Shown here one piece after another: positions 1 to 64,000 of a stretch of DNA of 64,000 nucleotides. A program made the translations under genes and the position numbers. Within the stretch, counting starts at the first letter, position 1. Each line of letters begins with the position of its first letter. The stretch comes from Metallosphaera tengchongensis (lineage in GTDB: Archaea; Thermoproteota; Thermoprotei_A; Sulfolobales; Sulfolobaceae), in assembly GCF_013343295.1 (NCBI RefSeq), contig NZ_CP049074.1, forward strand, positions 1,283,501-1,347,500. Direction: 5' to 3'. The notes below the pieces were generated by a model. The model searched no databases, had not been told where the DNA came from, and was given only the letters and a program-made list of their open reading frames with translations.

Positions 1-300
1 AATTCAGCCTTCTAAGGTCGTGAAGAAGGTAAAGCCTGTGATACTTCTCTAAACTCATTAGGGGTTTAAAGTCCTTGGCACCAATTAAAACAACTTCAGA
101 TTGCACATTATTTATTAATTCCCAGAATATATAAAGATTAATTTATAGCATATCTTCACATATGATACTTATGGGTTCAGGGTTACGTCTGCTAGATGGG
201 AGAAGATCACAGTACCATAGCTAGAATTTGTGACTACAATCGCGTCCCTCTCCTTTTCCTCGTAACGATGTAAATAGGACAGGCACGTTTACGGAATTTC

Positions 301-480
301 AATGAAGTAACTCTAACGTCCTCGGAGCCCACAAGTCTTCTATATCATCTCTAAATGGGAGCTAAGCCCTGCAATAGGCACGGGATTGAACGAGACATCC
401 AGAGCCTTCCACGTGAAGCTGAACTCATCCATCAAAACTAGCAGATGGGCAGCCCATTGGGACAAACTAACCTCTTCACC
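301..480 (-). pseudogene. Degraded coding remnant, unidentified
   Basis: On the minus strand a frame of about 45 codons is open from near 480 down to a stop at 340. It has protein-like composition (it includes QWAAHLLVLMDEF). A second short open stretch in another frame follows directly (DDIEDLWAPRTLELLH), as if one gene had been broken by a frameshift. No start codon or family could be assigned. The rest of 1-604 shows no credible gene, and this part of the window looks like decayed accessory DNA. Confidence 0.3.
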
Positions 481-490
481 CTAAAGGGTG
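477..490. repeat. Short perfect hairpin, IS-end-like
   Basis: CACCCT-AA-AGGGTG forms a perfect 6-bp stem. It resembles the core of the hairpin repeat found at about nine other intergenic sites in this window, but the flanks are too diverged to be sure it is a copy. Confidence 0.35.
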
Positions 491-567
491 TGCATTCCTT
501 ATTTTCTGACGACTAAGTTTAATGAGAAATGAATATATATTCATATTTATACAAGATATCCAAAAGA

Positions 568-573
568 TTTATA
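568..573 (+). promoter_or_regulatory. Archaeal TATA box for the gene at 605
   Basis: TTTATA preceded by a purine-rich BRE-like stretch (CAAAAGA). It lies 32-37 bp upstream of the ATG at 605, so transcription would begin a few bases before the start codon. Confidence 0.5.
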
Positions 574-604
574 GATTAGCAAAAAGAGATTTATTTGAGA
601 TGAA

Positions 605-973
605 ATGGTAAAGGTTGACGAATGTGGTTGTGTTGTGAACAGGATATACGCCTCAGACTACCTTTCAAAAAGGCTTTACACACTTAAGGGAAGGGGTTTC
701 TCTCTCGTGAAGAGGGTTGAGTTGGATAATGAAAGATGGTTTGAGATTTACCGCAAAGGTAACGAGATTAGGTACAAGTCCTCAGAGTGCCCATTGGTTA
801 TCATAGGACTGGAGGCTTTATTGGAGGCATGGGAAGACGGGAAGCTTAAACAGGGTAACTGGGTTGACGTTCTCAGGAACGTCAAGGGCCTACAACTCAA
901 TACAGTCTTAGAGAAGCTAGGGGCATCTCTCATGGAGGTGTTGTCTCACGAGGAAGGTCGCTTATATAGTTGA
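605..973 (+). CDS. Hypothetical protein, 122 aa
   Basis: An ATG start sits just downstream of a good TATA box. I do not recognise the family. The protein is soluble and charged, with a cysteine pair at the N terminus (Cys7, Cys9) and one more at Cys61. The C-terminal third is predicted to be helical. The last seven or so codons overlap, in another frame, the region that looks like the N terminus of the following DsrE/SaoD-like protein (see 1005). Either the two genes overlap and are translationally coupled, or they were once one frame. Function is unknown; the neighbour suggests a sulfur or redox role, but that is inference only. Confidence 0.55.
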   Translation: MVKVDECGCVVNRIYASDYLSKRLYTLKGRGFSLVKRVELDNERWFEIYRKGNEIRYKSSECPLVIIGLEALLEAWEDGKLKQGNWVDVLRNVKGLQLNTVLEKLGASLMEVLSHEEGRLYS

Positions 974-1004
974 GTCCAACCTAGGATCCTACATTCTTGG
1001 ACAG

Positions 1005-1274
1005 ATGATAGTCCCTCAGCTTGAGGAGGGAAGGCATGGAGTGGAGGTTGTAGGAATGTTCTTTATTCATGACAACGTATACGTACCCATGAGAGGGAAC
1101 CCTCTAGGGGAAAGGTTACAGAAGCTCAGCGATAAAATCTATCTCCAGGCATGCGATCAATGCGTTTATATGAGGAACCTTGCCGATAGGTTAATCCCTT
1201 CTTGTAGGATAGGTTGTTTTCCCGATTTCTACAAGGAGGTAGCTGATAAGACAGATATGATAATAACTATTTAA
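1005..1274 (+). CDS. DsrE/SaoD-like protein, start uncertain
   Basis: The sequence VPQLEEGRHGVEVVGMFF, followed by DNVY, GNPLGERL, ACDQCVY and IGCFPD, matches what I know of the DsrE-related SaoD family, small proteins of sulfur/selenium metabolism. The first ATG in frame is at 1005, but family-like sequence continues upstream in the same frame back to about 951 (KVAYIVESNLGSYIL, the expected first beta-strand and helix). No ATG, GTG or TTG stands in front of that part. The gene therefore either starts at a rare codon, needs a frameshift from the preceding gene, is mutated, or has lost its first strand. Cysteines of the ACDQC motif are candidates for persulfide binding. Confidence 0.6.
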   Translation: MIVPQLEEGRHGVEVVGMFFIHDNVYVPMRGNPLGERLQKLSDKIYLQACDQCVYMRNLADRLIPSCRIGCFPDFYKEVADKTDMIITI

Positions 1275-1302
1275 TTAAGAATAATGTAAAGGATAGAAAA
1301 TA

Positions 1303-1312
1303 CTTATAAATA
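1303..1312 (+). promoter_or_regulatory. TATA box before the beta-propeller gene
   Basis: CTTATAAATA lies about 50 bp upstream of the ATG at 1357. A strong Shine-Dalgarno sequence GAGGAG at 1341-1346 then leads the ATG by ten bases. This gene therefore has a short leader, unlike many first genes in the window. Confidence 0.5.
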
Positions 1313-1356
1313 AATTAGTTTTAAAAAGTTACGTTCTAAAGAGGAGACGGAAGTGT

Positions 1357-2571
1357 ATGAACTATAAGGTATTATTAATAGTAGGTATTGTGGTCATACT
1401 TCTAGTGGGAATAGGAGCTGCTTACATTATGATGAAAAGCTCAACTTCTCCATCGAGCACGAGTACAACCACCACTACGACCCCAACCAGTAGCAGTAAC
1501 ACTACCTCAACGAGCACTAGTACTCCAAATAACAATTTCTACTTTCTGGCACTTACCCAGAAGGGGATAGCTCAAGTTCTGAATCCGTTTAGCTCTAGCC
1601 AAAACTTCCTTGGATTCACAAGGGTAGTCAACATCTCCACAAGCGTCCCGACCCAGGTCTACTACTGGGAGGAAGTTGAGGGAGGAGCTAATATGAAAGT
1701 ACTATTCATGCCCCTGAATAATGGTACTGTTTTCGTTATAAATACTACTACCTTTAAGGTCGTTAAGACCTTGGAAGTTGGGTCATCCGTGGGGTTCATC
1801 GGCGTTTCTATTTCTCCAAACGGACAGTATGCAGCTATAGCTGACGGTCCTTCAGGGGTTTTGGAGGTGATCAATACTCAGACCCTTCAGACGGTTTGGT
1901 CTCAGAAATTTGTTTCTCCGACAACAGGAAAAACTTACTATCCCTGCGACGTTAGATGGACTCCTGATGGATCGTCTTTGGTCGTCCCCATGAGGTTCAA
2001 CAACAGCGTTGACTTAATTAGCGCTTCCAATGGGACAGTGCTGGTCGTGAGACCTACATCACTGGGATCACAACCCTATATGGTAAGTCCGAACCAGCAG
2101 GGGACGATGGTCGCAGTAGAATTTGCAGGAAACAACTCAGTGGGGTTCTATTCGTTGCCTTCCCTACAATACTTAGGAATGGTGCAGATGCCTAAAGGAC
2201 TGACTCCTCAAAGGGGAGTTTTCACCCCTAGCGGTCAATACTACCTAGAGGCACCAAGTAACAACGACACGGTAGTTGTAATTTCAACCTCCAACTTCCA
2301 AATAGTTAAGGAGATACCGTTACCCCAAATAACTCCTGCTGGACTAGCTGATATTGAGATAACTCCTGGAGGGAGTTACGCATACGTCGTAATCCACGGA
2401 AGCGTTCAGACTGGAGGCATGATAGTCTTGATTTCCCTTTCCAGTCTCTCTGTGAGCACCACGCTACCTCTGACGACAGCCCCCGCAATAGTTATACCGA
2501 TTTCCCAGAGTATGGGTACATACCTAGTTAACCAGGTTATGTTACCTCCAGTTACAGGTCTACACTGTTGA
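1357..2571 (+). CDS. Membrane-anchored extracellular beta-propeller (YncE/YVTN type)
   Basis: The 404-residue protein has one N-terminal transmembrane segment (about residues 5-26). A Ser/Thr-rich linker (about 30-58) follows, typical of glycosylated Sulfolobales surface proteins. The rest is a beta-rich domain with recurring units of the type VIST..F.IVKE and [12 protein letters not shown], as in seven-bladed YVTN/YncE propellers. It is probably an exported binding or scaffold protein facing the acidic medium. It begins a same-strand run with a polytopic membrane protein (13 bp downstream), DoxD, TusA and a YeeE transporter, so a role in extracellular sulfur compound capture is possible but unproven. 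It lacks the length expected of tetrathionate hydrolase. Confidence 0.7.
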
Positions 2572-2584
2572 TCCAAGTAATTGG

Positions 2585-3505
2585 GTGAAAGAAATGAAGC
2601 CAATAAACCCTTTTTTGTACGTGTTCATCTTTTTCAATTCCACAATTTTCTTACCCATAGTAGTTAATGCTGTAAGGGTCGTAGGAGTCTGGTATTCCCC
2701 CCTAGCTGACACCGGACAGTCTACATTCATTAAACCTTTCTTGCTCTTTGTGATACTTTACGTGATCTTGAGCTCGCTTGTGGGCGCAATAATCTATAGG
2801 TCCAAGAGGGGAAGGTTTATCTTAGTCCACGGCCCCATGAGACTGAGAGCTGTACTCAAGGCCACGCTCAAGGACAGTGTAGGGAGAGCCTTGGTCCTGT
2901 CCTATGTCCCGGGCTACTTCCTAAGTTTCCTCATTGTGTCAGGGCTCCTATTGGTCCCCAATGTCAATGTGAGCTCGTATTTCATTTCCTTAACGTACCT
3001 GACTTATCAAGGCCTGGGGATTCCTACGTTAGGTCCGCTTGTCCTTAATTTCCCCATGATAGCTTTGGGAGTGTTAAATGATGTCGTCCTAACCCTCTCC
3101 TTGATATTTTCCTATTATGTGATGTCCCTCATTTACGTCTCTAGTGGAGTCAACACGTGGATGGTGCCTAAGTCATTCAGGCTTGGCACCATAAATACAA
3201 CTGCAGGATTCCTGACAGCGTCAATACCGTCCTTAGGGACTATAGCTGGAATTTGTTGCCTGACCCCTACCGCTATGAATTCCTTACTTTACCTGTTGTC
3301 AGGTAGTTACCCAGCAGTGACCAAAGGGTTAACTTGGAAGTATGGAGCCTTCATTGCGGGGGCGTGGACTGGAGGTGTCCTTCAAGCTGTTTTGCTTCTA
3401 TCCCCGACCATAGCCGGTATTTTGCTCCTAGGCATTGGGATATGGCAAATATCTTTAATATCATCACAACTAGTGAGGAGGGCGAACAAGAATGAAGTCT
3501 CTTAA
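2585..3505 (+). CDS. Polytopic membrane protein, unknown function
   Basis: 306 residues with about seven hydrophobic segments (near 8-28, 48-70, 98-122, 150-190 as two, 213-240 and 262-290). There is a striking CC pair in GICCLTPTAM (about residues 222-225). No family recognised. The start is GTG at 2585 or ATG at 2594. The last 14 bases overlap the start of doxD, and it lies 13 bp after the propeller gene, so the three are probably co-transcribed and may form a membrane complex. Confidence 0.6.
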   Translation: MKEMKPINPFLYVFIFFNSTIFLPIVVNAVRVVGVWYSPLADTGQSTFIKPFLLFVILYVILSSLVGAIIYRSKRGRFILVHGPMRLRAVLKATLKDSVGRALVLSYVPGYFLSFLIVSGLLLVPNVNVSSYFISLTYLTYQGLGIPTLGPLVLNFPMIALGVLNDVVLTLSLIFSYYVMSLIYVSSGVNTWMVPKSFRLGTINTTAGFLTASIPSLGTIAGICCLTPTAMNSLLYLLSGSYPAVTKGLTWKYGAFIAGAWTGGVLQAVLLLSPTIAGILLLGIGIWQISLISSQLVRRANKNEVS

Positions 3506-4031
3506 GGGAGAGACAGACCTTTGGCAAACGCTAGTTAGGATTGCTGTTGCCAGCATATGGATTGACGCCGGGGTCTTCAATAAGCTCTTAAACCCTGGGT
3601 TCCTAAACCCTGGTTCTACTGCGTATATAGGTTTTACCCTCCAATACTTAGCTGAGGGGTCTCCCATTCGAGCCTTCCTTTACTCCGTAGTTTTCCCGCA
3701 TCCACAGCTCGTGGGTATCCTAGTCATGATCGGGGAGATCAGTTTTGGGGTCCTAACCCTGCTCGGTTTCATGTCTAGACTGGCAGGGACTGTAGCTTTT
3801 TACACCAACCTGATATACTTCCTCTCAGCCTACTGGACTGGGACTGAGGAGTACGGAATTAACCTCCTGCTCATGCTCTTTAACTTATACCTAGTAGCTA
3901 AAGGTCCAGGTTATCTATCTGTGGACCAGTTAATTCAGCGCAAGTTACGGATAGTGGAGAGACCTCTCCCATGGTTAGTTCTAGGTTCTCTAGTATATCT
4001 GATAGTTATATTTATCCTCTTAATTTACTAA
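3492..4031 (+). CDS. doxD: DoxD-like quinone-reducing membrane subunit (no DoxA partner)
   Basis: 179 residues. An amphipathic start is followed by RIAVASIWIDAG..NKLLNPGF, then membrane segments near 70-100, 105-145 and 155-178, the pattern of the DoxD family. DoxD pairs with DoxA in thiosulfate:quinone oxidoreductase (TQO), which oxidises thiosulfate to tetrathionate and reduces caldariella quinone. Here the gene overlaps a polytopic membrane protein and has no adjacent doxA; a complete doxD-doxA pair is at 10.9-12.0 kb. Its electron donor may therefore differ, perhaps involving the upstream propeller. A poly-T tract follows directly. Confidence 0.75.
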   Translation: MKSLKGETDLWQTLVRIAVASIWIDAGVFNKLLNPGFLNPGSTAYIGFTLQYLAEGSPIRAFLYSVVFPHPQLVGILVMIGEISFGVLTLLGFMSRLAGTVAFYTNLIYFLSAYWTGTEEYGINLLLMLFNLYLVAKGPGYLSVDQLIQRKLRIVERPLPWLVLGSLVYLIVIFILLIY

Positions 4032-4037
4032 TTTTTT
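4032..4037 (+). terminator. Poly-T terminator after doxD
   Basis: Six consecutive T just after the doxD stop codon, the usual archaeal termination signal. A new TATA-like element (ACTTAAAAG, about 4073-4081) stands before the TusA gene, so the run is probably two transcription units. Confidence 0.4.
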
Positions 4038-4100
4038 ACTCAGTGTAAAAAACCATTTAAAAAAGAGTACAACTTAAAAGATTGACGTTATTATTTAATA

Positions 4101-4367
4101 TTGGGTGAAAAAGTGTCCTCGGAACCTCTCAAGACGAGAGAACCAGATGATACGTTGGACGTAATAGGTGAGTCCTGCCCTGTACCTGAGATGATGGCTG
4201 GGAAGAAATTAAGGAAAATGAAGGCTGGACAGGTCCTGGAAGTCCTTACGGACCATCAGCCTGCAGTGGACGTAACGCTACCTTCCCTGTGCAAGAACCT
4301 AGGCTATCCATACGCAGTATTTAAGGACGGGGATGTATACAAGTTCAGGATACTAAAGGTGGGTTAG
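4101..4367 (+). CDS. tusA: TusA-family sulfur carrier
   Basis: 88 residues with the diagnostic CPVPEM motif (Cys26) at the end of the first strand, followed by a helix rich in Lys and [11 protein letters not shown], all typical of TusA/SirA. In sulfur-oxidising Sulfolobales TusA accepts persulfide or thiosulfonate sulfur on this cysteine and exchanges it with DsrE and heterodisulfide-reductase-like complexes in the cytoplasm. The start is a TTG at 4101 (or GTG at 4113); a TATA-like element about 25 bp upstream favours 4101. It precedes the YeeE transporter by 2 bp, which suggests imported sulfur is loaded directly on this carrier. Confidence 0.85.
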
Positions 4368-4369
4368 TA

Positions 4370-5635
4370 TTGACCACTCCTTCCATGATACTCGAACCTG
4401 TTTTTTCTGAATCTTGGGCTCTGATATTCGGCCTATTTGGTTTGTCTGGCTTCATTCTAGGCTGGGTGGCCCAAAGGGGGAATTATTGTTTCGTAAATGC
4501 CATGACGTCAATCTTCACTACCAAGAGCTTCGAGAGGTTCGGAGCTCTCTTAGTCCTCTTTGGTTTGACAGCCTTGGGAACAGGTCTTCTTGTGGCCTTT
4601 GGGTTTATCCCAGCGGTTGACCAATACTTCAACAACTACTTTGCGGGATGGTACATCTTAGTGGGCTCCTTTATTTTCGGATTTGGGGCGGCGTTGGCCG
4701 GTGGGTGTAACTTGTCCATGTTATATAGAGCGAGTAGCGGATACGTGCAGAACTGGATTGAGTTGTTCGGAATGATGATAGGAACTTACGTGTTTGCAGT
4801 CGCAATCTGGCCTTTTCAGTCCTATACTATGCAAGCTGGGATATTCTCCACAAGTTCAGGTGGATACGTGGAGTACCTTCCGTACGTTCTATTCCACTCA
4901 GTCTCCAACATGTCAGTTTACGTCACTACCATGATAGTCTCCCTACCCCTAATCTTCTTGGGGATATACTTACAGATGAGGACTAGGGGTAAGTGGGGGA
5001 AAACCCTCTCCGGCTCTGGTCTCTCCGGCTCTGGTTCCTCCATGGGTATTCAGGGAGTAAAGTTCGCCAACGCCATGGGACCTGGAATTCCAACACCTAC
5101 GACAGTTCCAAGTTCCATGAGACTGAAAGAAGCTAAGGAGATGTTACTCCTCAAGAAGCCTTACGGGACTAACCTTTCAACTGTGATACTAGCCCTAGAT
5201 ATGCTATTGGTCTTCATAGTTGGGGCTGGGTACACTTTTAACTACCTGGTAATTACGTCGTCCGACGGTGGAAGGTTCTTCGAGTACATCTTGATGCCTT
5301 TAGGAATAAACCTTTTCACCAATACACCTTGGTTTAACGATTCTCTCCCTATCGTAGATCCCAGCACGTTGATGGTGGTCATGCTCTGCGTTGGGGCTTT
5401 CGCAGCGTCCTTCTTAAGCGGTGACTTCAAGATCAGGATACCTAAGGACAGGAAAAGGTTGGCCATAGGCTTCGTTGGTGGGATGCTGGTCGGGATAGGA
5501 GTCAGAATGGCCTTAGGTTGTAACGTAGGGTTGATGTGGACTAATTTCGGCCAACTAGGATACGATGGATACATATTCCTAGGGGGCATGTTAGCAGGTG
5601 TGTACCTAGCAGTCAAGGTCCAGGAGAGGTTGTAA
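4370..5635 (+). CDS. YeeE/YedE (TsuA-like) sulfur or thiosulfate transporter
   Basis: 421 residues, about nine membrane segments, in two related halves. The first half carries GNYCFVNAM and AGGCNLSML, the second ALGCNVGLMW followed by a glycine-rich segment. Such Cys-containing re-entrant motifs are the mark of YeeE/YedE proteins, and known members take up thiosulfate through the membrane. A cytoplasmic loop of about 70 residues with Gly/Ser repeats (near 205-255) joins the halves. The TTG start at 4370 is preceded by a GGTGGG Shine-Dalgarno in the end of tusA. It is tightly linked to tusA and to the small membrane protein and DsrE downstream. Confidence 0.85.
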   Translation: MTTPSMILEPVFSESWALIFGLFGLSGFILGWVAQRGNYCFVNAMTSIFTTKSFERFGALLVLFGLTALGTGLLVAFGFIPAVDQYFNNYFAGWYILVGSFIFGFGAALAGGCNLSMLYRASSGYVQNWIELFGMMIGTYVFAVAIWPFQSYTMQAGIFSTSSGGYVEYLPYVLFHSVSNMSVYVTTMIVSLPLIFLGIYLQMRTRGKWGKTLSGSGLSGSGSSMGIQGVKFANAMGPGIPTPTTVPSSMRLKEAKEMLLLKKPYGTNLSTVILALDMLLVFIVGAGYTFNYLVITSSDGGRFFEYILMPLGINLFTNTPWFNDSLPIVDPSTLMVVMLCVGAFAASFLSGDFKIRIPKDRKRLAIGFVGGMLVGIGVRMALGCNVGLMWTNFGQLGYDGYIFLGGMLAGVYLAVKVQERL

Positions 5636-5636
5636 A

Positions 5637-5933
5637 ATGGAAGTCGAGAAGTCAAAGACTAAAGCCAAGTCCTATCCATTGAGGAGGGTAATAGCGCCAT
5701 TGGTGCTGTCCCTGTTTGCCATAGGGTGGTATCAATTCAGCAAGGTCTACCTGTTTAACGCTGACAATTTAGCTTTAAATCAGGCCAACTTTGCAATTTA
5801 CGTAAATCCGGCACAATTCCAGGGATACTTGGAGGCCACAACATGGATCTGCTACACTGTGGTGTACGTCGGGCTGATAATGTTCTGGTACTCCCTCGTG
5901 AGGTATGTCGAGTCTAAGGAGGTAGGAGCATGA
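5637..5933 (+). CDS. Small two-span membrane protein
   Basis: 98 residues with two membrane segments (about 17-37 and 66-88), a Lys-rich N terminus facing the cytoplasm, and a loop of about 28 residues between them. No recognised family. It begins 1 bp after the YeeE stop and overlaps the DsrE gene by four bases (ATGA). It is therefore very probably an accessory subunit of the transporter or a link to the DsrE protein. Confidence 0.6.
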   Translation: MEVEKSKTKAKSYPLRRVIAPLVLSLFAIGWYQFSKVYLFNADNLALNQANFAIYVNPAQFQGYLEATTWICYTVVYVGLIMFWYSLVRYVESKEVGA

Positions 5934-6292
5934 CCGATATGTACTCATTTATGATGATATCAGGGAATGAGGAAAAGATGATGATGGGAGTTATTACAGC
6001 CATTGGGTACGCCTCTAGCGGAAATAAGGTTTACATGTTCTTCACAATGGACGCCCTAAGGGCCCTCACAGCTGAGTCAGAGAAGATCTCCCTAAACGGT
6101 ACCAAGAACCTGAAGTACTACCTGGATAACCTCGTCGAACTGGCAGGGGAGGAGCTTGAGATGACCGCATGTGAGTTTGGGATGAGGGTAAAGAACATCC
6201 ATGAGGACCAGTTCATCTATAAGGTGAAGGTAAGCGGAGTCTCGGAGTTCGCCCTCAAGAGTTCCCAGTCCAAAGCAACACTTATTTTTTAA
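5930..6292 (+). CDS. DsrE-family protein
   Basis: 120 residues of the DsrE/DsrF fold: an N-terminal strand, SGNEEKMMMGVITAIGYASSG, KVYMFFTMDALRAL, then TACEFGMRV carrying the cysteine (about 82) in the position of the DsrE active-site Cys. DsrE proteins receive sulfur from TusA or hand it on as persulfide or thiosulfonate. The ATGA overlap with the preceding gene and the nearby tusA place it in one sulfur relay. It ends in a T-rich tract that also serves as the promoter region of the next gene. Confidence 0.8.
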   Translation: MTDMYSFMMISGNEEKMMMGVITAIGYASSGNKVYMFFTMDALRALTAESEKISLNGTKNLKYYLDNLVELAGEELEMTACEFGMRVKNIHEDQFIYKVKVSGVSEFALKSSQSKATLIF

Positions 6293-6309
6293 AAACGCTA
6301 ATAGTACGC

Positions 6310-6915
6310 ATGCATGTAAAAAAATTCGTGATAGGTCCACTTAATACCAATTGTTACGTTTTGTACAGCTCAAATGAGGCTGTTGTCATAGATCCCGGTG
6401 GGGACCCAGAGGGTGTAATCAACTTCCTCAAGGGCAATAACCTTCACCTGAAGTACGTTATTTCAACCCATGGTCATTTTGATCACGTGCTGGGAGTTGA
6501 ACCCCTCAAGAGGCAGGGAGCAAAGTTCCTGTTGAACTTAAATGACGTGGATCTGATGCCCCTGTACTACGATTGGAGGGAAATGCCTCCCGAGCCTGAT
6601 GACGACTTAAAGGACGGATACGAGATAAGGGTTGGAGATTCCGTCGTCCAGGTGCTGAGTACCCCTGGTCACACCTTGGGGAGCGTATCCATGGTGGTAG
6701 AGGACAAAATATTCACTGGAGACACGCTATTTAGGGGGACTGTAGGCCGCTATGACCTCGGAGGGGATAAGGAGAAATTAATTGACTCCCTGAACAGGAT
6801 AAAGGACCTGAAAGTTAATGAAGTGTTACCGGGACATGGAGATTCAACAACTCTTAAGGAAGAGGTTACTTCAAACCCCTTTCTAAATGGAGTCCTAGGC
6901 AAGGACGACTTCTAG
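6310..6915 (+). CDS. Metallo-beta-lactamase-fold hydrolase (glyoxalase II-like)
   Basis: 201 residues. The metal site is complete: THGHFDH (about residues 54-60), TPGHTLGS, GDTLFRG.VGR, and a final LPGHGD. The family includes glyoxalase II, YcbL-like thioesterases and the ETHE1 persulfide dioxygenases. The GTVGRYDLGGD segment is nearer to the YcbL/glyoxalase II type than to ETHE1. It follows DsrE by 17 bp with its own TATA-like element at the end of that gene. A thioester or persulfide substrate is possible; the exact one cannot be read from sequence. Confidence 0.75.
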   Translation: MHVKKFVIGPLNTNCYVLYSSNEAVVIDPGGDPEGVINFLKGNNLHLKYVISTHGHFDHVLGVEPLKRQGAKFLLNLNDVDLMPLYYDWREMPPEPDDDLKDGYEIRVGDSVVQVLSTPGHTLGSVSMVVEDKIFTGDTLFRGTVGRYDLGGDKEKLIDSLNRIKDLKVNEVLPGHGDSTTLKEEVTSNPFLNGVLGKDDF

Positions 6916-7018
6916 TTTTAACATTCGTTATTTATGCCGAGGGCTATCTCATTTTACAATACTTTTTCACTTGAGTGTTGAAATGGGAAAAGGTTCCTGT
7001 TCAAATTCTTATCAAACG

Positions 7019-7025
7019 TTTTATA
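7019..7025 (+). promoter_or_regulatory. TATA box for a leaderless gene
   Basis: TTTTATA is centred about 26 bp before the GTG at 7048. This spacing places the transcription start on the start codon and supports a leaderless GTG start. Confidence 0.5.
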
Positions 7026-7047
7026 GTAGTCCCATTTAAAATCTGTT

Positions 7048-7458
7048 GTGGATAGACTGGAGTTATTGAACAGGGCGTTAGTGGAGGGAGGATTTACGCC
7101 GAAGTCCTTTCAAACTATAGAAAGGGGAGTGAGGGTTAAACTATTTGAGCACAGCTTCCTCGACCTGATGGATTCGGGGATCGTCCTCATTTACGTTTCC
7201 AAAAGTATCAACTGTGAGGACGTGTTACTGGTCAGAGATAGAATAAAGTTATTCCTTCCGAGGCTTAGGTCTCTGGACATAGTAGCAGGGGTGGAAGTAT
7301 TTGCCAACGGTTGCTTTCTATCATTGCTAAAAAAATTTAGCAGAAAATTAGATCTAGAGAGAATTGATGGATTGCAGATCAATTTGGTTCGACAAGAGTA
7401 CTTTAGGATGCTAAAAATAATGCACCTATTAAACAGCGTTGGAAGTAACCTGGAGTGA
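7048..7458 (+). CDS. Hypothetical protein, 136 aa
   Basis: Starts with GTG positioned for leaderless translation. Mixed alpha/beta protein without membrane segments; contains two cysteines (about 56 and 88) and a Leu/Lys-rich helical C-terminal half. I do not recognise the family. It stands alone between the hydrolase gene and the convergent aldehyde dehydrogenase. Confidence 0.5.
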   Translation: MDRLELLNRALVEGGFTPKSFQTIERGVRVKLFEHSFLDLMDSGIVLIYVSKSINCEDVLLVRDRIKLFLPRLRSLDIVAGVEVFANGCFLSLLKKFSRKLDLERIDGLQINLVRQEYFRMLKIMHLLNSVGSNLE

Positions 7459-7544
7459 GGCTTCTCAAGTTATGGGTTTAAGGTCGACTGTATCCTTCTA
7501 ATTGGATTTTACCTTTCTGATAATCCTTTCCTTGATTCTTGAGT

Positions 7545-9113
7545 CTATTCGTATGTGGTCCTTGCCTGCTCCCTCAAGAAGGAGAGAAGGTAGTAAGGAC
7601 CTCCCGCGTTTCTTCCGGTCCAGCCCGAGTCCTTCCATCCACCGAACGGTTGGACGCCAGGCATGGCGCCGGTTGTTGAGCCCGACTCTCTATTAGCGTA
7701 CACTACCCCAGCTTCCACATTGTTAAAAAAGTACTTTATTTCCTCCCTATCAGACGAGAAGATTCCTGCAGTGAGGCCGTAGTCTACGTCATTGACCAGC
7801 CTAAGGGCTTCCTTTAGATTTTGCACCTCCTTAATTAAGACGATGGGCACGAAGAGCTCCGTTCTCCACAGGGAGCTAGTGTAAGGTAGATCTATTACTA
7901 CCGTGGGCTCCACTAGATACGTCTTTTCTTCTTCCTTAACTCTTCCACCAGTAAGTATCCTACCTCCCTCTGATACGGCCTGATCCACGTATCTTCTATA
8001 TTTCTCTATTGCTTTCTTATTAATTAACGGACCCAAAAATGTGGTCCTAACCCTAGGGTCTCCTATAACCGTGGACTCCACTTTAGCCTTAAACCTGGTC
8101 AAGAATTCCTGGTAAACTGACGCTTCAACAAATATCCTTGAAGTGGCACTACACTTCTGTCCTCCAAAACCGAAAGCTCCTCGGAAGGCCCCCTCAACGG
8201 CTTTCTTAAGGTCAGCCTTGGAGGTAATCACTGTGGCGTTCTTTCCTCCTAACTCCAGCACAGCAGGTCTAGGCTTCTTGCTCACGAAGCTCTTTAGGAG
8301 AGAGTGTCCAACCTCCCTAGACCCAGTGAAGGCAAAACCTGCTACTTCTAAGGAGTCCTCCAAGACCTTGGATACTACCTCGCCAGGAGCTGTCACGTAG
8401 TTCACGGCATCTTGTGGGAACCCTACTCTCCTCAGGATAGTGGCCAACTTAAAGGCAGATAATGGGGTATCTGAAGACGGCTTGATCACAACCGTGTTAC
8501 CAGTGATAAGTGCCCCTAAAGTCATGGTCGCCGTTATAGCCAAGGGGAAGTTGAAGGGGGATATTATAACCCACACACCGTAAGGCCTCATCACTGAGAC
8601 ACCATTTTCCCCCTTCACTATTCTCCCCTCCATCTCCTTGACGTAACCCCTGTTCTCCTCAAGGACCTGCGCGTAATAATTGAAGTAATCTATGGTCTCA
8701 TCTACCTCGGCGACGCTCTCGTACCTGTTCTTCCCGTTTTCATAGGTTATGATTCCCGCCAGTTCGTACTTCATTCTCCTAAGCTCATACGCTGCCTTAA
8801 CGGTAAGCTCTACCCTATCCCTCCAGTCAGAGTCCTTCCATTCATTGAACGCATCCCTAGCGACCTTTATTGCGTTCCTCATGAGTAGTCCGTCGTCCTT
8901 CTGGAACGTACCCAGAACGAATTCAGTGTCCACTGGGCTCCTCACAACAATTTTAGAGGACGTCTTCAGTTCCCTATCGTTTATAAGAATTGGGTAATCT
9001 GACCCAGCCTCTTCGCGAACTTTTCTGAGCCCATCCTCCACTTGTGAGTGGAACTCTTCCTCCCTTCCCTCCTGTACGTACTTCTGGTAGGTCTTCTCGT
9101 TTACAAATGGCAT
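7545..9113 (-). CDS. 1-pyrroline-5-carboxylate dehydrogenase-like aldehyde dehydrogenase
   Basis: 522 residues, NAD(P)-dependent aldehyde dehydrogenase. The general base lies in LELGGKN (Glu287) and the catalytic cysteine in GGQKCSATSR (Cys321). The context of that cysteine, the length, and the C terminus (QPFGGWKDSG..NAGGPYYLL) are those of L-glutamate gamma-semialdehyde (P5C) dehydrogenases, the last step of proline and ornithine breakdown to glutamate. No proline dehydrogenase is adjacent. An ATG start stands 20-30 bp after a TATA box, so it is probably leaderless. Another semialdehyde substrate is possible. Confidence 0.8.
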   Translation of the reverse strand: MPFVNEKTYQKYVQEGREEEFHSQVEDGLRKVREEAGSDYPILINDRELKTSSKIVVRSPVDTEFVLGTFQKDDGLLMRNAIKVARDAFNEWKDSDWRDRVELTVKAAYELRRMKYELAGIITYENGKNRYESVAEVDETIDYFNYYAQVLEENRGYVKEMEGRIVKGENGVSVMRPYGVWVIISPFNFPLAITATMTLGALITGNTVVIKPSSDTPLSAFKLATILRRVGFPQDAVNYVTAPGEVVSKVLEDSLEVAGFAFTGSREVGHSLLKSFVSKKPRPAVLELGGKNATVITSKADLKKAVEGAFRGAFGFGGQKCSATSRIFVEASVYQEFLTRFKAKVESTVIGDPRVRTTFLGPLINKKAIEKYRRYVDQAVSEGGRILTGGRVKEEEKTYLVEPTVVIDLPYTSSLWRTELFVPIVLIKEVQNLKEALRLVNDVDYGLTAGIFSSDREEIKYFFNNVEAGVVYANRESGSTTGAMPGVQPFGGWKDSGWTGRNAGGPYYLLSFLREQARTTYE

Positions 9114-9132
9114 GTAATTATTTGGACAGCCG

Positions 9133-9142
9133 GTTTATAAAT
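9133..9142 (-). promoter_or_regulatory. TATA box for the aldehyde dehydrogenase
   Basis: On the minus strand ATTTATAAAC lies about 25 bp before the ATG at 9113, consistent with a leaderless transcript. It stands back to back with the promoter of the Cas4-like gene. Confidence 0.5.
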
Positions 9143-9164
9143 TTAGGATGATAATTCACCCTAT

Positions 9165-9174
9165 GCTTATATAG
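9165..9174 (+). promoter_or_regulatory. TATA box for the Cas4-like gene
   Basis: GCTTATATAG lies about 25 bp before the ATG at 9195, so transcription probably starts at the start codon. Confidence 0.5.
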
Positions 9175-9194
9175 AAATACCACGAGTAAATCTT

Positions 9195-9881
9195 ATGGTC
9201 GTGAAGGAAATCATTTACAGGAACTTAGTTGAGAAGGACTATCACGACCCTTACGAGGGCGAGTACTGGCCATCTCAACTATGGAACTGTTTGAGGAAGC
9301 AGTACTACGACAGGGTTTTCCCAATGCCGCTTTCAATGGACTCTGCAAGGTTTACAACCCTTGGTAATGCCTTACATGACATTATAGCTGAGCTGCTCAA
9401 GAAGGAGGAAAGCGTTAGGGTAACCAGCGAAGTCCCAGTAAGAATACCCCATCCAACTAACCACGAGATCGTAATCTCCGGGAGGGCTGACGACCTAATA
9501 GTAGTTGAGTTCACCAAGGAGAGGTACTTGGTGGAGGTTAAGAGCGTAGATGATCTAAGGAATAAACTAAGCAAGGGGTTTCTTCCCAGGAAGGACCACA
9601 AGGCGCAGTTAAACCTTTACTTAAAGGCGTTCCCCAAATCAAAGGGAATTCTCCTGTACGTAGACCGTTCGAACTTCGACATGGAGGAGATCCAAGTGGA
9701 GTTCGAGGAGGAGCTTTACAAGAAGACCCTTGAGAGGGCTTTTATCCTCCACTCTGCCTTAAAAGGGAAAAGCACACCTAAGGCTGAGGCCAAGCTTGAT
9801 GAGGAGATGAAATGGCAATGTGGCTTTTGCGTCCACAAGGCTAGGTGCGATAGGGAGCCTGACAATCCTCAGAACCAATAG
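9195..9881 (+). CDS. Solo Cas4-like PD-(D/E)XK exonuclease with Fe-S cluster
   Basis: 228 residues. Visible are an N-terminal cysteine in SQLWNCLRKQYYDR, the nuclease core GRADD, VEVKS and KAQLNLYL, and a C-terminal Cys triad in WQCGFCVHKARC. Together these give the four cluster cysteines and active site of the Cas4/AddB-like family, which resect DNA ends in CRISPR spacer capture or in repair. There is no cas gene or repeat array in the window, so it is a stand-alone copy of the kind known in Sulfolobales. It is probably leaderless and diverges from the aldehyde dehydrogenase gene. Confidence 0.8.
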   Translation: MVVKEIIYRNLVEKDYHDPYEGEYWPSQLWNCLRKQYYDRVFPMPLSMDSARFTTLGNALHDIIAELLKKEESVRVTSEVPVRIPHPTNHEIVISGRADDLIVVEFTKERYLVEVKSVDDLRNKLSKGFLPRKDHKAQLNLYLKAFPKSKGILLYVDRSNFDMEEIQVEFEEELYKKTLERAFILHSALKGKSTPKAEAKLDEEMKWQCGFCVHKARCDREPDNPQNQ

Positions 9882-9893
9882 TCCAGGCACGCT

Positions 9894-10334
9894 TCACTTT
9901 CTTACTAAACCGTAGATCGCTATCCCTAACCCTACGAAGAATAGTATTATACCCAGTAGGAACGCCAGTCCTCCAAAAGCCACCGTGCCAGTACCACTCA
10001 CTGTGCCTACGGCGATGGACTCTGGGTAAGTGGAATTGTTGATTACCGTAACTGAGGGTGACGTCCCGTTTACTACCAGGGCCATGGAACCCTTTGAGGA
10101 GGACTCCTGTACGACCTTGGCTCCTGTGACTGTTACTTTAGGAGGAGTACTGGAATTATAAGCTATTGAGAGGACGTTAATGCCTGGTTTCAATGGGAAT
10201 TGCTTCTCCCCCTGTGGACTGAGGATTTGCGTACTGATGGCCAGTCCCGATTTAGCCACAAAGAAACCTGCAACTGCCACTATCAGCCCTAAAACTAGTA
10301 CTATAACACCTATAATCAGAACCCTTCTATTCAT
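9894..10334 (-). CDS. Membrane protein with extracellular domain
   Basis: 146 residues with a hydrophobic segment at each end (about 5-28 and 118-142) and a Ser/Thr/Val-rich middle with several N-glycosylation sequons (NSS, NGT, NNS). The middle domain probably faces outside. No family recognised. It is convergent with the Cas4-like gene, 12 bp apart. Confidence 0.55.
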   Translation of the reverse strand: MNRRVLIIGVIVLVLGLIVAVAGFFVAKSGLAISTQILSPQGEKQFPLKPGINVLSIAYNSSTPPKVTVTGAKVVQESSSKGSMALVVNGTSPSVTVINNSTYPESIAVGTVSGTGTVAFGGLAFLLGIILFFVGLGIAIYGLVRK

Positions 10335-10912
10335 GAATACATCGATACTACATAAATAATAAACTTAACCCAAATATACTCTCTCTTTATCATTAGATTC
10401 ATTTTTAACCGACTTGTCAAATTTATTATTAGATATTGACACAATTTCAAGAAATAAAGTCACGTTCAATAGAAGGGTATTCTACAACTAACTCATGACA
10501 AAGGGAGGGCAAACCTCGCCCTTTAGGGCGGGGAGGAGGTCAGTTACTCCTTACTTTAAAGGTCAGCCTCATCCTTTTTGTCAAAGATCAAGGAGACGTT
10601 CCAATTTTCCTGTTCCTCCGTTCATCCATTTCTCCACCGGGGAAATGGACTTTAGATAACAGGTGTTACTGCGAACAAAGGATCGTATCTATATCATGAC
10701 TCCTTTAGTTTATTCAAGTTTAAGATAAAGTCTGTAGTGTCTAAGCCCCTGGACAATATGTACAGCACAGGTAGATGACTCTATCCCCACTTACATCCTC
10801 GAAGAACCTGGATTGAAAGCGAAAGCAATAATAGATAAATTAGATTTAAAATTTTAAAAACAAATAACTTACCATACTTTGCGATATTTGCAATCAATAT
10901 GATATAGAAATT
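10335..10912. other. Gene-free stretch with IS debris
   Basis: No open frame of convincing quality. It contains one clear copy of the GTCAG hairpin (10511-10545). The A/T-rich right part flanks the doxA terminator. Confidence 0.5.
10511..10545 (+). repeat. GTCAG hairpin, solo IS200/IS605-type right end
   Basis: The best copy of the dispersed element: a CCTCGCCCT / AGGGCGGGGAGG stem-loop followed by AGGTCAG. I interpret it as the sub-terminal hairpin and cleavage end of an IS200/IS605-type element whose body is gone. Confidence 0.55.
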
Positions 10913-11413
10913 TCAACCCACTGTAAAGTTAGCTTCGGCCTGATCCTTAGGACTGACGGCTGGGGTGAACAACCTTACATGGTAAGTACCAGGGGAAAGG
11001 TGTATTGGTAACAGTAACTGGAATTGAGCCTCACTTCCCAAAATCACCGCAAACCCACTGTACCAGTTTACGTAGTCCTTCTTGTTGGAGTTCCATGGGG
11101 CCTGAATCACCTTTACAGTGTAGTTTGAAATCATGGAGGAGTTAAGGTAAACGTGCCATGTAGAGTTATATATCTCCATCATGGGAGCTGAGGCTGGATA
11201 CGCGTCCGGGCCGTTCACGTCCGTTACATTAAGTTTTAATAGAGTTCCGTTGCCCTGTGGAACTGCATTTATGTAGGTAATTTCCAAGGTAGGCAGCTTA
11301 GAATGATTCACGAGTGGACCGACCACATTTCCGTAAGCCCATTGCCCCGTAGCCAATATCCATCCTGCTACCAACACGCTGAAAACTATTGCAATAATAA
11401 TAGTTCTCTCCAT
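10913..11413 (-). CDS. doxA: Thiosulfate:quinone oxidoreductase small subunit DoxA
   Basis: 166 residues: an N-terminal membrane anchor (about 5-25), then an outer beta-rich domain with several NXS/T sequons and the late pattern [14 protein letters not shown]. This is DoxA, the extracytoplasmic partner of DoxD. TQO oxidises two thiosulfates to tetrathionate and passes electrons to caldariella quinone. The gene follows doxD by 5 bp on the same strand. Confidence 0.85.
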
Positions 11414-11418
11414 CTAGC

Positions 11419-11979
11419 TCACCATAGCTTTATCATGTTTAAGAGGGGTAATTTCCTGGAAATTGGTCTGTCCCCAAACCTCTTATAGAGGTAATAATCT
11501 AAACCGAAAACTCTACCTGACGCTGTAAGCATCAGAACCACAGCACCTGCAGTGAGGAGAGACCCTATCTGCCATTCGTCTTCGCAAGTCGAACCTAACC
11601 AATATGCAGGAGCGAACCCTAGGGACATCGCCAGAGCCCCAAGGGAGGACAACCTGGTCACTAGACCTATTATGATGAAAAGACCAGCTAATATCTCTAG
11701 ATAGCTAAACACTGTTAAAAAGGTAACATCCAGTGCCCTGTTCTCCAATGTCATCAATAGGAGTGGCTTAAAAGGACCTGCATGTGGAAGGAAGTTCACA
11801 AGCTTACCACCTACAAACGATGAGGAGTTTGGATCCAGCTTGGCCGGCTTTAAAACAGCCTTTCTTAGTCCACCGTCAAGAAACATCCAACCTACTGCGA
11901 ACCTTAGAGGGAAAAGATACTCTTGTCTAGTGGAGTTTGCTTCATTTAAGTTCTGTACTCGTGCCATACTCTCACACAT
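11419..11979 (-). CDS. doxD: Thiosulfate:quinone oxidoreductase large subunit DoxD
   Basis: 186 residues with about four membrane segments and the family features [20 protein letters not shown] at the start and [21 protein letters not shown] in the middle. It has a doxA partner directly downstream, unlike the doxD at 3.5 kb. ATG at 11979 lies about 25-30 bp after a TATA box (CTTTATAAAT on the minus strand), consistent with a leaderless start. The divergent neighbour is a molybdoenzyme that may also act on sulfur oxyanions. Confidence 0.85.
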
Positions 11980-12111
11980 GTTTAGTTTATCTAGATTTAT
12001 AAAGTTTTAGTATAAAAAGTTTTTACTAGAATAAATGGGTATGTCATATATTCATATAAATCCAATATTAATAGCAAAGAAATATAACTTTATGAATCTT
12101 GGGAGTAATAC

Positions 12112-12777
12112 TTGGTTTTAAAAATTTTCTTACGCATGCTTAAATTGTCCAGAGACCATGCGAAGATTATGGAAAAACAGAATCAGATACCTCCAGGACA
12201 GAGACCAATTAGGAAGTTCATATACTACGCAGCTTTGGGAGTACCTGAAGTTAAGGTCCAGGAGTACAGGCTCAAGATCTCGGGATTGGTGAAAAGGGAG
12301 AAAGAGTACTCCTACGACGATTTACTCAAAATGATGGACGTGGATTACGTTAGAGACTTCCATTGCGTAACGGGATGGAGCGTAATGAACGTTCGGTGGC
12401 AAGGGATTAAGCTATCCAGGCTAATACAAGAGGCAGAACCTAGTCCAGATGCAAAGTGGGTAATATTCTACTCCTTGGACGGGTACACTTCAGTGGTTCC
12501 GCTGTCAGACGCAATGCACGAGGACTCCATCCTTGCTTTAATGATGGACGGGAAGCCTCTAAGTAAGGAAGAGGGGTTCCCTGCTAGACCTTTCATACCT
12601 CACCTCTATGGTTGGAAGAGCGCGAAATGGGTTAGTGGAATAGAGCTAGTGGGAAGTTACGTAGATGGTTATTGGGAGGAGAGGGGATACCATGAGAGAG
12701 GAAGCGTCTGGGATGAGGAGAGATTTAAGGGGTTCTGGGGTAGACATTCTAGGAAAAGTCCAATTCTTCCTAGATAA
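12112..12777 (+). CDS. Sulfite-oxidase-fold molybdopterin oxidoreductase (YedY/SuoX family)
   Basis: 221 residues covering the oxidoreductase molybdopterin-binding domain. The presumed Mo-ligating cysteine is in DFHCVTGWS (Cys85), followed by [22 protein letters not shown], and [20 protein letters not shown] at the C-terminal part of the domain. It lacks the heme or dimerisation domain of classical sulfite oxidase, and there is no Tat or Sec signal, so it is probably cytoplasmic. The substrate could be sulfite, but YedY relatives reduce other compounds. The TTG start at 12112 is placed about 25 bp after ACTTTATG (leaderless); ATG at 12136 is the alternative. Confidence 0.8.
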
Positions 12778-13028
12778 AAATCGATGATCTGTGAAAACGT
12801 TTCAATAAGTTCCTCTTCTTGTTTATGTTACTTCACAATCAAGGCTAGGCATACGTGGGGACTCTTTCCCTGTATTCTAGACTGCATGACTGTATAATCT
12901 TTTTAATTTTCCTCTACCACAAAATTGTATATATAAATAATATAAACTATCCTCTCAGTTCTACTGAGTTAAAATTTTTTAGACTTCTACTGGAAATCTT
13001 TATTAACAACTAGTTCTATATTCACGTT

Positions 13029-13298
13029 ATGACAAAGGTTTTACTGAGACATGATCAAATAAGGGAGATGACAGGTGGAAAGGAGATCGAGTTTTCGTTA
13101 TTGAAAGAGGATAAAGTGATCTGGAAGATAAGGTTCAACAGCGTAAGTTCCAACCCAATGGAAAGCTTAATGAACCCTCACCTCTCGCAATACGGGAAGC
13201 CATGTTTCGATACAGGTACGTCTGGCTACGTCTGCCCAGTATGTAACCTGGATATAGATGAGTATGGTATGTGCGGGTGTGGAGCCGGGTCCGGCTAA
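13029..13298 (+). CDS. Small zinc-ribbon-like protein
   Basis: 89 residues; the C-terminal end carries CPVCN then MCGCG, four cysteines spaced as a possible metal site. The N-terminal part is charged and shows no other motif. Family unknown. Followed by T-rich sequence between it and the convergent peroxiredoxin. Confidence 0.55.
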   Translation: MTKVLLRHDQIREMTGGKEIEFSLLKEDKVIWKIRFNSVSSNPMESLMNPHLSQYGKPCFDTGTSGYVCPVCNLDIDEYGMCGCGAGSG

Positions 13299-13367
13299 TT
13301 TTGTAATATTCTAGAAATTTCTCCAAAAAATTTATTTATTTTTAAGTGTAAAAATTTTTGAGATTAC

Positions 13368-13838
13368 TTAAGAGTTTAGTTTGCTAACTACTTTCTCTAT
13401 CTCCTCATAGCTCGGTTCCTTTCCCAAATCTTCCGAGACCCATTTGTAGGCTATCCTTCCTTCCTTATCTATAACGAAGACAGCCCTCTTGGCTATGACG
13501 TAACCAGGAAGAGGAGGGAATTCCATATCTACACCGTAAGTCTTCACGGCGTCCCTCCTGTAGTCACTCAAGACCGGGAAGTTTAACTTGTTCGCCTCTT
13601 TGAACGCCTTATTGCTAAAGGGAGGATCCACGCTAATCCCCAACACTTGAGCGTTGAACTTGTTGAACTTAGCTAGTGAATCCCTGAAGTTGCACATCTC
13701 TTTAGTGCACACCGATGTGAACGCTGCCGGGTAGAACGCTAGTATTACTATCTTACCTTTGAAATCTGATATCTTAACTTTCTTTAGTTCAGTGTCTACA
13801 AGCTCCACATCGGGAGCCTTCTCACCTATTTCTGGCAT
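13368..13838 (-). CDS. Peroxiredoxin (AhpE/Bcp type)
   Basis: 156 residues of thioredoxin-fold peroxiredoxin. The peroxidatic cysteine is in FTSVCTKEMC (Cys44), with a possible resolving Cys49 five residues on, as in Bcp-type enzymes. It reduces hydrogen and organic peroxides in the cytoplasm. A TATA-like GTTTAAAAG precedes the ATG on the minus strand. Confidence 0.9.
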   Translation of the reverse strand: MPEIGEKAPDVELVDTELKKVKISDFKGKIVILAFYPAAFTSVCTKEMCNFRDSLAKFNKFNAQVLGISVDPPFSNKAFKEANKLNFPVLSDYRRDAVKTYGVDMEFPPLPGYVIAKRAVFVIDKEGRIAYKWVSEDLGKEPSYEEIEKVVSKLNS

Positions 13839-14382
13839 ACTTGCTAATTGAAACTCAGCCTTTTAAACCAAATTTCAATAAACTTTGAAAAGTTTAAACC
13901 TAAAAGCTAATTCGATCCTCAAACGTGTCTCCCTGTTAACTACCAAGAGTCATCTACTAAGAGTACTGATCCCTTGAGGACTTAGACCACTTAGTCGAAA
14001 GAGAAAACAGGTATAGGAGAGGGTGCCCGATGCAATACCATTCATTTAGTATTGGATTAAGTGGCAAGTTAGGAAACAAAGTTCAAACTTGTTTATGTTG
14101 ACCATCAACTCCAATTTGCTGATTTCCCTAATCGCAGTGAGGGAATGAGGGGTGTCCTATAGGCAATTGATCCATAGAGAAAGGTTACAAGAACGACTGT
14201 CATGTTAGTAGAATGATGTACCTCTATGAGAACAGATTCCTGTCCTATTGACTATCTTCTTATGAAAAATGTGGATCTAATCGAAGGGCAGAACCCCGCC
14301 TCCCTAGGGCAGGGTAAATTCAGGTGCCTTCAGGGCTAACCTCATACCTTTATTTCGTTCTAAATTTGAAGGATACCATGAC
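13839..14382. other. Gene-free stretch with probable transposase remnant and hairpin
   Basis: Between about 14085 and 14205 a plus-strand frame with scattered stops reads like an eroded coding sequence (MLTINSNLLISLIAVRE). Near the right end is a hairpin copy (14287-14322). No intact gene. Confidence 0.35.
14287..14322 (+). repeat. GTCAG-type hairpin, diverged copy
   Basis: AACCCCGCCTCCCTAGGGCAGGG forms an imperfect stem-loop and is followed by AAATTCAG, aligning with the dispersed element but with several changes. Confidence 0.4.
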
Positions 14383-15714
14383 TCATCTGGTGAGCCACTT
14401 ATCCTGATCCCAGATCGTTAATAAGGCGTAAAAACTTACTATCCACTGAATCAGTAATCCAAGGGAGCCTATAACAAGCGTCTTCAGCTTTTCTTCAGCC
14501 ATTAACCTCCAAAGGGAGTAGACGAATGGCACTATTGTCAGGTAATTGGCCAAATGACCGAGTATTATAGAGTATTTCAGATTAATGCGCGGAAGGAGAT
14601 TTGCGTGTAATTGGGGCACCCTGGGATGAAGGTGCGCAATGGGGAAGTATCCTACGAAGAAGGTAAACAGCAGCCTCTTTGCTATAATTAGGGGTAAGTG
14701 TAGAATGAAATTCCCACCATAGATAACCGCATTCTCGTAGTCTACTGGATTAGTGTCAGCCAAAACTGAGTCCATAAAGAACAGATCCAAAACTGTCATA
14801 ACGGTCAATAGGAATGGAAGTACTGTAGTGTAAAAGAAGTTGTATACGTACACAGGTCCCCTCTTCAACATCGTGCCATCCCTAATCTCCCTAGCGAAGA
14901 AGTAGTAGTTAGCCCTGGACCACCTTAGGAGTTGTTTCGACAGCTTCTTCAAGTTCTCAGGCGGGTAAGTCAGCGCCACAGTCTCAAAGTCAACAATGGC
15001 TTTAAACCCCTTGGAAATGACGTAGTTGGTCAACTGTTTGTCATCTCCTATAAGGGCTCTCCTTCCCAGAAATGTGGGGTACTTGAACTCATCTGTCTGC
15101 ATAAAAGGCTTTATCAGATCCACTCTATATAGGGAACATTTCCCATTCAGAAGCATAGCGTAACCCGAACCGTTGACCGCCCTCATGGTCATCTCCTTTA
15201 ATCTCTCAATGAGTTCAGCTAGGTAGTAAGTGTTGCCCGTTTTAACGTTCCTCACGTTCACGCTAACTCCACCAACGTCCTTGTCCATTATGGAAAGCAT
15301 GTTCTTCAACCCGTCTTGGGGGAGTATGGTATCGCTATCCAGGAGTAATACGTATTTGGACTTTACGTGGTTTATTCCAAAAGAAAGTGCAACCCTTTTC
15401 CCTGACCTCTCGGGAGTCCTCAGGAACTCTCCTCCTGCAGAGTTAACGATTGACCTATAGGGTTCATCACATCCGTCCCCCACAACGAGAATCCTCGCCC
15501 CTTGTCTTGCCACTGAAGATATCACCTTTCTAAAGACTGCTTCGTCCTCCCCGTATACAGGTATTAGAACGGTCACATCGGAGAGATCCTTAACCGGATT
15601 CCTGGCGAACTTTTTAGAGTTGACAGAGAAGTAGGATATTAATAGGAAGTAGACCAACGAAAGTGAAAGCGTTATTGAACCAAATATCAAATAGATCGTA
15701 ATAAACGAGTTCAC
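14383..15714 (-). CDS. Processive family 2 glycosyltransferase, membrane-bound
   Basis: 443 residues. One N-terminal membrane segment (about 5-27), a GT-A catalytic domain (about 45-260), then four or five C-terminal membrane segments. Visible motifs: VLIPVYGED, LLLDSDTIL (DXD), GDDKQLTNYV and KQLLRWSRAN (the QXXRW motif of processive enzymes such as hyaluronan, chitin or cellulose synthases). It probably makes or exports a polysaccharide. Start codon GTG. Product not predictable. Confidence 0.8.
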   Translation of the reverse strand: MNSFITIYLIFGSITLSLSLVYFLLISYFSVNSKKFARNPVKDLSDVTVLIPVYGEDEAVFRKVISSVARQGARILVVGDGCDEPYRSIVNSAGGEFLRTPERSGKRVALSFGINHVKSKYVLLLDSDTILPQDGLKNMLSIMDKDVGGVSVNVRNVKTGNTYYLAELIERLKEMTMRAVNGSGYAMLLNGKCSLYRVDLIKPFMQTDEFKYPTFLGRRALIGDDKQLTNYVISKGFKAIVDFETVALTYPPENLKKLSKQLLRWSRANYYFFAREIRDGTMLKRGPVYVYNFFYTTVLPFLLTVMTVLDLFFMDSVLADTNPVDYENAVIYGGNFILHLPLIIAKRLLFTFFVGYFPIAHLHPRVPQLHANLLPRINLKYSIILGHLANYLTIVPFVYSLWRLMAEEKLKTLVIGSLGLLIQWIVSFYALLTIWDQDKWLTR

Positions 15715-15820
15715 GATTTCGTTTTAAGTATTAGATTAAAAAACTCTTTGGTTAGTTAAATAACAAAGATGATGAAAAGGAGATTCCATAATGTTAAAAG
15801 TTATTCCGAGTTTCTAATTT

Positions 15821-15843
15821 CCTCCACACCCTGAAGGGCGAGG
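15821..15843 (-). repeat. GTCAG-type hairpin, partial copy
   Basis: Read on the minus strand: CCTCGCCCTTCAGGGTGTGGAGG, the core stem-loop of the dispersed element, without a recognisable terminal GTCAG. Confidence 0.4.
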
Positions 15844-15913
15844 CATCTTTTATTTTTTGTGGAACAGGTTGTGAGTAATTAAGAGAGTTACTCAGATTCT
15901 CTTGGCATAACCC

Positions 15914-17680
15914 TTAGTTACCTCTCTTCTCGGCCTGCCTTATTTTATTAACCTCAGCCTCATATGCTTTCAGCATTGAGTCTAGAGTTAAGATTCCCCT
16001 AAACTCTCCTTTCTCCACCACAGCTACCCACCTGCTCCTAGTCCTAGTCATTATTTCCCAAGCCTGCTCCAATGACGACTCGGAAGTGACGTAAGGTGAA
16101 CCCCTTATGACATACTTTGTAATATTCTCATTTGGGTTTCTGTCCTTAATCTCGTTATAGTACACTATTCCCCAAAACCGGTTTAGAGCATCCACGACTG
16201 GGAGGCTTAGAAAGTTGTTCTTCATCATGAGGTTCAACGCCTCTTCTACGTGATCCTGGGTCGTAACCTTGACGTCAGATATAGTAGCCTGTGAGACCTT
16301 TACTTTCTCCATAACGGGAGTCTCATATTCAGGCATATGAGCAGGGGAATCTTTCCTAGTTGGTACTTGACTCTTGTAGATTGTGTATTTCCCAGATACT
16401 AAGTATGATATCGCAACTGCAATCATAGCCCCTGGGAGAAGTTGTAGGCTCGAGGTCATCTCTGTAACCATAATTATTACTGATAGGGGAACCTTTCCAG
16501 CTGCAGCGAAGAAGGACATCATCCCAATAATTACAAATGGGGCTACGTCCGGAACTATCGTGGGGAAGAGGTAGTGAAATAGGAGGCCAACATCAGCACC
16601 CAGGAAAGCCCCTATGAACAGGCCTGGAGCGAATACCCCTCCGCTACCTCCAGAACCTATGGAAAGAGAGGTAGCAATTATTTTGAGGAAGGGGAGTGCC
16701 ACAAGAAGTGCTATTACTGGAAGTAAAGGTGAATAAAAGGACGAGAATTTTTCAAACTCCGCAAGATTTATCCAACCGTATCCTGTGCCCAAAACCTCTG
16801 GTGCTACTAGAATTACAGTTCCAGCCATGGCGCCACCAATTGCAGGTTTCAATAAGTTGGGTAATGGAATTCTCTTGAATAGGGCGTTTACTCCATAGAA
16901 GGTCTTAACGTAAAGTATAGCCGATAGTCCAGAGATGACGCCTAGTATAGCAAAAAGGGGTAACCTCAGTGGATTGAAGGCCCCTGTGTAATACCCAAAC
17001 ACCGGTGTAAATCCAAATGTAATTCCAAATATGGTGTAGCCAACTGCGGAGGCTATGAGGGCAGGGTATATAATCTCAGGTTCTATGTCCCTCTTATATA
17101 GAATCTCGGCAGCCAACAGGGCCCCTCCTATGGGGGTCTTAAAGATCGTACCTATCCCTGCCCCTATACCCACGGCCACAGCTCTTCTCCTGTCCTCAGG
17201 TGACAATTTGAGCAGGTCACTCACCATGGATCCTACGCCTGATGCGAACTGGGCTGTGGGACCCTCCCTCCCTGCACTTCCCCCAGAACCTATCGTGATA
17301 GCTGAGGCTAATATCTTGATAGGAATTACTCTCCATCTCACCTTCCCTTGAAGATAATGAAATGCCTTTATGGCTGCATCGGTTCCGTGACCTTCAGCCT
17401 CAGGAGCGAAAGTGTACACAAGAAATCCTGAGATTAGGCCACCTATTGCCAATGATACTGGAATGAGAAAGTACCTTCCAGGTTGAAATTTAAAGATTAG
17501 TGAGCCTCCTTCTCCTACGGGTCTAGGATACGTCATACCTAAAAATTGGAAGATGAAAATGTCTTCCGTAATCCTAAGAAGCAGGTAGAATAACACTGCT
17601 GCTAGCCCCGCAATTACCCCCAACACTATACCTAGGATAAACCACTTCTCGAAGAACGGAAGGGAAGATAACCTCCACAT
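15914..17680 (-). CDS. ClC-type chloride channel/antiporter with two CBS domains
   Basis: 588 residues: about ten to twelve membrane helices, then paired CBS domains (about 465-585). Selectivity-filter motifs are present: [14 protein letters not shown] (the glutamate of GREGP is the gating residue) and [14 protein letters not shown]. Presence of the gating glutamate fits a chloride/proton antiporter, which would help charge balance and acid tolerance. CBS domains usually bind nucleotides and regulate gating. Monocistronic, with hairpin-bearing spacers on both sides. Confidence 0.9.
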
Positions 17681-18119
17681 AATCTACTTAATCTAGGTCA
17701 ATGATTATAACGACATCGGTTTGATGTTTTGGGTTTCATAGGATTTCGCAATGCTTGACGTTAATTCTCAACCATTAAGCTTTGTGGGGGTTGATGGTTC
17801 CCAAGCAGAATCATATGATGAGATACTCAAGGGAGACTAGAGCTAGAATCTGACCCCCTCCACACCCTAAAGGGCTGGGTTTTCCCGTTCTCCTATCAGA
17901 ATCATTAATACCAGAAGGGTAATTACCAAATTGCTCAAACATCATTTACCAAGCTCTATGCATTAGCAAATTCCAAAACTAAGATTCACGAAAGACTTCT
18001 CCATTGTTTAGCAATTTGAGCTCCTAATGCCTCAACAACTTCAAATCGCTCGTCTAGATCCATTTTATTGTTTACACAACTAACGAATGATTTATTAATA
18101 AAGAGGTTTTGAAGTAGAT
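17681..18119. other. Gene-free stretch with hairpin copy
   Basis: No credible gene. Contains a full minus-strand copy of the GTCAG hairpin (17850-17886). The last 60 bases form the A/T-rich promoter region of the rhodanese gene. Confidence 0.5.
17850..17886 (-). repeat. GTCAG hairpin, solo IS-type right end
   Basis: On the minus strand it reads AAAACCCAGCCCTTTAGGG then TGTGGAGGGGGTCAG, the same layout as the copy at 10511. Confidence 0.5.
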
Positions 18120-18935
18120 ATGATGTTGATTTCCCCCGACAGACTATTAGCGAATCTAAAAGACTATAAGATCGTAGAGATTACGTACGGATCTTTCGGC
18201 TTAGACTCATATTTGGAATGGCACGTCCCTGGAGCTGTTCCATTATCTTGGAGCTCCTTCCTTCATCCATTAAAGAGAGATTTTGGACCGAAGGAGAGGT
18301 TAGAAGCCAAGCTTGGAGATGCAGGGATAACCGAGAATGACGCAGTAGTTCTTTACAGCGACCTGAACAATAGATACGCCTTTTACGCCTTCTGGGTCAT
18401 GAGAGCCTTTGGTCACAAAGAGGTTTACGTGCTGAACGGGGGTAAATCTTCTTGGGAGTTTAGGGAGCTACCCAAGGAAAAGGATAAGAGAGAGCCCATT
18501 CCCAGGAAATATGAGGCTAATGAACCAAACTGGAAGGACAGGATATTCGTTTGGGAGATACTATCCAAGCTGGGCTCAGACCAATTTCAGCTGATCGATG
18601 TAAGATATAGGGAAGAATTTGAAGGTAAAGTCAGCACGCCACCGGAGCACCCCAACGAGGAGGCCCAGAATTCAGGGCATATCCCCGGAGCCATAAACAT
18701 ACCTTGGAACAACTTCTTCGACAAACTCACAGAGGAACTCGTTCCACCTGACTCACTAAAGCTGGATCTTCATAGTGATAAGGAGGTAGTAGTATACTGT
18801 AGAACCGGAGCCAGGGCCTCTCTCGTTTGGTTTTATCTCAAGTTTCTCCTAAACGTGGAGAAGGTCAGGTTATATGACGGTTCGTGGTCGGAATGGGGAA
18901 ATATGGTTGGGGTTCCAATCGAAAGGGGGTTCTGA
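18120..18935 (+). CDS. Two-domain rhodanese (thiosulfate/mercaptopyruvate sulfurtransferase)
   Basis: 271 residues made of two rhodanese domains (about 1-125 inactive, 140-265 active). The active loop is CRTGARAS with Cys227; a CRTG-type loop leans toward thiosulfate sulfurtransferase rather than the CG-type mercaptopyruvate enzymes. The typical second-domain GHIPGAINIPW is present. It moves sulfane sulfur from thiosulfate to thiols. Start ATG18120 (followed by a second ATG) with GAGGT a few bases upstream. Convergent and 2 bp apart from the HerA-like gene. Confidence 0.88.
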   Translation: MMLISPDRLLANLKDYKIVEITYGSFGLDSYLEWHVPGAVPLSWSSFLHPLKRDFGPKERLEAKLGDAGITENDAVVLYSDLNNRYAFYAFWVMRAFGHKEVYVLNGGKSSWEFRELPKEKDKREPIPRKYEANEPNWKDRIFVWEILSKLGSDQFQLIDVRYREEFEGKVSTPPEHPNEEAQNSGHIPGAINIPWNNFFDKLTEELVPPDSLKLDLHSDKEVVVYCRTGARASLVWFYLKFLLNVEKVRLYDGSWSEWGNMVGVPIERGF

Positions 18936-18937
18936 GG

Positions 18938-19678
18938 TCAGATCTCGACTCCCTCACCTTGCCCATTACCTGGGTTACTAGGCAAGGTTATTTCATCGAA
19001 TTTCCTTATCCAAACTTTCGTGAACTCTCCATCCTTGTAAAATATGGCCTCTCCAGTGGACATGGACTTCACCTCCTTATCGAAGTCCTTGGTCTTCAAT
19101 GGGAGGATTTCCTTGTAGACCTTCATGTCAACAGGATGGACAACCTTGTGTAAGAAATATATCTCACTCTGCGTCAATACGTCCTTGTTTACCTTAGCTG
19201 ACCTCTGGCTAACTAGGATCATTCCTAAGCCTCTCTTTCTCCCCCTCAACGCTATTCTTACTAGCACGTCACTCAATGGACTCCTCTCGCCCTGCGGTAT
19301 GAATTCGTGAGCCTCCTCCAGCAAGATGAACATGTCTCTTCTATAAACCTTCGAGACTTCCCATAAATAATTGAAAAATTCAGTTAGGAACTTGAAGACC
19401 TCCTCGTTCCACTCATTCACGTCCAGTATCAGGCTCTTGCCTATCATCAGGAGGTTAACCAGTTCCTCTGGATCGACGTTAAACTTATCAAAAGTGACCG
19501 CATTGAGATCCCTGTACTCCCCATCCGGATCCACTATTACCAAGGGAATTCCTTCCCTCATTAGTTCTTGCGACATGACCTTGGCGGTGTTGGACTTACC
19601 TGATCCCCTTATACCAAGGATAGCTATGCACTTCCTTAAAACTTGTTCCTTGGTTAAAGTTATCGAACCCAGTTCCAT
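18938..19678 (-). CDS. Short HerA/DUF87-type ATPase
   Basis: 246 residues. Walker A GIRGSGKSNT near the start, Walker B ILLEEAHEF (about 118-126), and LRGRKRGLGMILVSQR, which holds the sensor and arginine-finger region of the HerA/FtsK group. Full HerA helicases are about 500 residues with an N-terminal barrel and C-terminal helices. Here the protein begins almost at Walker A, so it is only the motor core. Function may be other than the HerA-NurA end resection machine; no nurA is adjacent. Confidence 0.75.
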   Translation of the reverse strand: MELGSITLTKEQVLRKCIAILGIRGSGKSNTAKVMSQELMREGIPLVIVDPDGEYRDLNAVTFDKFNVDPEELVNLLMIGKSLILDVNEWNEEVFKFLTEFFNYLWEVSKVYRRDMFILLEEAHEFIPQGERSPLSDVLVRIALRGRKRGLGMILVSQRSAKVNKDVLTQSEIYFLHKVVHPVDMKVYKEILPLKTKDFDKEVKSMSTGEAIFYKDGEFTKVWIRKFDEITLPSNPGNGQGEGVEI

Positions 19679-19897
19679 ATTGTGAAACTCCCAGAGACTC
19701 GGCTTTTAACCGTATGGGGGGTTAACATTAAAGGAGGCAGACTTAAAGTTTAGATGGGGCCCTTCCTCTAATCTTCCATCTTAAATGAAATTTTATTTGT
19801 CTGTAATGCCCCATAAATTTCGCTCTACGGTTTTTTACTATTTTATTCTAAATTTAGTATATATGAAAAAATCCATTATAAACACTTTTAAATAAAA

Positions 19898-19904
19898 GTT
19901 TATA
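19898..19904 (+). promoter_or_regulatory. TATA box of the SQR operon
   Basis: GTTTATA lies 22-28 bp before ATG 19926. A second candidate (CTTTTAAAT, about 19885-19893) lies just upstream. The spacing favours a start at 19926 over the more upstream ATGs at 19911 and 19917. Confidence 0.4.
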
Positions 19905-19925
19905 AGCCTAATGATCATGTATATA

Positions 19926-20165
19926 ATGATAAAAATGTCCTTAAAGATATATAAAAAATTAGATCTAACAGGTCAATCATGTGCTGGACCCCTCGGTGAA
20001 CTATCGGGGGTTTTGGAGGAGATCAGTCCGGGTGAGGCAGTGGAGGCTATTTTGGGCGACGAGGCAACAAAAAAGGACGTGGTAGCATTCGTTACTAAGA
20101 AAGGTTACAAGGTCGTCAACGAAAGGAATGAGAACGGAAAGTTTGTGGTGGTGATAGCAAAATGA
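19926..20165 (+). CDS. TusA-like protein with altered CxxP motif
   Basis: About 79 residues of TusA fold: [15 protein letters not shown] at the first strand and helix, a second helix, and a last strand ending FVVVIAK. In place of CPxP it has CAGP: the first proline is missing while the cysteine remains. Such TusA-like proteins near SQR probably carry the sulfane sulfur released by SQR. Its stop overlaps the SQR start by four bases (ATGA), showing coupled translation. ATG 19926 or 19935 is the likely start. Confidence 0.75.
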
Positions 20166-21316
20166 AGAGAGTTATAGTAGTTGGTGGAGGAATCGCTGGA
20201 ACAATAGTGGCCAATAGAATGGCTAGAATGATGCCCGAGGAGATCGAGAAAGGAGAAGCTGAGATAGTTGTAGTAGACAAGAGCGATAGGCACACTTATC
20301 AGCCTGGTCAAGCTCTAGTCCCATTTAACGTTCAAGACCCCGCAGAACTAATCAGGAACGAGAGGGAGCTATTGGATCATAGAATAAAGTTACTTCATGG
20401 CCAAAAGGGTGAAGTAACCAAGATAGATCCAGCTAACCATTCAGTTGTCACTGCAGATGGAGTTTCCCACTCCTATGATTACTTAGTTATAGCGACTGGT
20501 TCCCACTTAAGGTGGGATGAAGTTCCGGGCTACAAGGAGGCTGTCTACTCTCCTTGGGACTTTGAGAGCGCTCTGAAGTTGAGGGAGGCTTTGGATCAGT
20601 TCTCTGGCGGAACTATTGTAATGAACGTGGCGAAACTACCCCACAAGTGCCCAGTAGCCCCAATGGAGCTTACGTTGATGTTGGATGACATGTTAAGGAG
20701 GAGGGGGATAAGGGACAAGACTGAGATTATATACACCTACCCAGTCCCGGGAATATTTGGCATAAAGACCACCAACGACGTAATGATTAAGATATTTCAA
20801 GAGAGGGGGATAAGAATAGTTTCGCCTTTCAACGTTACCAACGTGAACGCAAAGGATAAGGTCATGGAGTCCCAGGAAGGAGAGAAGATCAAGTTTGACA
20901 TAGCCATTGGAGTTCCTCCCCACACAGGAGCCAAGGTCATAGGCGACTCTGGTATAGGTGACAAGAGGAACTGGGTGCCTACGGATAAGTTCAGCCTAAG
21001 AATGAAGGATCATTCCAACGTTTTCGTCATTGGCGACACGACCGATATACCCATATCCAAGGCTGGATCAACCGCTGATTTCGAGTCATATATCATAGCC
21101 AATAACGTTACAAATGAAATTAGAGGGAACGGACTTAAGAAGAGTTACGACGGTTCGGTATTCTGCTACATTGCTACAGGTCTAGACTCAGCTACCTACA
21201 TTAGGTTCAATTACGCAGCACCTCCAGTTCCACCTCCTCCTTCCTACGTCCACTGGTGGGGCAAACTGATGTACAACAAACTCTACTGGACAGTTACTGC
21301 CAAGGCAGTGGTCTGA
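20162..21316 (+). CDS. sqr: Sulfide:quinone oxidoreductase-like flavoprotein
   Basis: 384 residues. FAD-binding [13 protein letters not shown] at the N terminus, [13 protein letters not shown], and the second flavin motif [11 protein letters not shown] (about 287-297). Two cysteines, Cys163 in LPHKCPVAP and Cys335 in [10 protein letters not shown], sit where SQR keeps the pair that relays sulfur. The Pro-rich C-terminal part with amphipathic character (about 350-384) would attach the enzyme to the membrane. It oxidises sulfide to polysulfide and reduces quinone. Operon with TusA-like, DsrE and DUF1641 genes. Confidence 0.85.
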
Positions 21317-21328
21317 AAGGGAATCCCC

Positions 21329-21706
21329 ATGAAATTTGGAATTATACTTGGCACCAACGAGTTGGACAGAGTAGCCTATGCTGGGATGCACTCTGCCATA
21401 TACACTGCCCTAGATAACGAAGTCGTGATATTTGCAACAATGGATGGAGTAAAGGCGTTCTTGAAGAACCCAGAAATTAAGGTGGAGAGCGCTTCCTCTA
21501 AGACTATCAAGGAGAGTAACGAGGACATTTATCAACACTTTAGGAGAGCGAAGAAGTCTGGCAGGCTAAAGATATTCGCTTGCTCCTACGCTAGCAAGAT
21601 CATGAAGCTAGATAAGGATAAATACAGCGACCTAGTGGATGATATAGTCGGTATTACCTCCTTCGCTATGGAAGTAGAGGGAGGGCAGTTGATCTCCATA
21701 TGGTGA
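21329..21706 (+). CDS. DsrE-family protein of the SQR operon
   Basis: 125 residues with DsrE fold features: KFGIILGTNELDR, EVVIFATMDGVKAFL, and the cysteine in LKIFACSYASKIM (Cys91) in the active-site position. It lies 12 bp after SQR and 4 bp before the DUF1641 gene. It probably accepts sulfane sulfur from the TusA-like partner. It differs clearly from the DsrE at 5.9 kb. Confidence 0.8.
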   Translation: MKFGIILGTNELDRVAYAGMHSAIYTALDNEVVIFATMDGVKAFLKNPEIKVESASSKTIKESNEDIYQHFRRAKKSGRLKIFACSYASKIMKLDKDKYSDLVDDIVGITSFAMEVEGGQLISIW

Positions 21707-21710
21707 GAAC

Positions 21711-22610
21711 ATGGCTACTGAACTAAACCTAGATAAGGTGCTAGTGAAACTTGACGATAAAAAAATGGAGGAACTAGCCAACTTCATTGACCATATGTCT
21801 ACCCTAAACGAGGTATTAAACAAAGTAAACCAGCTCAAGGAGAGCGGGGCCCTAGATGTTCTAATTAACTTAAGCTATGGAGCCAAGTCGCTTAGGGACG
21901 CTTTGAACGACGATGCGATAAGCAACTTAGCAGACATGATGTCCAGCCTCATGGTTGTGGCAAGCTCAATGAAGGCGAGACAGGGTGATGTAGAGGAAGT
22001 TATTAAGAACATGGACGTGCTGAAAGACACCATGACTAGGCTCAAGAGTCTTAGAGATAGCGGAACCCTAGACGTCTTAATTAACATGTCCTATGCCCTC
22101 AAGTCGCTTAGGGACGCTTTGAACGACGACGCCATAACTAACCTTGCCGGTACAATGTCCAACTTAATGGAAGTATTGAGTTCTTGGAACCCTAGGACTA
22201 CTGATGGTCTGAAGGCAATTCTGGCTAAGGCTCCAGAGCTAAATGAGGTACTTAACCGGGTGATGGACCTGAAGAACAGCGGAACCCTAGACGTCTTAAT
22301 TAACATGTCCTATGCCCTCAAGTCGCTTAGGGACGCTTTGAACGACGATGCGATAACTAACTTGGGTACAACTCTCTCCCTCGTATTTGATTTCCTTCCC
22401 AAGGGCCTGGAATTCTTGAATAAGGCAATGAGCCCTCCACTGAGTACTATGATTGAAGCTTGGACAGGAGAAGAGGCTAAAAAGATTATGATGAACCCTG
22501 AGAACGTGACCTTGGGTAAACTTGTAACCATGATGAAAGACCCTGACATTCAACGTGGACTAGGTATAATGATGGGTATGCTGAAGGTCTTAGGCAAGAC
22601 CGCAAAGTAA
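21711..22610 (+). CDS. DUF1641 protein with triplicated repeat
   Basis: 299 residues. DUF1641 proteins are known neighbours of SQR and of formate dehydrogenase-type flavoproteins; the role is unclear, possibly a helical adaptor. The usual single unit SGTLDVLINMSYALKSLRDA is present three times (from about residues 45, 117 and 190, spaced 72 and 73 residues). An N-terminal charged segment precedes these units, and a C-terminal helical part with Met-rich sequence follows them. Three repeats would make a long all-helical scaffold. Last gene of the SQR operon, ending in a poly-T terminator. Confidence 0.75.
   Translation: MATELNLDKVLVKLDDKKMEELANFIDHMSTLNEVLNKVNQLKESGALDVLINLSYGAKSLRDALNDDAISNLADMMSSLMVVASSMKARQGDVEEVIKNMDVLKDTMTRLKSLRDSGTLDVLINMSYALKSLRDALNDDAITNLAGTMSNLMEVLSSWNPRTTDGLKAILAKAPELNEVLNRVMDLKNSGTLDVLINMSYALKSLRDALNDDAITNLGTTLSLVFDFLPKGLEFLNKAMSPPLSTMIEAWTGEEAKKIMMNPENVTLGKLVTMMKDPDIQRGLGIMMGMLKVLGKTAK
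21843..22370 (+). repeat. Three in-frame repeats within the DUF1641 gene
   Basis: Units begin at 21843, 22059 and 22278 (spacing 216 and 219 bp). Units two and three are identical over 71 bp (22059-22129 and 22278-22348). All three share 29 identical bases around GCTTAGGGACGCTTTGAACG. Identity at third codon positions points to recent duplication or gene conversion. Confidence 0.9.
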
Positions 22611-22612
22611 TC

Positions 22613-22618
22613 TTTTTT
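22613..22618 (+). terminator. Poly-T terminator after the SQR operon
   Basis: TTTTTT starts 3 bases after the stop codon of the DUF1641 gene, followed by a second T-rich run. Confidence 0.5.
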
Positions 22619-22687
22619 ACAGTTTTCTCGCCCTTCTAATAAGCTCAAGCATGTAAATTTCCTAAAAATTAAGAGATAAGTCTCTTT

Positions 22688-22852
22688 TTAAAAAAGTGGC
22701 CTGAATTCTTCCATCTCTAAGGGACTAGCTAGCCTAGGTAGCACGCACGCTAGCAGTCTGCATTTCTCCCCTTCATCAGTTAAACTGCATTCATACAATC
22801 CGTAATCTGTAGGGCAAGTTGACGTTTTTCTTATAGTGAAATACGTCTTCAT
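22688..22852 (-). CDS. Small Cys-containing protein, 54 aa
   Basis: An ATG at 22852 opens 54 codons to a TAA at 22688. The product has four cysteines (13, 22, 31, 36) in TCPTDYGLYECSL and KCRLLACVLP, spaced as in a small metal- or disulfide-binding domain. The codon pattern looks coding. On the minus strand a T/A-rich stretch (AAATATTTATATAT type) lies upstream of the ATG as a possible promoter. No family recognised. Confidence 0.45.
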   Translation of the reverse strand: MKTYFTIRKTSTCPTDYGLYECSLTDEGEKCRLLACVLPRLASPLEMEEFRPLF

Positions 22853-23228
22853 TGTATCAATTATGTAGTCGAAATATATAAATATTTATGTTAGTCTATT
22901 TGATTAATTTTACCCTTAAAATCAACTATTATTCACAGCTCGCATTCTTAGTTATAAACTATTCGTGTCTGGGATCAGAATCCTCTTAAAGGTTTGTTAA
23001 CCATGTTCATATCTACAAGGACTTATTATTGCAAAAAGGAGAGATAGAATAGGGAGTTTCACCTCATGAGGGTTAAATAATGGTTGTGATGTCATCTTAA
23101 AATAATTTCAGAATTAACGGATCAGCAATCTGAAATGAACTTTATAGGACTTCACTTTCCTGTATGAAGGACGAGAGTGCTTAGGTCTTTAAAAATCCTT
23201 TTTTAATTAAAATTCAATACAATATGGT
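22853..23228. other. Gene-free stretch
   Basis: A/T-rich, many stops in all frames; promoter sequences of both flanking genes are the only function I can suggest. Confidence 0.4.
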
Positions 23229-24035
23229 ATGAAACGCAGGTCTCAACTCTACGTGCCTGGGGTAAACGAAAAAATGGTTCAGAAGAGCTTACAGATTCCT
23301 GCAGATTCTATAATATTTGACTTGGAGGATTCTGTCCCCCCAGAGGACAAGCAGAAGGCTAGGGAAATCATAAAGAGGAACCTAGTAAACGACTGGGGGA
23401 ATAGGGAGCTATGCGTTAGAATTAACTCCATCTCCGACAAGGAGGGGATGAAGGACATCCTCTTCTTCTCAGACCTAGAGAAAATAGACCTCTTCCTAGT
23501 CCCTAAAGCGGAATCCGATCTGAGCTTCGTGCATAAAGCAACGGGAAAGAGGCTTGAGCCCATAATCGAAACCCCGAGAGGTTTGGTGAAGTTAGAGGAA
23601 ATTGTAAGGTCAGAGGGTGTAGTCGCCTTGACCTACGGTGCTGCGGACCTAGCATTACATTCCCTAGGTCAAGTGAGAGGATATGAGAAGAACACGTCCT
23701 TAATGCTGGAAATAGTCTCCGTGGCGAGGGCCTACGATGTGGAGCCTATTGATAAGGTATACTTTGACCTAAAGAACACATTGGGATTTAAGGAGGAGGC
23801 TGAGATCGCCAAAGCTCTGGGTTTCTCAGGTAAACAGGTCATCCATCCATCTCAGGTGGAATTGGCAAACCAAGTTTTCTCTCCGAGCCCTGAGGAGATG
23901 GCCTGGTACAAAGAGATCGTCGAGGCCTACGAGAGGGCAATAAAGGAGGGAAGAGGTGCTATTAGATTGAGGGATCAGCTCATAGACAACGTCCATTACA
24001 AGATAGCAAAAAGGTACATCCAGGATTTCCCTTAA
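23229..24035 (+). CDS. CitE-like HpcH/HpaI-family CoA-ester lyase
   Basis: 268 residues. The family motifs are visible: RRSQLYVPGVNEKM, IIFDLEDSVPPEDK (metal and CoA site), EPIIETPRGL (metal-binding Glu) and LGFSGKQVIHPSQVE. The CitE-like group in organisms without citrate lyase includes malyl-CoA, citramalyl-CoA and related lyases. A role in cleaving a 3-hydroxyacyl-CoA such as citramalyl-CoA is plausible. Stands alone with its own promoter region. Confidence 0.8.
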   Translation: MKRRSQLYVPGVNEKMVQKSLQIPADSIIFDLEDSVPPEDKQKAREIIKRNLVNDWGNRELCVRINSISDKEGMKDILFFSDLEKIDLFLVPKAESDLSFVHKATGKRLEPIIETPRGLVKLEEIVRSEGVVALTYGAADLALHSLGQVRGYEKNTSLMLEIVSVARAYDVEPIDKVYFDLKNTLGFKEEAEIAKALGFSGKQVIHPSQVELANQVFSPSPEEMAWYKEIVEAYERAIKEGRGAIRLRDQLIDNVHYKIAKRYIQDFP

Positions 24036-24170
24036 GGAGTTTATCTGGGAAGTCCTGAGTCTGTGTTGTGGTCTAGCACTTTTTATGAAATTATTTAATT
24101 AAAGCTAAAAACCGCTCATGAAAACGGAGCAGAGGGAAACCTCTCCATCCACGAACGAGTAGTCGGCCCA

Positions 24171-25178
24171 CTAAAAAATAGGTACCATGTCCTCTTCGGA
24201 AACTTCCACTTCCTCCCCCGTCACACCGAGTTCGGGGAACGCTGGTAACTTCACGTTGTATCTTGCCAGTGTTGATCCAACCCTGATGATTGCTGTCCTC
24301 CAACTCTTCTCCTTTTCCTTGAGGTCTGGTATATAGAAACCGGCGCTCCTGGCTAGATCCTCCATCTTCTCATTTACTTCCTCAAACCACGGGGGTAGCT
24401 TCCAGAACTCCTTAGGGGGCTTAAACGTGATTAAGGAGAGGAATACGAAACCTGCCCTTACCTGCTTTGTTACCATCCTTTTCTGCTCGTCGCTCATCTT
24501 GGAAGCGTTATCTGTCATGATTAGGTGGGTAAACGCGTAGTGTCTGGTCTCGTCCACCGCGGTTTTCCTAAAGGCCTTTGAGAATTCATCTATCTTGGAT
24601 CCCTGCGACATGGTTGTGAAGACTGTGGTTGCTGCAGCCTCTCCCATCATGAAAGATGTAAAAAGGACATCCAACGTGTACTTCTTGTACGCCTCTAGGT
24701 ATGCCTTCCAATACCTTGAGCCGTTATACCAAGTCCACTCCACGTTGAGCATAGCCTTTCTCTCTAGGTCATCCTGGGGCTTGAAATTAAAGGGAAAGCC
24801 ACGCATCATCGAATCTATTGCCAACCCACAGGTCATGTTGTGCCTGTTCTCGTCATAGGTTATGGTAGTTAAGATCCCTCTAACTGCCGTGTCCAGGTGA
24901 TGTTCAAAAGCCTTAATCACCGAATGGGCAAACACAGGTGTCGCGTTGTCGAAATTGGATAGGAGAGACCACCAGTACGCTATTGCTAACCTCTGTTTCC
25001 TGTCCAACCCTGAAGCTATCTCCCTGACCTTCTCCCAGTTAATTTCCTCCTCATCCCACTGCTCTCTCTTCGCCCTCCTGTAAAGTTGCCAGGCCCTCTC
25101 GTTGTCAAAGTTCCATCTGGGGGGATACACGTTGGCCTCCGGGTAAACTGGATCCTTGGTGTAATCGGTTTCAGACAT
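24171..25178 (-). CDS. R2-like / ferritin-like diiron protein
   Basis: 335 residues, all helical. Two metal-binding motifs of the ferritin-like superfamily are clear: TYDENRHN (about 106-113) and DETRHYAF (about 211-218). Further carboxylates lie on neighbouring helices (around FEHHLDT and MMGEAAATT). The layout is that of ribonucleotide reductase R2 and R2-like oxidases. No large RNR subunit is nearby, so an oxidase, desaturase or hydroxylase role is as likely as nucleotide reduction. ATG 25178 lies about 20-25 bp after a TATA box on the minus strand, leaderless. Confidence 0.65.
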   Translation of the reverse strand: MSETDYTKDPVYPEANVYPPRWNFDNERAWQLYRRAKREQWDEEEINWEKVREIASGLDRKQRLAIAYWWSLLSNFDNATPVFAHSVIKAFEHHLDTAVRGILTTITYDENRHNMTCGLAIDSMMRGFPFNFKPQDDLERKAMLNVEWTWYNGSRYWKAYLEAYKKYTLDVLFTSFMMGEAAATTVFTTMSQGSKIDEFSKAFRKTAVDETRHYAFTHLIMTDNASKMSDEQKRMVTKQVRAGFVFLSLITFKPPKEFWKLPPWFEEVNEKMEDLARSAGFYIPDLKEKEKSWRTAIIRVGSTLARYNVKLPAFPELGVTGEEVEVSEEDMVPIF

Positions 25179-25529
25179 TTAACCTCGTTAATATATAAGT
25201 AACTAGGTCATATATAAATGTTCTTTATATCCATTATATAATCCGTTAACCATATCATGGATTCATTCAGTGATGTTGTTTCGGGCACTCAAAATTTTCA
25301 GTATATTATATTCGGCAATCGTCGAGGTTATGCTGATTTACCATGGTTCTGCCGTGAAAGCCGACTAAATTCAATTTTATAGATATGAATCAAATCCTCG
25401 TTGATGCTCAAAGGATGTCCTTTTACCGCGTCTTATGTTCTCCATTAGTTTGTCACATATAATTAATTCCTCCCTACAAAGTTTGTTATATATGACAAAC
25501 TTTTTATTGCTTTTGAAGTAATAGAATTT
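25179..25529. other. Gene-free divergent promoter region
   Basis: 351 bp between two divergent genes without a credible frame. It carries the promoter of the R2-like gene at its left end and a near-palindrome at its right end. Confidence 0.5.
25481..25500. promoter_or_regulatory. Near-palindromic operator candidate
   Basis: GTTTGTTATATATGACAAAC reads almost the same on both strands. A half copy, GTTTGTCACATAT, lies at 25448-25460. The TATA-like CTTTTTATT begins at the edge of the palindrome and the gene starts at 25530, so a protein bound here would block or guide the transcription machinery. Confidence 0.4.
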
Positions 25530-26867
25530 GTGGACGATGCAGAGCTTCTATCAATGATGACAGAGTGGAACTTCTGGGGAGGAAAAATAGATGTAGGCAT
25601 TGAAAGAGAGAGGTATATAAACAATGTCTTGAGGTTATTAAAAGCTATTAACATTGTAGCGTTGTCTGGGATAAGAAGGAGTGGGAAATCAACGATAGGT
25701 TTACAAGCCTTAAAGAAGCTTATCGATAGTGGGATTGACATCAATGATACGCTAGTGATTAGACTCGATGATGAAAGGTTGCTAAATCTCGATTATGCCA
25801 CTCTACTGAGAATATATGATTTATACACTACTCACATAAAGAGTAGTCAAGAAAGTACAACGTATGTATTGCTTGATGAAGCTCAAGAGGTCAACGGGTG
25901 GGAGAGGTTCGTCAGAGGACTAGCAGATAGAGGAAAGGCTAAGTTCTTAGTAACCGGCTCCTCTGCCAAACTGCTAAGTTCCGAATATACAACCCTGTTA
26001 TCTGGGAGGCACGTTGAGGTGAGGATATTTCCATTGGACTTTAAGGAGTACTTGTCATTTCATTCTATAAAAGTAGACTCCAAACTAGAATTTGCTAGAA
26101 ATCTTGAAAGAATCAAAAAATTGTTGGAAGAATACTTAAGTCTAGGAGGACTACCTCAAATAACACTAAATAAAGATTTAGCGCTTGAGCTACTGGATTC
26201 CCATTTCGATACTATTATAGTTAAGGACGTTGTCAGAAGATATAGAATAAGGGATGAGAACAAGATAAGGACCTTGGCTAAATACTACATCTCCTCAGTT
26301 GCGTCTAGAGTGACTTTTAACAGTGTATCCAAGTTCCTTAAGATACCGGTCAAGACCGTGGAGAGGTACTCGAAATATTTAGAAAATTCATATCTTATTT
26401 ACTTTTTAAGGAACTTCTCATTCAGCGTAAAGGCAGTCGAGAACTCTCCAAGAAAGGTCCACGTTGTGGACAACGGTTTCATCAAATTGTTTAATCCTAG
26501 ACTGTCCAGGGGTCACCTACTCGAATCCCTAGTCTTTCAACATCTTTATAGATATTCCCTAAATAAGAAGGACCTGGAACTATATTACTGGTATGATGGG
26601 AACTATGAAATTGACTTCTTACTCAAAAGCCCGAACAATATCTTACCCATCCAAGTAGCTTACGAGATTAATGACCAAGAAACAATGAAAAGGGAACTTA
26701 GGGCTATAGATAAGTTTAAAGAGAAAGTTAGACCGGTTGACAGAACTTTACTAGTCACTTACCATACCGTTAACGAGAGCGTTGGTGAAAATGAAGTGAT
26801 CCTTCTTCCAGCTTACTCGTTCCTGACTAGATACGAAGAGGTGTTGGGCGAGATAATGGATGCGTAA
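25530..26867 (+). CDS. AAA ATPase with DUF4143 domain
   Basis: 445 residues. Walker A GIRRSGKST (about 47-55), Walker B TTYVLLDEAQEV (about 110-121), sensor FLVTGSSAKLL. In the second half is the DUF4143 domain, whose late motifs YYWYDGNYEIDFLL and ILPIQVAYE resemble a PD-(D/E)XK-like fold. Such ATPases are common in archaea, often many paralogs per genome, and their role is not settled. GTG start, probably leaderless. Lower G+C than its neighbours suggests transfer. Confidence 0.75.
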   Translation: MDDAELLSMMTEWNFWGGKIDVGIERERYINNVLRLLKAINIVALSGIRRSGKSTIGLQALKKLIDSGIDINDTLVIRLDDERLLNLDYATLLRIYDLYTTHIKSSQESTTYVLLDEAQEVNGWERFVRGLADRGKAKFLVTGSSAKLLSSEYTTLLSGRHVEVRIFPLDFKEYLSFHSIKVDSKLEFARNLERIKKLLEEYLSLGGLPQITLNKDLALELLDSHFDTIIVKDVVRRYRIRDENKIRTLAKYYISSVASRVTFNSVSKFLKIPVKTVERYSKYLENSYLIYFLRNFSFSVKAVENSPRKVHVVDNGFIKLFNPRLSRGHLLESLVFQHLYRYSLNKKDLELYYWYDGNYEIDFLLKSPNNILPIQVAYEINDQETMKRELRAIDKFKEKVRPVDRTLLVTYHTVNESVGENEVILLPAYSFLTRYEEVLGEIMDA

Positions 26868-26967
26868 CTTTATTCAGTTGTAAGGAAGTTTTATTCGAAT
26901 TGCAAAATAGAGAAGTAGTTTTATACGTTTTTCATCCCCGTCATGGATGGTGGGCTTTCAAGAATTT

Positions 26968-27000
26968 CTGACTTTTCCTACCCCTAAAGGATGGGCTTCC
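26968..27000 (-). repeat. GTCAG hairpin, solo IS-type right end
   Basis: On the minus strand it reads GGAAGCCCATCCTTTAGGGG then TAGGAAAAGTCAG, a diverged but complete copy of the dispersed element. Confidence 0.45.
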
Positions 27001-27107
27001 CCTACTTTGTAAATACCTTGTTTAAAAGTATAAGTGAGGTTCTAAACGATCTCTTAATCCTTGTCTTTAATTAGAAAACTCATTAAAAAACAAAAACCTC
27101 GAACTAC

Positions 27108-27872
27108 TCAACTTTTGAACTGAGGTTTCCTCTTCTCTAGAAACGCCTTCATGCCCTCCTTACCGTCCTCAGACATTAAAGAGACGTAGAAGTTCCTTCT
27201 TTCCAGGTCAAGTCCCTGTTGTAAAGTAGTGTCCAATGCCTTATTGACAGCCTCCTTCCCTAGTTCCACTGCGAAACCTGACCTTTCTCCTATTTCCCTA
27301 GCTAGCCTCAACGCCTCCCTCATTAAGGCCTCGTCTGGAACGACTTTATCTACAAGTCCCATCCTATACCCATCCCATGCGGAGATCAGCCTACCAGTAA
27401 GGACTAAGTCCATGGCCCTGTACTTTCCAATAGTCCTAGTTAGCCTTTGGGTCCCACCAGCACCTGGTATGATACCAAGGTTGATCTCAGGTTGCCCTAA
27501 CCTTGCGCTCTCTGCTGCTATTATCACGTCGCATGCCATGGCTAACTCAAGTCCGCCTCCAGCGGTGACCCCGTTGAGAGCAGCTATGATCGGTTTCCTG
27601 AAACCTCTCATGGCGTCCCATAAGGGCATATGCCCTTCCCTGACCACATCCTCCAGTGACATTCCCAACATCTCCTTTACGTCCGCCCCAGCACTGAACG
27701 CCTTTCCGTTCCCCGTTATGATCACAGCCTTTACCTCTCCCTTGAGCCGGTTGAACTCCCTTACTAGGTCGTGTACCATTTCCATGTTTATGGCGTTTAG
27801 TCTCTCCGGCCTGTTTAGCCTGACTATTCCTATTCTATCCTTTACCTCCACTTGGACTGTCATCTCACTCAC
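27108..27872 (-). CDS. Enoyl-CoA hydratase (crotonase family)
   Basis: 254 residues. Oxyanion-hole motifs AFSAGADVKEM and GGGLELAMACD, with both acid/base glutamates present (Glu109, and Glu129 in GQPEINLGIIPGAGGTQRL). This is the arrangement of true hydratases. Substrate could be crotonyl-CoA, 3-hydroxypropionyl-CoA or a longer enoyl-CoA. The start GTG overlaps the end of the second crotonase gene by eight bases, so both are co-transcribed, with this gene second. Confidence 0.85.
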   Translation of the reverse strand: MSEMTVQVEVKDRIGIVRLNRPERLNAINMEMVHDLVREFNRLKGEVKAVIITGNGKAFSAGADVKEMLGMSLEDVVREGHMPLWDAMRGFRKPIIAALNGVTAGGGLELAMACDVIIAAESARLGQPEINLGIIPGAGGTQRLTRTIGKYRAMDLVLTGRLISAWDGYRMGLVDKVVPDEALMREALRLAREIGERSGFAVELGKEAVNKALDTTLQQGLDLERRNFYVSLMSEDGKEGMKAFLEKRKPQFKS

Positions 27873-28617
27873 CCCTAAATTGAGGCTTTCTCTTCTCTAG
27901 AAAAGCCTTCACCCCCTCCTTGAAGTCTGCAGTTGTACCCAAGTACCCTTGCATTGCCGACTCGTACTCCAGGAACTCGTCTAGGTCATGAAATAGGGCC
28001 CTGTTCAACAGCCTCTTCGAAGCGGAGTAGGACTTAAAGGGTCCAGAAGATATCTCCTCGGCCAACTTCAGAGCGTCCTCCAATGGGTTATCGGAAAGTC
28101 TAACAATCCCCTGTTGGCTCATCTCCTCAGCAGTGATTTCCCCGCCCAAGAGGAGTTTCTCCAGAAACTTAGTACCTCCAAGTCTAGGCAACATCAAGGC
28201 CAACCCTGTGTCAGGAGCTAACCCTATGTTGTGGAACGCCGTGACAAACTTTACGTTCTTTGAAGCTAACCTGATATCACAGGCTAAGGAGAGACTTATA
28301 CCAGCTCCAGCAACTACGCCAGATATTGCAGAAATGAATATCTTTGGAGAAAACCGTATCTCCCTTAGGATTGGATAGAAACTGTTCCTCAAGTCCTCAG
28401 TCAAGTCATCAGACACGGACGAGATGTCAGCCCCCACTGAGAAGGCCCTTCCAGAGCCTGTTATCACTGCCACTCTCTTGGTAGGGTCTGAGTTGAACTT
28501 CCTCAGGTAGCCAAGGAGCTCCTCCCTCAACTCAAGGTTCAGCGCGTTGAGCTTTTCAGGTCTGTTTAAGACGAGTAGTAAAACGGAACCTCTTTCTTCA
28601 AACTGAACCGACGGCAT
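27865..28617 (-). CDS. Crotonase-family isomerase-like protein (PaaG type)
   Basis: 250 residues, tandem paralog of the downstream hydratase; the two share the C-terminal FLEKRKPQF. Hydratase Glu residues are replaced: GAGISLSLACD in place of GGGLEL, and FHNIGLAPDTGLAL in place of PEINLG. The Asp in LAPDTG is the pattern of PaaG/enoyl-CoA isomerases. It may shift a double bond and hand the product to the hydratase. First gene of the pair. Confidence 0.75.
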   Translation of the reverse strand: MPSVQFEERGSVLLLVLNRPEKLNALNLELREELLGYLRKFNSDPTKRVAVITGSGRAFSVGADISSVSDDLTEDLRNSFYPILREIRFSPKIFISAISGVVAGAGISLSLACDIRLASKNVKFVTAFHNIGLAPDTGLALMLPRLGGTKFLEKLLLGGEITAEEMSQQGIVRLSDNPLEDALKLAEEISSGPFKSYSASKRLLNRALFHDLDEFLEYESAMQGYLGTTADFKEGVKAFLEKRKPQFRGE

Positions 28618-28970
28618 TATGATAGGTTCATGTTCATATATATAAAACTTGGTTTATATAAATATCAGGGATAGTCCAGATTCAATTAAGGAAAGCCTCG
28701 ACCTTTAGAGCGGGGGAGGAAGTCTGTGCATCAGCTAGGGGGAGATAACTAATCTGGATTTCTTTTGGTGAAATTCTCATTCTAACGTCAATTTCATTCT
28801 GTACACTGAGACGCGAGGTAGCTCTCCATCTGTTATTCCTTGTAAAAACAAGTAAATGGAGGACTCTATGAGCATAACCTTAATCGATGCCTCAATATCC
28901 TGTTAATATACCCTTAACATTAAGGGGATTATATTTTATCTTTTCTGGAAGAAAATGTATTTGTGAGAAG
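28618..28970. other. Gene-free stretch with hairpin copy
   Basis: 353 bp between divergent genes. It holds one hairpin copy (28691-28726) and, at the right end, a short sequence ATGCCTCAA at 28887 that recurs at 28971. Confidence 0.45.
28691..28726 (+). repeat. GTCAG-type hairpin, solo IS-type right end
   Basis: GAAAGCCTCGACCTTTAGAG then CGGGGGAGGAAGTCTG; same layout as the 10511 copy, with the end changed from GTCAG to GTCTG. Confidence 0.45.
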
Positions 28971-29411
28971 ATGCCTCAACAGTATTCACTTTACCGATCG
29001 GAAAACAAAAAGGACGAGCTTATTGAGAAGACGTTAGAAGTGTCTTTGGGCGGTGGTACATTCTATCTCGATGTCCCTAGAAATCCAATGGTTTATGTCT
29101 CCGAAACTAAGGGTATAATATACATCAACGGATCATCGTATTGGGATTCCATCATGTACATGTTTAGGGATATAAAGGGCGAATTTACCAGGTACATTAC
29201 AGTGTTGGCACAATCCCTAGGAAAGACACCCATCTCAACTAGAGATGAACTTCTTGAGGTGGATGAAAACAAGGGAGTTGAGAAGAGAAAGTATTCCATA
29301 AACGTTTATGATATTGAAGTGGGATTTTACTATAACGTTTATCTACCCCAAGGCACGAGGAACGGTTTCATCGAAATAATACCATTCTTTATGCAGAAAT
29401 CAAAACACTGA
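28971..29411 (+). CDS. Hypothetical protein, 146 aa
   Basis: I take ATG 28971 as the start; the ATG at 28887 would add 28 residues made of promoter-like T/A-rich sequence. The protein is rich in Tyr and charged residues, with beta-strand patterns (GGGTFYLDVP, GFYYNVYLP) and no membrane segment. Family not recognised. Confidence 0.5.
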   Translation: MPQQYSLYRSENKKDELIEKTLEVSLGGGTFYLDVPRNPMVYVSETKGIIYINGSSYWDSIMYMFRDIKGEFTRYITVLAQSLGKTPISTRDELLEVDENKGVEKRKYSINVYDIEVGFYYNVYLPQGTRNGFIEIIPFFMQKSKH

Positions 29412-29631
29412 TCAAAGAGATCACTTGATATTCCTCCTGTTCTTGATAAAAGTCCTTTAAAAACTTAGACTGTTCTCAGCAAGATCTCTAATTTATCGTA
29501 ACATATAATAGTAAATCTAAAACTCTCTTCATGAAACCACAATCTCTTTTCTTTACCATTTATGGAGATTATGTTGTAAAAAATTAAAAAGAGCCTGTCT
29601 CTCTCAGGATTGATAAGGCTAATGGTCTACT

Positions 29632-29925
29632 TTGGTTTCAGTGGAGCAGGGATTAGCCCATGGCATTATGACCAGAAAAATTAGTCTTTTACACTTAGAG
29701 AAGCTAAGAAATATGTTAGGCGATAGCAATCAGGATTTGAACCTTATCTGGAAGCAGGAGAATCTTCAGTTAATTTGGTTAAGTGGTATGGCTAAGAAAG
29801 TAGTTAGTGAAGCCCTAACTAGGTTTTCATATAATATTAAACCCTTAGCCAATCAGCTTAAAAAAGATCTAGGGATTGAAACTGATGACGTCGAATTTCT
29901 GAAGAAACCAACATTTCTTCATTAA
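29632..29925 (+). CDS. Hypothetical protein, up to 97 aa
   Basis: Possible starts are TTG 29632, GTG 29641 or ATG 29668. Charged, helical, with no cysteines and no recognised motif. Confidence is modest because start and homologs are unknown. Confidence 0.4.
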   Translation: MVSVEQGLAHGIMTRKISLLHLEKLRNMLGDSNQDLNLIWKQENLQLIWLSGMAKKVVSEALTRFSYNIKPLANQLKKDLGIETDDVEFLKKPTFLH

Positions 29926-30062
29926 ACATTAAAAAGGTCACTTCTAGGAAGTTTAATATATTTGAATTTAATGAATTACTTCCGCTTATCCTTCAACATC
30001 CCTTGCCCTAAATCTCGCTCGCTAATTCATCACTATAAAATTTAAAAAGTAGAGTTACTTTA

Positions 30063-30752
30063 TTACTTCTTCCCTCCACGAATCAGAAGAGATTTTACCA
30101 GCTGAATAGATAGGGAAGGATCTACTCCCTTAGGACATACTGCTGAGCATGACCCAGCGACCCTGCAAGACCACACTCCGTCTACGGTATCTAAACTGGC
30201 TAACCTCTCCTTATTTATATCCCTTGAATCTGCACTATACCTGTACGCTACGTTAATTGCTGCAGGACCTGGAAACTCCTTATTCGTTGCTACGATGGGA
30301 CAAGCGGAGTAGCAGAGAGCACATTGTATACAGTAATTGAACTGTAGGTACTTCTTCACCTCTTCATCCTTTTGCCTATATGGTTTAGTTGGAGTTTCCT
30401 GCTCAGAATCCGAAATAAGGTAAGGTTTAACTGACTTGTATTTCTTGAAGAAATCCCCAAGATCTGGCACTAAACCCCTAATTGTCCTGAGATTTCTCAA
30501 GGGTTCGACCTCTATCTCGTTAGGAAGACCTTTCACCTTAGTGAGACAGGCTAACCTAGGCCTCCCATTCACTATCATACCACAAGAGCCGCAAAGAGCC
30601 ATCCTGCACGAGTACCTCAAAACTAGTGACGGGTCTTTTTCTTCTCTGATTTTGAGGAGAAGCTCTAAGACCGTTGTGTAATCGTCTATTTCACTTTCAT
30701 TTACCTCGTAACTTCTTACCCCTTTCCCGTCGTGAACTTTAAGTCTTCTCAT
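30063..30752 (-). CDS. sdhB: Succinate dehydrogenase iron-sulfur subunit
   Basis: 229 residues with the normal 11 cysteines. The [2Fe-2S] ligands are Cys49, 54, 57 and 69 in YSCRMALCGSCG and ACLT. The C-terminal ligands are Cys141, 144, 147, 151 in CIQCALCYSACP and Cys196, 202, 206 in CRVAGSCSAVCP, giving the [4Fe-4S] and [3Fe-4S] centres. Last gene of the fumarase-SDH operon, 5 bp after sdhD. It links SdhA to the membrane quinone site. Confidence 0.9.
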   Translation of the reverse strand: MRRLKVHDGKGVRSYEVNESEIDDYTTVLELLLKIREEKDPSLVLRYSCRMALCGSCGMIVNGRPRLACLTKVKGLPNEIEVEPLRNLRTIRGLVPDLGDFFKKYKSVKPYLISDSEQETPTKPYRQKDEEVKKYLQFNYCIQCALCYSACPIVATNKEFPGPAAINVAYRYSADSRDINKERLASLDTVDGVWSCRVAGSCSAVCPKGVDPSLSIQLVKSLLIRGGKK

Positions 30753-30757
30753 TCAAT

Positions 30758-31081
30758 TCACCTTATTGTCATGACACCTATAACCAAAACGAGAAGGAAA
30801 ATTATTCCCACAAAAATCTGAGTAAGGAGTACTGACGTTTTTTTACTTCCAACGTCCCTAAGGAATCTTCGTATTCCTAAACTTGAGTGAACTAATACTA
30901 AGCCTAGGAGGATCAAAAGAGAAACTGAGTAGGGAGAGGGTGAAAGCTCCTTAATAACCGTCCCGTAAGCTACGTTATTTTCAAGTCCCCCCGAGGATAG
31001 CGAGAGCAAGTGAACCACGACTAGAGCGAAAATACCAATCCCGGTTACGTATACCATTAGCCTGATGGACGACTCCTTCAT
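30758..31081 (-). CDS. sdhD: Succinate dehydrogenase membrane anchor SdhD
   Basis: 107 residues from the ATG at 31081, three membrane segments. His24 (VVVHLL) and His65 (VLVHSSLGIRR) are positioned as heme ligands, in the same relation as in SdhC. The ATG overlaps the sdhC stop (ATGA). An upstream in-frame extension to 31174 exists but lies inside sdhC and is unlikely to be used. Confidence 0.75.
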   Translation of the reverse strand: MKESSIRLMVYVTGIGIFALVVVHLLSLSSGGLENNVAYGTVIKELSPSPYSVSLLILLGLVLVHSSLGIRRFLRDVGSKKTSVLLTQIFVGIIFLLVLVIGVMTIR

Positions 31082-31485
31082 ACTAATATCACCAAACCCG
31101 CAAGGATAGTGAGCGCTATTCCAATAATTCCCATTGCCAACACGTAAATCTGATGCCTCTTTCCCGTTAACCACACGGTGTATGGGTACTCCTGCTCCTT
31201 CGGTTTAGTGAGAAGTACTCCGGTTTCTATCAACATAATTCTCACACCGTTTATACCATGGAAGATAAGCGAGGCTGTGACGATTATTAATAATATTTTC
31301 CCTAAGATGCTCGAATCCAACAACAAGAGAGAGTTCCAAGTTCCTCTACCATAAACTACCTCGTGAACGAAAATAACATGACCGACTATGAAGAAAGTCA
31401 GTATCCAACCGGTTATCCTGTGAAAAAGGAAAAGTACCCTTTCCTTGTTCCATCCGAATACCCTGAACCACTCCCTCATACCCAT
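31078..31485 (-). CDS. sdhC: Succinate dehydrogenase cytochrome b subunit SdhC
   Basis: 135 residues, three membrane helices. FHRITGW (His22) and FHGINGVRIM (His76) are the classic heme-b histidine contexts of SdhC. Starts directly after the sdhA stop. Well-studied Sulfolobales enzymes use cysteine-rich SdhE/SdhF instead, so this is a different, b-type SDH. Confidence 0.85.
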   Translation of the reverse strand: MGMREWFRVFGWNKERVLFLFHRITGWILTFFIVGHVIFVHEVVYGRGTWNSLLLLDSSILGKILLIIVTASLIFHGINGVRIMLIETGVLLTKPKEQEYPYTVWLTGKRHQIYVLAMGIIGIALTILAGLVILV

Positions 31486-33207
31486 TCAGTACACCCTCTC
31501 CGTAGGTTTCCATTTCGTTACGGTCACGGGAACGTAGGAAACCAATGGGCCATCCCTAGTGTATGATGCAAGACTATGCTTTAGGAAATTTCCGTCATCC
31601 CTGGAAGGGAAGTCCTGTCTGAAGTGAGCCCCTCTAGACTCCTTTCTGTAAAGAGCAGAGGTTGCTATCACCTCAGCAAGATCCAGCAAATTAAGGACTT
31701 CGTGAGCGTGAACCCACTCCAGATTATATTCAAACGCTCTGTCTCTCACGTACATGTCCCTTGAGGCTTCCTTGAGATCTCTTATTGTCTTTATTGCTTC
31801 CATCAGATCTCTTTCGTTCCTAAACACCCCGACTTTTTCCTCCATTACGTCCTGAAGTTTGTTTCTTATCTCGTAAGGAGTGACAGCACCTCTCTCCTTC
31901 TTGACAACGTTAAATGAAGACTCAACGTACTTATCTATGTCTTCAACTGGTTTGTCCATGAGTTCTCCGTCAAGAGCCATAACGTAGTTGAAGGCTGATT
32001 TACCGGCCCACTTTCCTGTCACTAAACAGGCTGGAAGAGAGTTGGATCCTAGCCTATTTGCGCCATGTAAACTTACGTTTGCCACTTCCCCAGCAGCGAA
32101 GACGCCCTTTAACGTAGTGCTGAGTTCTGTCCCCATTACGTGAATACCCCCCATCGAGTAATGGGCTGCAGGTAGAACCGGAATTGGTTCTTCAAGAGGA
32201 TCCTTACCAAGGAACTGTATTGAGTTCTCCCTAAACGTTTTATATATGCTCTTTAGCCTTTCCTCGCCTACTGGTCTAGTGTCGAGGAGGACGGCCTTCA
32301 CACCTCGTGGGCCCTCGACCCCTTTCCCTTCGCTTATTTCCGTAAATATTGCCCTTGTAACAATGTCCCTGGCTGCAAGCTCCATCTTTCTTGGGGCATA
32401 CTTTTTCATAAACCTTTCACCGTCAGAGTTAAGCAGAAGAGCCCCATGCCCACGTAAAGCTTCAGTAGCTGGTATTCCATAAGGAATCATGGTGGTTGGT
32501 AACCATTGTATGAACTCCATGTCTTTCAAAGGTATTCCTGCCCTGTAGGCCATGGCTAGTCCGTCCCCAGTCACCGTGTGGGAGTATGTCACGTATTTGT
32601 ATATTCTCCCAACGCCACCAGTAGCAACAATGAGAGCCTTAGCCTTGAAATATACGAAATTCCCCGTAGCCCTCTCCATGGTCAGAAGACCATTGAACCT
32701 ACCTTCGTTAGCTAGTATGGCTGTAGCGAAGAATTCATGATAAAACCTTATGTTATCCCCCTTCAAGGCCCTGTCATATAGTGTTTTCATGAGGAAAAAT
32801 CCAGTTCTATCGTAAGCGAAATACGTTCTAGGCACCTCATGGGCTCCAAAGGACCTAGCTAGGAGGTTCCCTTCCTGATCTCTCGCCCATGGCATTCCCC
32901 AATGTTCTAGTTGAATGATTTCGCCTGGGGCGTCCATGACGAACTGCTGTACTGCGTCTTGATCTGCTAAGAAGTCGGACCCCTTAACAGTGTCATAAGC
33001 GTGCTGCTCAAACGAGTCCCCCTCTCTCATCACGGCAGCGGCACCTCCCTCTGGTGCCACAGAGTGGGATCTCATCACTTGGACTTTAGAGATCACGGCG
33101 ACCTCATATTTTCCTCTCGACAATTTATCGAATTCTATGGCAGCCCTAAGCCCAGCTAAGCCGCTCCCTAGAACAACAAGGTCAGTGTTGACAACTTCAG
33201 CTTTCAC
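31486..33207 (-). CDS. sdhA: Succinate dehydrogenase/fumarate reductase flavoprotein subunit
   Basis: 573 residues. Rossmann motif LGSGLAGLRAA at 13-23; RSHSVAPEGGAAAV carries the histidine for covalent FAD (His48). Later come HGANRLGSNSLPACLVTGK in the flavin-binding part and the C-terminal helical domain with Arg/His for dicarboxylates. Its start overlaps the fumarase beta gene by 11 bp. It oxidises succinate to fumarate, or works in reverse. Confidence 0.92.
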   Translation of the reverse strand: MKAEVVNTDLVVLGSGLAGLRAAIEFDKLSRGKYEVAVISKVQVMRSHSVAPEGGAAAVMREGDSFEQHAYDTVKGSDFLADQDAVQQFVMDAPGEIIQLEHWGMPWARDQEGNLLARSFGAHEVPRTYFAYDRTGFFLMKTLYDRALKGDNIRFYHEFFATAILANEGRFNGLLTMERATGNFVYFKAKALIVATGGVGRIYKYVTYSHTVTGDGLAMAYRAGIPLKDMEFIQWLPTTMIPYGIPATEALRGHGALLLNSDGERFMKKYAPRKMELAARDIVTRAIFTEISEGKGVEGPRGVKAVLLDTRPVGEERLKSIYKTFRENSIQFLGKDPLEEPIPVLPAAHYSMGGIHVMGTELSTTLKGVFAAGEVANVSLHGANRLGSNSLPACLVTGKWAGKSAFNYVMALDGELMDKPVEDIDKYVESSFNVVKKERGAVTPYEIRNKLQDVMEEKVGVFRNERDLMEAIKTIRDLKEASRDMYVRDRAFEYNLEWVHAHEVLNLLDLAEVIATSALYRKESRGAHFRQDFPSRDDGNFLKHSLASYTRDGPLVSYVPVTVTKWKPTERVY

Positions 33208-33778
33208 TTTGATCTCCCTGTAAAGCCCTCAAGTTGGCTAGAACCTTATTCTTAACGTTAAGAGGTAAGTTCTCTCCATCATTGTCGATGGCCACGAAAG
33301 CAGGACCCAGATCCTTGACCTCAACCTCAAATAGGGCCTCTCCTCGCAGGTCCTCCCACCACACATTGAGTACTCTCTCTATGGACGACGTAGCAATGGC
33401 TGCTGCCCCACCAACGAAGAGGAAATACGCTGCATTGTTTCTCTGGAAGTGAGAGTTCATTTTCTCTCCCAGTTCTCCTTTCCCTATGATACCCTTTACC
33501 CCATATTTACTTAGAAGGGAAGGGATGTATTTTTCCATTCTTTGCGAAGTTGTGACGCCCACTGAGAGTATTACGTACCTATCCATTTCCTTAGCGAAAC
33601 TCGGAGCTCCAAAGAAGATGACTTGGTTCCTTAGATCAACTGGTGGAGAGACCCCCTCCTCAAATATCCTCCTTAAGGTCGCGTCTCTCATTATATAAAT
33701 TTTACCTGAAAAATAGACTTGATCTCCCAATTCTAACGTGCTAACTACCTCATCTTTTAAAGGAGTGTGAATTTCCAT
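33197..33778 (-). CDS. Class I fumarase/tartrate dehydratase, beta subunit
   Basis: 193 residues from ATG 33778, which is preceded by GGAG at good spacing. A GTG at 33787 overlaps the alpha stop as GTGA and is the alternative. Family features: LRNQVIFFGAP, KYGVKGIIGKGELGEKM and AFVAIDNDGENL. It forms the second half of the iron-sulfur hydratase with the alpha subunit. Position before sdhA favours fumarate/malate interconversion over tartrate. Confidence 0.85.
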   Translation of the reverse strand: MEIHTPLKDEVVSTLELGDQVYFSGKIYIMRDATLRRIFEEGVSPPVDLRNQVIFFGAPSFAKEMDRYVILSVGVTTSQRMEKYIPSLLSKYGVKGIIGKGELGEKMNSHFQRNNAAYFLFVGGAAAIATSSIERVLNVWWEDLRGEALFEVEVKDLGPAFVAIDNDGENLPLNVKNKVLANLRALQGDQSES

Positions 33779-33783
33779 AAAGA

Positions 33784-34671
33784 TCACTCCAGGTAATGCA
33801 CTTCACCATTGCTCTCTATCTCAGCCTCGGCTCTCTCTCCACGCCAGCATTGAATATTTACGGCGACCGGGAGGCTGCTTATATGCGTCTCCGCCACCTC
33901 AACGTTTACGCCAAGAGCTGTGAAACGGCCACCCAGACCCATAGGCCCTACACCGAGCATGTTAACAGCTTCGAAAAGCTCCCTTTCCAATTTTGAAGCT
34001 TCAAGATCTTTGCTTCTAGAACCTAGGGGTCGAATAATAGCCTTCTTAGCTAGATACGTTACACTCTCAAAATCTCCCCCTATTCCCACACCAACGATAT
34101 ATGGCGGACAACCCTTCCCTCCAGCATTTGCTACTGTTTCGAGAACGAATTTTTTAACTCCAGCAATTCCGTCGGCAGGCCTCAGCATAGCCAGGGAACT
34201 CATGTTCTCTGAACCGGAGCCTTTTGGTATAGCCACAATCTTTACTTTGTCTTCCAGAGCTTCGTTGAGTTCTATGTGAATCACAGGGGAATTTTGCCCT
34301 GTATTGTCACCGGTGTTTACCCTGGATATCGGATGAACCATATTTGGCCTTAAGTGATACTTCAAAGTGGCGTTTCTAACGCCATCTTTCACGCTTTTTC
34401 TTAACTTAACGAGAGAGATGTCTATATCCCCAACTTCAACGAGGTAAACCGGGGTTCCTGTATCCTGACAAACCAGGATGTTCCTTTTGGTTGCTACCTC
34501 TATGTTTCTTAGTATAGTGGATAGAACTTTCTTCCCTAACTCCTCCTCTTCGACTTCATATGCCTCCTTTATCTTTCTCACCACATCAGTGGGAATGACC
34601 TTAAGGGCTTTGTAGTAAAGAGACTCAGAAACACTAGACACCACTTCATAAAAACTTGAACTTACGTTCAT
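33784..34671 (-). CDS. Class I fumarase/tartrate dehydratase, alpha subunit
   Basis: 295 residues from ATG 34671. Three cysteines for the [4Fe-4S] cluster: Cys68 in VCQDTGTP, Cys188 in GKGCPPYIVGVGIGG and Cys275 in NIQCWRGERAEA. It catalyses reversible hydration of fumarate to malate. First gene of a six-gene operon. A TATA region (GTATATATAC) with an adjacent GTATACG motif lies just upstream. An extension to 34722 is possible but would translate the promoter. Confidence 0.88.
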   Translation of the reverse strand: MNVSSSFYEVVSSVSESLYYKALKVIPTDVVRKIKEAYEVEEEELGKKVLSTILRNIEVATKRNILVCQDTGTPVYLVEVGDIDISLVKLRKSVKDGVRNATLKYHLRPNMVHPISRVNTGDNTGQNSPVIHIELNEALEDKVKIVAIPKGSGSENMSSLAMLRPADGIAGVKKFVLETVANAGGKGCPPYIVGVGIGGDFESVTYLAKKAIIRPLGSRSKDLEASKLERELFEAVNMLGVGPMGLGGRFTALGVNVEVAETHISSLPVAVNIQCWRGERAEAEIESNGEVHYLE

Positions 34672-34708
34672 TGGATAAGTATATATTATAATGGTATATA
34701 TACCTTTT

Positions 34709-34718
34709 CGTATACAAT
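34709..34718 (-). promoter_or_regulatory. GTATACG operator candidate, fumarase-SDH operon
   Basis: On the minus strand it reads ATTGTATACG, placed just upstream of the BRE/TATA element of the operon. It shares the core with sites at 36286, 36434 and 37649. Confidence 0.45.
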
Positions 34719-34871
34719 TCAAGATACGAGAAAATTATTCAATTTTAATAAAATTTCTATGATCAGCTTCACCAAGCCCATCATGGAATACATCCCATGC
34801 TAAATTGAATGCTTTGAGTATCTGATGAAACCCAAATGAAGTCTTGAAAAAAATTAGCTTATACCTTGACC

Positions 34872-36233
34872 TTACTTCCATAATTGTTCCAAGGACTTAC
34901 CTTTGGTCTCAGGCATCATTATCACCGTGGCTATGAGCGCAACTATTGACGCTGCCATCATTACATAGAGGGAATCGTGAAAAGACATCAGCGGGAATAC
35001 GGCAGTCGAAAACGTAGCAGCTATTATCCTAGATACTCCCTGCTTCCATCCCTCCATTGTACCTCTTATTCTAGTTGGTGCCAACTCCGCTGAGAGATCC
35101 AGATGGAGTCCTCCTTGAAAGTTCAGAAATAGTGCAAGTAATGAATAGATTATCAGTAACGCTACTTTTCCTACTGTGCTTGGTATAAATATCAGTGCCA
35201 GGAAAGCCAAGATGCTTCCTATCCATCCAATGTTAGCCATGGGTTTCCGTCCTACCCTGTCAATGGTATAGGCTATTATTAATATTGCAATGATATTCTC
35301 TATCCAGAATAGGGCTGACGCAGTTTCTACAGGAACCTTCAATGACGTGGCAAAGAGAGAGCTAAGGACGCCCGCAGCCACGAAGGCTATTTGATATCCT
35401 GTATAGTAAATTGCTATAAAGGCTGAATTCTTTGAAAACTTGGTAAGAAGTTCCTTATAATATGTGTTTCTGATCTTCTCAGGCCTAGCAGATCTTATCA
35501 AGGTTTTCTCCTGATCGGTGAGAGGTCTCTCAATTATCCCCTCGACTACTTTAATAGCTTCATCTACCCTGTTCTGTTCCAATAACCATCTTGGGGACTC
35601 TGGGCTTCCTAACCTAGCTACTGCTATAATTAGAGCTGGAATTATAGCTGAAGCAAGGGCTATCTTCCAGGCATCTGGACCAGCAACACTCAAGAGCCAG
35701 TAGCCCACCAAAATCGCAGCCAGCGCACCTAGTGGATAGAAAAGAATATCATAAGCCATGAACTTGCCCCTTGATTTCACAGGAACGAATTCGGATAGGT
35801 AAGAACTAGATATGGGGTAGTCAAGTCCGACACCTATTCCTACCAGAAGCCTCAAGGCAAATAGCATGTACCCATTGATGGAGAACGCGGATATTCCAGC
35901 TATAACGACGAAAAATATTAGATCGAGTATGAACATGGTTTTCCTTCCAATTTTATCAACGAGATAGCCGGAGATTAGCGCACCTATACCTGTCCCTATG
36001 ACAACTGCAACTCCAATAGCAGTTAATAGAAACGCCGTCAAATGGAAGGAGGTCCTTAATTGACCGAGCACAGGGGTAAGGACCACTGTATTGTACGCAT
36101 CCACGAAAACTCCTCCACCTACCAGGAGAAGCATCTTATAGTGAAACCACTTCTCCCTAGATAGATCTAAGTTACTGAAGAGCCTTTCCTTTACTTCATC
36201 CCACGAAAGTGCCTTATCTGCCATTTCACTCAT
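34872..36233 (-). CDS. MFS transporter, sugar/carboxylate type
   Basis: 453 residues with twelve membrane segments. The MFS signature DKIGRKTMF lies between helices 2 and 3, and its repeat DRVGRKPM in the second half. PESPRWLLEQNR before the central loop and PETKGKSLEQLW at the C terminus are marks of the sugar-porter/SP-like group that also moves aromatic and dicarboxylic acids. ATG 36233 is preferred over TTG 36245. Divergent from the LDH2-type gene and beside a GTATACG site, so its substrate may be the acid used by that cluster. Confidence 0.85.
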   Translation of the reverse strand: MSEMADKALSWDEVKERLFSNLDLSREKWFHYKMLLLVGGGVFVDAYNTVVLTPVLGQLRTSFHLTAFLLTAIGVAVVIGTGIGALISGYLVDKIGRKTMFILDLIFFVVIAGISAFSINGYMLFALRLLVGIGVGLDYPISSSYLSEFVPVKSRGKFMAYDILFYPLGALAAILVGYWLLSVAGPDAWKIALASAIIPALIIAVARLGSPESPRWLLEQNRVDEAIKVVEGIIERPLTDQEKTLIRSARPEKIRNTYYKELLTKFSKNSAFIAIYYTGYQIAFVAAGVLSSLFATSLKVPVETASALFWIENIIAILIIAYTIDRVGRKPMANIGWIGSILAFLALIFIPSTVGKVALLIIYSLLALFLNFQGGLHLDLSAELAPTRIRGTMEGWKQGVSRIIAATFSTAVFPLMSFHDSLYVMMAASIVALIATVIMMPETKGKSLEQLWK

Positions 36234-36285
36234 TTTACATTGCAAATGGTAGTATTTATTTTTTAATTATATGTTACATCTTATG

Positions 36286-36295
36286 AGGTATACGA
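36286..36295 (+). promoter_or_regulatory. GTATACG operator candidate, MFS promoter side
   Basis: AGGTATACGA lies in the 213-bp divergent spacer between the MFS transporter and the LDH2-type gene, about 25 bp upstream of the transporter's TATA-like region. Confidence 0.35.
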
Positions 36296-36433
36296 TTTTG
36301 AGTTATCTATTTTATACATCATTATAGATCTACTAAGAGATTATACTGCCTTGATGAGTTCAAATTTACGAAAGGCCTACGTCTAATTGGGGTCGAATGA
36401 CCTAGCATAAGAACATTTAAACTGTATTTTGAA

Positions 36434-36443
36434 CTGTATACGA
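36434..36443 (+). promoter_or_regulatory. GTATACG operator candidate, LDH2-type gene
   Basis: CTGTATACGA ends 3 bases before ATG 36447, after a TATA-like CATTTAAAC. It would cover the transcription start, the position expected of a repressor site. Confidence 0.45.
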
Positions 36444-36446
36444 CAT

Positions 36447-37421
36447 ATGAAATTAAGGGCTGGAGAACTAAAGGACACAGTAATGGAAATCTTAAACAAG
36501 AGGAATGTGGAATCGGCTGATGTCATTGCCGACCATATGGTAGAAGCTGAACTCCGTGGTCACTCGTCTCATGGAGTTCAGAGATTGATCCCATTGGTCA
36601 AGGGAGTGGAATTGGGTACTATAAGAAGTAAACTGGAGTATAAGGTACTGGAAGAAACAAAGACCTCCAAGTTAATAGATGCCATGGGAAGCGTTGGAAT
36701 GGTAATTTGGAATAAATTAATCCAGGAGAAGTTTGAGGATCCAATTTCAATAATTTCCACAAGGAATGCTTCCCATATAGGGTTCTTAGGTTACTATACG
36801 GAGAAGTTGGCCAGGAGAGGACTTGTTTCCATAATGTTTGGTAACGCTGAGCCCGCAGTGGTATTTCCAGGAAGCGCTAAAAGGGTCCTTTCCACTACTC
36901 CCATTTCCATCTCCATACCATATGACCCACCCATAGTCTTGGACATGGCCCTCTCGGCGACCTCCAGAGGAAAGATAATCGAGGCCAATAGAAAAGGACT
37001 TAAACTAGAGCCAGGATTAGCGGTAGACGAGAATGGAAATTACACCTTGGATCCAGACAAGGCGCTAAAGGGAGGTATACTCCCTCTTGGTGGAGTTAAG
37101 GGATTCTATCTTATGCTACTCCTTGAGTTAGTTACATCCTTTCTAAGCGGTTGTGCCGTAGGACCTGACGTGAGGGGAGTTCTGAATACCGAGAACCCTC
37201 CCAACAAGGGTGAAGTTTTGATAGTCATAAATCCATCCTACTTTGCCCATAATACAGAGAGCATTATCAAGTTGAGAACAATTCTAAATATGGAGCTCCC
37301 TGGTGAACATTCTCAAAAAATAAAAAAATTGAAACTTGTTGAAGGTGTGAATATCGATGACGAGCTGTGGACAAACCTGATTAACCTGAGGGACAAGGTT
37401 CCTTATTTCACATCAAATTAG
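36447..37421 (+). CDS. LDH2/MDH2-family 2-hydroxyacid dehydrogenase (ComC-like)
   Basis: 324 residues from ATG 36447. The family of NAD(P)-dependent malate, lactate, ureidoglycolate and (R)-sulfolactate (ComC) dehydrogenases is identified by RGHSSHGVQRL (His39, His42), the catalytic NASHIGFLGYY (His110), and LPLGGVKGFYL near 215. It oxidises a 2-hydroxyacid to the 2-oxoacid. Downstream, on the same strand, is a split lyase resembling SuyAB, which makes sulfolactate a serious candidate; malate is the plain alternative. Confidence 0.8.
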   Translation: MKLRAGELKDTVMEILNKRNVESADVIADHMVEAELRGHSSHGVQRLIPLVKGVELGTIRSKLEYKVLEETKTSKLIDAMGSVGMVIWNKLIQEKFEDPISIISTRNASHIGFLGYYTEKLARRGLVSIMFGNAEPAVVFPGSAKRVLSTTPISISIPYDPPIVLDMALSATSRGKIIEANRKGLKLEPGLAVDENGNYTLDPDKALKGGILPLGGVKGFYLMLLLELVTSFLSGCAVGPDVRGVLNTENPPNKGEVLIVINPSYFAHNTESIIKLRTILNMELPGEHSQKIKKLKLVEGVNIDDELWTNLINLRDKVPYFTSN

Positions 37422-37648
37422 AATTTATAATCTAGTAATTTTTATACTGCAGTTTAACAGTTATAAACCAACTAGTTTTCAAAGTTAACTCTTCATCATG
37501 ATAATTTCCTGTGAGATTAGAGAAACACTTTACCCATTACCGACTGAACTTGGGTTGTAAAGCGACTGGCGGATAACTCTACCACTTTGGATGGTGTTAC
37601 GAAAAAGAAATGATCTAACAATTCGACTGTTCTAGAATGGATAAGTTA

Positions 37649-37670
37649 ACGTATACAGTATCGTATATAC
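37649..37670 (+). promoter_or_regulatory. Double GTATAC-type operator candidate, lyase operon
   Basis: ACGTATACAG (minus strand CTGTATACGT) followed at 37661 by TCGTATATAC. The pair lies upstream of a TATA-like AAAGTATATTAATA (about 37673-37686) and about 40 bp before the lyase start codon. Confidence 0.45.
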
Positions 37671-37706
37671 ATAAAGTATATTAATAACTGACATATTCTT
37701 AATATT

Positions 37707-37991
37707 ATGGCGAGAGGTCTTATTCATTCGGATCAGGATAACGTCTGCGTAGCCACAACAGACATAAAGAAAGGGGAGGAAGTCCTATGTGCGTATTTGG
37801 AAGGTAATTCGCACTTAATAGTGAAAAGCGTGGACGATATCCCGCTAGGACATAAAATTGCGGTAAAGGATGTAAGGCAAGGAGAAAAGGTGATCAAATA
37901 CGGACGTCCCATTGGGGTTGCCACGCAAAGTATCTCCAAAGGTCAACACGTCCACGTTCACAATCTTAAGTCCATGAGGTGGGGTAAATGA
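37707..37991 (+). CDS. SAF-domain small subunit of a UxaA/SuyAB-type lyase
   Basis: 94 residues, a single SAF domain: ATTDIKKGEEVLC, DIPLGHKIAVKDV, GEKVIKYGRPIGVATQSI and GQHVHVHNL. It corresponds to the N-terminal domain of altronate dehydratase (UxaA) and to the small subunit SuyA of (2R)-sulfolactate sulfo-lyase. In UxaA the domain is usually fused to the large part; the split form here is the SuyAB layout. Overlaps the large subunit gene by ATGA. Confidence 0.8.
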   Translation: MARGLIHSDQDNVCVATTDIKKGEEVLCAYLEGNSHLIVKSVDDIPLGHKIAVKDVRQGEKVIKYGRPIGVATQSISKGQHVHVHNLKSMRWGK

Positions 37992-39148
37992 TAACCATTA
38001 ACGGTTACGTAAGGGAAAACGGGGCCGTTGGGGTCAGAAATCACGTGTTAGTTTTACCCTTGGACGATCTCTCCAATTCAGCTGCCGTTGGGGTATCAAA
38101 GCTAGTAAACGGGGTGATTTCAGTTCCCCATCCCTACGGGAGATTGCAATTTGGGAGAGATCTCGATCTATTTTTCCACGTCTTAGCTGGAAGTGGGGCA
38201 AACCCCAACGTTGCGGGGGCAATCGTAATTGGTATAGAGGACAATTGGGCCAACAAGGTAGCTGATGAGATAGCGAAGACAGGAAAGCCTGTGGAAGTCT
38301 TTCCCATAGAGGGATACGGAGATCTAAAAACAATTGAAAAAGCTTCAAGGAAAGCAAAGGAAATGGTGCAAGAGGCTAGCGAGAAGAGGAGGACTGAGGT
38401 TGATATATCGTCCATTACCATGAGCATAAAGTGCGGTGAGTCAGATACCACTTCAGGTCTCGCCTCTAACCCGGCTGTGGGAGTAGTCGTGGACAAGATG
38501 GTTGATCTGGGAGCTACAGTTATGTTCGGCGAGACGTCAGAACTTACCGGAGCAGAAGACATTGTTGCTGAAAAAATGGCGAATCAAGCATTAAGGAAGA
38601 AATTCCTTAAGATATACAAGGAGTACATAGACGTAATTGAAAGGGAGGGAGTTGACCTATTAGGGTCTCAACCAACCCAGGGAAACATAAAGGGAGGGCT
38701 TTCCACAATAGAGGAGAAAGCTCTGGGGAACATCCAGAAACTGGGTCACAGGAAGGTCAACTGCGTTCTGGATTACCTTGATCCCCTAAATAAGGAAAGG
38801 GGAGGTACTTTGTGTTTCGTCAACACATCATCTGCAGCTGCGGAAGCCGTGACGCTCTTCGCCGCAAAAGGTTCCGTCCTTCATCTCTTCACAACAGGCC
38901 AAGGAAACATAGTAGGTCATCCTCTGATTCCTGTGATCAAAATTACCGCAAATCCCAAAACGGCCAAGCTCATGAGTGAGCACATAGACGTTGACGTTTC
39001 CGACCTCCTTGACCTAAAGGTCTCCTTGGAGGAGGCTGGGGAGAGAATTTACAATTACACGCTGAAGGTAGCTAACGGCAGATTGACCGCAGCCGAAGTG
39101 CTCCACCACGAAGAGTTTTCACCAATTAAATTGTATATCAGTGCGTAA
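37988..39148 (+). CDS. Large subunit of a UxaA/SuyAB-type lyase, SuyB-like
   Basis: 386 residues. Features: GYVRENGAVGVRNHVLVLPLDD, VPHPYGRLQFGRDLDL, GSGANPNVAGAIVIGIE, KCGESDTTSGLASNPAVG, FGETSELTGAED, TTGQGNIVGHPLIPVIK and ANGRLTAAE. As I remember the family, the YGRLQFG and GANPN stretches fit the sulfolactate lyase SuyB group better than altronate or galactarate dehydratases, but I could not run a comparison. SuyAB splits (2R)-sulfolactate to pyruvate and sulfite. A sugar-acid or other hydroxyacid substrate cannot be excluded. Confidence 0.75.
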   Translation: MITINGYVRENGAVGVRNHVLVLPLDDLSNSAAVGVSKLVNGVISVPHPYGRLQFGRDLDLFFHVLAGSGANPNVAGAIVIGIEDNWANKVADEIAKTGKPVEVFPIEGYGDLKTIEKASRKAKEMVQEASEKRRTEVDISSITMSIKCGESDTTSGLASNPAVGVVVDKMVDLGATVMFGETSELTGAEDIVAEKMANQALRKKFLKIYKEYIDVIEREGVDLLGSQPTQGNIKGGLSTIEEKALGNIQKLGHRKVNCVLDYLDPLNKERGGTLCFVNTSSAAAEAVTLFAAKGSVLHLFTTGQGNIVGHPLIPVIKITANPKTAKLMSEHIDVDVSDLLDLKVSLEEAGERIYNYTLKVANGRLTAAEVLHHEEFSPIKLYISA

Positions 39149-39155
39149 TTTTTTT
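39149..39155 (+). terminator. Poly-T tract after the lyase genes
   Basis: Seven T directly after the lyase stop codon. The next gene starts 25 bp later with GGTGA upstream, so termination may be partial. Confidence 0.3.
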
Positions 39156-39180
39156 AGATAAAATTGAAGGTGAGAGCTGA

Positions 39181-40329
39181 ATGGAAATTTCCATTTTTCC
39201 TCTTTCTATTCCATTTTCTATAACCAATTCAGATTTCTCCGATTCATGGTCAGTCCAACTTTACGTGAAGGTTAAGATGGGAGAGACTGTCGGATGGGGA
39301 GAGACAGGCGTATTCGGAAGTGGAATTTTAAATGCATACTCATCGGTCCTGAACGATTTAATATTACCATTCCTCGAGAATCGTGAAGCAGAATCACCCT
39401 CTGAAGTAGAAACTGACCTAGAAAAGATAATGTTCACCGCTGGGAACTGCGGTGTCGTAACAGGAGCCATAAGCTCAGTTGAGATGGCATTATGGGATAT
39501 AAAGGCCAAGGAGCTAAGAACCTCCCTATCCAACCTGGTGGGAGGTAAAGTCAGGGAAAGAGTCCCTGCGTATGGCAGTTTTCCAAGGTACAGTTCCATG
39601 AAAAATCTAATGGATGCTGTACTTTACGCCACGAGGAAGGGGTTCGATCAGATCAAGTTACACCAGTCCCCTTCAACTGTTGAGGAAAGCCTAAAGGAAA
39701 TAAGGGAGAAGATAGGATTCGACCTTAAGATTGCGCTAGATATTAACGCTCCCTTCGATCTCAAAAAGGCTAAGGAATTTTCTGATTATGTCAGTAGATA
39801 TGAAATTGAATGGATTGAGGAACCCATTTGGCCTCCCGATGACTATGACTCCCTCAGTAAGCTATGCGAATACTCCTCAGTTCCCATAGCTGCTGGAGAG
39901 AACGAGTACTCCATTAACGGTTTCAAGAGGTTACTCCAAACTGGAATTTCTTACCTCCAGCCTGACATTGCTAAAATAGGAGGAGTAAGCAAGTTCCTGA
40001 AAGTTATTGACCTAGCTTCAAGCTTCAACGTTAGTGTTGCCCCACATGACAGACCAGACTCTTCTCTTCTGTCCCTAGCCTACACCCTTCAGATAGCCTC
40101 AGCGAGACCGGAGATAAACACAATAGAGTATACCATCTCTAATTTTCCTAAGGATCTCTACACACATGTTCCTCCTCTCGAGAAGGGCGAAGTAGCGGTG
40201 CCCAGTGGAGTAGGCGTAGGGGTAGATATAATCGAGGAATCACTGAAAAATTATACATACACAAACAAAATAAGAATCCTACCTTTCTCTGATCTCGAGA
40301 CTAAAATGATTAAAAGGGGGAAAATTTAA
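39181..40329 (+). CDS. Enolase-superfamily acid-sugar dehydratase or racemase-like protein
   Basis: 382 residues of the mandelate racemase/muconate lactonising group. The second-strand motif is KLH (Lys159, His161). Metal ligands are Asp187 (ALDINAP), Glu213/214 (WIEEPIW) and Glu240 (AAGENEY). A late His289-Asp290 pair stands in VAPHDRP. KxH with a His is used in dehydratases and racemases of hydroxy acids. Together with the lyase and LDH2-type enzyme it probably acts on stereoisomers of one 2-hydroxyacid. The exact substrate is not visible. Confidence 0.8.
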   Translation: MEISIFPLSIPFSITNSDFSDSWSVQLYVKVKMGETVGWGETGVFGSGILNAYSSVLNDLILPFLENREAESPSEVETDLEKIMFTAGNCGVVTGAISSVEMALWDIKAKELRTSLSNLVGGKVRERVPAYGSFPRYSSMKNLMDAVLYATRKGFDQIKLHQSPSTVEESLKEIREKIGFDLKIALDINAPFDLKKAKEFSDYVSRYEIEWIEEPIWPPDDYDSLSKLCEYSSVPIAAGENEYSINGFKRLLQTGISYLQPDIAKIGGVSKFLKVIDLASSFNVSVAPHDRPDSSLLSLAYTLQIASARPEINTIEYTISNFPKDLYTHVPPLEKGEVAVPSGVGVGVDIIEESLKNYTYTNKIRILPFSDLETKMIKRGKI

Positions 40330-40354
40330 TAAAAAGGTATTCAGATTTGTATTC

Positions 40355-41050
40355 ATGTTCAATACTTTAAGCGAAGTAGCGTATGAAGAAATCCTCAAGA
40401 GGATACTACGGGGAGAATATGGACAAGGACAGTCCCTTACTGAGGATAAATTGTGCAAGGATCTAAGCATGAGTAGAACCCCTGTGAGGGAAGCGTTAAA
40501 GATACTGGAGTCCGAGGGAATAGTAAAAAAGAACAACAGGTCCTTTACAGTTATTTACATAACTTCAGACGAGGTCGATAAGCTATATGAGGTTAGGATA
40601 CCTCTAGAGTCTACAGCAAGTAAACTAGCAGCCATAAGGGCTACAAGCGAGGATATTCAGGAAATGGAGGCGATTCTCAAGCTAGTTGAAGAGGAAACTT
40701 ACAAGGACAGTCCAGATCCGGTTAAACTCGCCGATTTAAACGGACAATTCCACGATAAGGTTGCAAAGTCAAGTTCGAACCCCTTCTTATACTCTTACCT
40801 GAGAGAGATCAGATTAAAGTTAAGAATTGTAAGGTTAACGTTATTCACTAGTTTTGACAGGAGGATGGAGGAGTTGAAAGAGCACAGGGAAATATTTAAC
40901 GCAATAAAGAATAGGGATCCAGAGGGGGCTTCAGAGATAATGAACCTACACGAAAGGAACGTCCTTGATTACTTAAGGTCTAAGGTGGTTCCCATTTTGT
41001 TGTCCCCTTCAGCATCAGCTAGTAGCCCATTAACGAAGGAAAAGGAATGA
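40355..41050 (+). CDS. GntR-family regulator, FadR/FCD subgroup
   Basis: 231 residues. N-terminal winged helix: EILKRILRGEYGQGQSL, LCKDLSMSRTPVREALKILESEGIV. The C-terminal all-helical FCD domain (about 85-215) has the usual metal/ligand His and Asp residues (NGQFHDKVAKSS; HREIFNAI). FCD domains bind small organic acids. FadR-type regulators bind palindromes with GT and AC half sites, which agrees with the GTATACG sites upstream of the surrounding operons. Probably leaderless with TATA near 40325. Confidence 0.85.
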   Translation: MFNTLSEVAYEEILKRILRGEYGQGQSLTEDKLCKDLSMSRTPVREALKILESEGIVKKNNRSFTVIYITSDEVDKLYEVRIPLESTASKLAAIRATSEDIQEMEAILKLVEEETYKDSPDPVKLADLNGQFHDKVAKSSSNPFLYSYLREIRLKLRIVRLTLFTSFDRRMEELKEHREIFNAIKNRDPEGASEIMNLHERNVLDYLRSKVVPILLSPSASASSPLTKEKE

Positions 41051-41052
41051 AA

Positions 41053-42546
41053 TTATAGACTGTGGTCTCCAAAGGTCTTCATCCTCATTGGATATCTTCT
41101 CTTCAGTACATAGTATGTCAGTACGTGAGCCACCAGAACGGCCCAAGCAGCGTAAACTGCTATGTTTAAAGGATAAGCCGGCGCAGGATATGTACCATAG
41201 TAAATGGTTAGTAGATAAGCTATTATTGATATTATTGGGACGACGATGTGTTGTATCACCTTTAGCTTCCCTTCCTTAATCTTGTGACGCATCAGTGAGA
41301 TCGCTGCAAACATGTGACCCAAAGCCACGTAAAAGGAACCGAACGTTATCAGAAATATACTTGCCTCTAGGGGGCCTAGAAGATATCCAGATATGAGACT
41401 GAGAGCACCTATTATCGCTCCCGTGAGTAAAACAGCGTTACCAGGTGCTCCGTGTCTGTTTATCTTGGATAAGGTACTGGGATAAAGCACGTTATCCCTG
41501 GCCATGCCGTAAATCATTCTACTACCGCTAGTTGCGAAAGCTATGATTGAGGAGTTAAACATAAAGGCAACAAGAACAATCAATAAATCTACAATGACCG
41601 GACTAAAATATTTACTGTAAATTACGATCATTGGGTCAGGTAAGCTGGCGTAGTTGAACATATTCCCTATTCCATAAACCGCTTCTTGTGCGTAGGAATT
41701 TAGTATTAAGCCTACACCCAATAGACCAAAACATAGAAGCAAAGCCCTCGGCATAGTTTTCTTAGGTAATTTAGCCTCTTCCGCTACCCCTATTGGTGTG
41801 GTAGCTCCACCGAAGGTTGTTATTCCAAAAATCATAGAAACTAGCACCAAGGCCAGATCCCCTTTTACGGGGGATAAAGTGAACGGAGCTACCGTATTGG
41901 TTTTACCTGCTATGAAAATCAAGGCCAGCGAGGTTAAAATAAGAAAAAGGATTGAAATAAGACCTATTGCAAGGTTGAGCATTCCTCCTGGTTTAACCCC
42001 TAGCCAAAGGATTAAAGTGACCTCCGCCGTTAAAACTAAGCTGATTAAGGCCCATAACCAAGGAAAAGACGACGCAATGGATGGGGATATGAGATAAAGG
42101 AATGAGGCTAATCCTAGAATTCCGAAGCCGGCCGAACCTGCAACTAAATACTGGTAGATGTATCCGTAGCCTACGGAGAATGAAGCTAAACTGCTATTCA
42201 ACCCTCTTTTCATGATAGCGACGTAACTATATGACGAGGCTATATCCTTGCTCCACTCATAGATCACTATAAGTGTGGTTGCATAAATGAGATAGGAAAG
42301 TAAGACAACTAAAGGCATTGCACCTCCTGCAATACCTGCTATACCAACGAAATACAGAGTAGCCACGGCAATGGGAGCGTTGGCTGCTATACCGTAGCTA
42401 GCAACTAACCAGGTACCGAGAACCCCCCTCCTCAATCCTGTATCCTTCTGATTTTCAACACCTTTATTTTGATCCATAGATTCAAATAATGTATAGTCTA
42501 TTATTTGCTTTTCCATACTTAAAATGTATATTAATTTTTTGTCCAT
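41053..42546 (-). CDS. APC-superfamily amino acid/organic cation permease
   Basis: About 497 residues with twelve membrane segments. The first segment motif GTWLVASYGIAANAPIAVATL and later FGGATTPIGVAEEAKLPKKTMPRA are typical of APC permeases. ATG 42546 is favoured by a TATA-like element 28 bp upstream; ATGs at 42516 and 42477 are alternatives. Convergent with the GntR gene (2 bp apart). Substrate unknown. Confidence 0.8.
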   Translation of the reverse strand: MDKKLIYILSMEKQIIDYTLFESMDQNKGVENQKDTGLRRGVLGTWLVASYGIAANAPIAVATLYFVGIAGIAGGAMPLVVLLSYLIYATTLIVIYEWSKDIASSYSYVAIMKRGLNSSLASFSVGYGYIYQYLVAGSAGFGILGLASFLYLISPSIASSFPWLWALISLVLTAEVTLILWLGVKPGGMLNLAIGLISILFLILTSLALIFIAGKTNTVAPFTLSPVKGDLALVLVSMIFGITTFGGATTPIGVAEEAKLPKKTMPRALLLCFGLLGVGLILNSYAQEAVYGIGNMFNYASLPDPMIVIYSKYFSPVIVDLLIVLVAFMFNSSIIAFATSGSRMIYGMARDNVLYPSTLSKINRHGAPGNAVLLTGAIIGALSLISGYLLGPLEASIFLITFGSFYVALGHMFAAISLMRHKIKEGKLKVIQHIVVPIISIIAYLLTIYYGTYPAPAYPLNIAVYAAWAVLVAHVLTYYVLKRRYPMRMKTFGDHSL

Positions 42547-42988
42547 CAATTAAACGTAGTTAAAGATAAAGCTTTTAAATAGTATAAATAGGCGTTGAGC
42601 CTAGTTGAGGAAATTCAACTAATGACCTATACTTCTAGTTCAGTTGTTTAATATCTATCTTATCCCTGTGGCTATTGAGTGTACATGGGGGCGGAACTGT
42701 ATGGTCAGAACATGCTACCAGTCTCCATAATAGACAGTAACTTCCTTTTGGATGATTTTACCCTGGCCTTCCGTATTCTTGAGATAGGCATATGAAGTGG
42801 GACGAGTATTAAATATAGGTCTAGCCATAAAGACCTTCATGGACGATTAATTTCACTGATATTTTAATAAATTATACACCTTGCCTTTTATTGGACTAAG
42901 TACTGCCGTAGTGAGCAGTTTCAGTGAGAGTATTAAGCCTGAGAGTATTAAGCCTATATAACTCCATCTAATGTTTTTACATAATGCC

Positions 42989-43194
42989 GGATGTGGGTAT
43001 GTATCCCGAAAGGCTTGCATATGAACAGCCCAAGATGTGCGGGTTCCCCCACTTACACGGTATCCCGTCTAGGTGGGTCGGGGTTACCCCTTGGGGCGGA
43101 GGAGGGTGAAGGAAGGCCCGCTCGACTCCCGTGAAGCCCAAGGGTTGAGGATTGATATCAAGTTATATGAGATCCGATGAAACCCAAACCCCTT
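42989..43194 (+). pseudogene. IS607-type tnpB 3' end plus right end (solo fragment)
   Basis: From 43034 to 43194 the sequence matches the last part of tnpB and the right end of the IS607-type element at 50.8 kb with about five substitutions and two small indels (roughly 95 % identity by eye). Just before it, 42989-43012 matches part of the zinc-ribbon coding region; the sequence between is deleted. The shared part stops at CCCCTT in both loci. No TnpB protein can be made here; only the region that would encode the guide RNA remains. Confidence 0.8.
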
Positions 43195-43235
43195 AACTAC
43201 TGCCCAAATAGCTCTAATTGTTGATAAAAGAACAG

Positions 43236-43270
43236 CGAACCTCACCCTTTAGGGCGGATAGGAGGTCAGT
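43236..43270 (+). repeat. GTCAG hairpin, solo IS-type right end
   Basis: GCGAACCTCACCCTTTAGGG followed by CGGATAGGAGGTCAG; an intact stem-loop core and the terminal GTCAG. Confidence 0.5.
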
Positions 43271-43441
43271 TCCTGGAGTTTCAATAACTGAAATGAATTA
43301 TGTTTACTATCTTCTTAGAGCAATTGAGAAGGGCTTGCAGTCAAGTCTCAATGAAATCAAGTAAAACCATCCACTCGTGAATTTTTAATTTCCATGTAAA
43401 TTTAAGCAAGTTAGGTGGTAATCATATGTCAAAGGTGGTTA

Positions 43442-44053
43442 TCACATGTCAAAATTGTATGAGGTTACCATTTTGTTTATAGCGTTCCTTAAATGATAGA
43501 GAAAGTCCTGTTTTGATACACCCATGGACTTAGCTACGTCCCTGGCCTTGACGGACCTTGGATAACTGAAGTACCCCATTGAAAGAGCTACCCTTAGGGT
43601 CTCCATTTCCTTTTCAGTCAGTCCATATCCCAGAATATCCTGGAGGTCTATTTCCTCCATTGCAAACGTATCAGGCCTGAACGTTTCCACTATATTATTA
43701 ATTGCAGACTTGCTTATAGACGTTATTTGCCAAGATTCTACGCCCTTATACACTCTGTTTCTAAATTCTAAAAGATTATTTGAGACATCGAGCACTACTC
43801 CTGAAATCGAGGATTTAGAGTCCTCCAAGAACTCTATAAGATAACCTCCTTTCATCTTTCTATAGCGCAATACTTCATCCACATTTTCGGAGGAACTTAG
43901 ATCTTTTACTATCAAGTCTGGGGACGCAATCATCACGTTTACTTTTTTCCTATTATATTGTGATATTCTAAGGGTCAAAACTTTTGATCCCACCTTCTCT
44001 GTCCAGCATCCCTTATGCAAAATTGAAAACTTCGCCCTGTAAATCCTTTTCAT
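43442..44053 (-). CDS. HTH_10 (bacterio-opsin activator-like) regulator
   Basis: 203 residues. The C-terminal 55 residues are the HTH_10 domain: LTEKEMETLRVALSMGYFSYPRSVKARDVAKSMGVSKQDF type sequence (here read in pieces). The N-terminal 140 residues form an unassigned sensor-like domain with one cysteine (Cys16). Likely a transcription factor. TATA box GTATTTATAA on the minus strand upstream. Possible target: the divergent MFS gene. Confidence 0.8.
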   Translation of the reverse strand: MKRIYRAKFSILHKGCWTEKVGSKVLTLRISQYNRKKVNVMIASPDLIVKDLSSSENVDEVLRYRKMKGGYLIEFLEDSKSSISGVVLDVSNNLLEFRNRVYKGVESWQITSISKSAINNIVETFRPDTFAMEEIDLQDILGYGLTEKEMETLRVALSMGYFSYPRSVKARDVAKSMGVSKQDFLYHLRNAINKMVTSYNFDM

Positions 44054-44516
44054 TCCAACATCATTTTAGCTCCCACTTTATAAATACTCTTACCCAAATT
44101 TTTAAAGCAATGAATAAGTCAAGTTCTCTAGGTTCAGTCCTGACAAAAGATTTTCATATTAATTTCAAAATCCTTGAAAAGTTTCTATATAAACACATGA
44201 GTTATATTAGAATTAACATGGAAAAACTCAGTATACAAATATCCAACAACGTACTGTTTTCAGCCATACTATTTAGTTTCGTCTCCGTGTCCTAGAATTA
44301 GTATTTCTCAATTAAAGTAAAAAGAGAGAAGTGGACTACCTCTCCAAAGATCCCCTTTTCGGCTATGAACTAAAAAAGATATGAACTCGATACAGTTTAC
44401 GCTATAGTATGGATAACATTGACCGCATGTAATGAGGATATAGGACGATCTTAAACTGAGAATAAATATATTACACGTCGCAGAAAATATTTAACTTTTA
44501 AACGACTCTTGGATCA
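44054..44516. other. Gene-poor divergent spacer
   Basis: 463 bp. A TATA-like TCTATATAAA (44184-44193) stands about 25-30 bp before ATG 44218, which opens only 25 codons with a hydrophobic tail. I see no other gene. Confidence 0.35.
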
Positions 44517-45686
44517 ATGCTAAAAAATTTTTACAGGTTCTGGATGGCTCGTAACATGATTAGACTGTCCTCTCTGATGTTTTCTGTGTACTTTATGTGG
44601 GAAATTGTAGAGAAATTCCACTCCATACTTGACGTAAGCCTAATCCCCACATTTTCCCTTCTTGGCTACTTCTTAGTCATATTTCCTGAGGGTTACGTGC
44701 TCGATAAGGTAAATAGGACGTTGATCCTTTTCTTTTCAAATTTTCTAGTCTTAATGTCATACTTTGTCTTATTCATGATATATAATCTACAAGTAATATA
44801 TTTTGTAGACCTCCTCTCATCAATTTTCTCATTGATGTCCTCTGACGCGTTTTTCGCGTACGTGAAGGACGCAGTAGAACCTTCCCTCCTTACTAACGCA
44901 ATCTCAAAAGTAACTATGGGTAGGGCCATATCCGAGATTTTTGGGGGTATACTGGGGGGCGTCTTTGCCGGATACTTTCCAGGATACTTTATCTACGCGA
45001 TCCTAACCTTTTCCCTTTTAGGTACCATATTAAGTATCCCACAATATGACACTAGGGTTAGGTCTTCAAAATATGGCTATAAGGACGTTATAAGAGTGAT
45101 AAAACCAGTCTCCCTATTCCTCATCCTTCTCACGGCGTTTAATGGTCTGTTCGTTTCCATAGATGCTTTAGGTTCAGGATTCTTTTATTATTATTTACAT
45201 TCTACTGCTATTTATTACACGATATTTATCCTAGGATTTTCCTTAGGCTCGTTAATTGGGGGCATTATCGCTAGCAAAATAGGGAAGTCCTTGGAGAATC
45301 CCACTATGATAGTCGTTCTACTAATTCTAGTATCTTTATCCTTCTTCTGGATAACGATCTTCCAAGATCCAATGATAGAACCGTTCTTCACAGCTTCCAT
45401 GGGTGTTGAGGTGTCACTGGCTGATATCCCTTTATCTGCGTTATTGATAAGAGTAATACCTAACGAAATCTTAGGTAAGTTCAACTCCCTTACTAACATA
45501 CTCACCACTGGGGCGTCTCCACTTATGGCCGTTGTCTTTGGAACCCTTTCTACTTTTCTGAAAGTCACGAATATCTTTATTATAACAGGTTTTGTTATGC
45601 TAATATTATCAATTTTAAGCTATTCGTTATTCAAGAAAGCTCTCCTCCTTAAGGAGGAAGACGTTAAGAAGACCTTAGATAATTAA
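44517..45686 (+). CDS. MFS transporter
   Basis: 389 residues with about eleven to twelve membrane segments. Weak MFS signatures: EGYVLDKVNRTLIL after helix 2 and GGIIASKIGKSLE in the second half. The protein resembles drug/efflux-type MFS members by length. Low G+C and A/T-rich surroundings suggest recent acquisition. Substrate unknown. Confidence 0.75.
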   Translation: MLKNFYRFWMARNMIRLSSLMFSVYFMWEIVEKFHSILDVSLIPTFSLLGYFLVIFPEGYVLDKVNRTLILFFSNFLVLMSYFVLFMIYNLQVIYFVDLLSSIFSLMSSDAFFAYVKDAVEPSLLTNAISKVTMGRAISEIFGGILGGVFAGYFPGYFIYAILTFSLLGTILSIPQYDTRVRSSKYGYKDVIRVIKPVSLFLILLTAFNGLFVSIDALGSGFFYYYLHSTAIYYTIFILGFSLGSLIGGIIASKIGKSLENPTMIVVLLILVSLSFFWITIFQDPMIEPFFTASMGVEVSLADIPLSALLIRVIPNEILGKFNSLTNILTTGASPLMAVVFGTLSTFLKVTNIFIITGFVMLILSILSYSLFKKALLLKEEDVKKTLDN

Positions 45687-45977
45687 GACCTTAGAGGGAA
45701 ATCGGGTTAATCATGAAAACAGAATTACTACAATTTCTAACGTGAAGCCTCCCGCTCAAACACGAAGCTATATAACCGTTAAGGAACTAGAGGGATAGCT
45801 ATAAAAGATCAGATCCCTCTGTGAAGGATAAGTCGATCTCCACCTTATAGGCTCCCAGGCTAAGATTCTCAGGTTAATTTCATCCATAAAGAGTTTCATA
45901 TCCTTCACATGACGGATGTCTTAAGGGAAGCCTCTGGACCGGTTAATCTTTTATTTTATCGCTAAAAAAACTAAGGT

Positions 45978-46502
45978 ATGGCAGAAAAACAAGTACTTTT
46001 TGTGATAGGAGAGGAGTTCGAAGATATTGAATTCCTCTACCCTTACTATAGGGTGATCGAAGAGGGGTTTAAGCCTGTTATCGCTTGGAAGGAAGCTAAG
46101 GCTAAGGTTACTGGTAAGCATAGTTACGCTGTAGTCTCAGACATATCTTTCAAGGAAGCTAGACCCGAGGAGTACATAGCGTTAGTCATTCCAGGTGGAA
46201 GAGGGCCAGAGAACATAAGAAACAGTGAGGAGTTGAAGGTATTGACGAGAAGGTTTTTCGAGTCCAAAAAGCCAGTTGCTGCCATATGCCACGGACCACA
46301 AGTCCTAATTTCTGCGAACGTAGTTAAGGGGAGAAGACTAACTTCCTACTATTCCATAAAGGATGACGTTATTGCTGCAGGTGGTATGTATTTAGATGAG
46401 CCTGTGGTTGTCGATGAGAACTTGATATCATCTAGGCATCCAGGAGACTTGCCATACTTTGCTTCATCCTTAGTTAAAACCTTAAAGAGCGTCACGAGAT
46501 GA
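45978..46502 (+). CDS. DJ-1/PfpI family protein
   Basis: 174 residues. The nucleophile elbow AICHGPQ has Cys104; the partner Glu is in GEEFEDIE near the N terminus, and a His follows directly (CH). This is the PfpI group, described as intracellular proteases or deglycases/glyoxalases. TATA-like TTTTATTTTATC lies about 25 bp upstream. Confidence 0.88.
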   Translation: MAEKQVLFVIGEEFEDIEFLYPYYRVIEEGFKPVIAWKEAKAKVTGKHSYAVVSDISFKEARPEEYIALVIPGGRGPENIRNSEELKVLTRRFFESKKPVAAICHGPQVLISANVVKGRRLTSYYSIKDDVIAAGGMYLDEPVVVDENLISSRHPGDLPYFASSLVKTLKSVTR

Positions 46503-46612
46503 TCCACGCTTTTTAGCTCCTTGTTATAGTATTCAGGAGGTACTATTTATTTTCGTTAAAGTCAAAATTTTTCCTAAGCTCTCCTCTTAAAGTGAGGCTT
46601 TTACAAGATAAT

Positions 46613-46650
46613 GAGAGCCCTAGCCCTTTATGGCGGAAGTTAGATCTCCG
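46613..46650 (+). repeat. GTCAG-type hairpin, diverged copy
   Basis: GAGAGCCCTAGCCCTTTATG then GCGGAAGTTAGATCTCC; the CCCTTTA core is present, the stem is damaged and the end is not GTCAG. Confidence 0.35.
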
Positions 46651-46714
46651 ACGTAAAGGATTTTACATAGTAAAAGAGAATTCTTTAATAGGCTGACGGC
46701 TATATTATTACGAA

Positions 46715-47944
46715 ATGGAGTTGTTTATAAAGAAATTAGAGAAAGAATTTGGAAATAAATTCATTATAGATGACCGTACCATAACTGAGTTTTCAACTTC
46801 TCCTTACCTCGTATCCCCCGTCCTCTCAAAGATGGGGAGCCGTGTCTTAGGGGTAGTGTCAGCTTCAGATGAGCAGGACGTAATAAATACCGTGAAGTTT
46901 TGCGACGAGAACAGAATTCCGCTGTTGGCGAGGGGTGCAGGGACGTCTACAATTGGCCAGGTACTACCAATAACCCCGTCCATCGCGCTCGATATGAGGA
47001 AGTTGAAAGGTGAGATGGAGTACGATAAGAGTCTAAGGATATCACCAGGAGTGAAGGTTCTAGATGCCTTAGCCTATCTTAGGAAAAGGGGGAAAGAGTT
47101 ACAGGTATATCCCAGTAGTTTCTACATATCCACCCTTGGGGGGTATATAGCCGGGGGGGACGTAGGGATCGGATCCTACCAATATGGTTATCATTTTCAC
47201 AACGATGGTGTAAAGTCTGTCAGAGTAGTGGGACCGAGCGGCACTTACGTTTTGAGTGGAATAGAGACTTTAGCGGTATCTCAGGCAGCAGGTGTAACTG
47301 GAGTCATAACCGAAGCGGAGCTAGCTGTGGTGGATCTTGAAGACTGGAAGGACCAATTGATTAGATTTCGGGATATAGAGGATGTAGTAGCGTTACTCAA
47401 GGACTTGGAAAGATACAGGCAGAAAATAAGGAGAATTACCGTTGAGGACAAGGATGCCCTTTCAACCGTAGCCAGGGATAGGGTGACGGCAGGTGATTGG
47501 AACGTAATAATCTCCAGTACCCAAAACTTTGGGGAGGAAGTTGAACTTAGGTTTCTTGATGAATTAGCCTTTGCTGCGATATACGTTACCATGAGTAAAT
47601 TGACGAAGTTCCAACAGTACTTCTACGAAGTGAGGTTATTATCTCTGGGAAGCTTCCTTCGAGTTGTAAAACAAGTCAAGAGGGCCTTGGGTTCAAAGGT
47701 ATTGATACACGGGGACGTTATGACCCTAAGGGGGGAGACAATAGTATATACCGTTTTCATGTCAGAGAGGAGCAACTTCGATTTGATAGATTCCATAATG
47801 TTGAAGGAGGGCATCCCCTTTGAAATACACTCCTTGGAGGTGAACGATAGGGTAGACGAGGATTTCAGATTGGAATTGATGAAAAAGTACAAGCAAAAGG
47901 TAGACCCGCACAATATACTAAATCCAGGGAAGTTGAGACTATGA
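46715..47944 (+). CDS. FAD-linked oxidoreductase (GlcD/D-2-hydroxyacid dehydrogenase type)
   Basis: 409 residues. FAD-binding type 4 domain: IPLLARGAGTSTIGQ, ISPGVKVLDALAYL, STLGGYIAGGDVG, GVTGVITEAEL. The C-terminal end KVDPHNILNPGKL is the usual closing motif of glycolate/D-lactate dehydrogenases. Oxidises a 2-hydroxyacid with electrons passed to a quinone or carrier. The last four bases overlap the start of the DUF1177 gene. Confidence 0.8.
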   Translation: MELFIKKLEKEFGNKFIIDDRTITEFSTSPYLVSPVLSKMGSRVLGVVSASDEQDVINTVKFCDENRIPLLARGAGTSTIGQVLPITPSIALDMRKLKGEMEYDKSLRISPGVKVLDALAYLRKRGKELQVYPSSFYISTLGGYIAGGDVGIGSYQYGYHFHNDGVKSVRVVGPSGTYVLSGIETLAVSQAAGVTGVITEAELAVVDLEDWKDQLIRFRDIEDVVALLKDLERYRQKIRRITVEDKDALSTVARDRVTAGDWNVIISSTQNFGEEVELRFLDELAFAAIYVTMSKLTKFQQYFYEVRLLSLGSFLRVVKQVKRALGSKVLIHGDVMTLRGETIVYTVFMSERSNFDLIDSIMLKEGIPFEIHSLEVNDRVDEDFRLELMKKYKQKVDPHNILNPGKLRL

Positions 47945-48828
47945 TGTTTAAGACCTTGATGGAAGTGCTGGAGATATTGGAGTCGGCAGATCCTATGGAC
48001 CAAATAAAATCGATGCTGAAGGGAAAAATTCTACTTAGAGAAATAAACGTAGAAGATGTACCCTTTCTGAAGGCAGTTTATGGAGGGGGAAAGGAGAGGG
48101 TAAGGGTTATTGGACGACTGGGAGCCATTCAGATGCGTAAAGTTAACAAGGGATTAGTGTCGGACGCCGACGGGGCAGTGGTGTCCTTGGCCCTTCTCAT
48201 GGAACTAGTGAAATTGATGGAGAAAGGGATCAAACTGGACGTAGAAGTATCGATCGTCACTAACCTCTCCACTGACGCTAAATTAGTCCCTCACAAGCCC
48301 TTTGACTTTATGGTTCCTCCGGTTGGGCTTGATGACGCTCTGAAAATTGAAGTGGATGAGGAGACCTCCCTTGTCCTTTCAGTAGACTCCACAAAGGGTA
48401 ATAAGATAGCCAAGTACGACGATTTCGCACTGACCCATGTGGTAAAGGACGGGTATATTATGAAATTAGATGACGATGTAATTAATATTTATAATAAAGT
48501 CACTGGTCATGAGATATTCCTTGTACCCCTCACAACGGGTGATCTTACTCCTCTAGACTACAAAGTGTACCATATAAGCACTCTCGTTTCTCCTTGGCTC
48601 TACACCCACTCCCCAGTTATTGGTGTAGCTACAGTCTCCAGGGAAGTAATACCAGGTTATGAAACAGGCGTTCTCGACATCACAATGTTAGAGCATGCTT
48701 CAAGGTTCTGCCTTGAGTTGTTGAAGTTCGTGGAGAAGGGTGGCAAAGTTTACGACCAAAAGGAGTTCGAGGAGTTAAAGGAGAGATTGGGGGAGTCTAA
48801 TTTGAGAAAAATCCAGAGGATTGGGTAA
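47941..48828 (+). CDS. DUF1177 family protein
   Basis: 295 residues. IGRLGAIQMRKVNKGLVSDADGA, DAKLVPHKPFDFM, SVDSTKGNKIAKYDDFAL, VPLTTGDLTPLD and HEIFLVPL match the DUF1177 pattern as I know it. The function of the family is unknown; members often stand next to peptidases or transporters for peptides and related compounds. Here it overlaps an FAD dehydrogenase gene and precedes an M20 peptidase by 5 bp, all one operon. Confidence 0.75.
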   Translation: MMFKTLMEVLEILESADPMDQIKSMLKGKILLREINVEDVPFLKAVYGGGKERVRVIGRLGAIQMRKVNKGLVSDADGAVVSLALLMELVKLMEKGIKLDVEVSIVTNLSTDAKLVPHKPFDFMVPPVGLDDALKIEVDEETSLVLSVDSTKGNKIAKYDDFALTHVVKDGYIMKLDDDVINIYNKVTGHEIFLVPLTTGDLTPLDYKVYHISTLVSPWLYTHSPVIGVATVSREVIPGYETGVLDITMLEHASRFCLELLKFVEKGGKVYDQKEFEELKERLGESNLRKIQRIG

Positions 48829-48833
48829 ATATC

Positions 48834-49970
48834 ATGGATATAATCAAGATTCTGTCAAATTTAGTCTCCGTGGAGACCATCAATCCACCTGGGTTAAATT
48901 ATCCGGATATGGCAGAGTCCCTAAGGGATCTCTTCTCTGATGTTGGTCTGAAGATGAGTCTGCATGAAATACCTGAAGACTATTTAGATAAAAATTATAT
49001 ATATTCTCCCAGCCATAGGGGGAGAAAAAGAGTTGTCTTAGTGGGGAGAAGTGGTCCAGATCCTAAAATCCATTTCAATTTCCACTATGACGTTGTTCCT
49101 GCAGGGGATCAGTGGGTCAGTGACCCCTTTAGTTTGAGAGTCTCAGGAGATAGGGCTTACGGTAGAGGCACAGCTGATATGAAAGGAGCCATAGTGAGCC
49201 TATACTTGGCTTTGTCTAGGGTTAAGGACGTTTCGGTGGAGGTCTCCTTCGTTCCGGATGAGGAGAGCGGTGGAGTAGGTTCAAGATTCCTAGCTAACGA
49301 ACTTCATTTGAATCCTAAATACATGATTTTTGGGGAACCCAGTTTTCCCAACATATTTATAGGACATTTCGGCATTCTCCGAGGGTTGATTAGGGTCAAA
49401 GGAAAGCAGGTGCACGCCAGCATGGCCTCGACAGGACAGAACGCCTTTCTCGAGGCCTCTAGATTTGCGCTGAGGCTTCAGGACGAGTACAGCAGATTAT
49501 TTCAGTCGGCTAAAGAAGGGCAGAGGCCTGAGATTAACTTAGGGGGGTACACGATAGGCGGAAACAGCGATAGCTTAGTCCCCGGGCTCTTCTCATTTAG
49601 TTTTTACAGGACTACCCCTCCTGGGGATAGGGAAAATGAAAATGTTGACAGAGAAATAGTGGACAGGATAGCCAAAGAGATGGGAGTTAGTTATGATTTT
49701 GAAATTAGGAGCTTTGTACCAGGTCAGAGGACTTCCTTAGACTCTAAGCTGGTCAAGATCACAGAGTCATGCGTTAGGAAAGAGCTAAGCTTCGAACCCT
49801 CTAAAAGTGTAGCCCTCATTAGGTATGATGCCGTTTTCTTTCCATCCTCTGAAGCGGTAAATATCGGTCCTGGGGAGCCAGATCAAGCCCATATCCCAAA
49901 CGAGAGTGTTAGTATTAAGAATATAGAAAAAACGTCAAAGATTTACGAATGTATAATTGAATCCTTCTGA
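48834..49970 (+). CDS. M20 family metallopeptidase/deacylase (ArgE/DapE type)
   Basis: 378 residues. Metal-binding HFNFHYDVVPAG (His near 82, Asp) and GRGTADMKGA, then PDEESGGVGS with the catalytic Glu and metal Glu. A dimerisation insert (GILRGLIRVKG..VHAS) follows. Typical for N-acyl amino acid or dipeptide hydrolases such as acetylornithine deacetylase, succinyl-DAP desuccinylase or carboxypeptidase. The operon partners suggest release of a hydroxyacid or amino acid from a conjugate. Confidence 0.85.
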   Translation: MDIIKILSNLVSVETINPPGLNYPDMAESLRDLFSDVGLKMSLHEIPEDYLDKNYIYSPSHRGRKRVVLVGRSGPDPKIHFNFHYDVVPAGDQWVSDPFSLRVSGDRAYGRGTADMKGAIVSLYLALSRVKDVSVEVSFVPDEESGGVGSRFLANELHLNPKYMIFGEPSFPNIFIGHFGILRGLIRVKGKQVHASMASTGQNAFLEASRFALRLQDEYSRLFQSAKEGQRPEINLGGYTIGGNSDSLVPGLFSFSFYRTTPPGDRENENVDREIVDRIAKEMGVSYDFEIRSFVPGQRTSLDSKLVKITESCVRKELSFEPSKSVALIRYDAVFFPSSEAVNIGPGEPDQAHIPNESVSIKNIEKTSKIYECIIESF

Positions 49971-50191
49971 CTTCATCCCAGCCCTAACTAGTTTTATCTT
50001 TTCTCTAACACAGTACTTTAATCGGATAGAGCAATATAGTAAATCAAATTATGTCCACTAACGCCAATAAATTTTTCACTAACCTTGATAAAGAAGATAG
50101 ACCTTCAAGTTTTATTGTAAATATCTAACCGTACTCTTAAAACTGAGATCCTACCTAGAACCACAAAAATGGGAGTAAGACGCTGGTTCTA

Positions 50192-50659
50192 TTAAGATTC
50201 AATTTTTTTAATGTATTCGTAATGTATTTCTCTAAACCCCCTCTTCTCATAGAATGAAACCGCAATAATGTTCTTGGCAGGAAATCTGGCAATTATTGAC
50301 CTAACGCCTTTCCTTGATAACTCCTTGATAACGAAGTCCAAGAGCATTTCTCCTACGCCTCTCCTCCTATAACTAGGAAGGACGTAGATCTCCTCTATAA
50401 CTGCCATGTTTTCAGGGACGTAGTATTCCCTTTTCTGCAATCTTACCCTGACAGCTCCAATAACTTTACCCTCATCTTCAGCAACTGCTACAACGCTTTC
50501 ATTTCCATTTACGTCACTGTCGAGAGATTTCTTCAACCTATCTTCCACGTCATCGTGTACCTGAAGCAATGGGTCGAACTCTGAGTTCAATGCGTACATC
50601 CTTTCAAACATTTCAGCAATAATATTGACGTCGTCAAGCCTAGCCTTCCTAATCAGCAC
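50192..50659 (-). CDS. GNAT family N-acetyltransferase
   Basis: 155 residues. The acetyl-CoA pyrophosphate loop is YRRRGVGEMLL (about 97-108); IEEIYVLP precedes it and SFYEKRGFREI closes the fold. Substrate unknown. GTG start at 50659 overlaps the last codons of the malic enzyme remnant, so the gene was probably once co-transcribed with the malic enzyme and may now depend on the insertion element or a new promoter. Confidence 0.8.
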   Translation of the reverse strand: MLIRKARLDDVNIIAEMFERMYALNSEFDPLLQVHDDVEDRLKKSLDSDVNGNESVVAVAEDEGKVIGAVRVRLQKREYYVPENMAVIEEIYVLPSYRRRGVGEMLLDFVIKELSRKGVRSIIARFPAKNIIAVSFYEKRGFREIHYEYIKKIES

Positions 50660-50807
50660 TTTGGATCGCCCTAATTTTCCTCCTTGATTCCTCTATCCTT
50701 CGCTTTGCCATTAACTTAAACTCCTCAGCACTAGTCCTAACCCTTGCGTATCCAAGTTCCACGCTCTTCACGGCTACTGCTGAAGCAACGTCGTAGAAGG
50801 GGTTTGG
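50649..50807 (-). pseudogene. Malic enzyme, C-terminal remnant
   Basis: An open frame of about 52 codons reads DPNPFYDVASAVAVKSVELG and ends before a TAG at 50649. This resembles the C-terminal end of NAD(P)-dependent malic enzymes. It stands on the same strand as the N-terminal fragment at 52666-53052, on the other side of the insertion element. The part between the two (I estimate about 250 codons) is missing. Confidence 0.65.
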
Positions 50808-50810
50808 GTC

Positions 50811-52142
50811 TCATCGGATCTCATACTTGATATCAATCCTCAACCCTTGGGCTTCACGGGAGTCGAGCGGGCCTTCCTTCATCCTCCTCCGCCCCATTAG
50901 CGGGGTAACCCCGACCCACCTAGATGGGATACCGTCTAGGTGGGGGAACCCGCACATCTTCAGGTAGATGTTCAGGGAAGCGTTCAACTGCCTGTCTAAC
51001 TTAAACCCACACCTCTGACAGACGAAGGTCTTACCTACCTTTCGGGATACGTACCCACATCTGGGGCAAGACCTTGAGGTAAGGTATGGGTTGACCTCGA
51101 GGACGCGAGAACCATAAAGCGGAGCCTTGTACTTGAGTACCTTGTGAATACTCCTCCACACAGTTCTCGAGATCTTCCTAGACAGCTTACCGCTAGCGTC
51201 CTTAAACATGCTCTGCTTGTCCAGTCTCTCGACTGCGAAGGTTGTCAAGGGGTATAGCTCAAGTAGGGCGTTGACAAACTTATGCACATAGTCCAGGACC
51301 CTGTGCCTCTCGCGGTGGGAGTACTTCCTCAACAGCTCTCTCCCCCTCTTACCGTGCTTTGACGCGAAGGACTGTACCTTCCCCTTCTTCTTTACTATGC
51401 TATACTTCAGGGAGTATAGCCCCTTCAGGGAGAAGGTCACGAACTTCTCACCGTCGTAAGCGTCTAGCGTGGAGAGGTTTGAGTCTACTGCTAGGAAGTC
51501 TAAAGGGGTCTGTGTAGGAGCTTTATAACGGAAGGGTAGGTACACCTTGTCCTCCTTGATCACTGGCTCACCGAGCTCTAGACCATTAACCCTGTCCTTG
51601 AACCATTCCTTCCCCCACGAAAAGGTCAAGTACTGGTGAGGTCTGACCGTGACCCTTACCTCGTCGTTGACCACCTTCCTGAGCGTAGACTTAACCCTAA
51701 CGTAAGCTCTCTTCAACCTAGGCTTTCCTAGGGACACCCTACCCTTTATCGCCCTCTTCCTCCACGACTTCAAGACCGAGAACGCGTCGCTAATTGCCTT
51801 GTCTACGTAGTGTGATGCCAGTGGGTTCACCTCCTCTAGCCCTTCCCTCAACCCCTTGTACACCTCTTTCTTTTTTGGTATAATCACCTTCACTCTCTTG
51901 TGACGACCTCTCTTGACTGTGGTACTCTCTGTTTCTACCCTTGTCTTGTTCCACAGGTAGTCTAGCGCTTTGCCCAACAGTTTCTTATACTCCCTTATCA
52001 AGAGGAGTGTCTCTTCCTTCTTGTCGTTCTTGACAGCGTAAGTCAGGTAGATGGACTCCTCTGGCGGTGCGAAGCTGTTAATCCTTAATCTCCTCGACGC
52101 ACTCCTCCACCTCCTCGTACTACCTAGTACCATATAACTCAC
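50811..52142 (-). CDS. tnpB: TnpB RNA-guided nuclease of an IS607-type element
   Basis: 443 residues. RuvC catalytic residues are all present: Asp220 (FLAVDSN), Glu305 (FAVERLDK), Asp383 (KLDRQLNAS). The zinc ribbon is Cys359/362/375/378 (CPRCG, CQRCG). TnpB proteins cut DNA with a guide RNA (omega RNA) made from the 3' end of their own gene and the right end of the element. The start is uncertain (GTG 52142 or ATG 52133) because the frame overlaps the end of tnpA. Apparently functional although the transposase is dead. Confidence 0.85.
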   Translation of the reverse strand: MSYMVLGSTRRWRSASRRLRINSFAPPEESIYLTYAVKNDKKEETLLLIREYKKLLGKALDYLWNKTRVETESTTVKRGRHKRVKVIIPKKKEVYKGLREGLEEVNPLASHYVDKAISDAFSVLKSWRKRAIKGRVSLGKPRLKRAYVRVKSTLRKVVNDEVRVTVRPHQYLTFSWGKEWFKDRVNGLELGEPVIKEDKVYLPFRYKAPTQTPLDFLAVDSNLSTLDAYDGEKFVTFSLKGLYSLKYSIVKKKGKVQSFASKHGKRGRELLRKYSHRERHRVLDYVHKFVNALLELYPLTTFAVERLDKQSMFKDASGKLSRKISRTVWRSIHKVLKYKAPLYGSRVLEVNPYLTSRSCPRCGYVSRKVGKTFVCQRCGFKLDRQLNASLNIYLKMCGFPHLDGIPSRWVGVTPLMGRRRMKEGPLDSREAQGLRIDIKYEIR

Positions 52143-52625
52143 TCACTGAAGGGCGAAAGTATTGCGATTAGACCCTCGAGCAGCTCATGCTCTAGGCCTT
52201 GTCCTCTCCCTCAAGACCTGGACCCCGCATTTGTGTGCTTCACACACCCCCTCCACTACCTCAAATCCAAACCCACTGGCCTGTCCCTATACGCGGCTTT
52301 AGAGACCTAGTCGTAGAGGGCCCTCAGTCTATGGGGCCTCCCTCTCCACGTCTAAGCTTTAACCAACATCAGTGACGGTGAGGCCGTATTCCTTCACCTT
52401 TCCTTGCAGGTAAGGGACCTGTCTTAGCCCTTCTTTTTGTGTACCTGAGACACTCTAGCGTAGAGGACCTCCCCCTTTTTCACTGTTCCCACTATCCTCC
52501 CCACGTCCTCCCTAAACATTTACCGCCCTCTAGGACGACTGGCTCTACCTTACCCTGTTTAACTTAAGTCCAAGAGTATAGTAAGACATTCCTAGTCTTT
52601 CGCATACTCCCTTTGTTCTCAGCAC
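52085..52625 (-). pseudogene. IS607-type serine recombinase TnpA, degraded
   Basis: From a GTG at 52625 the frame reads LRTKGVCERLGMSYYTLGL (the MerR-like DNA-binding start of IS607 TnpA) and then meets a stop. Further pieces in other frames include VLYARVSQ near 52448-52468, which holds the catalytic serine motif of serine recombinases, and YEEVEECVEEIKD at the end before a TAA at 52085. Several stops and frameshifts rule out activity. Confidence 0.8.
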
Positions 52626-52665
52626 TGTGTAAGATATTGATATGGAATTATATAAATTTTACGAG

Positions 52666-53052
52666 TTAACGGAAACCGTTGACAACGGCTGGCTCTAAAG
52701 CCTTCACCACAGATACTATCGCATCCTGGTCCTTAACAGCTATCGGTAAGGGAAAGGCGTCGACTCCTCCAAGGTACTTGAAAAGTAATGCTTTCCCTTC
52801 CATCACAGGCATTGAAGCCTCAGGACCTACGTTCCCGAGACCTAAGACCCTAGTACCATCGGTCACTATTCCAACGGAGTTCCACCTACTGGTCAGCTGG
52901 AAACTCTTCTCCCTGTCCTTGGAGATCTCTTTAACCACTTCCGCCACGCCAGGAGTATAAACAACAGAAAAGTCGTCATAACTGTTCACTGGGACCTTTG
53001 GAAGTATCTGAATCTTCCCCTGATATTTTAAAGAAACTTCCACGGAATTCAT
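52666..53052 (-). pseudogene. Malic enzyme, N-terminal fragment
   Basis: 128 codons. [63 protein letters not shown]-type sequence and [10 protein letters not shown] are the N-terminal domain of NAD(P)-dependent malic enzyme (malate to pyruvate and CO2). The frame ends at [11 protein letters not shown]; normal enzymes continue from LEP with FGGINLEDI and the NAD domain. The final few residues come from the inserted element. No active enzyme can be made from this locus. Confidence 0.85.
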
Positions 53053-53669
53053 AATGATAGACCGGCAAGTGCAAATTTAACTTTTGCCTTTGACAACGTC
53101 ATGACAATGTCTTCATGAAATTCATGTGAGTGAACGTCAAATACGTTTTACCGTTTGCAGTCATTAACATCATCTTGATTAGGGAAAGTCGAAATAAACC
53201 GTTTATCTATTTACCCAGAAACTGAGAAATTTAATATCATTGAAGCGAATTTCTTTATCTAATAATCCCAATTCTTATGAACTACACGTCAAATTATAAC
53301 TAGCGTAAAAGCATGGATCAACTAAGGTTAACGTACCACAACATACCCTATTTGAACGTAAAGATCAAGTTTAGGCTTGAATAAATTTTCTAGTCCAAGG
53401 GTTCTAGGTTAAAGAATTTTCAACATACTACAACTGATGATGCCTCAAATCTCCTTGGTTGTCATGCAACTTGTTACTAAGGACTTGCCATTTTTTTCTA
53501 AGAAAACCCTTAAACTATTGTGGATTTTCCCTTATAGTTGGCCAAAAACTTGTATTTTTCTTAAACTATATGGGGACTGTTTTAATGCTACTATAACTCT
53601 TACCTTAAGAATATTGCAGAATTTTTGTAAAAATATAAATATTGCCTCGGCATAATATATCATGGGAAA
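53053..53669. other. Gene-free stretch before the por operon
   Basis: 617 bp, A/T-rich. A frame at 53437-53655 lacks protein-like composition and I do not accept it. AAAAATATAAATATT at about 53628-53642 is the probable TATA region for the por operon, about 30 bp before ATG 53670. Confidence 0.5.
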
Positions 53670-54767
53670 ATGGCGCATGGAGAAGACGTAAAATACGTAG
53701 AGATAACGTACAGGGGAATATTCCAGAAGAGGTTGGCGAAATACATCGCTGAGGGACTAGTTTACATGGCGAGAGAAATGGGAAGGTCAGCCGTGTCTTT
53801 CGGAAGGTATGGGGACTCTCCTGAGAGGAATGGAGTTCCAGCCAAGTATTACGTAGCTCTGGGATCCCTAAACGAGGAGGAGCTAATAGGATACTCCACC
53901 AGGGTTGAACCGGAAACTGTTGACGTTATAGTGGTCCTAGATGATACCCTGCTTAAGGGAGTAGAGTCCTGGGCCTGGCAGGGCGTACAACCGATTAACC
54001 TCAAGTTGAAGGAAGGCGGAGCTATGATTGTTACGTCAACTAGAAACTTGGAGGAACTTGTGAAGGTAACCCCTGCCAAGGAGTTCAGGTGGGACATGGG
54101 CAGGATTAACGTGGAGAAATCGTTCTCAGGTCTATGGGCGTTCAAGGATGACATGACAATGGAGAGGGTGTGGGGAGCCATAGCTAAAATGAGACCTGAC
54201 ATAGTGGATCTCGAACATGTCAGGACATACGTCAAGGAACACAAGAAGGACAGGGTAAATGAGAGGCTAAGCGCTGTCGAAGAGGCCTACGAGACCCTTG
54301 TCGTTAAGAGCATGGCACCGAAAGAGGGAGCCGAGTTCAAGTACAGCCCACCTAGGTTACTCACCTGGCAGGAAATGATGGAGGGGGCTGCTGTGCCTGC
54401 CGTACCTAGAGGAGGGAGGAACGAACAATTTAAGAGGGGTACCACCAAGACAGAGAGGCCTACAGTTGATTTCGACACTTGTATAAAGTGTAAGCTGTGC
54501 TGGGTTTACTGCCCTGACGAGTGCTTTGATGAAACCAAGGACGGCTACTACGATATAGCATATGATTATTGCGTAGGGTGTGGAATATGCGCTGATGTTT
54601 GCCCAGTGAAGAACTGCATAGTCATGGTAAACGAGGGGAGGTTTAAGGATTACAGAAGGCCCTATGAGATGTGGAAGGAGGACAAGGTTGCGTACAAGTC
54701 CTGGTTAAAGCAAGTAAGAGAAGGAGGAGTAAAGGAGAGAGTAGTAGTTCCGGGGTTGGGAAGATGA
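53670..54767 (+). CDS. Pyruvate:ferredoxin oxidoreductase gamma-delta fusion
   Basis: 365 residues. The N-terminal half (about 8-190) is the gamma (catalytic accessory) domain with YRGIFQKRLAKYIAEG and VDVIVVLDDTLL. The C-terminal part is a 2[4Fe-4S] ferredoxin-type delta domain: CIKCKLCWVYCPDEC and CVGCGICADVCPVKNC. In many archaea gamma and delta are separate genes, so this is a fusion. It overlaps the alpha gene by ATGA. Confidence 0.85.
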   Translation: MAHGEDVKYVEITYRGIFQKRLAKYIAEGLVYMAREMGRSAVSFGRYGDSPERNGVPAKYYVALGSLNEEELIGYSTRVEPETVDVIVVLDDTLLKGVESWAWQGVQPINLKLKEGGAMIVTSTRNLEELVKVTPAKEFRWDMGRINVEKSFSGLWAFKDDMTMERVWGAIAKMRPDIVDLEHVRTYVKEHKKDRVNERLSAVEEAYETLVVKSMAPKEGAEFKYSPPRLLTWQEMMEGAAVPAVPRGGRNEQFKRGTTKTERPTVDFDTCIKCKLCWVYCPDECFDETKDGYYDIAYDYCVGCGICADVCPVKNCIVMVNEGRFKDYRRPYEMWKEDKVAYKSWLKQVREGGVKERVVVPGLGR

Positions 54768-56002
54768 CTGAGCTAGTTCAGAAGGAGATTCTTCTAAACG
54801 GAACGCAAGCAGTCGCCTATGCCGCTATGTATGCGGATGTAGACGTAACAGCTGCGTATCCCATAAGGCCATATACAGAGGTTATGGACACCATTTCAAA
54901 ACTAATTGCAGATGGCCAGCTAGATGCGGAATTCATTGTGGCCGAAGGGGAACACGGACAGTTCGAGATAGTTAAGCATGCATCCCTCACTGGAGCTAGG
55001 ACTCTGGTGGGAACCAGCGGTGTAGGTTGGCTCTACGGAATGGAGGCGATTGTAGTCACAGCCACAGATAGAGCACCTGTAGTTGCTGTAATAGGTAACA
55101 GAGCGTTGGACGATCCAGGAGCGTACGGTGTAGAGCACAACGACGCCTTAATGGTTAGGGATGTAGGCTGGCTTCTGGTGTGGGTCGACACAGCTCAGGA
55201 GGCTTTCGATACGGCTCTAATAGCCTATAGGGTTGGAGAGGATAGTAGAGTCTTAATGCCTGTGGGGGTTTCCATGGACGGTGGATTTCTAACCCACTCT
55301 GAACAGATAGTTAGGCTACCTCCTAGGGAGTTGGTAAAGGACTTCCTTCCAGCATACAACAGGGGAAAATACTTAGTCCATCCTGACAATCCAATATCCG
55401 TTGCACCACAAGTGAACGAAGATTGGGTAAGTGAGATAAGGAGACAGCACGACGAAGGCATGGAAAGGGCCAGGACAGTCATCTCCGAGGCGTACGAATC
55501 GTTCAAGAAGGTATTTGGACGTTATCCAGGAACCACGAGAGACATTAAGATGTTTGAGAATCCATTCGTTGAACCCTATATGACAGATGACGCAGAAGTC
55601 ATTCTTGTGGGAATGGGGACAGTGTCGAAGCCCATAAAGGTGGCCATTAACAAAATGAGGGAACAGGGAATAAAGGTAGGAATGTTGAGAATAAGGTGGT
55701 TCAGACCATTCCCTACTCAGGAGGTCATGAAGTATCTATCCGGAGCTAAAGTTGTCTGCGTTGTGGATAGGGACTATTCCCTGGGTTCCCCTTTCAGAGG
55801 CGGAGTGGTCTATCATGAAGTGAGATCCTCCCTCTACGATTTAGACGAGAGACCTAAGATCCTAAGCTTCATAGGTGGGCTAGGCGGAAGGGAAATAACC
55901 GTCCAGGACGCTGAGAAGGTTATAAAGATAGGCTTGGAAGCGAGGGATACTCCAATAACAAGGCACACCTATTGGATTAACGTGAGGGGGGATCCCTGGT
56001 AA
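54764..56002 (+). CDS. porA: Pyruvate:ferredoxin oxidoreductase alpha subunit
   Basis: 412 residues from ATG 54764 (an upstream extension to 54671 lies in the gamma-delta gene and is not real). NGTQAVAYAAMYADVDVTAAYPIRPYTEV at the start, VAEGEHGQFEIVKHASLTGA, and the late VKVGMLRIRWFRPFP region (here IKVGMLRIRWFRPFP) are typical. It forms the pyrimidine domain of the TPP site with beta. Reversible conversion of pyruvate, CoA and oxidised ferredoxin to acetyl-CoA, CO2 and reduced ferredoxin. Confidence 0.9.
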   Translation: MTELVQKEILLNGTQAVAYAAMYADVDVTAAYPIRPYTEVMDTISKLIADGQLDAEFIVAEGEHGQFEIVKHASLTGARTLVGTSGVGWLYGMEAIVVTATDRAPVVAVIGNRALDDPGAYGVEHNDALMVRDVGWLLVWVDTAQEAFDTALIAYRVGEDSRVLMPVGVSMDGGFLTHSEQIVRLPPRELVKDFLPAYNRGKYLVHPDNPISVAPQVNEDWVSEIRRQHDEGMERARTVISEAYESFKKVFGRYPGTTRDIKMFENPFVEPYMTDDAEVILVGMGTVSKPIKVAINKMREQGIKVGMLRIRWFRPFPTQEVMKYLSGAKVVCVVDRDYSLGSPFRGGVVYHEVRSSLYDLDERPKILSFIGGLGGREITVQDAEKVIKIGLEARDTPITRHTYWINVRGDPW

Positions 56003-56020
56003 TTATGGGGGTGAATTCAC

Positions 56021-57022
56021 GTGAGTCAGGCAGAAAAAGAGGAAAAAATGTATAAATCTATCATAAAAACGATGAAAGACGTCCCGCTGGAGGAATTTTA
56101 TACGTCAGGTCACAGGACCTGCCAGGGATGCGAGTCCGCTATGGTGATGAGGTATCTAGCTAAGGTTGCCGGCCCTAGAACCATAGTGGTCGGTGCAACA
56201 GGGTGTATGTATGTAGCCAACACCACATATTATACTACGTCATGGGTGGTACCTTGGGTGCACACTCAGTTGGGTGGATCTGGTGCAGCAGCCTTGGGTA
56301 CATCAGCAGCCCTTAGAGCCTTAATGAGGAAGGGTAAAATTAAGGAGGAACCCATCAACGTAATAGTGTTCTGCGGAGACCTGGGGTGCGCAGACATGGG
56401 TCTGTCTGGAGTATCCAATGCTATGACATATGACTATAACTTACTCATAGTGCTCTACGACAATGAGTCCTCGGCAAACACCGACATCCAGGAGACCAGT
56501 ATGACGCCATACGGAGCACAAACATCCTTCAGCAGACCGGGTACAGCCAGAAGGATCATGAAGAGAAGATGGAAGAAAAGCGTAGTCCCCATGATAATTG
56601 CAGGACACCGAAACATTAGATACGCTGCAACTACCACACCTGCTTATCCATTGGATACGATGAACAAAATAAAGAAGGCCTTAGAGATAGGAGGACCAAC
56701 GTTCATACACTCACTAGATCCCTGTCCAAAAGGATGGGATTACGATCCAATGTACTCTCACGAGTTGGGAACGCTATCTGTGGAGACTGGCTTATGGCCT
56801 CTATACGAATTTGTGGACGGTAAGCTCATCTATAACGAACCTACAAAGGGTATAGTAGAGGGCAGGGTGAAGAGAAAGCCCGTAAGGGAGTATCTGGAAA
56901 AGCAGGGTAGGTTCTCCCACTTTACTGAAGAGGACTATGAATATTTCCAGAAGATGGTCGATGAGATGTACACCTCATGGGAAATACCAGGTGTGATGCC
57001 AATTAAGTCGGTAATAAAGTAA
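56021..57022 (+). CDS. porB: Pyruvate:ferredoxin oxidoreductase beta subunit
   Basis: 333 residues. TCQGCESAM and ATGCMYV near the N terminus give the iron-sulfur cysteines, with Cys231 (LDPCPKGW) as the fourth. FCGDLGCADMGLSG and VLYDNESSANTDIQ form the TPP/Mg motif. GTG start at 56021. Last gene of the por operon. In autotrophic Sulfolobales the enzyme can also fix CO2 on acetyl-CoA. Confidence 0.9.
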   Translation: MSQAEKEEKMYKSIIKTMKDVPLEEFYTSGHRTCQGCESAMVMRYLAKVAGPRTIVVGATGCMYVANTTYYTTSWVVPWVHTQLGGSGAAALGTSAALRALMRKGKIKEEPINVIVFCGDLGCADMGLSGVSNAMTYDYNLLIVLYDNESSANTDIQETSMTPYGAQTSFSRPGTARRIMKRRWKKSVVPMIIAGHRNIRYAATTTPAYPLDTMNKIKKALEIGGPTFIHSLDPCPKGWDYDPMYSHELGTLSVETGLWPLYEFVDGKLIYNEPTKGIVEGRVKRKPVREYLEKQGRFSHFTEEDYEYFQKMVDEMYTSWEIPGVMPIKSVIK

Positions 57023-57110
57023 ACAGAATAATATCAAATAAATTTTTAAGTTATATTTTATTTTATCTTTGTTCAAAAGCTTTTAATTGGGGAGTAATTT
57101 TACCTCCATT

Positions 57111-58229
57111 ATGAGGAGAGAAAATTTCATTATAATAGGATTTGTGACGATGTGCTTTAACTCACTATACCAGTACTCTTGGAACGCTCTCGAGCCACTT
57201 CTTAAGGCGGGTTTTAACGCCTCTCTAGTACAGATTTCCTTAGGATTTACTCTGTTTAGCATCTTCTCCTCCTTTTTTCAGCCAATAGGGGGACATTTCG
57301 CTGACAAAAACGGACCGAGGACGATAGGAATTATAGCTTCTGTTCTAGCCTCGTTGGGTTTCCTTGGAACTTACCTTTCCCCAACCATTTTATCGTTTTA
57401 CGCATTTTGGTCCATAGGTAGTATAGGTGAGGGAATACTTTATGGGATAGCCGCCAACCTGGCTATAAAATGGTTTCTTGATAGGATGGGCTTCGCAACA
57501 GGTTTGGTTTCCATGGGATTTGGGCTTGGTTCGGTGATCGCAAATCCCCTTATCCTCTACGTAAATAACTATAGAGTGGTGACATTGACCATAGGGATAG
57601 CTGAGCTTGTCGTAATAACTTCACTCATGTTCCTCTCCTCATATCCTAAGTCAACCGGAGGGAGACCACCCGGAAAGGTGATCTTCAGCTCTAAGTTTTG
57701 GCTAATATACGTCTCCTTCGTCGGAGCCGTTATTCCTCTAACAACACTGTCTTCCCAGTTGGCTGTCCTGGGGGAGTCGTTACCCCATACCGAATTGGTC
57801 ACTTTAATTTCGATTTTCCCGTTACTCAGTGGTGTCATGAGACCATTTTTTGGGAGAATAGCGGACCGAGTGGGAATAGTCAGGACCACGTTGATCCTCA
57901 ACACGATCCTGACATTGGGATCGGTTCTCCTTCTGTTAAAGGAGATCGCGATCTCCTCCATTTTAATTGGTTTCGCTGGAGGTTCAATGATAACCCTATA
58001 CTTCAATGTCGCAGGAGAGATATTTGGAACCAGATTCTCTACAGTTAACAGTGGAATTCTTTACACTGGAAAGGCGTTGGGAGGAGTGCTAGGTAGCACT
58101 CTCTTCGCCATCCTATATTCGATAAATTCAGAAATTTCTGATATCTACCTAGTCCTCACTGCTTTTATAGGAGTTCTTGCCCTTCTGCCCGTCTTTCCAA
58201 GTCGAGGAGGGAAGAGCTTACGGGGTTAA
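57111..58229 (+). CDS. MFS transporter, OFA-like
   Basis: 372 residues from ATG 57111 (TTG 57087 would add eight). Twelve membrane segments. GGHFADKNGPRTIGI after helix 2 and GRIADRVGIVRTTL in the second half are MFS signatures; SIGEGILYGIAANLAIKWF is typical of the oxalate/formate antiporter group. Substrate probably a small carboxylate. Confidence 0.75.
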   Translation: MRRENFIIIGFVTMCFNSLYQYSWNALEPLLKAGFNASLVQISLGFTLFSIFSSFFQPIGGHFADKNGPRTIGIIASVLASLGFLGTYLSPTILSFYAFWSIGSIGEGILYGIAANLAIKWFLDRMGFATGLVSMGFGLGSVIANPLILYVNNYRVVTLTIGIAELVVITSLMFLSSYPKSTGGRPPGKVIFSSKFWLIYVSFVGAVIPLTTLSSQLAVLGESLPHTELVTLISIFPLLSGVMRPFFGRIADRVGIVRTTLILNTILTLGSVLLLLKEIAISSILIGFAGGSMITLYFNVAGEIFGTRFSTVNSGILYTGKALGGVLGSTLFAILYSINSEISDIYLVLTAFIGVLALLPVFPSRGGKSLRG

Positions 58230-58569
58230 TGATACCATTAATTCGTCCTCTGGGGGAACCTAAATTGATGGAAAAAGCACCATAAGTCTCTAGGTTTTTC
58301 CAGCAGCACCTGGCTAAAACTCACACGGTTAATTTTTTTGCAAAGACCTAGTTCACATGTTAACGAGATTCTAGATATTCCACTGGGGCATTAATCTAAA
58401 ATTTAGTCATTTTACAATTCGCCCTCAAATGATATTGCCTATTATAATTATAGATTTAACGTTAATATGAACCTTATGCAACTGTTTAATGTTCTTATAT
58501 TATAAAATCTTAAGAGATTTAGGTAACTATCGTTTCCAAAGATATTTATTAGGTATACACGATAATAAA
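58230..58569. other. Gene-free promoter stretch
   Basis: 340 bp between two transporter genes; A/T-rich with several TATA-like elements near 58495-58550. No gene seen. Confidence 0.45.
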
Positions 58570-60078
58570 ATGGAAAAAATGGTAGAAAGTAGTAGATTTA
58601 GATCCCCTTACGGGGAATACACAATAGTGGTAGATAGCGCAGGGAGAAAGTATAGGGTAGGGGAGGATGTAAAGGACATAACGAAGAAGATATTGGGCTA
58701 TCCAGTAGGCAGGAGGCTACTGCTTCTGGGCGCTTGGATGTCATTCTTCTTTGGGAGCGTGTTAGAGTATGGGTGGGGAACAGCATCAACTACTGTTATC
58801 TCTCATTACGGTTGGTCACTGGCTGAGGGGTTCTTCAACTACACGGCTTATGTATTTTTCCAAGCCACAATATGCGCAACTATTTTCCAATGGCTCAGGG
58901 AGAGGGGTCTAATAAGTCTAAGGAGATCTCTACTCTTCGGTGGAGCAATGTTAATGGTAGCTTACTACCTCTTCGCTAACTCCTTTCAGCCTTGGATAGC
59001 TTATGCTGGATATGCAGCTATAGGTGGTATCGGAGCTGGATTAGGTTACGCTACTGGAGGTGCTATCGTAAACAAATGGTTCCCAGAGAAAAGAGGATGG
59101 AGGCTAGGGCTTGCCAACGGCGCGTGGGCTTATGGGGCCGTCCCTTACATTTTATTATATATATTTGCATTTAACCAGAGCGACTTCCAGACTATTCTGT
59201 ATATTACGGGTCTTACCATAGGAATAGGTCTAATGATAGCAGGACTAATTGTAGCTGATCCACCCAAGTATTGGTGGCCAAAGAACGTAGATCCCATAGC
59301 GGCAAGAGAGGCGAAGTTAAAGTCAAGGGAGCTAAAGGCAAATCCGCCAGCTGTAGCCCAGTGGACAGCTAGAGAGATGCTGGCTACACCTCAGGGTAAA
59401 GCTCAGATGATCTCGTTCACGCTTGCCTTAGCTGCATCTCTGTTCAATGTGTCCTTCTATGCACCCTTCGGAGCTGCCATGGGATTCGGGGGAGGTATAG
59501 CGTTTGCTGTGGGTGCTGCTGGTTTTGCCCTAACTGACGGTCTTGGAAGGCCTACTCAAGGATTTATTTCAAGTATCATAGGTAGAAGAAAGGCTCTAAC
59601 TATATTCTACTCATTTATGGGGTTGGGAGGCTTAGGTGTACTTTACGCAGGTCTTGCTCACATTGCTTGGCTCTGGGCAATATTGGCTGTAGCGACGGGT
59701 GCTGTGTCCGGTGCATGTTTCGTTTTCGACTGGTTAGTAATAGCAGACTACTTCGGTGAGAACTACATTGGGAGAAACTGGAGCATCCCATATGCACTAA
59801 AAGTAGTTGGAGGGGCTTTCGGTGGAATTATTGCCGCTGTCATCCTAACTCTAGTCTCTGGTGGAACGTGGGCTGACGTAGTCACTAGCGCCCCAATAAC
59901 CATAACAAACTTCGCTTGGTCTGTGGTGTTCTGGATTGGCGCGGCTTTCTCTTTGATAGCTGCGGCCTTAGTGTTCTTCGTTGAGAAACCTCCAACACTG
60001 GAGCAATACATTAAAGTCAGGCAAAAGCTCGGAGAGCCAATACCTCCTGAAATCCAACAAAGAGTGAAAGGAGGTTAA
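58570..60078 (+). CDS. OFA-family MFS transporter
   Basis: 502 residues from ATG 58570; an upstream ATG at 58489 would add 27 residues of low credibility. An N-terminal soluble stretch of about 45 residues, then twelve membrane segments with YAAIGGIGAGLGYATGGAIVNKWFPEKRGW, the signature of oxalate/formate antiporter-type MFS. The long cytoplasmic loop holds ARE(A)KLKSRELKANPP. Paired with a small membrane protein downstream (5 bp). Probable substrate: a carboxylate. Confidence 0.8.
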   Translation: MEKMVESSRFRSPYGEYTIVVDSAGRKYRVGEDVKDITKKILGYPVGRRLLLLGAWMSFFFGSVLEYGWGTASTTVISHYGWSLAEGFFNYTAYVFFQATICATIFQWLRERGLISLRRSLLFGGAMLMVAYYLFANSFQPWIAYAGYAAIGGIGAGLGYATGGAIVNKWFPEKRGWRLGLANGAWAYGAVPYILLYIFAFNQSDFQTILYITGLTIGIGLMIAGLIVADPPKYWWPKNVDPIAAREAKLKSRELKANPPAVAQWTAREMLATPQGKAQMISFTLALAASLFNVSFYAPFGAAMGFGGGIAFAVGAAGFALTDGLGRPTQGFISSIIGRRKALTIFYSFMGLGGLGVLYAGLAHIAWLWAILAVATGAVSGACFVFDWLVIADYFGENYIGRNWSIPYALKVVGGAFGGIIAAVILTLVSGGTWADVVTSAPITITNFAWSVVFWIGAAFSLIAAALVFFVEKPPTLEQYIKVRQKLGEPIPPEIQQRVKGG

Positions 60079-60083
60079 ATTAG

Positions 60084-60329
60084 ATGACCGAGAAAGATGA
60101 AGGGTACGTTATTCATAAAGGGCTCATAAACGTTTCAGATACTATAATCTATGTCCTAGGCTGGGTTATGCTACTTTTTGGTTTAGGTGTGGATGCAATA
60201 GGGGTTAACCTTCATTCGGCGCCTGTAGTTGCTGTAGGGATTGCCATAAACTGGGTGGGCATAATACTGGGCCTATTCAGCGGGGTTATAGGCAACAGGA
60301 AAATACCCGAAGGATATTCTGCTCATTGA
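60084..60329 (+). CDS. Small two-span membrane protein, transporter partner
   Basis: 81 residues, two membrane segments (about 18-42 and 47-69). It begins 5 bp after the OFA-type transporter and is therefore a likely accessory subunit. Family not recognised. Confidence 0.6.
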   Translation: MTEKDEGYVIHKGLINVSDTIIYVLGWVMLLFGLGVDAIGVNLHSAPVVAVGIAINWVGIILGLFSGVIGNRKIPEGYSAH

Positions 60330-60531
60330 TGTAGAGAATACTAAAATTATTAAAGATAAACTTTTTTCATTTTATATAAATGAAATCATATTTACCTTTT
60401 CACCGTTTCGCTACTTGTAAAAATTTTCAGCTGAGTCGATGGGTAGTTGCAGATTTATCCAATAATAATGGAATTCTTTTGAGAAAATATTAAGAAACTT
60501 TAATATGTGGAGGACAATATATTTATAATAT

Positions 60532-60990
60532 ATGCAAGATGGAAAGGTGGATGAAATTGACCTGAAAATCTTGGGCAGACTGAGGTACAACGCTAAGTAT
60601 ACCCTCACGGCGTTGTCTAAGGAAATAGGTCTACCTGTAAGTACCATAAGATATAGAATAAAGAAGCTCGAAGAAAACGAGATCATTAAGGGGTACGTCC
60701 CGCTTATTGATAGGCTCAATCTAGGTTACAAGGTCTCCATAGTCATGGAAATAGACGCTATTCCGAAGTACATGGACAAGGTAGTGAATGAGATATCTCA
60801 ATTCCCCTCCATAGTAAGGGTATACGGGATGGATAGCGGCCCTAGGCTGCACGTCCATGCAGTGTTTAAGGAAGAGGAGGAAGCTTACAGTTTTATCTCA
60901 AATAGACTATATAATATAAAGGGCATCAATTCAGTGGACACATCCAAGATCATTAGAAGGTACAAAATCGATCCATCAATACTTCTGTAG
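60532..60990 (+). CDS. Lrp/AsnC family regulator
   Basis: 152 residues. Winged helix: DLKILGRLRYNAKYTLTALSKEIG-type start, LPVSTIRYRIKKLEENEIIKGY; then a C-terminal RAM domain for effector binding and oligomers (IVMEIDAIP, GPRLHVHAVFKEEEEAY). ATG 60532 stands about 25 bp after a T/A-rich TATA region. Possible control of the flanking transporters or the thiolase operon. Confidence 0.88.
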   Translation: MQDGKVDEIDLKILGRLRYNAKYTLTALSKEIGLPVSTIRYRIKKLEENEIIKGYVPLIDRLNLGYKVSIVMEIDAIPKYMDKVVNEISQFPSIVRVYGMDSGPRLHVHAVFKEEEEAYSFISNRLYNIKGINSVDTSKIIRRYKIDPSILL

Positions 60991-61433
60991 TGAGATAAGA
61001 ATACGGGGTACGTACCTGCCTCAATGACAGAAGTCTTCTACTAAAAATTAATAGCCTTTAGGCTTTGATAAAAAGCGGTGTAGGAAACTTTTCCCTTCTC
61101 GTAGGAGAGAACGACAAACCTCGCCCTTTAGGGTGGGAAGAAGTCAGCTGTGAGTCTTGACCTTAAATGTTTCAATCACATTCAAATCCTTCTTCCAATC
61201 CCTAACTACATTCATGAGTTGATTCAGAGTCGGAAGAATTGATTTCAGAGAATGAGGAAAATGGGGAATAGGTGATCTCCTCACCTCCAAGTTAAAATCA
61301 ACTAGGATAGGAGCTTCTAGAGAGTTAAAACTTTTCTTCACTCCTGGACTTTAACATTTAAAATCTACATGAAAATCAAGCTATATAAATTATAAAGAAA
61401 ACATATATAGTTCCAATATGAAGATGGATAATC
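60991..61433. other. Gene-poor stretch with hairpin copy
   Basis: 443 bp. A hairpin lies at 61113-61147. On the minus strand at 61144-61341 there is a 65-codon frame with fair composition but no recognised family, possibly a remnant. TATA-like ATATAAATTATAAAG near 61382-61396 serves the thiolase gene. Confidence 0.45.
61113..61147 (+). repeat. GTCAG hairpin, solo IS-type right end
   Basis: GACAAACCTCGCCCTTTAGG then GTGGGAAGAAGTCAG, with core and terminus intact. Confidence 0.5.
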
Positions 61434-62594
61434 ATGAAAAGAGTAGGAATAATTGGTGTAGGAGCCTCCAAGTTTGGTAGGAGGGATGACGTATCAGTTA
61501 GAGAACTGGCGTGGGAGTCCATAAAGGAAGCAATGGAGGATGCAGGTGTGACGCAGAGAGACGTTCAACTGGTTGTGGCTGGCAGCACAGCGTATAGAGG
61601 AGTAGAACTGTATCCTGCTCCACCAGTGTCTGAGTACTCATCCCTGCTTGGGAAAACTCCGATTAGAGTTGAGGCAGCATGTGCCACTGGATCTGCCGCA
61701 TCTTTCTCCGCTGTAAACGCTGTGGCATCCGGGGTTGCTGATGTAGCCCTGGCTGTAGGATTCGATAAGATGACTGAAGTTGACACTGCCACTTCGTTAG
61801 CCATAGGAGGGAGGGGAGGAAACTATCAGTGGGAGTTTCATATGTACGGGACGACTTTCCCTTCGTATTATGCGCTTTACGCTACAAGACACATGGCAGT
61901 TTACGGAACCACAGAGGAGGACATGGCCTTAGCATCTGTTAAGGCGCATAAGTACGCTTCGCTGAACGAAAAGGCTCACCTAAGAAATAGGGTTACAGTC
62001 GAAGACGTGCTTAAATCTAGGGTTATATCCTGGCCCATAAAGCTCCTGGACTCGTCCCCCATAAGCGACGGTTCCTCCGCGGTCATATTTGCGTCGGAGG
62101 AGAAGATAAGGGAGCTCAAAATAGATACCCCAGTTTGGATTGAGGCCATAGGTTATGGGAGCGATACCTCCTCCATTGCCAGAAGGGGGGAGTGGACCAG
62201 CCTCAGAGCCTCGAGGGATGCGGCGGCCATGGCTTACTCTAGAAGCGGAAGGTCTCCCACTGAGATAGAGTACGCAACTGTTCATGACTGTTTTACCATT
62301 GCTGAAATAATGGCTTACGAAGACCTAGGTTTCGCGGAGAGGGGCAAGGGCGCCTCTCTCTTAAGGGAAGGACAGACGGAGAAGGACGGTAGGGTAGCTG
62401 TAAATCTCTTTGGTGGGTTGAAAGCAAAGGGTCATCCCTTAGGAGCCACTGGATTGGCGATGCTATATGAGGTAACTAAACAGTTAAGGGAGGAAGCGGG
62501 CCCTGTTCAACACCAGTTCAAGAATTACGTAGCCCTTACCCACAACGTAGGGGGGACTGGACATTACGCGTACGTAACAGTCCTTTCAAGGTGA
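61434..62594 (+). CDS. Archaeal thiolase-like enzyme (SCP2/acetyl-CoA acetyltransferase type)
   Basis: 386 residues. Nucleophile Cys in VEAACATGSAA (Cys83 region), HDCFTIAE (His) and GLKAKGHPLGATG (His near 338). The form is that of archaeal thiolases that work with a DUF35 partner, in mevalonate synthesis or in degradation of acyl chains. No HMG-CoA synthase gene is next to it; the partners here are DUF35 and a PaaK-like ligase, which favours a catabolic or special thiolytic role. Confidence 0.82.
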   Translation: MKRVGIIGVGASKFGRRDDVSVRELAWESIKEAMEDAGVTQRDVQLVVAGSTAYRGVELYPAPPVSEYSSLLGKTPIRVEAACATGSAASFSAVNAVASGVADVALAVGFDKMTEVDTATSLAIGGRGGNYQWEFHMYGTTFPSYYALYATRHMAVYGTTEEDMALASVKAHKYASLNEKAHLRNRVTVEDVLKSRVISWPIKLLDSSPISDGSSAVIFASEEKIRELKIDTPVWIEAIGYGSDTSSIARRGEWTSLRASRDAAAMAYSRSGRSPTEIEYATVHDCFTIAEIMAYEDLGFAERGKGASLLREGQTEKDGRVAVNLFGGLKAKGHPLGATGLAMLYEVTKQLREEAGPVQHQFKNYVALTHNVGGTGHYAYVTVLSR

Positions 62595-62600
62595 TGTGAA

Positions 62601-62987
62601 ATGGACGGAATACCCCTGGAGCTAAGGTATTCTCTCCCAGAGAAAGGATATGAGAGGTTCTGGGAGGGGTTAAAAAGGGGAGAAATATGGGCGACGAAGT
62701 GCGATAAATGTGGAGTAGTGTACTACCCGCCCCAAGTTGACTGCACCAACTGCATGACAAAAACGGAATGGGTTAAACTGGGGAATAAAGGCAAGATCAT
62801 GACCTACACTGTCGTGAAGGCGAAACCTCAAGGTTACGACAAATTGGAGGACTACGTCATAGGAATTGTGAAAACGGAGGAGGGAGTGGACTTGATGTGT
62901 TGGATTAAAGGGAGACCGAAGGTAAATGATACCGTTACCTTAACCACAGATGGAATGAGAGTCATAGGTGAGACCAATGCTCTATGA
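62601..62987 (+). CDS. DUF35 OB-fold protein with zinc ribbon
   Basis: 128 residues. Rubredoxin-like zinc ribbon CDKCGVVYYPPQVDCTNC (about 34-52), then the OB-fold with KIMTYTVVKAKP and YVIGIVKTEEGV. DUF35 proteins bind CoA and channel acyl groups to their thiolase partners. It begins 6 bp after the thiolase and overlaps the ligase start by 11 bp. Confidence 0.88.
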   Translation: MDGIPLELRYSLPEKGYERFWEGLKRGEIWATKCDKCGVVYYPPQVDCTNCMTKTEWVKLGNKGKIMTYTVVKAKPQGYDKLEDYVIGIVKTEEGVDLMCWIKGRPKVNDTVTLTTDGMRVIGETNAL

Positions 62988-64000
62988 CGAGACAGATCCC
63001 AGGGCTTTAACAAGAGAGGAGATAGAACAGGTTCAGTTATTTAGACTAAGGAGAGCCGTAAAGAGGGCTTACGAGTTTAGTCCGTTTTACAGGAAGCTCT
63101 TCAAGGAGAAGAACTTGACACCAGATGACGTTAAGACCAGGGAGGACTTGAGGAAGCTACCGTTTACCACTAAGGGAGATTTAAGGGAGAGGGGGTACCC
63201 CTACGGTGGAGAGTTCCTAACTGTCAACCTAGATGAAATAGTGGGCTGGCACATGACGAGTGGGACAACTGGCGTTCCCACAGTCGGAGCTTACACAGCA
63301 AATGACGTTGAGCTATGGGCTAATCTAGTAGCCAGGAGCCTGAGGACAGCTGGCGTATCCAGGAAGGACATAATCGCAAACATTTACGGATACGGTCTGT
63401 TCACTGGAGGTCTGGGATTGCACATAGGCGCCCAGAAGATAGGTGCTAAGGTGATACCCTGGAGCACAGGGAGGACTGAAGCCCTCGTGAAGACGCTAAA
63501 GGACTTCAAGGCAACGGTAATTACTGGAACTCCCTCATACGAGTTAGTAGTAGCTGAAAAGATTAGGGAAGCTGGACTTGACCCGGAAAGGGACCTGAAC
63601 TTGACCATAGCGGTTCCAGGGGCCGAGTCAATGACGCCGGAGATGTTGAGAAGGATCGAGAAGGAACTCTCCCTACTGAGTAGAGGGGGTGGAGCCAGGG
63701 AAATTTACGGGCTTACAGAGGCAATTGGCCCTGGGATGGCTCAGGAGTGTCCCCACGATTCCCATGAGTTCATGCACGTATGGACTGACCACTTTCTGGT
63801 AGAGATAATTGACCCTGAGACAGGAGAAAATGTTGACGAGGGAGAGGAAGGGGAAATGGTTTTCACCCACCTCACAAGAGAGGGAATGCCTCTCATCAGA
63901 TACAGGACCAGAGATCTAACCAAACTCGTGGAGAGCGACGACGATATACCCTACCCTAAGGTGGAGATAATGAAGGGCAGATCAGATGACGTCATATTTT
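62977..64000 (+). CDS. Phenylacetate-CoA ligase-like adenylate-forming enzyme, truncated by the window
   Basis: 341 codons are visible from ATG 62977 to the end of the window. N terminus LRRAVKRAYEFSPFYRKLF, the ATP loop MTSGTTGVPTVG, EIYGLTEAIGPGMAQEC and VFTHLTREGMPLIRYRTRDLT are PaaK features. The C-terminal subdomain is not covered. It activates an aromatic or other carboxylic acid to its CoA thioester. Co-transcribed with thiolase and DUF35. Confidence 0.85.
   Translation, partial: MLYDETDPRALTREEIEQVQLFRLRRAVKRAYEFSPFYRKLFKEKNLTPDDVKTREDLRKLPFTTKGDLRERGYPYGGEFLTVNLDEIVGWHMTSGTTGVPTVGAYTANDVELWANLVARSLRTAGVSRKDIIANIYGYGLFTGGLGLHIGAQKIGAKVIPWSTGRTEALVKTLKDFKATVITGTPSYELVVAEKIREAGLDPERDLNLTIAVPGAESMTPEMLRRIEKELSLLSRGGGAREIYGLTEAIGPGMAQECPHDSHEFMHVWTDHFLVEIIDPETGENVDEGEEGEMVFTHLTREGMPLIRYRTRDLTKLVESDDDIPYPKVEIMKGRSDDVIF

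Follow-up and report, generated by a model that had tools for sequence, protein, structure and literature searches.

About 25–30 small transposons in the genome of Metallosphaera tengchongensis lack both protein genes of their parent family but carry a promoter and a TnpB guide-RNA gene. They share one anatomy, have arisen repeatedly, show covariation in an RNA hairpin and coexist with intact TnpA and TnpB genes in the same genome. With rather more confidence than doubt, these protein-less copies, in the following termed solos, are interpreted as non-autonomous IS607 elements which carry their guide in cis and rely on TnpA and TnpB supplied in trans, a reading for which we infer transcription, loading, cutting and benefit. 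The focal copy lies in the window, i.e., the whole stretch of 64,000 nucleotides that was analysed (positions 1283501–1347500), and the genome searched comprises 2,176,897 bp in one contig.

Table 1. Features of the focal solo and of its parent element (coordinates within the window).
Feature	Position	Strand	Details and basis
Solo (protein-less) IS607-derived element, focal copy, subfamily a	42905..43192	+	288 bp; alignment of ~30 own-genome copies, sharp ends
Focal left end, GCCGTAGTGAGCAGTTTCAGTGAGAG	42905..42930	+	Common to full element (at 52689) and solos of other genera; empty-site argument
15-bp tandem duplication, GAGAGTATTAAGCCT twice	42926..42955	+	Sequence; spacing table; found in the focal copy alone
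TATA-like box, CCTATATA; family consensus TTTATATA	42953..42960	+	At most 2 mismatches in 39/43 elements, nearly always at 33 nt from left end
P1 hairpin; conserved apical part 42990–43012, GATGTGGGTATGTATCCCGAAAG	42979..43023	+	Covariation across lineages; apical substitution deficit
Guide-RNA core and right end, homologous to tnpB 3' end of full element	43032..43192	+	93% identity to 50797–50960
P2 hairpin (CCCCAC..GTGGG)	43047..43077	+	Own versus swapped arms; arms overlap in some short variants, hence weaker than P1
Inferred guide TTAACTACTGCCCAAATAGC, the right insertion flank	43193..43212	+	Right-end boundary; unique in genome at up to 3 mismatches; no exact viral-contig match
Full-length IS607-family element, same family as solos	50799..52689	-	Both ends common to solos
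Intact tnpB, 443 aa, candidate trans-acting nuclease	50811..52142	-	Pfam PF07282, PF01385; NCBIfam guided_TnpB 118 bits (cut-off 100)
Decayed IS607 tnpA	52145..52628	-	IS607-like start, many stops; tblastn match with 8 stops

Anatomy and dispersal of the solos

The focal locus had been noticed as a fragment about 95% identical, by eye, to part of the element at 50.8 kb. This estimate was close, as BLASTN aligned 43032–43194 with 50797–50960 on the minus strand (155/167 identities, 93%, 7 gap columns, E ~3e-64). A second block, 42990–43013 against 51038–51061, matched at 23 of 24 positions, and the focal copy lacks the 77 bp of tnpB that separate the blocks in the full element. Homology and the position at the tnpB 3' end and right end support the earlier view of the segment as a TnpB guide-RNA (omegaRNA or reRNA) unit without its own tnpB; likewise, the intact TnpB 8 kb away and the variable sequence after the conserved end were confirmed. 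The boundaries required revision. The element begins at 42905, the left end common to the full element having been overlooked, and the conserved end (AAACCCC) lies at 43192 instead of 43194, with four C nearly invariant across 45 copies and the next base merely T-biased (30/45). The guide would therefore start at about 43193.

A whole-genome search with the fragment returned 40 matches (E ≤ 1e-15), many of which extend over the internal junction seen in the focal copy, and the fragment is therefore not a single decayed copy; instead of one orphan locus, it represents a dispersed non-autonomous IS607 family. At least 24 two-ended copies of the 288-bp type occur in this 2.18-Mb genome. Random decay of one element, formerly the simple alternative, cannot account for a set of more than 24 copies that belong to several deletion classes and all have promoter, P1 and core. 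Of the earlier interpretation, the TnpB guide-RNA unit thus stands, whereas the singular orphan with a remote target is not supported. The copies follow a shared plan, in which a sharply bounded left end is followed by a TATA box in constant position, the 5' hairpin P1, the guide-RNA core and a sharp right end with unrelated flank beyond it, and they fall into three related internal classes, a (including the focal copy), b and c. Their left end, about 85 bp upstream of the fragment start noted earlier, reads GCCGTRGTRAGCAGTTTCAGTGAGAG, then TTTATATA. At this boundary, CC is found at positions 2–3 (43/43 and 42/43) and is preceded by G in 37/43 copies; at the right boundary, four C are kept in 43–44 of 45 copies with near-random sequence beyond. 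Flanks are unrelated between copies on either side, and no consistent orientation of the solos relative to neighbouring genes was found. The guides in the right flanks of the focal copy (L001) and of L002 look alike (TTAACTACTGCCCA, TTAACCACTCCCCA), which may be chance among many pairs. Since copies differ from their consensus by ~6%, the amplification was not recent. Both parent ends, missing transposase genes and dispersed copies characterize the solos as non-autonomous IS607 elements; the ends, GCCGTAGT.. and ..AAACCCC, are not inverted repeats, so that they are not MITEs in the strict sense.

The parent element is assigned to IS607 by its serine recombinase TnpA, intact homologs of which occur in this genome (G000); in a relative, an intact TnpA homolog (L088) reached 187.7 bits to NF033518 (cut-off 110), i.e., IS607 transposase. 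The 443-aa TnpB features the RuvC D/E/D residues (by eye) and is similar to the TnpB structures 8bf8/8h1j. An autonomous element of this genome is intact, encoding a TnpA of 194 aa and a TnpB of 432 aa; an intact tnpA at 2143752–2144258 is directly followed by the intact 432-aa TnpB, and a second intact tnpA (480087–480587) is situated just upstream of the solo L002. With intact TnpA and TnpB found, the trans factors exist in this genome. At the L002 locus (480087–481264), tnpA lies ~0.4 kb upstream of the solo, which is 5 bp from another TnpB-type right end.

Promoter, RNA structure and target site

Almost all copies, irrespective of genus, have the start of the TATA-like box 33 nt from the left end. 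The box is within 2 mismatches of the consensus in 39 and within 1 mismatch in 31 of 43 elements, the latter compared to 2% of flank windows taken at random. Where the element is full-length, the start codon of tnpA follows ~23 nt after this box, a spacing expected for leaderless archaeal mRNA. Judged by this arrangement, a solo RNA from the former tnpA promoter would start just before or close to P1. In the focal copy, the 15-bp duplication shifts the box from +33 to +48 according to the spacing table.

In the solos, P1 is built of an arm, CCAGATGTGGGTATGTATCCCGAAAGG and a second arm, the arm pairs being, among others, GTCTTACC/GGTAAGA, CTTGCTACC/GGTAGCAAG, TCACACC/GGTGTGA, CCTTACC/GGTAAGG and GTCCTGCC/GGTAGGAC. 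Across 11 lineages, own arms pair at a mean of -12.5 kcal/mol, swapped arms at -7.9 kcal/mol (permutation p = 5e-5; none of 20,000 shuffles was as good). Hence the arms diverge between lineages while staying paired, which is covariation. Arm swaps of P2 gave a similar result, which is given less weight as its arms overlap in some short variants. Many elements with full-length tnpB likewise contain P1, placed in the zinc-finger codons, some of them carrying the arms AAGTCCTGCC/GGCAGGACTT and others AGGTCTTGCC/GGTAAGACCT; the distance of P1 inside the right end amounts to ~190 nt in the solo and ~270 nt in the full element. These tests were run on anchored arms, since the variable hairpin arms were out of register in the MAFFT alignment given to RNAalifold, which returned next to no covariation term. 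Among own-genome class a copies, the apical P1 segment accumulated 4/276 changes versus 118/1848 downstream (Fisher p = 0.0003), i.e., the loop changes ~4.4-fold less than the sequence after it; a weak trend in the same direction was seen in the related genome G015 (5/184 versus 45/912).

Accordingly, the family features a conserved RNA structure, as evident from the P1 and P2 arm swaps and from P1 in full elements, but the focal P1 itself is weak, class a stems are weak as a class, and one locus (L144) has no clear P1 stem. The fold energy of the focal copy is ordinary and no better than that of shuffles (z = -1.16), and single-sequence fold energy was judged uninformative for this element. 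Rfam gave no match to RAGATH-18 or sotRNA at E ≤ 1 within 42800–43400; weak matches to HgcC and KCNQ1OT1 were far below threshold and were rejected. With its shifted TATA box and weak P1, the focal copy may be inactive even if the family works.

The target site was approached by a tnpB-bearing IS607 copy of this genome (L081, ~2028998–2030888) which lies inside a gene for a secreted phosphoesterase-like protein; most relatives have an intact version of this gene. Homologous proteins show EQ[AV]P-x-LWDYAEEY, and the interrupted gene reads EQAP, then GCC and the element up to AAACCCC, followed by CTATGG. As a single codon has to stand between P and L to maintain the frame, the simplest form of the uninterrupted site is CCA-GCC-CTA-TGG. 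From this one copy and the homologs of the gene, GCC would belong to the target, and its CC would probably be the 2-bp core; at the focal left end, GCC is correspondingly read as the target base G plus this core. In a vacated site, GCC would thus lie to the left of every guide as a putative adjacent motif. A nucleotide search with joined flanks retrieved no empty sites, intergenic DNA being too diverged between species.

Recurrence in related archaea

Matches were obtained in 20 of 31 genomes of the family Sulfolobaceae. Two-ended Tnp-less elements of the same build occur in seven genomes besides this one (G015, G014, G007, G020, G017, G002, G010), of which G015 contains about ten, of classes a and b; in the other six, solos were found by taking matches without a nearby tnpB. 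The loci L127–L131 and L133–L140 are right-end fragments for which no convincing left end was found. Deletion junctions differ between the solos of these other genomes, e.g., GGTAAGAC/AATCTACC, GGTGTTGAG/ATACAGG, GGTAGCAAG/ATGTTACAC and GGTGTGACGGTGAACTG, and the deletions therefore do not look like a single event, which suggests that related archaea arrived at this reduced design more than once. Despite the different junctions, the left end, the TATA box at +33, P1, the core and the right end were retained nearly every time. In G015, the cognate TnpB is reduced to a 51-aa remnant beside the ten solos; solos thus outlive their nuclease, and some copies are relics.

A further pattern was observed in the Metallosphaera yellowstonensis-like genome G010 (L091, L094–L097, L100), where many tnpB copies share 4-nt-type losses inside P1. 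The stem is still paired, while the reading frame would shift. In addition, tnpB matches stop near residue 374 in many copies of this genome, the RNA being kept and the protein apparently broken.

Interpretation and relation to known systems

TnpB takes its guides from the right flank, recognizes a motif beside the left end and is thought to aid transposon persistence (PMC8612924, PMC10278001, PMC11061315). A solo would keep the parts needed in cis. These are the two ends used in recombination, the promoter that once served tnpA and an entire TnpB guide-RNA gene, for which the DNA on its right provides the guide. The solo would be moved by TnpA, the serine recombinase, from autonomous relatives, and an RNA starting near P1 would be bound by TnpB supplied in trans. 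The complex could then recognize and cut the vacated insertion site (GCC plus guide), upon which the copy would be restored from the sister chromosome. Solos would keep the RNA gene and lose the proteins because the guide alone is copy-specific and TnpA and TnpB are obtainable elsewhere.

It is a serious, if unlikely, prospect that the solos, here and in relatives, are guide-RNA elements which once worked and are now dead. The divergence of ~6% from the consensus, the promoter duplication of the focal copy together with its weak P1, and the loss of TnpB in G015 would fit such a history, but this genome still encodes TnpA and TnpB in one intact element as well as another intact TnpB, and the apical loop is still depleted of changes. 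Ordinary MITE-like deletion derivatives moved by TnpA, in which the guide-RNA part persists without function as it overlaps the right end needed by the recombinase, are considered rather unlikely. Sharp ends, missing protein genes, the intact TnpA of this genome and the ten solos of G015 without cognate TnpB are all consistent with them. However, P1 is placed ~190 nt inside the right end and changes in sequence while its pairing persists, whereas a DNA-binding site would conserve sequence; moreover, the TATA position and the short distance from TATA box to P1 recur across lineages. Since a deletion MITE needs only its ends, yet promoter and RNA were repeatedly retained, a role at the RNA level is argued for. 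Host-adopted trans guide RNAs aiming TnpB at viruses, plasmids or genes, akin to the guide with its own target proposed in the earlier note, would explain a different guide in every copy but are highly improbable, as guides equal insertion flanks, the focal guide has no second genome match at up to 3 mismatches and its exact 20-mer, the one guide searched there, is absent from viral contigs. A flood of 15-mer matches of the focal guide in viral contigs looks like chance and was set aside.

Beyond the non-autonomous elements of this genome, it is conceivable, though held here with somewhat less than even confidence, that IS607 elements of the Sulfolobaceae were repeatedly stripped to a promoter and guide RNA between two ends and persist via the TnpB of other copies. 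Such guide-only transposons would amount to a homing system divided in two, with the guide in cis and a nuclease shared in trans. If TnpB guards the transposon by cutting the vacated site, protein-less copies need only their own guide RNA, a prediction that is now testable. The repeated origin of the minimal unit further offers a natural deletion experiment on which guide-RNA parts matter (P1, core, right end), and if function is confirmed, the solos would provide compact archaeal TnpB guide scaffolds that work separately from tnpB.

IS607 TnpB guide RNAs, archaeal omegaRNAs and Sulfolobus MITEs have been described (PMC11061315, PMC8612924, PMC10278001, PMC12558985, PMC3718332). With IS607 elements using TnpB and RAGATH-18-derived guide RNAs, the present family shares the serine-recombinase TnpA, TnpB, a right-end guide RNA, a guide from the right flank and a motif recognized beside the left end; in contrast, the RNA here overlaps the tnpB reading frame and has no RAGATH-18 match in Rfam, the solos lack both proteins, and the motif is putatively GCC instead of AG-rich (PMC11061315). 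As in IS200/IS605 omegaRNAs including archaeal sotRNAs, the RNA overlaps the tnpB 3' end and enters the right flank, but the recombinase family is another one and the RNA is also found in protein-less units with a promoter-like left end (PMC8612924, PMC10278001, PMC12558985). The Sulfolobus MITEs SMN1 and SM3A are likewise short protein-less repeats of Sulfolobales thought to be moved in trans, but they have been described as dependent on the transposases of ISC1733 and ISC1058 without mention of a guide RNA, SMN1 being set apart by description (PMC3718332). Literature text searches, with thin coverage of subscription papers, retrieved no description of protein-less IS607 guide-RNA elements. 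Nearest in kind are bacterial PATEs and stand-alone HEARO/IscB omegaRNAs, which belong to other families but are likewise related to RNA-guided transposons and devoid of protein genes.

Besides the solos, a second dispersed, hairpin-forming repeat of ~48 bp (TGAYAAARGAACRGCAAACCTCGCCCTTTAGGGCGGGGAGGAGGTCAG) was observed at 43221–43270 and 10514–10543, with 39 genome matches, and one copy begins ~28 bp after the focal element. Among 20 sampled copies, three are located behind tnpB-like sequence and most others are solo with unrelated flanks. It constitutes a REP/PATE-like family whose end resembles an IS200/605 TnpB right end.
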